Source: an uncultured Oscillospiraceae bacterium (GTDB lineage Bacteria; Bacillota; Clostridia; Oscillospirales; Oscillospiraceae). From it: a stretch of 27,305 bases of DNA. Made by a program: the position numbers and the translations under genes. Below are positions 1-27,305 of this stretch, piece by piece. The notes under the pieces were generated by a model. That model worked only from the letters and a program-made list of their open reading frames with translations. It made no database searches and was not told the origin of the DNA. The stretch is taken from NCBI GenBank assembly GCA_934667815.1, contig CAKUMO010000031.1, forward strand, positions 1 through 27,305, in the 5' to 3' direction. Positions within the stretch are counted from its first letter, which is position 1. Every line of letters starts with the position of its first letter.

Positions 1-394
1 AGGCAAAGTTTTTCTTGTTGAGTTTGCGGATGGCCTCGTCGAAAGCCAAGCGGTGTTTTTCGTTTCTGAAGTTCATAGGTAGTTCCTCACTTTCTCTGAT
101 GAATTGATTAAGCCGTCTGCGAAAGGCGGCGTTGTGGATGTCCTTCATGGTTTCGGTCATAACCTCGGATCGGCTTGTTGCTCCGGCAAGGATTCGTTCC
201 TCGATGCATAGGCAGCTATCGGCTGTGCATTTTCTTTTTCCGCGGTAATATGGGCAGTACCGGCAGTCGCACATTTCTGCCGTGTACTCAAAACGGTGAA
301 GCACCATTATGCCACCTCCTTTGGGTCGAAATTTTGGAACGGCTGTCATCATTCGTTCCAATGCTCTTTGCTGGGGTGAATCTGAAAAGATCAT
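1..394 (-). CDS. Cysteine-rich protein of probable mobile-element origin, 3' end cut by window
   Basis: An open frame runs from the ATG at 394 to the window edge (131 codons seen, no stop). The start follows AAGGAG with 7 nt spacing. A second in-frame ATG at 307, also behind a strong GGAGG site, is an alternative. The N-terminus reads MIFSDSPQQRALERMM. A cysteine cluster follows (C-D-C-R-Y-C, then C-T-A-D-S-C-L-C around residues 42-64), which could bind a metal. The tail has the style of the short accessory ORFs of clostridial conjugative elements (MNFRNEKHRLAF near residue 107). I cannot name the family with certainty. The lower GC of the flanking DNA and the position on the 3' side of a tRNA gene fit the edge of an integrated element. 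No function is claimed. Confidence 0.6.
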   Translation of the reverse strand, partial: MIFSDSPQQRALERMMTAVPKFRPKGGGIMVLHRFEYTAEMCDCRYCPYYRGKRKCTADSCLCIEERILAGATSRSEVMTETMKDIHNAAFRRRLNQFIRESEELPMNFRNEKHRLAFDEAIRKLNKKNFA

Positions 395-417
395 TGTCCT
401 GCTCCTTGTCTGTGAAA

Positions 418-458
418 TAAAAAAAGAGCCAACCGTTTCTTTTCAAAACGATTGGCTC
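418..458 (-). terminator. Intrinsic terminator or attenuator just upstream of the cysteine-rich ORF
   Basis: On the minus strand GAGCCAATCGTTT and AAACGGTTGGCTC pair around a short loop, and a run of seven T follows (425 to 419). It lies only about 25 nt before the start codon at 394. It either ends transcription coming from the right or works as a leader attenuator for that ORF. Confidence 0.65.
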
Positions 459-554
459 CGAGGGCAACAAAAATCGGCAGGTAGTATCTGTTACTGTCTG
501 CCGTCCTTGTACTGTATTCAGTTGTTACTTGGGTTCGTATCTATCTTCAAAGGG

Positions 555-604
555 AAAAAGCCGATTTTTCATCTACGATTTTGAAACTCTGAAAAACGGC
601 TTTT
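555..604. repeat. Inverted repeat (hairpin) between tRNA pair and mobile-element edge
   Basis: The arms AAAAGCCGATTTTTC (to 570) and GAAAAACGGCTTTT (591-604) are complementary apart from one bulged base, around a 20-nt centre. The adjacent T/A runs make it terminator-like on both strands. The 308-660 interval otherwise holds only hairpins and no convincing gene beyond the start of the cysteine-rich ORF. Confidence 0.5.
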
Positions 605-612
605 GGGTAGCG

Positions 613-639
613 AAAAAGCCCGATAAAATCGGGCTTTTT
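613..639 (-). terminator. Intrinsic terminator of the tRNA-Thr/tRNA-Tyr unit
   Basis: A perfect 12-bp inverted repeat (AAAAAGCCCGAT / ATCGGGCTTTTT) around an AAA loop lies 30 nt past the 3' end of tRNA-Tyr on the minus strand. It carries T runs on both sides, so it can act in both directions. Confidence 0.8.
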
Positions 640-669
640 GCGGGGTACATCTTTTTCGTACCCTCTTGA

Positions 670-754
670 TGGTGGGGGAAGGTGGATTCGAACCACCGAA
701 AGCACTGCTAACAGATTTACAGTCTGCCCCCTTTGGCCACTCGGGAATTCCCCC
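670..754 (-). tRNA. tRNA-Tyr (anticodon GTA)
   Basis: The 85-nt cloverleaf has a GGGGGAA/TTCCCCC acceptor stem and an anticodon stem-loop around CTGTAAATC with anticodon GTA. It has the long variable arm expected of bacterial tRNA-Tyr, a T arm GGTGG-TTCGAAT-CCACC, discriminator A, and an encoded CCA end at 672-670. It is 27 nt downstream of tRNA-Thr and shares its promoter. Confidence 0.95.
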
Positions 755-781
755 ATATGCAGTTCGCTGCTTGAAATACTC

Positions 782-857
782 TGGAGCCGGTAGACGGACT
801 CGAACCCCCGACCTGCTGATTACAAATCAGCTGCTCTACCGGCTGAGCTATACCGGC
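782..857 (-). tRNA. tRNA-Thr (anticodon TGT)
   Basis: The 76-nt cloverleaf has a GCCGGTA/TACCGGC acceptor stem, an anticodon loop TTTGTAA (anticodon TGT), a T loop with GGTTCGAGTCC, discriminator T and an encoded CCA. It is the first gene of a two-tRNA transcript. Confidence 0.95.
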
Positions 858-877
858 ATCTCAAACAGAGCATGATT

Positions 878-906
878 ATTATACAGAGCAGGTCACCGTT
901 TGTCAA
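878..906 (-). promoter_or_regulatory. Consensus sigma-A promoter for the tRNA pair
   Basis: On the minus strand TTGACA (906-901) and TATAAT (883-878) are separated by 17 nt, a perfect consensus match. The -10 is about 20 nt before the 5' end of tRNA-Thr, as expected of a strong stable-RNA promoter. Confidence 0.9.
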
Positions 907-953
907 CAACTTTTTTCATTTTTTGCGGAAATTCTTTGCAGCGCCCCTCCGCC

Positions 954-982
954 TTGCGTTTTTCAGCGTGATATGCTATCAT
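954..982 (+). promoter_or_regulatory. Probable promoter of the RsmF-like gene
   Basis: TTGCGT (954-959), a 17-nt spacer and TATCAT (977-982) precede the ribosome-binding site by about 17 nt. It is back-to-back with the tRNA promoter. Confidence 0.55.
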
Positions 983-1009
983 AATAGAAAATCAAACTTG
1001 GAGGACAAC

Positions 1010-2332
1010 ATGCTGCCGGAGGGGTTTTCCGAGCGAATGGCTCGACTTTTAAAAGAAGAATATTCGGAGTTTCTCGCCTCCTACGAGCGTCCGCGCAGTG
1101 TGGGTCTGCGCATGAACCCCTGCAAGGGCGCATGTGTGCCGGACTGCTGCACCGAGCGCGTGCCGTGGGCGCCGGACGGCTACTACTATTCCGCCGATGC
1201 ACGCCCCGGTCTGTCGCCGCTGCACGACGCAGGCGCATACTATCTGCAAGAGCCGAGCGCGATGGCACCGGCCGCGCTGCTGGATGCGCAGCCCGGCGAG
1301 CGCGTGCTTGATCTTTGCGCCGCGCCCGGCGGAAAATCAACACAGATCGCCGCTGCAATGCGGGGCAAAGGGCTTCTTGTCTGCAACGAAATTCATCCGA
1401 AACGCGCGCGTATCCTGGCCTCAAACCTTGAGCGCATGGGCGTGAGCAACGCACTCGTTCTGAACGAGCATCCGGCGCGTCTGCGCTTTCCGGCGTTTTT
1501 TGACCGCATTCTGGTCGATGCGCCCTGCTCCGGGGAGGGAATGTTCCGCAAGGAGGAAGCCGCCGTCACGGATTGGAGTCAGGAGATCGTTGAAATGTGC
1601 GCGGCGCGGCAGTCCGAAATTCTGGACACTGCCGCGGCCATGCTGCGTCCGGGCGGGCATCTGGTTTATTCGACCTGCACGTTCTCTCCCGAGGAAAATG
1701 AGGGCGTTGTCAGCCGTTTTTTGAAGTCGCACCCCGATTTTTCCGTCGCACAGCGCAGCGTGCCGTGGTTCGCCCCCGGCCGGCCGGATTGGATTGACGA
1801 TCCCGCACCGGGACTGGAGCACACCTTCCGTCTCTGGCCGCACAGTCTGCGCGGTGAGGGACACTTTGCCGCTCTATTAGAGCGCCGCGGTGACGGCCCG
1901 TGCGAAGCTGAGGCCGTCCAGCCCGCCGAGAAGCTGCCCGTACCCATCCGCGAATTTCTGGAAAGAAATCACGTAGAATTGCCCAATGGTTTTGCTGTCT
2001 CCTTTGGAGAAACATGGTTCTGGGCGCCGCCGGAGCTGCCCATGCTCAAAGGGCTGCACGTTCTGCGCGCGGGTCTGGAGCTGGGCGAAATGCGCAAGGG
2101 CCGCTTTGTTCCTGCGCATGCGCTGGCACTTTGGCTGCAAGATTTCACGCAGGCGCTCGACCTTGCCCTCGGCAGCCGTGAGCTTGCGGCCTATCTGCAC
2201 GGCGAAACACTGCCGTCTGATTTGACCGGCTGGACGCTCGTGTGTGCGGACGGCTGCTCCCTCGGCTGGGCCTACGGCGCCGGAGGTGTGCTGAAAAACC
2301 ACTATCCCAAAGGATTACGCAAAAATTTTTGA
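1010..2332 (+). CDS. rsmF: RsmF/RsmB-type rRNA cytosine-C5 methyltransferase
   Basis: A 440-residue SAM-dependent RNA methyltransferase of the NOL1/NOP2/sun family. It should make 5-methylcytosine in rRNA through a covalent cysteine adduct. Visible motifs: the SAM loop DLCAAPGGKST at 101-111, DAPCSGEGMF with C173, and STCTFSPEENE with C223. These are the two cysteines that release and attack in this family. The C-terminal third (about 300-440) resembles the RsmF PUA-like RNA-binding extension, so RsmF is preferred to RsmB, though exact target specificity is unknown. The start at 1010 follows GGAGG by 5 nt. A longer upstream reading would cross the promoter and lacks such a site. It is monocistronic by spacing. 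Confidence 0.9.
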   Translation: MLPEGFSERMARLLKEEYSEFLASYERPRSVGLRMNPCKGACVPDCCTERVPWAPDGYYYSADARPGLSPLHDAGAYYLQEPSAMAPAALLDAQPGERVLDLCAAPGGKSTQIAAAMRGKGLLVCNEIHPKRARILASNLERMGVSNALVLNEHPARLRFPAFFDRILVDAPCSGEGMFRKEEAAVTDWSQEIVEMCAARQSEILDTAAAMLRPGGHLVYSTCTFSPEENEGVVSRFLKSHPDFSVAQRSVPWFAPGRPDWIDDPAPGLEHTFRLWPHSLRGEGHFAALLERRGDGPCEAEAVQPAEKLPVPIREFLERNHVELPNGFAVSFGETWFWAPPELPMLKGLHVLRAGLELGEMRKGRFVPAHALALWLQDFTQALDLALGSRELAAYLHGETLPSDLTGWTLVCADGCSLGWAYGAGGVLKNHYPKGLRKNF

Positions 2333-2383
2333 GCAAATTCATGTTTTTTTGTATATTTCTATGCCATTTGGATTCATTTGCTC

Positions 2384-2412
2384 TTTACATAATACCAAAA
2401 TTATGCTATACT
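2384..2412 (+). promoter_or_regulatory. Promoter of murA
   Basis: TTTACA (2384-2389), a 17-nt spacer and TATACT (2407-2412) lie about 100 nt before murA. The leader contains a small GAGATGTCTC hairpin but no riboswitch that I recognise. Confidence 0.75.
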
Positions 2413-2511
2413 CTTACCGCGTTGAGATGTCTCAGCGCTTTCCTTTGCGGGCAGAAATTGCCTCTGCTGAAAGGATACATATTGCATATACTCTGATCGA
2501 GAGGGTATGAC

Positions 2512-3804
2512 ATGAACAAATACATGATTCACGGCGGTAAGCCGCTTTCCGGTGTCGTTACCATCAGTGGTGCAAAGAACGCAGCAGTCGCGATTCTTCC
2601 TGCCACGCTTCTGGTACGCGGCGTTTGCAGAATTGAAAATGTGCCGGACATCTCCGATGTCCGCCTCCTGCTGGAGATCCTCGACGCGATGGGCGCCGGC
2701 GTTCGCCGTCTCAGCCCGAACACGCTCGAGATTGACTGCTCCCGGGTGCGCGACTCCGAGCCTTCCGACGCGCTGGTACGCCGCATCCGCGCCTCGTATT
2801 ATCTCATCGGTGCGCAGCTCGGTCGATTCGGCCACGCCAAGGTCGCTCTGCCGGGCGGCTGCAACTTTGGCCCGCGTCCTATCGACCAGCATATCAAGGG
2901 CTTTGAAGCCATCGGCGCGACAGTTACGCTGCAAAACGGCTGCGTCTGCGCAGATGCACCCGCGGGCGGTCTGACCGGAGGGCGGGTCAATCTGGACGTC
3001 GTTTCTGTCGGCGCAACCATGAACATCATGATCGGCGCGGTGCTGGCCAACGGCACGACGGTCATTGAAAACGCGGCCAAGGAGCCGCACATCGTCGATC
3101 TTGCAAACTTCCTCAACGCCATGGGCGCAAAGGTCTCCGGTGCAGGCACAGACGTCATCAAGGTGCGCGGTGTGCGCTCGCTGGCAGGCGGTGCTTACTC
3201 CATCATTCCCGACCAGATCGAAGCCGGCACCTATATGGCTGCCGTAGCGGCGGCGGGCGGCGACGTGATCGTGCAGAATGTCATTCCAAAGCACATGGAC
3301 TGTATCTCCGCCAAGCTGCGCGAGATGGGCGTGAAAATTACGGAATACGACGATGCCATCCGCGTGCAGCGCACGGGCATTCTGCGCCGTGCGAATGTCA
3401 AGACGCTTCCCTACCCCGGTTTCCCGACGGATATGCAGCCGCAGATCGCGGTGTGCATGGCGTTGGCTTCGGGCGTGAGCGTCATTACCGAGAGCGTGTA
3501 TGACACGCGCTTCGGCTACTGCGCCGAGCTGAACCGCATGGGCGCATCCATCAAGGTCAATACCAAGGTCGCCATCATCACGGGCGTGGAGAAGCTGCAC
3601 GGCTGTACCGTGCGCGCTTGCGACCTTCGTGCAGGCGCGGCTATGGTCATTGCCGGTCTTGCGGCCGACCAGGTCACGGTGGTTGAAGATGTGCAGTATA
3701 TCGAGCGCGGCTACGAAAATCTCATCGGCAAGTTCGAGGCACTGGGTGCATCCATCCGCCGCATTGAAACGCCGGATCACAGGCCCATCCCGGCAGTCGT
3801 CTGA
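2512..3804 (+). CDS. murA: UDP-N-acetylglucosamine 1-carboxyvinyltransferase (MurA)
   Basis: A 430-residue cytosolic enzyme that transfers enolpyruvate from PEP to UDP-GlcNAc, the first committed step of peptidoglycan synthesis. Key residues are in place: K22-N23 in SGAKNAA, the PEP-binding, fosfomycin-target cysteine C117 in PGGCNFGPRPID, and the general-base region GFPTDMQPQ with D307. Length matches the family. Firmicutes often carry two paralogues (MurA and MurZ/MurA2), and this one cannot be assigned between them from sequence alone. The start is preceded by GAGAGGG. A strong terminator follows the stop by about 10 nt. Confidence 0.96.
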   Translation: MNKYMIHGGKPLSGVVTISGAKNAAVAILPATLLVRGVCRIENVPDISDVRLLLEILDAMGAGVRRLSPNTLEIDCSRVRDSEPSDALVRRIRASYYLIGAQLGRFGHAKVALPGGCNFGPRPIDQHIKGFEAIGATVTLQNGCVCADAPAGGLTGGRVNLDVVSVGATMNIMIGAVLANGTTVIENAAKEPHIVDLANFLNAMGAKVSGAGTDVIKVRGVRSLAGGAYSIIPDQIEAGTYMAAVAAAGGDVIVQNVIPKHMDCISAKLREMGVKITEYDDAIRVQRTGILRRANVKTLPYPGFPTDMQPQIAVCMALASGVSVITESVYDTRFGYCAELNRMGASIKVNTKVAIITGVEKLHGCTVRACDLRAGAAMVIAGLAADQVTVVEDVQYIERGYENLIGKFEALGASIRRIETPDHRPIPAVV

Positions 3805-3814
3805 TAATTATCAT

Positions 3815-3845
3815 AAAAATGCACATCTTCGGATGTGCATTTTTT
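3815..3845 (+). terminator. Intrinsic terminator after murA
   Basis: AAAAATGCACATC and GATGTGCATTTTT form a 13-bp stem around a stable TTCG tetraloop, ending in a T run. The next gene starts only 14 nt later with no promoter between, so that gene probably depends on read-through. Confidence 0.9.
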
Positions 3846-3858
3846 AGGGAGAAATACT

Positions 3859-4494
3859 ATGCAGCTATTTATTTCCGCGCTGGAAATGATCGGCACGGTG
3901 GCCTTCGCCGCCTCCGGTGCGCTGACGGCCATGCGCAAAAAGATGGATCTGCTCGGTGTGATCGTACTGGGCGTTGTGACCGCCGTCGGCGGCGGCATGA
4001 TCCGCGACATCTTGCTCGGCATCTCGCCGCCTCTGGCCTTCCGCAACCCGTTGTCCGTCATCGTGGCCATTGCCGTGTCGGTCATCCTGTTCATTCCGTG
4101 GGTGCGGCATCACCTGATGCACAATCAGCGGCTGTTTGACACGGCGCTGCTTGTTATGGATTCGGTCGGACTGGGCGTTTTCAGCGTCATGGGCATCTGG
4201 AATGCACTGGATTTTTCGCCCGAGCGCAGCACATTTCTTCTGGTCTTTGTCGGTGTGATGACCGGCGTCGGCGGCGGCGTTCTGCGTGACATCCTCGCGG
4301 GCAACACGCCTTACATCTTTGTCAAACATGTCTATGCCTGCGCGTCGCTGCTGGGCGCGACGGTTTGTGCGCTTTTGTGGCGCATCGTGCCAAGCTACGT
4401 TGCGATGCTCACCGGGATGCTATGCGTTCTGATTCTGCGCCTGCTTTCTGCATATTTTCGCTGGAATCTGCCGCATACAGACGATAAAATTTGA
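3859..4494 (+). CDS. TRIC-channel / UPF0126 family membrane protein
   Basis: A 211-residue integral membrane protein of the trimeric intracellular cation channel family (YadS/YicG-like). It contains the duplicated glycine-rich signature, seen as VGGGMIRDILLG near residue 50 and VGGGVLRDILAG near residue 142. Each follows a hydrophobic helix, giving roughly seven membrane segments in all. Bacterial members form homotrimeric monovalent-cation pathways; a physiological role in this organism is not established. The start at 3859 is chosen over an upstream ATG at 3835, which lies inside the murA terminator stem. The site AGGGAGAAATACT precedes it. It probably relies on read-through from murA. Confidence 0.88.
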   Translation: MQLFISALEMIGTVAFAASGALTAMRKKMDLLGVIVLGVVTAVGGGMIRDILLGISPPLAFRNPLSVIVAIAVSVILFIPWVRHHLMHNQRLFDTALLVMDSVGLGVFSVMGIWNALDFSPERSTFLLVFVGVMTGVGGGVLRDILAGNTPYIFVKHVYACASLLGATVCALLWRIVPSYVAMLTGMLCVLILRLLSAYFRWNLPHTDDKI

Positions 4495-4506
4495 CAAAAG
4501 TCACAG

Positions 4507-4534
4507 TTGCAGGCTCGCAAAAACGTGCTATAAT
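4507..4534 (+). promoter_or_regulatory. Promoter of the cation/proton antiporter gene
   Basis: TTGCAG (4507-4512), a 16-nt spacer and a perfect TATAAT (4529-4534) lie about 30 nt upstream of the start codon. Confidence 0.7.
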
Positions 4535-4563
4535 ACAGCATTGTAGAAAAGAGGAATGAAATT

Positions 4564-5820
4564 ATGACAATGCTGCTTTCCATTGCGGTCGCGCTCTTTG
4601 CGGGGCTGTTGATGTCGCGCGTCGTGAAGCTTCTGAAGCTGCCGGCCGTGACAGGTTATCTGCTTGCGGGTCTGCTTATCGGCCCGTTCGTGCTGGGCCG
4701 GCTGCAAATTCCGGGACTCGGCTTCGGCTCTCTGGATGAGGTCGATCACCTCAAGCCCATCAGCGAGGTCGCGCTGGGCTTCATCGCCTTTGCAATCGGC
4801 AATGAATTCCGCCTGAGCCAGCTCCGCGTGATCGGCAAAAAGGCGACCGTCATCGCCGTATTTCAGGCGCTTTCAGCCACACTGCTGGTCGATCTGAGTC
4901 TGCTTGGCCTGCATCTTCTCATGCCGGATAAGGTCAGCGTTCCCGCGGCCATCACCTTGGGCGCGATAGCCACGGCCACCGCACCTGCCGCAACCCTCAT
5001 GGTCGTCAATCAGTACAAGGCCAAAGGCCCGCTGGTCGATCTGCTGCTGCCCATCGTCGCGCTGGACGATGCCGTCGGCCTGATCGTCTTTGCCATCTCC
5101 TTCGGTATTGCAAAGACCTTTACAAGCGGCGCGGCATTGAGCATCGTGAGCGTGCTGGTCAACCCCTTGCTTGAGGTCGTTGCCTCTGTGGCGCTCGGCT
5201 CCCTGCTCGGCTCGATCTATACTTATGTTGAGCGCTTCTTCCACTCGCGCAGCAAACGCCTGTGCGTTGCGATTACCTTTGTCATCATGGCAGTGTCGCT
5301 GTCGATGCTGGACTTCAAGTTCCCCGGCAGCGAATTGGAGCTGGGCTTCTCGTCCCTACTCGTGTGTATGATGCTCGGCACGATCTTCTGCAACATCTGC
5401 CCGAGTTCCGAGGAGCTTATGGCCAAGACCGACCGCTGGACGGCGCCCCTGTTCGTGCTGTTCTTTGTCATCAGCGGTGCAGAGCTGGATCTTTCCGTGT
5501 TCAGTGACGTAACCTGTGTGCTTATTGGCATTGTGTACATCGTATTCCGTTCGGCGGGCAAGATCTTCGGTGCCGGCATCAGTTCGAAATTCATGAAGTG
5601 CGAACCCCTCGTGCAGAAGTGGCTGGGCTTCACACTGCTGCCGCAGGCCGGCGTGGCGCTTGGCATGTCCATCACGGTCGCAGAGCTTGGCTCGGAGGGC
5701 GCGATCATCCGCAGTATCGTTCTGTTCTCTGTTCTGATCTATGAGCTGGTCGGCCCGATGCTCACCAAGATCGCCCTGACCAAGGCTGGGGAGATCCAGC
5801 CGAAGGAAGCGGCGAAATAA
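4564..5820 (+). CDS. CPA2-type cation/proton antiporter
   Basis: A 418-residue membrane protein of the Na+/H+ exchanger fold (PF00999 style), with 12-13 predicted membrane segments. Family features seen are LAGLLIGP near residue 35 and the ATATAPAAT unwound-helix region near 136-144. The acidic pair LDDA at 167-170 is where CPA2 transporters carry the ion-binding aspartates. It exchanges monovalent cations for protons across the cytoplasmic membrane. The ion (Na+ or K+) cannot be told from sequence. It has no RCK/TrkA-N cytosolic domain, unlike full-length Kef systems. The start follows GAGGAATGAAATT. It is a single gene closed by a strong terminator. Confidence 0.88.
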   Translation: MTMLLSIAVALFAGLLMSRVVKLLKLPAVTGYLLAGLLIGPFVLGRLQIPGLGFGSLDEVDHLKPISEVALGFIAFAIGNEFRLSQLRVIGKKATVIAVFQALSATLLVDLSLLGLHLLMPDKVSVPAAITLGAIATATAPAATLMVVNQYKAKGPLVDLLLPIVALDDAVGLIVFAISFGIAKTFTSGAALSIVSVLVNPLLEVVASVALGSLLGSIYTYVERFFHSRSKRLCVAITFVIMAVSLSMLDFKFPGSELELGFSSLLVCMMLGTIFCNICPSSEELMAKTDRWTAPLFVLFFVISGAELDLSVFSDVTCVLIGIVYIVFRSAGKIFGAGISSKFMKCEPLVQKWLGFTLLPQAGVALGMSITVAELGSEGAIIRSIVLFSVLIYELVGPMLTKIALTKAGEIQPKEAAK

Positions 5821-5830
5821 CGATTATAGA

Positions 5831-5864
5831 AAACCTGCCTGAGTTGCACTCAGGCAGGTTTTTT
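5831..5864. terminator. Bidirectional terminator between antiporter and SdpI-like gene
   Basis: AAACCTGCCTGAGT / ACTCAGGCAGGTTT form a 14-bp perfect stem with a TGC loop. T runs follow on the plus strand (5859-5864) and a short one on the minus strand. It sits between convergent genes and overlaps the last stop codon of the minus-strand gene. Confidence 0.9.
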
Positions 5865-6243
5865 ATGACTTCCGCGTGCCATCCTCGTTGAATTGCTTCT
5901 TCAAGGCACGTTCGGTCGGGAAAATCGATGCGATCAGGGTTCCACACTGCACTGTCAGCAAGCAGACTGCGAAAATACCGATTGTCTTTACATCACTGTG
6001 ATAGAACGGAATGTGAAGCAGTGCGGTAGGTACAAGCGTAATAAGTCCGAGCCGCCACCAGAGCCGCCCGCAGTAATCATGCGCAAATTTCCACGTTTCC
6101 ATATTTTTCATGGAACGCTTTGTGCGATAGCCGTATAGACCATTGATCTGCTTGGGGCAATGCTTCCGCATGCTTCTCCCTGCAAGCAGCAATGTCAAAG
6201 GAATCAGCAGGTCGCAGACCAGCATAAACCACCAAAACCACAT
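5863..6243 (-). CDS. SdpI-family membrane protein
   Basis: A 126-residue membrane protein. The family signature NGLYGYRTKRSMKN with a following ETWKFAH is clear near residues 34-53 and matches the SdpI/YhfL C-terminal domain (PF13630 style). About three to four hydrophobic segments surround it. In Bacillus, SdpI gives immunity to the SdpC cannibalism toxin, but many family members have no toxin partner and none is seen here. The ATG at 6243 has GGTGA 5 nt upstream. A GTG at 6252 overlapping the previous stop is an alternative start. It is the last gene of a three-gene minus-strand unit. Confidence 0.8.
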   Translation of the reverse strand: MWFWWFMLVCDLLIPLTLLLAGRSMRKHCPKQINGLYGYRTKRSMKNMETWKFAHDYCGRLWWRLGLITLVPTALLHIPFYHSDVKTIGIFAVCLLTVQCGTLIASIFPTERALKKQFNEDGTRKS

Positions 6244-6248
6244 AAAAC

Positions 6249-6698
6249 TCACCGCTTTGCGTTTGCAATCTCAGCCTCAAGAATCTGCGCGGCCTCCGCG
6301 ACCAGCCGTGCACAGGGACGCTCGGCATAATACTCCGGTGTGCGCCGTGCAGGCAGCGGTGAGCCGTCGTCTTTCACGCCCGCAAGCAACTCGCGGCAAA
6401 GCAAGCTTCCGTTTTTCTCCCGGAACTGCGCAGCCAGCGCCTGCAGACGCAGATACTGCGCCGCCTTTTTCTCATGTGTGACATCGTCGCTGCCGAAAAT
6501 CAGCCCCGCCGCCATGAACATTCCGCTCACCGCCCCGCAGACCTCGCGCATGCGCGCCATCCCGCCGCCGAAACCAGAGGCAATGCGCATTGCGGTCGCG
6601 TCGTCCAGCCCGGTCTTGTCGGAAAAGGCCAGCAGCACGGACTGCGCACAGTTGCAGCCGTTCAGAAAATTCTCGGCAGCTTGTTCTGCTCTGGTCAT
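6249..6698 (-). CDS. C_GCAxxG_C_C family redox-type protein
   Basis: A 149-residue protein with the hallmark pattern of the C_GCAxxG_C_C family: a cysteine in NGCNCAQSV, the glycine run GFGGGMARM followed by CGAVSG, then spaced cysteines in LCRELL and RPCARLV. These conserved cysteines suggest a redox or metal-binding role. The biochemical function of the family is not settled. It starts at 6698 behind GGAGG with 7-nt spacing, overlaps the upstream gene by 4 bp (ATGA), and is followed directly by the SdpI-like gene, so the three are co-translated. Longer upstream starts would overlap the neighbour heavily and lack an equal binding site. Confidence 0.85.
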   Translation of the reverse strand: MTRAEQAAENFLNGCNCAQSVLLAFSDKTGLDDATAMRIASGFGGGMARMREVCGAVSGMFMAAGLIFGSDDVTHEKKAAQYLRLQALAAQFREKNGSLLCRELLAGVKDDGSPLPARRTPEYYAERPCARLVAEAAQILEAEIANAKR

Positions 6699-7465
6699 TG
6701 CGGTGCCTCCTTTGGAAATGCGATATGGTGGAATTTCAGCATGTAGCGGATACCGTAATAACCCTTGAGATAGTTCTCCTCGTACCACGCGAAGGTTGCC
6801 TGCGGCAAATGCACCAGCTCCGGCGCCTCGCACCGGAACAGCTCGAAGGTCTTTTGGTCGCCGCACAACAGTGCTGCGATCAGCTCATTCTGTCCCTCCT
6901 GCGCCAGACGGTCAAGGCAGGCGTCCATGACGGTCACGCAGATCAGCTCGTCCTGCGGTGCGCGCTCCTGCTTTGTGGCAAACCAGTAGAGGAAATCCGC
7001 CTGCGTGAAGGCCTTGCGTGCGGTAACAAGTGCGAGCTTCTGAAATTCCTCCTCCGCACCGCGTTTTAAAACGTCGATTAAATAATACAGCAAATTTTCA
7101 TTCAGGCAGCAGCAGTCGACCAACACCTCATAGGCGCTGCGCGGGCCGTCTGGCTCGTCGATCTGCGGCGGAGCATCGGGATCCGGCTCAGGCTGCGGCT
7201 CCTCCTGCGCGGCGGCCAGCGCGTTCAGCGCAGCAAAAAGGTCGCTCTCGCGGTAATCGTCATACAGCTCCTGCGGCAGCTCCGTACCGTCCTGCGCGGC
7301 GCAGCGGCGCACAAACTCCGGCACGCCCATTTCCCGAATCTGCGTTTGCAGCTCGGCTGCACGGCGCATCGGCTCCTGCTCGGTCAGGCGGATGCCCTCG
7401 GGTGCTTCGCGCTCGTCTGCGGAAAGCTGCTGCAAATAATCCAAATAATGCTCGGTCAGTGTCAT
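6695..7465 (-). CDS. Unrecognised acidic cytosolic protein
   Basis: A 256-residue protein that I do not recognise. It has no signal peptide or membrane segment. Residues about 1-107 are helical and charged. Residues about 108-135 form a Pro/Asp/Glu-rich linker. The rest is a helical domain with a CCC triplet (VDCCCLNENLLYYLID) and a C-terminal aromatic stretch (WYEENYLKGYYGIRYML). The start at 7465 follows GAGGTGA. A longer reading to 7546 would include the promoter. It overlaps the C_GCAxxG_C_C gene by 4 bp, so the two are translationally coupled, which may hint at a shared role. Confidence 0.75.
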   Translation of the reverse strand: MTLTEHYLDYLQQLSADEREAPEGIRLTEQEPMRRAAELQTQIREMGVPEFVRRCAAQDGTELPQELYDDYRESDLFAALNALAAAQEEPQPEPDPDAPPQIDEPDGPRSAYEVLVDCCCLNENLLYYLIDVLKRGAEEEFQKLALVTARKAFTQADFLYWFATKQERAPQDELICVTVMDACLDRLAQEGQNELIAALLCGDQKTFELFRCEAPELVHLPQATFAWYEENYLKGYYGIRYMLKFHHIAFPKEAPQ

Positions 7466-7484
7466 TTGCTTCACCTCAAAGGAA

Positions 7485-7513
7485 AGTATACAATATATTT
7501 CGCCGTAATACAA
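7485..7513 (-). promoter_or_regulatory. Promoter of the three-gene minus-strand unit
   Basis: On the minus strand TTGTAT (7513-7508), a 17-nt spacer and TATACT (7490-7485) lie about 20 nt before the start at 7465. It diverges from the degV promoter. Confidence 0.7.
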
Positions 7514-7556
7514 TCCGGAATCTTTCAATTCGCGGAAAATCCACACAAATCGCAGC

Positions 7557-7585
7557 TTGACTTGTCAGGAAATGCGGGATATAAT
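7557..7585 (+). promoter_or_regulatory. Promoter of degV
   Basis: TTGACT (7557-7562), a 17-nt spacer and a perfect TATAAT (7580-7585) lie about 32 nt before degV. Confidence 0.85.
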
Positions 7586-7617
7586 ACGCATATACTGAAA
7601 AAGGATAGGTGGATCAC

Positions 7618-8478
7618 ATGAGAATCAAGATCACTGCCGACAGCACCTGCGACCTTTCGCCTGAACTGATCAAGGAAAACGACATTGAGATTTTTCCGTT
7701 ATTTATCAACATGGGGGACAAGAGCTATCTGGACGGCGTGACCATTCAGCCGGCTGACATCTTCGCCCACGTCGCTGCGGGCGGCAGTCTGTGCAGCACC
7801 GCTGCGGTTCCCGTCGGCACCTACCGTGAGCGCTTCGAGGCGCTGAGCAAGGAGTATGACGGCGTCGTGCATATCAACATCGGCTCCGGTTTCTCCGCAA
7901 CGCACCAGAACGCCTGCATCGCAGCCGAGGATCTGCCCAATGTCCGTGTCATCGACTCGCGCAACCTCTCCTCCGGTCAGGGCCATGTCGTCATGGAAGC
8001 GTGCAAGCTGGCCAAGACCGCGACCGATCTGGACGCGCTGTGTGACGCGCTGAACGAGCTGGCTCCGCGCGTAGACGCGAGCTTCCTGCTCGATCGTCTG
8101 GACTACATGGTCAAGGGCGGACGCTGCTCCTCCGTTGTGGCGCTGGGCGCAAACCTTCTGAAGCTCAAGCCCTGCATCGAAGTCATCGACAACAAGATGG
8201 TCGTGGGTAAAAAATATCGCGGCAACTACGCCAAATGCATGGAACAGTATGTGCGCAGCCGTCTTGAGGGAGCGGACGATCTGATCTACGAGCGCATTTT
8301 CATCACGCACACGCCTGTCTCGCAGGACGTGCACGACACCGTCTGGCGCACGGTCGAGGAATGCGGCAGGTTCGAGCACATTTATGAGACGAACGCCGGC
8401 TGCACGGTCTCCTGCCACTGCGGCGAGGGTTGCCTCGGCGTGCTGTATATCCATAAAAATCCGAAAAAGCTGAAATGA
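7618..8478 (+). CDS. DegV family fatty-acid-binding protein (FakB-like)
   Basis: A 286-residue two-domain DegV/FakB-type protein. It opens with IKITADSTCDLSPEL, and contains the GSGFSATHQNA loop and DYMVKGGRCSS near the middle, both typical of the family. Well-studied members bind a fatty acid and present it to the kinase FakA for phosphorylation before entry into phospholipid synthesis. Which acyl chain this one prefers cannot be read. The ATG at 7618 has AGGTGG 5 nt upstream. A GTG at 7609 lies inside that binding site and is rejected. It is monocistronic. A link to the FAS-like operon 10 kb away is only suggestive. Confidence 0.88.
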   Translation: MRIKITADSTCDLSPELIKENDIEIFPLFINMGDKSYLDGVTIQPADIFAHVAAGGSLCSTAAVPVGTYRERFEALSKEYDGVVHINIGSGFSATHQNACIAAEDLPNVRVIDSRNLSSGQGHVVMEACKLAKTATDLDALCDALNELAPRVDASFLLDRLDYMVKGGRCSSVVALGANLLKLKPCIEVIDNKMVVGKKYRGNYAKCMEQYVRSRLEGADDLIYERIFITHTPVSQDVHDTVWRTVEECGRFEHIYETNAGCTVSCHCGEGCLGVLYIHKNPKKLK

Positions 8479-8486
8479 TGCTTTGA

Positions 8487-8516
8487 AGCCCGCAGGCAAA
8501 AGCCTGCGGGCTTTGC
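8487..8516 (+). terminator. Terminator after degV
   Basis: AGCCCGCAGGC / GCCTGCGGGCT pair perfectly around an AAAA loop, followed by an interrupted T tract (TTGCTT). It lies between convergent degV and folA. Confidence 0.75.
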
Positions 8517-9020
8517 TTATAACGGCAAGGGTGCGCAGTTTACATAATCGACAAACTGATAGCGCACACCGTCGGATTCCAGCATCTCTGATTCGGTCTC
8601 ATGCGACCAATTCTCCATCGCATCAAGGTTGGGGAAGAAACGGTCGGCCCGCAGATCGCAGAACGTCCGCGTCAGGCGCACACGTGCGCAGTAAGGCAGG
8701 AGCATCCGGTAGACGCTCTCGCCGCCGATGACGCAAAGCGTCTGCGTATCCAGTGTTCGCAAAAGCGCGAACAGTTCTTCCCTGCTGCGCACCGTCTCTG
8801 CTCCCTCCGGATGAAACGTCGGGTCAGCGGAAAGCACGAGATTCCGGCGGTTTTTCAGCGGTTTCCCGCCGGGAAAGGTTTCAAGTGTCTTGCGGCCCAG
8901 GATGACCGTTTTCCCCGTCGTCAACGCGCGAAAGCGTCTCAGATCTTCAGGAATCGCAACCAGCAGCCTGTTTTCAAAGCCAATACCCCAATCGGGCGTC
9001 ACATTCACAATTGCTTCCAT
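8517..9020 (-). CDS. folA: Dihydrofolate reductase
   Basis: A 167-residue DHFR that regenerates tetrahydrofolate with NADPH. Visible motifs: WGIGFENRLL in the Met20-loop region, IPEDLRRF with the catalytic acid D26, VILGRKTLETFP, and VIGGESVYRMLLPY near the nucleotide site. The usual PW of the Met20 loop is replaced (LLVAIPED), as in other clostridial forms that I recall. The start at 9020 sits 7 nt after the thyA stop, so thyA and folA form an operon. This is metabolically coherent, since ThyA produces the dihydrofolate that FolA reduces. Confidence 0.93.
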   Translation of the reverse strand: MEAIVNVTPDWGIGFENRLLVAIPEDLRRFRALTTGKTVILGRKTLETFPGGKPLKNRRNLVLSADPTFHPEGAETVRSREELFALLRTLDTQTLCVIGGESVYRMLLPYCARVRLTRTFCDLRADRFFPNLDAMENWSHETESEMLESDGVRYQFVDYVNCAPLPL

Positions 9021-9027
9021 ACGCGTC

Positions 9028-9858
9028 TCAGATCGCCACGGGGATTTTCTCCCGAAATTCATGGAAACGGTAGTTCTCAAAGCGGAAATCATCCACGGTA
9101 AAGCGGTAGAAATCCTTGACTTCCGGATTTACATAAAATTTCGGTGCCGGCAGCGGCTCTTTCCCCAGCAGCTTTTCCACAAGCGGCACATGGCGGTCAT
9201 AGATATGGCAGTCGGCGATCACATGCACCAACTCTCCCGCCTCGAGGCCGGACACCTGCGCGAGCATATGCACCAGCACGGCGTACTGCGTCACGTTCCA
9301 ATTGTTGGCGGTCAGCATATCCTGCGAACGCTGGTTCAGAATCGCGTTGAGCGTGTTCCCGCTGACGTTAAAGGTCATGGAATAAGCACAGGGATAGAGC
9401 GCCATCTCGTGCAGATCGCTGAAATTATAAAGATTGGTCAGGATCCTGCGGCTGGCAGGATTCTGCTTCAGGTCATACAGCACACGATCGACCTGATCGA
9501 ACATCCCCTCGGGATATTGATGCTTCACGCCGAGCTGATAACCATAGGCCTTGCCGATGGAGCCGTTCTCATCCGCCCAACTGTCCCAAATGTGGCTGCC
9601 AAGCTCGTGGACGTTGTTGGACTTTTTCTGCCAGATCCACAGCAGCTCATCGATGCAGGAGCGGTAATACGTCCGGCGCAGCGTCATGATGGGAAATTCT
9701 TTTTTCAGGTCATATCGGTTAACAATGCCGAAGCACTTGACCGTGTGCGCGGGTGTGCCGTCCGACCAGTGCGGACGCACCTCGCGGTCGGTGTCCCAGA
9801 CGCCCTCGGAGAGAATTTTCCGGCATGTTTCAATGTATACGGTATCTGCGTAGCTCAT
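9028..9858 (-). CDS. thyA: Thymidylate synthase (ThyA type)
   Basis: A 276-residue enzyme that converts dUMP and methylene-tetrahydrofolate to dTMP and dihydrofolate. Family marks are the nucleophile C157 in ALYPCAYSMTF, the NQRSQD phosphate motif at 175-180, NNWNVTQY and DCHIYDRH near 216-223. The residue after the active-site cysteine is alanine rather than the common histidine (PCH becomes PCA). The start at 9858 follows GGAGG by 7 nt. An upstream GTG or ATG would run into the promoter. It is the first gene of thyA-folA. Confidence 0.93.
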   Translation of the reverse strand: MSYADTVYIETCRKILSEGVWDTDREVRPHWSDGTPAHTVKCFGIVNRYDLKKEFPIMTLRRTYYRSCIDELLWIWQKKSNNVHELGSHIWDSWADENGSIGKAYGYQLGVKHQYPEGMFDQVDRVLYDLKQNPASRRILTNLYNFSDLHEMALYPCAYSMTFNVSGNTLNAILNQRSQDMLTANNWNVTQYAVLVHMLAQVSGLEAGELVHVIADCHIYDRHVPLVEKLLGKEPLPAPKFYVNPEVKDFYRFTVDDFRFENYRFHEFREKIPVAI

Positions 9859-9914
9859 TTGGCAGCCTCCTTCGGTTTTGGGAGGCGACGAAACGGACAG
9901 AACCCTCCCCATTT

Positions 9915-9943
9915 AGCATACCAAATCCGAGCAAAAAAGTCAA
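9915..9943 (-). promoter_or_regulatory. Promoter of thyA-folA
   Basis: On the minus strand TTGACT (9943-9938), a 17-nt spacer and TATGCT (9920-9915). The -35 overlaps the final codons of the AbrB-like gene, so thyA is probably both separately transcribed and reachable by read-through. Confidence 0.8.
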
Positions 9944-10185
9944 TCTTCTTCCTCGCACAGTGCAGCACGGCAGAGCTCGCAGATACAGCGCCCGCGAAAC
10001 GAGAGCAGCTCGCGGTCCCGCCCGCAAAAGATACATTTCGCCGTTGTTTTCTTAATGACGATCCGTTCACCCTCCATGGCAACTTCGACCAGATCGCGTT
10101 CGCCGATGTCCAGTGCGCGGCGCATCTCTATGGGAAGCACGACGCGTCCCAGCTCATCCACCCGACGAATACTTCCGTTACCCAC
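9940..10185 (-). CDS. AbrB-type DNA-binding regulator with C-terminal zinc ribbon
   Basis: An 81-residue regulator. Residues 5-48 form an AbrB/MazE/SpoVT swapped-hairpin DNA-binding domain (IRRVDELGRVVLPIEMRRAL, then GERDLVEV and a lysine-rich IVIKK). Residues 51-77 add two CxxC knuckles (CIFC and CELC), a likely zinc ribbon. AbrB-like proteins act as dimers or tetramers on sporulation and transition-state genes. The start is GTG at 10185 with AGGGGGAA 7 nt upstream. It diverges from spmAB, whose promoter overlaps its own, so regulation of the shared region is plausible but not shown. Confidence 0.88.
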   Translation of the reverse strand: MGNGSIRRVDELGRVVLPIEMRRALDIGERDLVEVAMEGERIVIKKTTAKCIFCGRDRELLSFRGRCICELCRAALCEEED

Positions 10186-10214
10186 AGTGATTCCCCCTTT
10201 TCAGTGCTGACTTA

Positions 10215-10242
10215 ATTATAGCAAATAGTTCTTACTTGTCAA
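10215..10242 (-). promoter_or_regulatory. Sigma-A promoter of the AbrB-like gene
   Basis: On the minus strand TTGACA (10242-10237), a 16-nt spacer and TATAAT (10220-10215) lie about 30 nt before the GTG start. Confidence 0.85.
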
Positions 10243-10245
10243 TAG

Positions 10246-10274
10246 TCATATTGTTCCGAGCTTGCACATAGAGT
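10246..10274 (+). promoter_or_regulatory. Probable sigma-E (mother-cell) promoter of spmAB
   Basis: TCATATT (10246-10252) matches the Bacillus sigma-E -35 pattern KMATATT exactly. After 14 nt, CATAGAGT (10267-10274) matches 6 of 8 positions of CATACAMT. It lies directly before the spmA ribosome-binding site. In Bacillus spmAB is a sigma-E gene pair, which supports the reading. Confidence 0.6.
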
Positions 10275-10295
10275 TCCTTCGGGGAGGGATGTCCA

Positions 10296-10877
10296 ATGGT
10301 AATGGGCGTGATCTGGGCGCTTCTGGTCGCGTTGGCAACGGCTGCGGCAGCACTGACCGGCAGACTGGGCGTACTTTCGCCTGCGCTGATGGAGGGCGCG
10401 GAGGCGGCGGTCAGGCTGGCATTTTCGCTGGCGGGTGCACTGTGTCTCTGGAGCGGATTGGCAAAGCTCATGGAAAAAGCAGGCTTTCTGCACACGCTGG
10501 CAAAGCTCCTACGACCGGTTTTTCGTCGACTGTTCCCGCAGGCCAGCCGTGACGAGCAGGCCATGGGCTATCTCTGCGCCAATGTTTCGGCAAATCTCCT
10601 CGGTCTGGGCAACGCAGCCACACCCATGGGCATCGCCGCCGTCAAACGGATGCAGACGCTGTCGCACTCGCACACGGCTACGGACGAGATGTGCCGCCTC
10701 ATCGTGATGAACACGGCGTCTATTCAGCTCCTGCCAACCACGGTCGCGGCAGTGCGTGCTTCGCTGGGCGCAGCCGCGCCCTTTGACATCCTGCCTGCGG
10801 TCTGGATAACATCAGCGCTCAGCGTGACGGCAGGGCTGCTGGCGGCGGGGCTTTTCCGGAGGCTCAGCCATGCTTGA
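10296..10877 (+). CDS. spmA: Spore maturation protein A
   Basis: A 193-residue membrane protein with a nucleoside-recognition/gate-type fold. The stretch GYLCANVSANLLGLGNAATPMG near residues 89-110 and RLIVMNTASIQLLPTT near 132-147 are characteristic of SpmA. In Bacillus, SpmA and SpmB are needed for spore core dehydration during maturation. The ATG at 10296 has GGAGG 8 nt upstream. It overlaps spmB by 8 bp, so the two are coupled. Presence of the pair supports a spore-forming ancestry, although some non-sporulating relatives keep it. Confidence 0.92.
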   Translation: MVMGVIWALLVALATAAAALTGRLGVLSPALMEGAEAAVRLAFSLAGALCLWSGLAKLMEKAGFLHTLAKLLRPVFRRLFPQASRDEQAMGYLCANVSANLLGLGNAATPMGIAAVKRMQTLSHSHTATDEMCRLIVMNTASIQLLPTTVAAVRASLGAAAPFDILPAVWITSALSVTAGLLAAGLFRRLSHA

Positions 10878-11376
10878 CCTTCTGATCCCCGGCTTAATGA
10901 TTGTGACTGCCTGCGCCGCTCTGGCCAAGCGGCAGGATGTTTACGGTGCACTGTTGGAAGGAGGGCTGGACGGACTCAAGCTGCTCGTGACCATCGTTCC
11001 GGCGCTCGTGGTGCTGCTGACAGCGGTGCACATGCTGCGCGCATCCGGCGCAATCGAGCTGCTCACCAAATGGCTCTCGCCCGTGGCCGCGGCCGTGGGC
11101 ATTCCCGCCGAGACGCTCCCGCTCGTGCTGCTGCGGCCGATCTCCGGCAGCGCAGCTCTGGCCGTTGGCGCGGACCTGATGGCCGTACATGGCCCTGATT
11201 CCCTTATTGGCCGCACGGCCGCTGTGATGCTCGGCAGCACGGAAACGACGTTCTACACCATTTCGGTATACTTCGGTGCCGCCGGCGTTAAAAAAACACG
11301 CTATACCATTCCCGCCGCCCTGATTGCGGACGTGACAGGCTTCCTCGCCGCCTCTTTTTGCGCGAGATATTTCTAG
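10870..11376 (+). CDS. spmB: Spore maturation protein B
   Basis: A 168-residue membrane partner of SpmA. It contains LLVTIVPALVVLLTAVHMLRASGAIELL near residues 37-64, then LLRPISGSAALAVGADLM and MLGSTETTFYTISVYFGAAGVKKTRY, the conserved SpmB core. It begins inside the end of spmA (8-bp overlap) and ends just before a palindrome array that likely includes its terminator. Confidence 0.93.
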   Translation: MLDLLIPGLMIVTACAALAKRQDVYGALLEGGLDGLKLLVTIVPALVVLLTAVHMLRASGAIELLTKWLSPVAAAVGIPAETLPLVLLRPISGSAALAVGADLMAVHGPDSLIGRTAAVMLGSTETTFYTISVYFGAAGVKKTRYTIPAALIADVTGFLAASFCARYF

Positions 11377-11385
11377 GCTTCCATA

Positions 11386-11421
11386 GGAACATGCTGGTGA
11401 CAGTCATCACCTGCGTGTTCC
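11386..11421. repeat. Palindrome copy A of a 36-bp hairpin element
   Basis: The arms GGAACATGCTGGTGAC and ATCACCTGCGTGTTCC surround the loop AGTC, with a few mismatches. It is the diverged sister of the perfect hairpin at 11616-11651, which has the same loop. Confidence 0.75.
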
Positions 11422-11462
11422 AGCTTGTCAAAAAAGTCCCTTCGGACTTTTTTGACAAGCTG
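11421..11462. terminator. Perfect 19-bp palindrome, probable spmAB terminator
   Basis: CAGCTTGTCAAAAAAGTCC pairs perfectly with its mirror around a CTTC loop. The internal GTCC-CTTC-GGAC followed by TTTTTT can act as an intrinsic terminator on both strands. A truncated copy of its left arm recurs at 18128. Confidence 0.75.
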
Positions 11463-11466
11463 CCTG

Positions 11467-11512
11467 CAAAATTGCAAAATCTAAATTTTGTATTTAGTAT
11501 TTTGCAATTTTG
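11467..11512. repeat. AT-rich palindrome in hairpin array
   Basis: The outer arms CAAAATTGCAAAAT / ATTTTGCAATTTTG and inner arms CTAAAT / ATTTAG form a nearly perfect 46-bp palindrome. Part of it recurs at 18141-18157. Confidence 0.7.
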
Positions 11513-11535
11513 GCCGCTGCGGCGGGTTATTGAAC

Positions 11536-11566
11536 GTGAAAGGGAACCCTGTCGGTTCCCTTTCAC
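11536..11566. repeat. Perfect 13-bp-arm palindrome in hairpin array
   Basis: GTGAAAGGGAACC and GGTTCCCTTTCAC surround a CTGTC loop. Confidence 0.7.
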
Positions 11567-11568
11567 AC

Positions 11569-11607
11569 TATCCTTCCCTCCGAAGCTTTCGGCTGGATAG
11601 GTTTTTT
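11569..11607 (+). terminator. Hairpin with T run in the array
   Basis: TATCC and GGATA outer arms plus an inner CCGAA-GCT-TTCGG hairpin are followed by six T (11602-11607). It is terminator-like on the plus strand, with imperfect middle pairing. Confidence 0.45.
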
Positions 11608-11615
11608 GACAGTCT

Positions 11616-11651
11616 GAAACATGCAGGTGACAGTCGTCACCTGCATGTTTC
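11616..11651. repeat. Palindrome copy B of the 36-bp hairpin element
   Basis: A perfect 16-bp stem (GAAACATGCAGGTGAC / GTCACCTGCATGTTTC) around AGTC. It bounds the array opposite copy A. It ends 14 bp from the stop of the truncated LacI gene. Confidence 0.8.
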
Positions 11652-11665
11652 TTTCGTATTCAGAT

Positions 11666-11922
11666 TCAGAGGCGTAGGATTGTCGAATCTCGGATGATGA
11701 GCGAGGCCGGAATTTGCTTCATGACCGGCGGTTCCGGCAGGTTCGGCTCTCCTGCAATCCGCGCCATCAGGAGCGACAGCGCCGTGTTGCACATTTCCTC
11801 CAGAGGATAGGAGATCACGGACAGACGCGAGGTCGCGGAAAGCACGTCGTCCTCCAGCGCATAGCCCAGAAGCGCAATGTCGTCCGGGTAGCGCAGCCCC
11901 ATCGCGTGCAGTCCGGAGCTTC
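11666..11922 (-). pseudogene. LacI-family regulator, C-terminal fragment only
   Basis: About 83 codons of the effector domain remain, including LHAMGLRYPDDIALLGY, the LEEMCNTALSLLMARI helix and the closing SLIIRDSTI typical of LacI/GalR proteins, with an intact stop. The helix-turn-helix and most of the sugar-binding core are gone. Upstream of about 11910-11922 the DNA becomes the inside of an ABC ATPase gene on the other strand, so a deletion or rearrangement joined the two. The lost protein would have been the local regulator of a sugar or sugar-acid pathway. Confidence 0.8.
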
Positions 11923-12377
11923 TGATTGCCGACGAGCCGACGACCGCGCTGGACGTGACCATTCAGGCGCAAATCCTCGAGCTGATGAAGGAGCTGCAAA
12001 CCAGGCACAGCACCTCCCTGCTGATGATTACGCACAACCTCGGCATCATCTCTGAGCTTTGCCAGAAAGTAGCCGTCATGTATGCCGGTCGCATCATCGA
12101 ATACGGCACCGTTGCGTCGGTTTTCCGCGACCCGCTGCACCCTTATACGCGCGGACTTCTCGGCGCACTGCCGAATCTGGAGGGGCCGCGCGAGCGTCTG
12201 GTCGCAATCCCCGGCAAAATGGCCGACTCTCAAAATCTTCCGAGCGGCTGCTTCTTTCATCCCCGCTGTGAGGAAACATGCGGCAAATGCGGCAGCGAGC
12301 AGCCCGCAATGTGCAAAATCAGCGACGACCACTATGTAGCCTGCTTCAATGCGGAAGGACGGTGCAGCAATGGATAA
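11913..12377 (+). pseudogene. OppD/DppD-type ABC ATPase, C-terminal fragment
   Basis: The frame opens at the fusion joint as PELLIADEPTTALDVTIQAQIL (Walker B and D-loop). It continues through the LLMITHNLGIISELC switch histidine region to the oligopeptide-transporter tail GCFFHPRCEETCGKC. Walker A, the Q-loop and the signature motif are missing, so it cannot hydrolyse ATP. A GTG at 11955 could start a short product. It overlaps the downstream oppF start by 8 bp, the normal OppD-OppF arrangement. The permeases and binding protein that should precede it are absent. Confidence 0.85.
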
Positions 12378-13395
12378 GCAAATCAAAAAAGAACCGCTTC
12401 TCGAAGCGGTACATCTGAAAAAATATTTTAATCTCCCACGCAAGAAGAAGCTGCACGCGGTTGACGACGTCAGCTTTACCGTCTACGAGGGCGAGACGCT
12501 CGGTCTGGTCGGAGAATCCGGCTGCGGCAAGAGCACCGTCGGCAATGTCGTTATGCGTCTTTTGCCGCAGACGGACGGCAAGCTGCTGTTCCGCGGCACG
12601 GATATTTTCTCCCTTTCCAAGAAGGAGCAGCGCGAATACTGCCGCAAAATGCAAATCATCTTTCAGGATCCCTATTCCTCACTGAATCCGCGCAAGACCG
12701 TGCGCGCCATCCTGCGCGAGCCGTTTGAGATTCATGCCTCCGACTATTTTGCGGGACAGAATCTTGACGAAAAGGTGCTTGCGCTGTGCGACAGCGTGAG
12801 CATCCCGCGCAATCTGCTCGACCACTATCCGCACGAGCTGGACGGCGGTATGCGGCAGGTCGTCGGCATTGCCCGTGCGCTGTCACTGGAGCCGGAATTC
12901 ATTGTCTGCGACGAACCGGTTTCTTCTCTGGACGTTTCGATTCAGGCGCGGATCATCAACCTGCTCATCGACATGAAAAAACAGCGCAATTTGTCCTATC
13001 TCTTTGTCTCCCACGACCTTTCCGTCGTTCGGCACATTTCCGACCGCATTGCGGTCATGTACCTCGGTCAGATCGTGGAAATGGCCGAAACGGACGAGCT
13101 GTTCAGCAACACCATGCACCCCTACTCCATTGCGCTCCTGTCCGCCGTTCCGCGTATCAATCTGGAATCCAAGGTCTCGCGTATCGTTTTGAAGGGCGAC
13201 GTGCCCAGCCCCGTCGATCCCAAGCCCGGCTGCCGCTTTGCGCCGCGCTGCTGGATGGCCTGCGAGGATTGCTTCAACGGCGTCACGCCGGAGCTGACGG
13301 AGGCCGCGCCAGGACATTTCGTCGCCTGCAAATATGCGCACGAGGCCGCCAAAAAAGCGGAAAGCGCCGAAAAGCGCAGTCTTGACAAGGTATAA
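12370..13395 (+). CDS. OppF/DppF-type peptide ABC transporter ATPase
   Basis: A 341-residue ATPase with all catalytic parts: Walker A GESGCGKST near residue 54, Q-loop IIFQDPYSSLNPRK, a variant signature HELDGGMRQ (instead of LSGGQ), Walker B FIVCDEPVSSLD, the switch region LFVSHDLSVVRH, and the C-terminal cysteine module CRFAPRCWMACEDC of oligopeptide importers. It would energise uptake of peptides, or of sugar oligomers handled by the same family. Its partner ATPase is truncated and no permease is nearby, so it is probably an orphan unless it works with components elsewhere. The start at 12370 is coupled to the OppD fragment stop. Confidence 0.9.
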   Translation: MDKQIKKEPLLEAVHLKKYFNLPRKKKLHAVDDVSFTVYEGETLGLVGESGCGKSTVGNVVMRLLPQTDGKLLFRGTDIFSLSKKEQREYCRKMQIIFQDPYSSLNPRKTVRAILREPFEIHASDYFAGQNLDEKVLALCDSVSIPRNLLDHYPHELDGGMRQVVGIARALSLEPEFIVCDEPVSSLDVSIQARIINLLIDMKKQRNLSYLFVSHDLSVVRHISDRIAVMYLGQIVEMAETDELFSNTMHPYSIALLSAVPRINLESKVSRIVLKGDVPSPVDPKPGCRFAPRCWMACEDCFNGVTPELTEAAPGHFVACKYAHEAAKKAESAEKRSLDKV

Positions 13396-13408
13396 AAGGA
13401 GTACAAGC

Positions 13409-13430
13409 ATGAAAGCATGTGTCTTATCTG
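13409..13430 (+). pseudogene. Start of a lost gene (MKACVL...), zinc-dehydrogenase-like N-terminus
   Basis: An ATG behind AAGGAG, 13 nt after oppF, encodes MKACVL. This resembles the opening of medium-chain zinc alcohol/threonine-dehydrogenase-type proteins. The reading then runs out of frame into the tail of a different gene and stops at 13462. Only the first 6-7 codons survive, so the family guess is weak. Confidence 0.4.
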
Positions 13431-13577
13431 GAGGTGCCGACCGAGCCGGGTCTCGGCATTGACATCGATGTGGACAAGCTGCTTGCCCATACGCCCAAGG
13501 ACTTCCCCGCTCCCTCGCTGACGCCGCTATGCAATGAGTATCCCAGCAAGGCCTTGGGGCACGGAGGCCGCGCATGA
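13425..13577 (+). pseudogene. Enolase-superfamily sugar-acid dehydratase, C-terminal fragment
   Basis: About 50 codons remain: YLEVPTEPGLGIDIDVDKL followed by a short tail and stop. The VPxxPGLGxxxD pattern is the usual C-terminus of mandelate-racemase/galactonate-dehydratase-type enzymes. Its stop TGA overlaps the kduD-like ATG (ATGA), preserving the old operon junction. The catalytic barrel is missing. The lost enzyme would have fed a keto-deoxy sugar acid pathway, which suits the neighbouring KduD-like gene and the LacI remnant. Confidence 0.7.
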
Positions 13578-14332
13578 ACGAGCTGTTTTCCCTCAAGGGC
13601 AAGGTCGCCATCGTCACCGGTTCCGGCTCCGGCATCGGTCAGGGCATTGCACTGGGGCTTGCAGAAGCAGGCGCCGACATCGTCGCCGTCTATCATTCCG
13701 CGCCCGGTCAGACACCGGAACGCGTGCAGACGCTCGGCCGCAAATGCGTCGCCGTCTGTGCCGATATGACGCGCATGGATGCCGTTCCTGTCATCGTCAA
13801 GGCCGCGCTGGATGCCTTCGGGCAGATTGACATTCTCGTCAACGCCGCCGGTCAGATCTACCGCGAACCCGCACTGACACATCCGGAGGAAAAGTGGGAC
13901 AGCGTGATGAACGTCAACGCCAAAATTCCCTATTATCTCTCTCAGGCCGTCGCGCAGCACATGGTCGCGCAGAAAATTCCCGGACGCATCATCAACATCG
14001 CCTCGATGAATTCCTACTTTGGCGGCATTCTCGTGCCGGGCTACTCGGCCTCGAAGCACGCCGTCGTCGGTCTGACCAAGGCACTGTCAAACGAGTGGGC
14101 GCAGTACGGCATCTGCGTCAACGCACTTGCGCCCGGCTGGATCGCAACCAAAATGACGACGGCCGTCCGCGAAAACGAAACACGCAACGCCGAAATTCTC
14201 TCACGCATTCCCGCCGGCCGGTGGGGAAACCCGGAGGATTTCAAAGGTCCCGCGGTTTTCCTCGCAAGCGAGGCCGCAGCCTACGTTTCCGGCTGCACCA
14301 TTCCCGTAGACGGCGGTTTCTTGGGACGATAA
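13574..14332 (+). CDS. SDR dehydrogenase, KduD-like (2-deoxy-D-gluconate 3-dehydrogenase type)
   Basis: A 252-residue short-chain dehydrogenase. Visible are the NAD site TGSGSGIGQG at 15-24, NAAG at 90-93, and the catalytic S144, Y157, K161 (YSASK). The end PVDGGFLG is typical. Overall wording (FSLKGKVAIVTG, IASMNSYFGGILVPGYSASK, RIPAGRWGNPEDF) is very close to KduD, which interconverts keto-deoxy-gluconates in uronate breakdown. Substrate is inferred. The start has GGAGG 6 nt upstream and overlaps the preceding remnant stop. It looks intact, although its pathway partners are largely lost here. Confidence 0.85.
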   Translation: MNELFSLKGKVAIVTGSGSGIGQGIALGLAEAGADIVAVYHSAPGQTPERVQTLGRKCVAVCADMTRMDAVPVIVKAALDAFGQIDILVNAAGQIYREPALTHPEEKWDSVMNVNAKIPYYLSQAVAQHMVAQKIPGRIINIASMNSYFGGILVPGYSASKHAVVGLTKALSNEWAQYGICVNALAPGWIATKMTTAVRENETRNAEILSRIPAGRWGNPEDFKGPAVFLASEAAAYVSGCTIPVDGGFLGR

Positions 14333-14337
14333 AATCA

Positions 14338-14368
14338 GGACTTCCGCTCTGCAACGGGGCGGAAGTCC
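14338..14368 (+). other. Intercistronic hairpin without T tract
   Basis: GGACTTCCGC and GCGGAAGTCC form a perfect 10-bp stem with an 11-nt loop just after the kduD-like stop. No T run follows, so an mRNA-stability or processing role is likelier than full termination. Confidence 0.6.
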
Positions 14369-14389
14369 TCCGTGAAGAAAGGACAGGTC

Positions 14390-14917
14390 ATGGTAAGACA
14401 TATCACAATGTGGAAGCTCAGGGATTTCGCCTGGGGTAACGACAAAGAGACAAATTACGAGCTTTCAAAGCAGCAGGGACTTGCTCTGAAGGACAAATTC
14501 CCGAAGCTGCTGCACACGGAATTTCACCGCGGGTTCAAATGCGGCGGTCAGAATTATGACATGGTCAACATTCTGGAATTTGCCACGCGCGAAGATCTGG
14601 AAGAATTTCTGGCAAGCCCGCTGCACCAGCAGGCACTGCTGGATATGTTCGCGCGGGAGGCCGTCGCGCCGATGTTTGAGCGCATGGTCGCAACGGACAC
14701 AGTTCACGCGCTGCGCCGTGCCAGAGAAATTGAAAGCATGGCGCAGGTGCTCGAAACAGACAATTTGGATCCCACAATGTCCCGCGCCGCCGCAAAAAAG
14801 CTCTACTGGTCGGCGAACAGCGGCATGAAGCAGGCATTCGCTGCACATATCCCGACGGACTATCGCGCGGTGGTGCGTTATCTGGAAAACTACCAAAAAA
14901 GTTCCCGGCAGGCTTGA
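14390..14917 (+). CDS. Chimeric ORF: Dabb domain joined to tail of a 6PGDH/DUF1932-type dehydrogenase
   Basis: A 175-residue ORF in two parts. Residues 1-86 (MVRHITMWKL to LLDMF) read as a Dabb ferredoxin-like barrel lacking its last strand. Residues about 88-168 match the C-terminus of the next gene (its residues 210-289) at about 45 of 81 positions by eye, including APMFERMV, RRARE and TMSRAA. The simplest explanation is an in-frame deletion between a Dabb gene and a following dehydrogenase paralogue. It starts at 14390 behind AAGGA. The upstream GTG at 14372 overlaps the binding site. The Rossmann domain is missing, so it is not a dehydrogenase. Whether it folds is unknown. Confidence 0.75.
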   Translation: MVRHITMWKLRDFAWGNDKETNYELSKQQGLALKDKFPKLLHTEFHRGFKCGGQNYDMVNILEFATREDLEEFLASPLHQQALLDMFAREAVAPMFERMVATDTVHALRRAREIESMAQVLETDNLDPTMSRAAAKKLYWSANSGMKQAFAAHIPTDYRAVVRYLENYQKSSRQA

Positions 14918-14940
14918 CAGCCGGGAGAAAGGACTCTATT

Positions 14941-15834
14941 ATGGTAATTGGATTTATCGGTCTCGGAGATGTCGGCAGCCGTTTCTCCGGCGGTATCGCA
15001 AGAGACGGCGGCGCGGATGTGCTGGGCTATGATTTGAAGCTGGGACAGTCCGGCTTTCAGGAAAAGCAGGAGCGCTGCGTGCAATGCGGTGTAAAGCTCG
15101 CTGAAAGCAAGCAGGCGCTCGTAGACGGCTCCGATATTCTTATCGCCGCGACAAGCTGCGCCGAGGCGATCGAAACGGCAAAGGATTATCTTCCATGGCT
15201 GCGCCCCGGGCAGTATTATGTAGACGTCAACTCTGCCGTTCCGAAAATCAAGAAGGAAATTCAGGCGCTTGTGGAAGCTAAGGGTGCGCACTTCGTTGAC
15301 GGTGGCATCATGGACTCGCCCATGAACGGCTGGCACCGAATTCCGGTCGCACTGTCCGGCGGTCAGGCCGGCTACGTCGCGGACGTGCTCAACGGCTACG
15401 GCATGAACATGCGCAATGTCGGCGCAGAGGTTGGGCAGGCCTCCAGCCTGAAGATCCTGCGCAGCATCTTCACCAAGGGGCTGGAGGCGCTGCTGCTGGA
15501 AACCTTTGCCTCTGCCTATCATTACGGCGTTTTGGACGAGGTTTACGGCTCCATCAGGGAAATGCTCGAGCGCGAACCATTTGCGCCCATGTTTGAGCGC
15601 ATGGTCACAACCGATGTGATTCATGCCTACCGCCGTGCCAGGGAGGTCGGCGCAGTGGCCGATATGCTCGATGACGAGGGCTTTGATTCCACCATGTCGC
15701 GTGCCGCCTGCAACAAGCTGATGTGGTCGGCAGCCAGCGGTGTAAGAGAGCATTTCGGGGAAACGATCCCCGAGGATTACCGTGACGTCGTGCGCTATTT
15801 TGCCGCGCTGCGCAGCAAGGAGGCAAACGCATGA
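14941..15834 (+). CDS. NAD(P)-dependent dehydrogenase, 6-phosphogluconate-dehydrogenase-like with DUF1932 C-terminus
   Basis: A 297-residue protein. The N-terminal Rossmann domain opens with GFIGLGDVGSRFSGGI at 4-19 (GxGxxG). The substrate loop is at DGGIMDSPMN (120-129), and the presumed catalytic lysine is in SSLKILRSIFTKG at 168-180. The helical C-terminal half (about 190-290) fits the DUF1932 domain of beta-hydroxyacid-dehydrogenase relatives. It probably oxidises a hydroxy acid related to the lost sugar-acid pathway; the substrate is unknown. The start at 14941 follows GGGAGAAAGGA. It overlaps the Dabb gene by 4 bp. Confidence 0.85.
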   Translation: MVIGFIGLGDVGSRFSGGIARDGGADVLGYDLKLGQSGFQEKQERCVQCGVKLAESKQALVDGSDILIAATSCAEAIETAKDYLPWLRPGQYYVDVNSAVPKIKKEIQALVEAKGAHFVDGGIMDSPMNGWHRIPVALSGGQAGYVADVLNGYGMNMRNVGAEVGQASSLKILRSIFTKGLEALLLETFASAYHYGVLDEVYGSIREMLEREPFAPMFERMVTTDVIHAYRRAREVGAVADMLDDEGFDSTMSRAACNKLMWSAASGVREHFGETIPEDYRDVVRYFAALRSKEANA

Positions 15835-16154
15835 TTCGCCACGTTGTGCTTTGGAAGCTCAAGCCGGAGGCGGCAGCTCCGGAGGTTCTCGCGCAAAACC
15901 TTGCGCAAATTTACCGCAACTGCCAGCGCATGGTCGAGGAAATGCCGCTGATTCGCCGTTTTTCCTTCTACAAGGGCATAAAGCAGGGTAAGGATCTCTA
16001 CGAGGCTGCCACCGCGATGGACTTCGATTCTTTGGAGGCTCTGGCAGAGTTTCAGGCTTCTCCCGCGCACCACGATCCGGATTCCCGTGCCTTCTGCGAG
16101 CTTGTCAGGGAGCGCAAGGCCGTGATCGATTTTGAAATTCAGGAGAATCAATAG
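15831..16154 (+). CDS. Dabb family (stress-responsive A/B barrel) protein
   Basis: A complete 107-residue single-domain protein. It opens with MIRHVVLWKLKPEA and carries the SLEALAEFQASPAHHD helix, ending with the RKAVIDFEI strand, all typical of Dabb dimeric barrels. Some relatives are enzymes and many are uncharacterised. Its ATG overlaps the dehydrogenase stop (ATGA), implying joint translation and perhaps a shared pathway. It is the intact counterpart of the Dabb half in the chimeric ORF. Confidence 0.85.
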   Translation: MIRHVVLWKLKPEAAAPEVLAQNLAQIYRNCQRMVEEMPLIRRFSFYKGIKQGKDLYEAATAMDFDSLEALAEFQASPAHHDPDSRAFCELVRERKAVIDFEIQENQ

Positions 16155-16163
16155 GAGAAACAA

Positions 16164-17558
16164 ATGATTTCCGAGGACAGGCAAAAAGCATTGCAGGAGG
16201 AAAAGCTGCACCGTATCGTTGAGCAGCCGGTCGGCGGTTTGATCTGCCGTCTGGCCGTGCCGACGATCATCACCATGCTGATTTCCTCGCTTTATAACCT
16301 TGCCGACACTTTTTTTGTCAGCAAGCTGAGCGACGGCGCGATTGCTGCGGTGGGCATTGTATATTCCCTCGTGTGCTTCACACAGGCGGTAGGTTATTAC
16401 TTCGGGCAAGGCTCCGGAAACTATATTTCCCGCGCGCTCGGCTCCGGCGATAGCCACGACGCACGGGAAATGGCCGAGATCGGCTTTTCCTACTCTTTCC
16501 TCTGCGGAACACTGATTGCCGTGGTCGGTCTGATTTTTCTGACGCCGCTCTGCCGCATCCTCGGCGCACCCACAGAAATTCTCACGGAGACAAAAACCTA
16601 CTGCGGTATTATCCTGCTCGGAACACCCTTTATCGTCAGCTCGCTGACGCTCAACTGTCAGTATCGCTTTCAGGGGAACGCGTTCAGCTCCATGCTCGGC
16701 ATTTGCGTCGGCGCGGTTCTGAATGTCATTCTCGACCCGATCTTCATTTTACCGTGGGGCTTCGGTCTTGAAATCGCTGGTGCGGCGTGGGCGACCGTAC
16801 TCTCACAGGTCGTCGGCTTTTTTGTTCTGTTTTTCCAGTCGAAAACGCGCGGGAATATTCCGCTGCGCATCCGTGTGCCGAAAATGACGCGGGCGCACTT
16901 TCGTCATATCAATGCGGGCGGTCTGCCCTCTCTGTTCCGTCAGGGCTTTGCCAGCGTCTCTCTCGCCGTTCTGAACCTCGTGGCTAAGCCTTTCGGCATT
17001 GGCATTGTTGCAGCCATGTCGGTCGTCAGCCGCATCATGAACACTGCCGTTGCGCTCCCGACCGGACTCGGGCAGGGCTTTCAGCCCGTCTGCGGCATGA
17101 ACTACGGCGCGGGACAATACCGGCGCGTGCGCAAGGCCTTCCGTTTCACGGTGCTGCTGGCCCTGGGCGTGTGCGTCGCCTGCGCGGCAGTGGGTCTGAT
17201 TTTCTCGGAGCAGCTCATCTCTGTCTTTCGCGGGCAAAATTCCGGCTCGGAGGTTCTGACCTACGGCGTTCCCGCGCTGCGCTATCAATGCCTCACCTAT
17301 CCCCTGCTCGCATTTTTGATCCTGACAAATATGATGGTGCAGACCATGGGAAAGGCTTTTTCCGGCACATTTTTGGCTGTCGCGCGCACCGGACTGTTTT
17401 TCATTCCGGCCGTTCTGCTGCTTTCACATTTTCTCGGCCGCACGGGTATTTTGTTTGCACAGCCCTGCTCCGACCTTCTCGCATTTGCCTGTGCGCTTGC
17501 TGTCTGGCTCAGGACGGACCGCGAGCTGAGCCGTCCCGATCTTCCGCACCACGGATAG
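16164..17558 (+). CDS. MATE family efflux transporter
   Basis: A 464-residue membrane protein with about 12 helices in two halves. It contains the MATE hallmarks PTIITMLISSLYNLADTFFV near 32-51, FQGNAFSSMLGICVGAVLNVILDPIFI near 171-197 in half one, and GLGQGFQPVCGMNYGAGQY near 299-317 in half two. It exports organic compounds using Na+ or H+; the substrate is unknown. It starts 9 nt after the Dabb stop behind AGGAG, so it is in the same transcript. Confidence 0.92.
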   Translation: MISEDRQKALQEEKLHRIVEQPVGGLICRLAVPTIITMLISSLYNLADTFFVSKLSDGAIAAVGIVYSLVCFTQAVGYYFGQGSGNYISRALGSGDSHDAREMAEIGFSYSFLCGTLIAVVGLIFLTPLCRILGAPTEILTETKTYCGIILLGTPFIVSSLTLNCQYRFQGNAFSSMLGICVGAVLNVILDPIFILPWGFGLEIAGAAWATVLSQVVGFFVLFFQSKTRGNIPLRIRVPKMTRAHFRHINAGGLPSLFRQGFASVSLAVLNLVAKPFGIGIVAAMSVVSRIMNTAVALPTGLGQGFQPVCGMNYGAGQYRRVRKAFRFTVLLALGVCVACAAVGLIFSEQLISVFRGQNSGSEVLTYGVPALRYQCLTYPLLAFLILTNMMVQTMGKAFSGTFLAVARTGLFFIPAVLLLSHFLGRTGILFAQPCSDLLAFACALAVWLRTDRELSRPDLPHHG

Positions 17559-17567
17559 GAGGCCTCC

Positions 17568-18074
17568 ATGAAACCGATTTTTGAATGCACCACGGTGCAG
17601 ACCAAGCCCCTGCTGCGTCAGGCCTGTGCGCGTCTCATGCGCACAAAGCTCATCGTTCATGCGCTCGTGCTTTCGGCCGCGGCGCTCGGCTTCGCGCTCT
17701 TTGTTCTGCTCCAGCGGCAATCCGGCGCCTATTTCTTCGCCGCCGCGTTTGGCTTTGCCTGCATTGCGCTGGCGATCTATCGCTTTCAGAGCGTTCCGAA
17801 CAAATTCGCAGAAAAAACCTACTCCGATTATATCAAGCTCTATCGCGAGCCCGCAAAAACAGTTGTGCGCGTCTATCCCGACCAGTTTACCGTGGAAAAC
17901 CTGCAGCAGCGTTCGCTGCACCGTTTCAAACGGTCTGACTACGTCCGGCTGCTTGAAAGCGACGAGCTTTTCCTTTTGAAAAGACAAAAAAGCGTCATTC
18001 TATTGGAAAAGGCCGGTTTTACCACCGGAACGCCGGAGGAATTTCGGAGCTTTTTCCGCAGGGCTGCCAATTGA
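17568..18074 (+). CDS. YcxB-like membrane-associated protein
   Basis: A 168-residue protein with two adjacent hydrophobic helices (about 28-47 and 53-68) and a C-terminal cytosolic domain (about 70-168). The domain fits the YcxB pattern: TYSDYIKLYREP, a beta-rich stretch, an ILLEKAGFTTG turn and EEFRSFF at the end. The function of the family is unknown. The start has GGAGG 5 nt upstream and lies 9 nt after the MATE stop. It is the last gene of the plus-strand run, before a bidirectional terminator. Confidence 0.75.
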   Translation: MKPIFECTTVQTKPLLRQACARLMRTKLIVHALVLSAAALGFALFVLLQRQSGAYFFAAAFGFACIALAIYRFQSVPNKFAEKTYSDYIKLYREPAKTVVRVYPDQFTVENLQQRSLHRFKRSDYVRLLESDELFLLKRQKSVILLEKAGFTTGTPEEFRSFFRRAAN

Positions 18075-18083
18075 TTTTTTGCA

Positions 18084-18126
18084 AAAACAAACCCGAACGA
18101 GGCAAAATCTCGTTCGGGTTTGTTTT
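18084..18126. terminator. Bidirectional terminator between YcxB-like gene and FAS-like operon
   Basis: AAAACAAACCCGAACGAG and its exact mirror (18 bp) surround a 7-nt loop. The A/T ends give T runs on both strands. It closes the convergent plus-strand run and the minus-strand FAS-like operon. Confidence 0.92.
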
Positions 18127-18127
18127 A

Positions 18128-18160
18128 CAGCTTGTCAAAAATGCAAAATCTGAATTTGTT
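18128..18160. repeat. Degenerate copy of palindrome-array sequence
   Basis: CAGCTTGTCAAAAA followed by TGCAAAATCTGAATTTG repeats pieces of the hairpins at 11421 and 11472, with the middle deleted. This shows that the array sequence is dispersed in the genome. Confidence 0.6.
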
Positions 18161-18162
18161 TT

Positions 18163-18948
18163 TTATGAATCCATCAGCTCATATGCCAGCACGCGCGTTT
18201 CGGCCACATCGGCAGATTTGAGCGACTCCGGCAGCATGTAGCTGCTCAATTCAAACAGGCTGCTCGAGCCTGCGGGGATCGTCTGGAAGGGTACATCCGA
18301 TAGCATGCCGATCAGATGCCCGTCCGCGTCCAGCAGCAGCGCCGCAATACAGAAGTGCTTACTGTCCTGCTCGGTAAAGTTGCGCACAGTCGCGACCAGT
18401 TCCAGCCCGCCGTAACGGGAATCCGAAAGCACGGAATCAACGATCGTATAGTTCACGGCTGCCTCAGCGGCGGCCACCGCTTTCGGTTCCAATTCCAGCG
18501 TCAGGCCGTCGGTCGAATCGGTATCCAGATAGGTCTCGACGTAATAGTATCCCGTCTCGCCCGGCTGGACAATCTGCGGGAAAGCCTCGACCGTCTCGTC
18601 TGCCGCAAGAGACTTGCCCTCGGCATTGCAGACGCGCATGGGCGCATCCTCCAGCAGCATGGGCGTGTCGCCGGTATTCTTCACCTCGGCAATGACCTGC
18701 GCCCAAATTTCTTCGGCGCGGTTGCGATAGACATTCAGTCGCTGATCCGTCAGCTCAAAACGAATCTCCGGCTCAGCCTGTGATTCCGAAGCCTCACTGC
18801 TCCCGGAAGGCGGAGTCGTCGGCAGCTCGCTCTCAGTCGGCTGAGCGGACGGCGCTTCGGACGCAGGCTCAGTCGGCTCCGGTGTCTTGGAACAGGCGCA
18901 GAGCAGAATGAGCGCTGTGGCAAGCGCGATCAAAATATAACGTTTCAT
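18163..18948 (-). CDS. Secreted lipoprotein of unknown function at the end of the FAS-like operon
   Basis: A 261-residue protein. It begins MKRYILIALATALILLCACSK, a signal peptide with a lipobox ending at C19. A Ser/Pro/Thr/Glu-rich spacer (about 22-58) follows, then two beta-rich repeats. Each repeat has the wording of FxLyD-like or immunoglobulin-like domains: VIAEVKNTGDTPMLLEDA with VQPGETGYYYVE, and LVATVRNFTEQDSKHFCIAALL with IPAGSSSLFELS. It is expected on the outer face of the membrane. The ATG at 18948 has GGAGG 8 nt upstream and lies 13 nt after the flavoprotein stop, so it appears co-transcribed. No enzyme role is claimed. Confidence 0.75.
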   Translation of the reverse strand: MKRYILIALATALILLCACSKTPEPTEPASEAPSAQPTESELPTTPPSGSSEASESQAEPEIRFELTDQRLNVYRNRAEEIWAQVIAEVKNTGDTPMLLEDAPMRVCNAEGKSLAADETVEAFPQIVQPGETGYYYVETYLDTDSTDGLTLELEPKAVAAAEAAVNYTIVDSVLSDSRYGGLELVATVRNFTEQDSKHFCIAALLLDADGHLIGMLSDVPFQTIPAGSSSLFELSSYMLPESLKSADVAETRVLAYELMDS

Positions 18949-18961
18949 GGGTATTTCCTCC

Positions 18962-19651
18962 CTATTCGACGATCTGCCAGTGCGGACGCGTGATGCGCTC
19001 AAAGGTCGCGTCTGACAGGATCGGCCGGTTCAGCCGCTCCTGTATTTCGGACGCGATGCGCCGCCCCTGTGCAACATTCTGCCCGGCAAGACGCACATCG
19101 GCAAGATAGGCATCCTTCTGCCGCTTGCAGGCGTCAATGACAAACAGCTCTCCCTGCGGGCAGAAAATCGCATCATATCGTCCGTCGCAAATCAGATCAT
19201 ACTCCGCACGCACGGCGGCATAATTCCGCTCGATACCGGTGTGCCAGCAGGTGGAAAGCAGCACCAGACGCTTTTGGAGCATCTTCGGGTCGCGCAGCTC
19301 ATGCTGCGCCTGCCCGCTCCAGCCGTAGGCTTTGGTATAGGGCAGGCAGCGATCCGTCAGGGTCTTGAGCGTCCCCGGAATGCCATAAAAATACAGGGGA
19401 AAGCTCTCGACAATCACGTCTGCGCGTTCAATGGCCGCATAGACACGCTCCATATCGTCGCGCTGCACACAGCAGCCGGGCGTTTTCGTCCAGCAGCAGA
19501 GGCAGCCGAGGCAGGGATGCAAATTCAGACGCGACAGCTCCAAGGTCTCGACCTGCGTACCCTCCGGAAAACCGGAAAGAAACGCGGTCGTCAGCACGCG
19601 GGTATGGCTGTTTTCCCCTCTGGGGCTGGCATCCAGAACGAGGAGTCTCAT
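18962..19651 (-). CDS. Flavodoxin-fold NAD(P)H-dependent FMN reductase / iron-sulfur flavoprotein-like
   Basis: A 229-residue protein. It starts MRLLVLDASPRGENSHTR, the phosphate loop of NADPH-dependent FMN reductases. A cysteine cluster follows (HPCLGCLCCWTKTPGCCVQRDDM, about 46-68), as in iron-sulfur flavoproteins and related oxidoreductases. SFPLYFYGIPGTLKTLTDR is the flavin-binding loop. It likely carries FMN and shuttles electrons. Its ATG overlaps the fabZ stop by 4 bp, tying it to acyl-chain synthesis. It has no resemblance to FabI/FabK enoyl reductases, so it cannot simply be assigned that role, though a reductive or desaturating step is imaginable. Confidence 0.8.
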   Translation of the reverse strand: MRLLVLDASPRGENSHTRVLTTAFLSGFPEGTQVETLELSRLNLHPCLGCLCCWTKTPGCCVQRDDMERVYAAIERADVIVESFPLYFYGIPGTLKTLTDRCLPYTKAYGWSGQAQHELRDPKMLQKRLVLLSTCWHTGIERNYAAVRAEYDLICDGRYDAIFCPQGELFVIDACKRQKDAYLADVRLAGQNVAQGRRIASEIQERLNRPILSDATFERITRPHWQIVE

Positions 19652-20097
19652 TGCGTCTCTCCGTAGATGGAATTCTGTGCGACTGCGGTGAACATCAATT
19701 CACCCTTGGCACGCGTCTGACCGTCACACTGGATGTCCACTGCAAAGCTGTAAACGCCCGCACCGCCGCGCAGAAGCTCAGCGTGCAGCTCCAGACGGTC
19801 GCCGGGAATGACCGGCTTGACAAACTTGAAATCGCGCACCTTTAAGAGCACATAAACCTTGTTTTCGTCGCTGCCGTCGGCCTCGATGACAAGCGAGCAG
19901 AGCTGCGCCGCGCTCTCGATGAGCAAAACGCCCGGCATAATGGGCAGTCCCGGCATATGACCCTGAAAATACGGCTCGTTGACGGAAACGCATTTGATGC
20001 CCGTGGCGGACTTGCCCGGCTCAAGCGCCGTGACCCGCTCGATCATCTGGAAGGGCGGGCGCTGGCGGATGCGGGCGTTGATTTCCAAAAGGTTCAT
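19648..20097 (-). CDS. fabZ: 3-hydroxyacyl-ACP dehydratase, FabZ-type hotdog
   Basis: A 149-residue hotdog-fold enzyme that removes water from 3-hydroxyacyl-ACP. The catalytic pair is present: H47 in YFQGHMPGLPIMPGV and E61 in LLIESAAQL. Length and the N-terminal RQRPPFQMIERV match FabZ. Paralogues acting in polyene pathways look much the same. The start follows GGAGGG and overlaps the fabG stop by 4 bp. Confidence 0.9.
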   Translation of the reverse strand: MNLLEINARIRQRPPFQMIERVTALEPGKSATGIKCVSVNEPYFQGHMPGLPIMPGVLLIESAAQLCSLVIEADGSDENKVYVLLKVRDFKFVKPVIPGDRLELHAELLRGGAGVYSFAVDIQCDGQTRAKGELMFTAVAQNSIYGETQ

Positions 20098-20825
20098 AGG
20101 CTCAGCCCTCCGTCCAGCACGAGCGTCTGCCCGGTCAGATAGGAAAGCTCCGGCTGACAGAGCGTGCAGACGGCGTCCGCGACCTCGCTCGGAGCGGCAA
20201 AGCGCCCCATGGGCACGGCCTTGAGATAGCCCTCTTTCTGCTCTGCGGGAATGTGGTCGAGCATTTCCGTCTCGACAAAGCCGGGTGCGACCGCATTGAC
20301 GCGAATGCCATAGGGCGCAAGCTCCTTGGCCAGCGTAGCCGTGAGCGCATTGACCGCACCCTTGGTCGCGCTGTAAACGCTCTGGCCGGGGATGGCCATA
20401 ATGGAGCTGACAGAGGAAATATTGACGATAACGCCGGATTTCTTGCGCATCATCTTCAGCGCAGCCTGCTGTGCGCAGTGGAAATAACCCTTGATGTTGA
20501 TGTCGAGGCTGCGCGTGAGCGAATCCTCGGTGAGCATCAGGAGGAAGCGGTCGTCCACGACGCCCGCGTTGTTGACCAGCACGTCTACGCCGCCCAGCTC
20601 ACGCACAACCGTGCGGAACATGTCCTTGACGGAGGGCAGGTCAGAGGTATCGGCCTTCACTGCCAGCGCGCGCACGCCGAAGCTCTCCAGCTCCTGTACG
20701 ACCGCCTGCGCGGCGGCTTCATTGGAAACATAGTTGACGGCGACGTCATAGCCGCGCTTGGCCAGCGCCACGGCGCAGGCCTTACCGATGCCGCGTGACG
20801 CGCCCGTTACGATTGCAACACTCAT
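20094..20825 (-). CDS. fabG: 3-oxoacyl-ACP reductase FabG
   Basis: A 243-residue SDR with NADPH loop TGASRGIG at 7-14, NNAG at 85-88, N110, and catalytic S138, Y151 and K155 (YSATK). It ends TLVLDGGLSL. It reduces 3-oxoacyl-ACP to 3-hydroxyacyl-ACP. The ATG at 20825 overlaps the ketosynthase stop by 4 bp (ATGA) and has GGGAGGG 8 nt upstream. A longer reading to 20900 would lie inside the ketosynthase gene and is rejected. Confidence 0.93.
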   Translation of the reverse strand: MSVAIVTGASRGIGKACAVALAKRGYDVAVNYVSNEAAAQAVVQELESFGVRALAVKADTSDLPSVKDMFRTVVRELGGVDVLVNNAGVVDDRFLLMLTEDSLTRSLDINIKGYFHCAQQAALKMMRKKSGVIVNISSVSSIMAIPGQSVYSATKGAVNALTATLAKELAPYGIRVNAVAPGFVETEMLDHIPAEQKEGYLKAVPMGRFAAPSEVADAVCTLCQPELSYLTGQTLVLDGGLSL

Positions 20826-22954
20826 GCGTTTGCCCTCCCGACGATGACGGCGCTGGCGCAGCCCGTCCAGCCGCCCGCAACGGCGGCGGCGTACTGGCAC
20901 TCGCCCTGTGCAACTGCCTGAACCGCCTTTTCCAGCGCGTAGGCCGCTGCGCAGGCGCGGCTGTTGCCGATCTGCGCGGTCACGTCCTGTGCCGCGTCCG
21001 TCGCAGCATAGAAAATTTTGCCGAGCTTCGCTTCCTCCACACCCGCGTCGGCGCAGGCTTCGCGCAGCGTGCGGCCCAGCAGCTTCTGCGTGGATTCCGA
21101 GCCGTAGGCCGCCGGCTCGTGCAGGGAAGCGCTGCCGAGGACGTTGGCATACACCCGCGCGCCGCGCGCCTTTGCGTGCGCCTGTGTTTCAAGGACTGCC
21201 GTCACGCTGCCCTCGGCCAGATTCTCGGCCTTGCCGAGCGCGGCATAGAGGGCAGCAATATTCTCGGAGGTCTCGTCGGTGCCGGAGGTCAGGATGACAA
21301 CCGCCGTGCCGTTTTGCAGCATCATGCAGGCCGTCGTGACCGCCTGCAAGCCCGCCTGTGCGCCGTTTGCAATGGTGGCGCAGTAGCCCTTCAGCCCGGT
21401 AAAGATGGAAAGATGGCCGCCTGCGGCATTGTAGACCGTATTGGGGAAGCTGAATGCGCTGCCCGCCGCCGGTCCCTTCTCACAGACCGTCTTCTGGAAT
21501 GCGGAGATCTCGGCCATGGGGCCGTCCGCCGTGCCGATGACGCTGCCGACCATGGAGGCGTTCTCCGGCGTGATCTCGAAGCCTGCATCGCGCAGGGCAT
21601 CCACGCCGCTGAGCACCTGCATCTGGCTGAAGCGGTCGAGCTTACGATAGAAACCCAGCTTCACACCGCGTGCATTGAAGCCCTCTGCCGTCAGCTCGAC
21701 GGACGGGCCGGCGAGTTTACCGAAGCCCGTCACGGCGATGGGTTCTTTTGCATAAGCGGGTGCATTGTGTTCGTTCTTGCTGAAAATAATGCTCGCGTTT
21801 GTGCCGCCGAAGGCAAAGGAGTTGGACATGACGTTCTGCATTTCCTTTTTTCTGCCGACATTCACGACGCAATCAAGCTGGCCGGCCTTCTCCGCAAGCG
21901 CGGGAAGATCCTCGGGCGCATAGTTGGTCGTGGGAAGGACGGTGTCCTCGGTGAGTGCCTTGACGCTCAGGACGGCCTCCACCGCGCCAGCCGCTCCGAG
22001 GCAGTGGCCCGTCATGGACTTTGTCGAGCTGACGGACGGCGTGCAGCCCTCGAACAGCTTGTGCAGCGACAGAAATTCCGCCGCGTCGTTTTTCTTCGTA
22101 CCGGTGCCGTGGGCATTGATATAGCCGATCTCGGCAGGCGCGACCTTACCGTTTTCCATAGCGCGGCGAAGCGCAGCCATCTGGCCCTCGCCCTCCGGCT
22201 GCGGCGCGGTGATGTGGAAGGCATCGGAGCTGACACCGTAGCCCGCAACCTCGCAATAGATCTTTGCGCCACGCGCGACCGCGTGCTCGTATTCCTCCAC
22301 GACCACGACGCCCGAGCCTTCGCCCAGCGTAATGCCGTTGCTGTGGTTCAACGGAGAGCAGGCCTCCGCAGACAGCGCATGCAACGCGTTAAAGCCGGAA
22401 TAGGCCAGAGACGAAAATGCATCCGTACCGCCGGCAAGATAGACCTTTCCCTTACCCGCGCGGATCAGATCGCAGGCGTAGGCCACACTCATCGTGCCCG
22501 CTGCGCAGGCGTTGACGATGTTGGCCGTCTCGCCGGATGCGCCCAGCTCGTGCGCTACGTCACAGGCGATGGACGAAGCGGACATTTTGAGAATGTCCGC
22601 CTTGTGCTCCTCGCCCCTCAGCAGGCCGGAATAATAGTGATCGATGCTTGCGGCACCGCCGACGCAGCTGCCGAGGACAACGCCCGCATCATGCAGGTCG
22701 CTCTGCGGGAGCTTGCTGTCCTGCACGGCCTCCTGCGCGGCCTTCAGGCACAGGCGCACCGAGCGGTCATACTGCGGTGCGGGCAGCGTATCGCAGTGCA
22801 CCTCGGCGCCGACATGGGAAACGCAGCCCTCTGTGGAAACGCTCTCGACCTCGCGGATGCCGCTCACGCCCTTGCGGATATTGTCCCAGCAGGTCGGAAC
22901 GTCATTGCCCGCAGCGCAGATCAGGCCGAGGCCGGTGATAACATAACGGCTCAT
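20822..22954 (-). CDS. Fused tandem ketosynthase: active FabF-type KS plus inactive KS (chain-length-factor-like)
   Basis: One 710-residue polypeptide, where FabF is usually about 410. Residues 1-395 form a full FabF/KASII domain: nucleophile C150 in VNACAAGTMS, H282 in NAHGTGT, K312 and H317 in TKSMTGHCLGAAGA, and the closing SFAFGGTNAS. Residues about 404-710 begin again with PIAVTGFGKLAG and follow the KS fold (SFPNTVYNAAGGHLSI, then ATIANGAQAGLQAV). The aligned catalytic positions are A532 (Cys), A650 (first His) and N664 (second His), so this half cannot condense. That matches KS plus chain-length-factor pairs of type II PKS or aryl-polyene systems, here in one chain. There is no frameshift or stop between the halves. 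The ATG overlaps the acpP stop by 4 bp. Confidence 0.9.
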   Translation of the reverse strand: MSRYVITGLGLICAAGNDVPTCWDNIRKGVSGIREVESVSTEGCVSHVGAEVHCDTLPAPQYDRSVRLCLKAAQEAVQDSKLPQSDLHDAGVVLGSCVGGAASIDHYYSGLLRGEEHKADILKMSASSIACDVAHELGASGETANIVNACAAGTMSVAYACDLIRAGKGKVYLAGGTDAFSSLAYSGFNALHALSAEACSPLNHSNGITLGEGSGVVVVEEYEHAVARGAKIYCEVAGYGVSSDAFHITAPQPEGEGQMAALRRAMENGKVAPAEIGYINAHGTGTKKNDAAEFLSLHKLFEGCTPSVSSTKSMTGHCLGAAGAVEAVLSVKALTEDTVLPTTNYAPEDLPALAEKAGQLDCVVNVGRKKEMQNVMSNSFAFGGTNASIIFSKNEHNAPAYAKEPIAVTGFGKLAGPSVELTAEGFNARGVKLGFYRKLDRFSQMQVLSGVDALRDAGFEITPENASMVGSVIGTADGPMAEISAFQKTVCEKGPAAGSAFSFPNTVYNAAGGHLSIFTGLKGYCATIANGAQAGLQAVTTACMMLQNGTAVVILTSGTDETSENIAALYAALGKAENLAEGSVTAVLETQAHAKARGARVYANVLGSASLHEPAAYGSESTQKLLGRTLREACADAGVEEAKLGKIFYAATDAAQDVTAQIGNSRACAAAYALEKAVQAVAQGECQYAAAVAGGWTGCASAVIVGRANA

Positions 22955-23196
22955 TGTTCCATGTTTGCAGCGACATAGGCTGCCAGCGCGTTGATGGTCT
23001 GGAAGTGCTCGCGGTCAGCGCCGGTCATATCCACGCCGAACAGCTCGTCAATACCGGAGATGATCTCCAGAGAGTCTACGGAGTCCAGTCCGATGTCGCC
23101 GCCGAACAGCTCTGCATCGTAGTCGAGCATATCCTCGGGGATGCGCAGGTTTTCATGGATCATTTCCTTGATCTTTTCAGCAATTTGTTCGTTCAT
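22951..23196 (-). CDS. Acyl carrier protein
   Basis: An 81-residue acidic four-helix carrier. The phosphopantetheine serine is S39 in DIGLDSVDSLEII. The DSVDSLE form differs from the DSLDxVE form of most housekeeping ACPs and is closer to what I recall in polyene-type or accessory ACPs; this is a soft cue. It would carry the growing acyl chain for the fused KS next door, whose start overlaps its stop. It is preceded by a 35-nt gap with its own -10 element. The start at 23196 has AAAGGA about 10 nt upstream. Confidence 0.92.
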   Translation of the reverse strand: MNEQIAEKIKEMIHENLRIPEDMLDYDAELFGGDIGLDSVDSLEIISGIDELFGVDMTGADREHFQTINALAAYVAANMEQ

Positions 23197-23230
23197 TTTT
23201 CATTATTCCTTTCTGAATTTGTCTCTTGTT

Positions 23231-23259
23231 ATTATACCTCTGTGAAGCGGATAACGCAA
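23231..23259 (-). promoter_or_regulatory. Possible internal promoter before acpP
   Basis: On the minus strand TTGCGT (23259-23254), a 17-nt spacer and a perfect TATAAT (23236-23231). The -10 overlaps the accA stop codon. The -35 is weak. Confidence 0.5.
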
Positions 23260-24047
23260 CCGTTTTCCTCATAGACACCGATGCGGCGGAAGCGGCGATA
23301 GCGCTGCTCGAGAAGCTCGGCCGGCGTCAGGCGGCAAAGCTCCTGCAGATCCATGGAAAGTTCCACGGCCAGCGCCGCGCACATACCGGAAAAGTCCTCG
23401 AAGTTTTCGGGGATGATCCGTTCGGCCACCTGAAGCTGCAGCATGTCCTCCGCCGTGATGTGCAGACATTCGGCAGCGTCGGGTGCACGTCCGGCATCCT
23501 TCCAGAGGATGCTCGCGCAGCCCTCCGGCGAAACGACGGAATAGACCGCATTTTCCAGCATATACACGCGGTTGGCTGCCGCCAGCGCCAGAGCGCCACC
23601 GCTGCCGCCCTCACCGATGACCACGGAGATCACCGGCGTGCGCAGACCCATCATTTCCAGAATATTTTCCGCAATCGCCTCGCCCTGTCCGCGCTCCTCG
23701 GCCTCCGCGCCGCAGTAAGCGCCCAGGGTATCAACGAAGCAGATAACCGGGCGGTGAAATTTCTCCGCCTGCTTCATCAGGCGCAGCGCCTTGCGGTAGC
23801 CCTCGGGCATGGGACAGCCGAAGTGATTGTTCATGCGCGACTCCAGATCGATGCCCTTGTCGATCGCAATATAGGTCACGGGACGGCCTTGCAGCGTCCC
23901 GATGCCCGCCTGAATCGCCGGGTCTTCACCGAAGCGTCTGTCACCGCAGAGATCGAGCCGGTCGGAAAACAGCGCGTTGATATAGGCGCGGCCCGTGGGA
24001 CGGGCATTGTTTCTGGCCGTTTTCAGGCGTTCATAAGCCGTGGTCAT
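23232..24047 (-). CDS. accA: Acetyl-CoA carboxylase carboxyltransferase subunit alpha
   Basis: A 271-residue carboxyltransferase alpha subunit. It contains the crotonase-type oxyanion glycine run [18 protein letters not shown], then [22 protein letters not shown] and [18 protein letters not shown]. It is somewhat shorter at the N-terminus than the roughly 319-residue E. coli form. With AccD it moves carboxyl from carboxybiotin to acetyl-CoA to give malonyl-CoA. The second ATG (24047) is preferred: it has GGAGG 9 nt upstream and makes the 4-bp ATGA overlap with accD. The ATG at 24053 sits only 3 nt from that site. Confidence 0.93.
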
Positions 24048-24889
24048 GTCCATTCACCTCCATGCAGCCGCAGGAGCTTGCCGAGTGTCTCGGGCAGAAG
24101 CCTGCGTTCAACGACCGCATCCACAAAGCCGTGCTCCCGCAGGAATTCCGCCTTCTGGAAATTCCCGGGAAGCTGGGATCCGGTCGTCTGCTCGACGACA
24201 CGGCGGCCTGCAAAGCCGACCAGCGCATTCGGCTCAGCCAGAATCACGTCCGCCTGCATCGCGAAGGAAGCCGTCACGCCGCCCGTCGTGGGGTCGGTCA
24301 GAACGGCGATGTACAAAAGCCCGGCTTCACTGTGGCGCTTAACCGCGCCGGAGCACTTGGCCATCTGCATCAGGGACACCACGCCCTCCTGCATTCTTGC
24401 GCCGCCCGAGGCCGTGAAGCCGATGACGGGCAGATGCTGCGCAAGCGCCAGCTCGAAAAGCCGCGTGATCTTCTCGCCCACCACGGAACCCATGGAGGCC
24501 ATGAAAAAGCTGGAATCCATCACAAAGGTCGCGCACATCACACCGCCGATGGACGCCGTGCCGCACAGCACCGCCTCCTGCTCCCCCGTAGCCTCTCTGG
24601 TTTTTTCCAACTTTTCGGCGTAGCCCGGGAATTGCAGAAAATCGACGCTCGTCAGGTCCTTTGCGATCTCCTGAAAGCTGTCCGGATCGAAGATTTGCGC
24701 GATACGTTCCCGCGCGGTCATGCGCAGATATTTGCTGCACGTCGGGCAGACCTTTGCGTGCAGTAAAATATCGTCATACGGATGCTCCGTGTGGCAGGCC
24801 GGGCAAACGACCGGCTTATGTACCGGCTTCTTTTCCGGTTCCGGCGCATGCTCCTGCACCCGCTCACGCAGCAGTTCAAGAATCATCAT
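24044..24889 (-). CDS. accD: Acetyl-CoA carboxylase carboxyltransferase subunit beta
   Basis: A 281-residue partner of AccA. The N-terminal zinc ribbon is intact (CPAC then CPTC, spaced 15). The crotonase-type core follows, with [20 protein letters not shown] and [19 protein letters not shown]. The start at 24889 overlaps the fabD stop; a second ATG one codon later has better spacing to GGGAG. No AccB (biotin carrier) or AccC (biotin carboxylase) is encoded in this operon, so those subunits must come from elsewhere. Confidence 0.94.
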
Positions 24890-25800
24890 AGGACTCCCGC
24901 CTCCCGCAGCTTTTCAATGCCGTCCGGCGTCTCCACCGCGTAAGCGCGGCAGTCTGCCAGATTCTTCTGCGCAAGCCGGCGCAAAACGCTGCCCGCGCCG
25001 CACTCAATAAATGTATCGAAGCCCTGTGCCCCGAGCGCCTGCATGGTCTTGGCCCAGCGCACCGGGTGGTTGATCTGCTCAAACAGCAGCGTGCGCACGT
25101 CCGAACCGTAAGGCTCCGCCGTGCGGTTGGCGTAAGTCGTGATTTCCGGTTTTGTGAACGCAACATTGCTGATATACGCGTGGAAGTTTCGCGCCGCGCC
25201 GTCCATAAAGGGCGAATGGAAACCGCTGCTGACCTTCAAAGGCACGCTTCTGCCGCCTGCTGCGGCGACATCGTCATAGAACTTCTCCAGCTCTGCGCGT
25301 TCCCCCGCGACCGCGACCTGTCCGTCGCAGTTGTAGTTGACGGGATAGACGTGCTCATAGGCAGCGCACAGGCGCTCGACCGTCTCATCCGAGAGCTTCA
25401 CCACCGCAGCCATGGTCGCATCATGCTCCCTGGCCGCCTCGGCCATAAAGCTGCCGCGGGCGCAGGCAAGGCGGAAGCCCGTCAGCGCATCATAGGCGCC
25501 CGCGAAGGCCAGCGCCGGAAGCTCACCCAGCGAGAAGCCCGCGACCGCCTCGGGGACAAGGCCGCATTCCTTCAGCGCCAGCGCCGCCGCGATGTCCGCC
25601 AGGTACAGGCAAGGCTGAGTGTTTTCCGTATGCTGGAGCGTCTGCTCATCGCCCTCAAACATCTGATGCAGCGTGCCGGGGCGGTATTCCTCCGCCGCAT
25701 CGAACAGCGCACGCACGGAGGCGTACGATCCATAAAGCTCCTTGCCCATGCCGACATGCTGCGCACCCTGTCCGGAAAACAGGAAAGCTGTTTTTCCCAT
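24886..25800 (-). CDS. fabD: Malonyl-CoA:ACP transacylase FabD
   Basis: A 304-residue acyltransferase that loads malonyl onto ACP. It has the N-terminal FSGQGAQ motif at 8-14, the nucleophile S90 in GFSLGE (the usual GHSLGE has histidine before the serine), R115 in CARGSFM and H195 in SSGFHSPFM. Length is normal. It is the first gene of the operon, with AAAGGATG as ribosome-binding site. The operon promoter region lies in the 280-bp gap to infC. Confidence 0.93.
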
Positions 25801-25820
25801 GGTTTCATCCTTTCACTTGT

Positions 25821-25837
25821 CAGGAATAAAATCCCTG
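25821..25837. promoter_or_regulatory. Imperfect 17-bp dyad in the fabD leader (candidate operator)
   Basis: CAGGAATAAAATCCCTG is an interrupted palindrome (CAGG-AT...AT-CCTG) between the putative fabD -10 and its ribosome-binding site. A repressor site is possible. It does not match the FapR or FabT operators that I know. Confidence 0.3.
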
Positions 25838-25860
25838 TTTCGACATTTTTCTTACTTACC

Positions 25861-25888
25861 ACTTTATCAGCGCCGGGAGATTTTGCAA
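25861..25888 (-). promoter_or_regulatory. Weak candidate promoter of the FAS-like operon
   Basis: On the minus strand TTGCAA (25888-25883), a 16-nt spacer and TAAAGT (25866-25861), giving a leader of about 55 nt. Both boxes are imperfect. Confidence 0.35.
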
Positions 25889-26058
25889 CCGACATTTTCG
25901 GCCGCATGTATCAAAATCGTGCAAGTGCCCGCGAATGTCCGGATTTTTGCAACGTATCTTGTCTTATCTGGAGATCGGGAATTCTGCTTTACGCGAATTC
26001 CTTTGCCGCAATCATATCATATTTCCGGAAATTTGCAAGATTTTTTCTCAAAAAACGC

Positions 26059-26087
26059 TTGACAATTTGCCCATGCGGTGCTAGAAT
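26059..26087 (+). promoter_or_regulatory. Strong promoter of infC-rpmI-rplT
   Basis: TTGACA (26059-26064), a 17-nt spacer and TAGAAT (26082-26087). It lies about 155 nt before infC, leaving a structured leader. Confidence 0.9.
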
Positions 26088-26091
26088 AATC

Positions 26092-26244
26092 CAGCAAAAC
26101 GAAGAAGGTCGGCAGCCCCGTCCTCACCTCCCGCTTCGGCAAAGAGGTCTGATAATCGAAAAAATGCGCGCCATGGGCGCGGTTTGTTCGGTGCGGGTGC
26201 TGCGGCATCCGCATTTTTTGTATTTGTAATGGAGGTGCTTTACC
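26092..26244 (+). promoter_or_regulatory. infC operon leader with attenuator
   Basis: The leader carries a CGCGCC-ATG-GGCGCG hairpin (26167-26181) and then an intrinsic terminator: TGCGGGTGC / GCATCCGCA stem (26192-26213) followed by six T (26214-26219), all before the start codon. AAAAAATGCG at 26159-26168 is exactly complementary to CGCATTTTTT at 26210-26219, so an alternative fold can bury the T tract. Firmicute infC-rpmI-rplT operons are known to be controlled by L20 binding to the leader (Bacillus). The same logic is likely here. Confidence 0.75.
26192..26219 (+). terminator. Attenuator terminator in the infC leader
   Basis: A nine-base-pair stem with one G-T pair and a TGCG loop, followed by TTTTTT, ends 25 nt before the infC start. 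Confidence 0.8.
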
Positions 26245-26763
<519 letters not shown>

Positions 26764-26781
26764 TTACAAAGGAGAACAATC

Positions 26782-26979
26782 ATGCCGAAACTCAAAACCC
26801 ACAGCGGTGCGAAGAAGAGATTCAACCTCACCAAGACCGGTAAGGTCAAGAGAGCGCACGCCTTCAAGAGCCATATCCTCACCAAGAAGGACACCAAGCG
26901 CGGCCGTCGCCTGAGAAGCACGACCTACGCGGATGTCACCAACGTCGAGAGCATCAAAAAGATGATCCCGTACAAATAA
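26782..26979 (+). CDS. rpmI: 50S ribosomal protein L35
   Basis: A 65-residue, very basic ribosomal protein beginning [13 protein letters not shown] and ending with the usual [20 protein letters not shown]. It lies 18 nt after infC with AAAGGAGA as binding site. Confidence 0.97.
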
Positions 26980-26999
26980 TCGGATAGGAGGATTCAAAC

Positions 27000-27305
27000 A
27001 TGGCAAGAATTAAAGGCGCAATGATGACGCGCAAGAGAAGAAATAAAGTCCTGAAGCTGGCGAAGTCCTACTGGGGCTCCAAGTCCACCCACTTTAAGAT
27101 GGCCAAGCAGGCCGTCAAAAAGTCCGGCGTTTATGCTTACATTGGCCGCAAGCAGAAGAAGCGCGATTTCCGCCGTCTGTGGATCGCTCGTATCTCCGCT
27201 GCCGTGAAGCCCTACGACATGAACTACTCCCGTTTCATGAACGGTCTGAAGAAGGCCGGCATCGAAATGAACCGCAAGAGCCTGTCCGAGCTGGCCATCA
27301 ACGAC
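27000..27305 (+). CDS. rplT: 50S ribosomal protein L20, 3' end cut by window
   Basis: 102 codons of the roughly 118 of L20 are present: [26 protein letters not shown]... with [21 protein letters not shown]. The family normally opens MARVKGG. The start at 27000 follows AGGAGG. In Bacillus, L20 represses its own operon through the infC leader. Confidence 0.97.

What the first reader, a model, noticed from the sequence alone, without database searches (positions are those of the whole stretch)
20822..22954. Single-chain ketosynthase plus chain-length-factor-like pair
Two KS folds are read through without a stop in 710 residues. The first keeps C150, H282, K312 and H317. In the second the aligned positions are A532, A650 and N664, while the surrounding fold words (PIAVTGFG, SFPNTVYNAAGGH, IANGAQAG) remain. 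Type II PKS and aryl-polyene systems use separate KS and inactive CLF subunits. A bacterial FabF with a CLF-like half fused at its C-terminus, inside a FAS-type operon, is unusual and may define a new architecture.
Basis: partly seen in the sequence, partly recalled or inferred. Interest (0 to 1): 0.82.

Follow-up and report, generated by a model that had tools for sequence, protein, structure and literature searches.

The report
Single-chain ketosynthase with built-in inactive partner
A gut-type bacterium carries one protein that joins a chain-extending enzyme with an intact active site to a second copy of the same fold that has lost it, inside a small lipid or polyene-like gene cluster; the design is real and shared by many bacteria, but what it makes is not known.

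Summary
On the MINUS strand (22954..20822) one uninterrupted 710-aa ORF encodes a complete FabF-like ketosynthase (C150, H282, K312, H317) followed by a second ketosynthase fold without the Cys and both His. In 62 aligned relatives the catalytic set is intact in 62 of 62 first halves, and Cys and both His are absent in 62 of 62 second halves. All 43 full-length genome matches are open frames. AlphaFold2 gives pTM 0.93, and the best PDB match of the whole chain is the PfaC KS-CLF didomain 6RIW. So single-chain KS-CLF is not new as such. What I did not find described in the library searched is a free-standing KS-CLF didomain in a type II cluster. The window's gene set (FabD, AccD, AccA, ACP, KS-CLF, FabG, FabZ, flavodoxin-like) recurs in other Clostridia, often with a PlsC-like acyltransferase; 32 of 40 carriers also have a normal FabF. 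A distant fused family shares both halves. Best reading: a dedicated iterative synthase for an unsaturated, probably polyene, acyl chain. The product is inferred. New variant of a known kind.

The parts
24886..25800 (-). FabD-like malonyl-CoA:ACP transacylase, first gene of the operon
   Evidence: PF00698 2.6e-36; TIGR00128 246.7 bits against cut-off 260.9
24044..24889 (-). AccD-like carboxyltransferase beta subunit (overlaps FabD stop)
   Evidence: TIGR00515 321.3 bits against 317.45
23232..24053 (-). AccA-like carboxyltransferase alpha subunit (overlaps AccD)
   Evidence: PF03255 2.2e-104; NF041504 332.7 bits against 300
22951..23196 (-). acyl carrier protein, 81 aa, GLDSVDS around the likely phosphopantetheine serine; its stop overlaps the KS-CLF start
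   Evidence: PF00550 1.2e-11; TIGR00517 46 bits against 70.45; motif and overlap read
20822..22954 (-). KS-CLF: KS half residues 1-395 (C150, H282, K312, H317), linker about 393-405, CLF-like half 406-710 (A532, A650, N664)
20822..21739 (-). CLF-like half alone (305 aa): SAFSFPNTVYNAAGG, ANGAQAG in place of NACAAG, GTDE
20094..20825 (-). FabG-like ketoreductase (ATGA overlap with the KS-CLF stop; start taken at the ATG at 20825)
   Evidence: PF13561 6.7e-65; TIGR01830 257.9 bits against 297.75; the FabL enoyl reductase model NF005975 gives 222.4 against 328; start read
19648..20097 (-). FabZ-like dehydratase
   Evidence: PRK00006 123.2 bits against 113
18962..19651 (-). flavodoxin-fold / NADPH-FMN-reductase-like protein, recurrent neighbour of KS-CLF
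   Evidence: PF02525 3.1e-17, PF03358 1.4e-16; near KS-CLF in 11 of 12 distinct places
18163..18948 (-). putative lipoprotein with FxLYD domain; last gene downstream, membership in the cluster doubtful
   Evidence: NF038353 27.6 bits against 23 (scanned from 18939); among the places seen in the window only

Best explanation
The ORF is a free-standing single-chain KS-CLF, the chain-extending enzyme of a self-contained iterative type II synthase. AccA/AccD and FabD would supply malonyl-ACP on the dedicated ACP. The KS half would condense it, while the dead second half would pair with the first inside the same chain and shape the acyl pocket, as CLFs do. FabG and FabZ would reduce and dehydrate after each round. 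No clear enoyl reductase lies in the window operon, so the double bonds should stay, giving an unsaturated, probably polyene, acyl chain that in relatives could be handed to a PlsC-like acyltransferase. SHOWN: the fusion, the kept and lost catalytic residues, the predicted fold and intramolecular pairing, the recurring gene set, and a separate FabF in most carriers searched. INFERRED: chain-length control, polyene chemistry, lipid fate, and the role of the flavodoxin-like protein.
For: Model of 710 aa: pLDDT 89.4, pTM 0.93. Top Foldseek match of the whole chain: 6RIW PfaC KS-CLF, TMq 0.81 over 887 columns, rmsd 7.1. KS residues 62 of 62; aligned Cys and both His absent in 62 of 62 second halves; distances of the two halves correlate, Mantel r 0.91, 0 of 999 permutations as high. 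KS halves and CLF halves are each one group (98/99 and 100/100). Same gene set (FabD, AccD, AccA or AccDA fusion, ACP, KS-CLF, FabG, FabZ, flavodoxin-like) in 4 of 12 distinct places mapped (window, L142, L143, L154); PlsC-like gene in 7 of 12. FabF elsewhere in the genome: above cut-off in 32 of 40 carriers, partial matches in 5 more. Patchy: 34 of 188, 6 of 394 and 2 of 392 genomes of three orders. KS-CLF + KR + DH is the published make-up of the polyene-forming HR type II PKS (PMC10698177, passages).
Against: No product, expression or enzyme data. In the order of G001 the cluster (ACP, KS-CLF, FabG, flavodoxin-like) has no FabZ of its own and lies next to a normal FAS operon that includes FabK, so full reduction is possible there. 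The FabG-like SDR belongs to a superfamily that also holds enoyl reductases (FabL model below cut-off), and the flavodoxin-like protein could itself be a reductase. No PlsC-like gene was found in the window. The window's genome is not held, so a second FAS set in it is not shown. The CLF half alone models less well (pLDDT 74, 13 sequences). The 6RIW match has a high rmsd.
Confidence: 0.6

Rival explanations
1. It is simply the housekeeping elongating KS of this organism, a FabF that has gained an inert dimer partner, in the main FAS operon.
For: It is operonic with FabD, AccD, AccA, FabG and FabZ; the KS half passes PRK07314 (412 against 387 bits), and AccD and FabZ (PRK00006) pass their cut-offs. 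In 3 of 40 carriers (G106, G748, G859) no other FabF was found.
Against: 32 of 40 carriers have a FabF above cut-off and 5 more a partial match. The fused KS halves reach at most 379.4 bits against 493.75 (421.8 for the window). ACP, FabD and FabG fall below their equivalog cut-offs. Distribution is patchy. The 3 exceptions are assemblies of 1.6-1.9 Mb whose completeness is not told.
Confidence: 0.15
2. The second half is not inert but a decarboxylase (KSQ-like) that makes the starter unit, using the conserved Gln next to the lost Cys.
For: Gln533 is kept in 61 of 62 sequences.
Against: The ungapped alignment puts Gln533 one residue after the nucleophile; the nucleophile position is variable and often bulky, and both His are gone. 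In KSQ domains Gln sits at the Cys position (recalled). The distant fused family has His at that position in 8 of 8, and the two of its sequences printed read HAAG, without Gln.
Confidence: 0.08
3. It extends chains made by the main FAS (a long-chain elongase for membrane lipids), with FabK or the flavodoxin-like protein reducing the enoyl group, so the product is a saturated or sparsely unsaturated long chain.
For: In the order of G001 the gene set lies beside FabH-FabK-FabD-FabG-FabF. PfaC KS-CLF does the final elongation in PUFA synthesis (PMC12895367, passages).
Against: The window, L142, L143 and L154 carry their own malonyl supply, KR and DH, and no FabK match near by.
Confidence: 0.15

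Closest known systems
PfaC KS-CLF didomain of PUFA synthases (PDB 6RIW) and HglC
   Same: KS and inactive CLF in one chain, packed as a pair; best structural match of the whole model, TMq 0.81.
   Different: PfaC carries DH domains and HglC an AT domain after the CLF (PMC3098273, passages); here the didomain stands alone among single-function genes. Identity in the match is 17%, rmsd 7.1.
KS-CLF heterodimers of highly reducing type II PKS: ishigamide Iga11-Iga12 (6KXD), aryl polyene ApeO-ApeC
   Different: Two polypeptides there, one here. The CLF half falls just under PF13723 (24.7 against 25 bits), and PF13723 rang in none of the 4 carriers among the 9 genomes searched.
PDB 9S5H/9S5I, chains B and C (named 3-oxoacyl-ACP synthase; organism not shown by the tool)
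   Same: Chain B resembles the KS half (1.5e-110; Cys seen); chain C lacks the Cys and shares FPNTV..NA and the NG elbow with the CLF half. Chain C falls on the side of the fused CLF halves at 99/96.
   Different: Separate chains. Chain B groups with the fused KS halves in only 68% of bootstrap trees.
FabF, beta-ketoacyl-ACP synthase II
   Same: KS half has the fold, the catalytic residues and 38-40% identity to B. subtilis FabF.
   Different: Below the fabF equivalog cut-off; extra inactive half; separate FabF in 32 of 40 carriers.
Distant fused family of about 780 aa; the named rows say Solirubrobacteraceae or Thermoleophilaceae, the query itself Myxococcales
   Same: KS half with C/H/K/H 8 of 8; second half without Cys or His at the three aligned positions except His in place of the Cys; FPNTVYNAAGG in the two sequences printed; both halves group with the clostridial ones (99/96 and 100/100).
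   Different: His at the Cys position; the seed P0238 is 29% identical to the window's CLF half; the clostridial CLF profile covers its second half mostly from position 40 on. Gene neighbourhood not examined.

Membership tests
KS-CLF (type II PKS condensing pair) | KS with intact Cys-His-His and Lys | tested here: met
   62 of 62
KS-CLF (type II PKS condensing pair) | partner of the same fold lacking the catalytic residues | tested here: met
KS-CLF (type II PKS condensing pair) | two separate polypeptides | tested here: not met
   one open frame in the window and in 43 of 43 full-length genome matches
KS-CLF (type II PKS condensing pair) | partner sets chain length | not testable with these tools
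   needs enzyme assay
PfaC / PUFA synthase | KS and CLF in one chain, intramolecular pair | tested here: met
   prediction only
PfaC / PUFA synthase | DH domains after the CLF and PfaA, B, D neighbours | tested here: not met
   chain ends at residue 710; the operon neighbours are single-domain genes
FabF equivalog TIGR03150 | score at or above 493.75 bits | tested here: not met
   421.8 bits
PF13723 (Ketoacyl-synt_2) | gathering score 25 bits | tested here: not met
   22.4 (whole), 24.7 (half alone); 4 of 13 halves match at E<=0.01
highly reducing type II PKS cluster | KS-CLF, KR, DH and ACP together | tested here: met
   window operon
highly reducing type II PKS cluster | no enoyl reductase in the cluster | tested here: inconclusive
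   no FabK match in the window; FabK follows in 3 of 12 places, all in the order of G001; SDR and flavodoxin-like proteins could act as reductases
highly reducing type II PKS cluster | polyene product | not testable with these tools
   needs chemistry

The most novel reading that the evidence does not exclude
The fused KS-CLF marks a class of type II synthases not described in the papers searched, in which the condensing pair became one gene before the clostridial and the thermoleophilian families parted, and in gut Clostridia it builds conjugated polyene chains that are loaded into membrane lipids. That would give uncultured gut bacteria a polyene lipid pathway of their own; fecapentaene-type ether lipids are one recalled candidate, with no support from any call here.
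Probability: 0.3. Interest if true: 0.78.

Novelty: new variant of a known kind. Interest (0 to 1): 0.55.

Why it matters
A minimal one-gene KS-CLF is a ready-made test bench: the partner ratio is fixed at 1:1 and the CLF half can be swapped to ask how it sets chain length. It also gives a marker for a set of gut clostridial clusters that databases call only beta-ketoacyl synthase, and whose product, if a polyene lipid, would be an unrecorded part of gut lipid chemistry.

Tried and rejected
Frameshift or merged neighbours: no sign of it, since 43 of 43 full-length matches are open with no stops inside. Those searches used thresholds that only a match over both halves reaches, so separate KS and CLF genes would not have been listed.

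Stand-alone CLF relatives: searched with the CLF-half alignment (568 of 7997 candidates at E<=1e-10, 120 listed). Of the 119 new proteins most are pieces of fused proteins; by eye about 9 begin near the CLF start without a KS piece, and I cannot tell broken from separate genes. Candidates of that search were limited in length, so full fused proteins were shut out.

Housekeeping FAS: weakened. KSQ-like decarboxylase: weakened.

In some searches at most 2 candidates per genome were scored, so those rates may be low. The class search gave 3 of 391, all three already in the G001 order list. A family search around G003 gave 0 of 16.

Literature: nine listings (at most 20 titles shown each) showed no free-standing single-chain KS-CLF from Clostridia. 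The fusion phrases occurred in 4 papers, all on PUFA synthases or producers. PMC10132072, a type II PKS catalogue, has no occurrence of fused, fusion or Clostridia (find). Celluxanthenes (PMC12144888, passages) use a type I PKS. A search for fecapentaene (listing) gave 19 papers, none with a gene cluster in the title. PMC11747023 (passages) gave nothing on this. No preprints and few subscription papers are held, so absence here is weak evidence.

The window's organism was not identified: the closest of the genome loci compared is 54% identical. L150 (Colwellia) gave no usable KS for the tree. In the first tree the aryl polyene KS rows had very long branches and were left out of the second and third. 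Rows were also thinned by hand: 6 halves dropped, rows of 7 more proteins. Long-branch warnings were printed.
Full report
What is there. The coordinates hold one open frame on the minus strand, 22954 to 20822, 710 aa. It sits in a tight minus-strand operon: FabD (25800-24886), AccD, AccA, ACP, KS-CLF, FabG, FabZ and a flavodoxin-like protein (to 18962). ATGA-type overlaps join ACP to KS-CLF, KS-CLF to FabG, FabG to FabZ and FabZ to the flavodoxin-like gene (read; families). No FabH, FabK, AccB or AccC turned up among the 19 window proteins scanned (9); not every window ORF was scanned. A generic SDR at 13574-14332 on the other strand matches PF13561, whose Pfam title is enoyl-ACP reductase, as the operon's own FabG does; such matches do not tell ketoreductases from enoyl reductases.

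Two halves. Residues 1-395 are a FabF-type KS with C150, H282, K312 and H317. Residues 406-710 are a shorter KS fold. Across 62 aligned relatives (chosen from the 120 listed) the KS residues are unchanged in 62 of 62, and the aligned Cys and both His are absent in 62 of 62 second halves. The position of the Cys varies (A, T, I, F, W and more), while the next residue, Gln533, is kept in 61 of 62. The second half is under constraint: GSAF.FPNTVYNAAGG, A(N)..QAG and GTDE are nearly invariant. The distances of the two halves correlate (Mantel r 0.91, 0 of 999 permutations as high), which fits long co-inheritance. The second half diverges faster (mean distance 0.49 against 0.32).

Relatives. Of 8000 candidates scored, 7921 match at E<=1e-3, ordinary KS included; 115 of the 120 listed are 690-790 aa. 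Among whole genomes full-length matches were found in 34 of 188 in the order of G001 (Oscillospiraceae bacterium SIG422; 35 matches), 6 of 394 drawn from the order of G002 (uncultured Ruminococcus sp.) and 2 of 392 drawn from the order of G004 (Lachnospiraceae bacterium): 43 matches in 42 genomes, all without stops inside. A draw of 391 from the class gave 3, all already in the G001 order list. The distribution is patchy. PF13723 rang in 2 of 9 genomes searched and in none of the 4 carriers among them.

Not the usual FabF. Of 40 carriers searched with TIGR03150 (those), 32 have a FabF above the cut-off, 5 have only partial FabF matches besides the fused one (G093, G109, G117, G136, G147) and 3 (G106, G748, G859) show only the fused protein; no fused KS half passes the cut-off (best 379.4 bits).

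Gene neighbourhood. In one search I mapped 13 loci, 12 distinct places (L001 and L139 are the same contig): window, L002, L127, L130, L138-L143, L153, L154, out of 24 places fetched. KS-CLF is followed by FabG in 11 of 12, has a flavodoxin-like gene near by in 11 of 12 and an ACP in 10 of 12 (L139 ends at the contig edge; L141 has none of the three). A FabZ next to the cluster is there in 9 of 12, a PlsC-like acyltransferase in 7 of 12. The full set with FabD and AccD/AccA occurs in the window, L142, L143 and L154 (AccD-AccA fused there); L153 has FabD and a 513-aa ORF with a weak AccD match, not tested further. L142 and L143 add an acyl-ACP thioesterase-like gene, L153 an AMP-binding ligase and a second acyltransferase, L138 a PPTase-like gene. 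In L002, L127 and L130 (order of G001) the cluster lies beside a normal FAS operon with FabH and FabK. The other 12 places, all from that order, were mapped only coarsely: all show FabG and the flavodoxin-like family after KS-CLF, and 10 of 12 the FabH family near by (L134 ends at the contig edge, L131 does not show it).

Ancestry. In a 53-row tree the 16 KS halves form one group (98/99) and the 16 CLF halves another (100/100). A second family of about 780 aa appeared from the CLF search and a search with one of its members (4680 of 7998 candidates at E<=1e-60, which may include ordinary KS; 120 listed). Its named rows say Solirubrobacteraceae or Thermoleophilaceae; the query was labelled Myxococcales. 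In 8 of its proteins the KS residues are kept, the second half has His at the Cys position and neither His of the triad, and both halves group with the clostridial halves (KS 99/96, CLF 100/100). PDB 9S5H holds what looks like a two-chain counterpart: chain C lacks the Cys and falls with the CLF halves (99/96), chain B with the KS halves in 68% of bootstrap trees. The simplest account is an old KS/CLF pair fused once before the two families parted. Branches are long, the program warns of that, and two fusions are not excluded.

Known versus new. Single-chain KS-CLF is known from PfaC [KS-CLF-DH2] and HglC [KS-CLF-AT] (PMC3098273, passages), and the PfaC KS-CLF didomain performs the final elongation (PMC12895367, passages). 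Two-chain KS-CLF with KR and DH makes polyenes (PMC10698177, passages); [quoted passage not shown] I found no paper in the held library on a free-standing one-chain KS-CLF in a type II cluster (listings). Hence: new variant of a known kind.

How it most likely works. Malonyl-CoA (AccA/AccD) goes by FabD to the dedicated ACP; the KS half extends; the inactive half completes the dimer and bounds the pocket; FabG and FabZ finish each round; without an enoyl reductase the double bonds remain. Shown here: residues, predicted fold, recurring genes, a separate FabF in most carriers searched. Inferred: chemistry, chain length, lipid fate. I put 0.6 on the dedicated iterative synthase with an unsaturated product, and 0.3 on the bolder reading of a polyene lipid pathway.

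Noticed in passing
window 20795-22978 (+): A 727-aa open frame on the opposite strand spans the whole KS-CLF gene; most likely a shadow of the GC-rich coding strand.
   Followed up: partly
P0242-P0360: A separate fused KS-CLF family of about 780 aa, named rows from Solirubrobacteraceae and Thermoleophilaceae, annotated only as beta-ketoacyl synthase; gene neighbourhood unknown.
   Followed up: partly
L154 12315-14012: AccD and AccA fused into one 565-aa protein inside a KS-CLF cluster.
   Followed up: partly
L127 12892-16761 and its family: A roughly 1285-aa protein with periplasmic-binding-like, GGDEF and EAL domains lies upstream of the KS-CLF cluster in the order of G001.
   Followed up: no
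PDB 9S5H/9S5I chains B and C: A solved pair of ketosynthase-like chains, one without the Cys, that is a near two-chain relative by sequence; source organism not shown by the tools.
   Followed up: partly
window 14372-14917, 14914-15834 and 15831-16154 (+): Adjacent genes: a Dabb-domain protein that also has a DUF1932 match, an NAD-binding_2 / DUF1932 dehydrogenase, and another Dabb protein.
   Followed up: no
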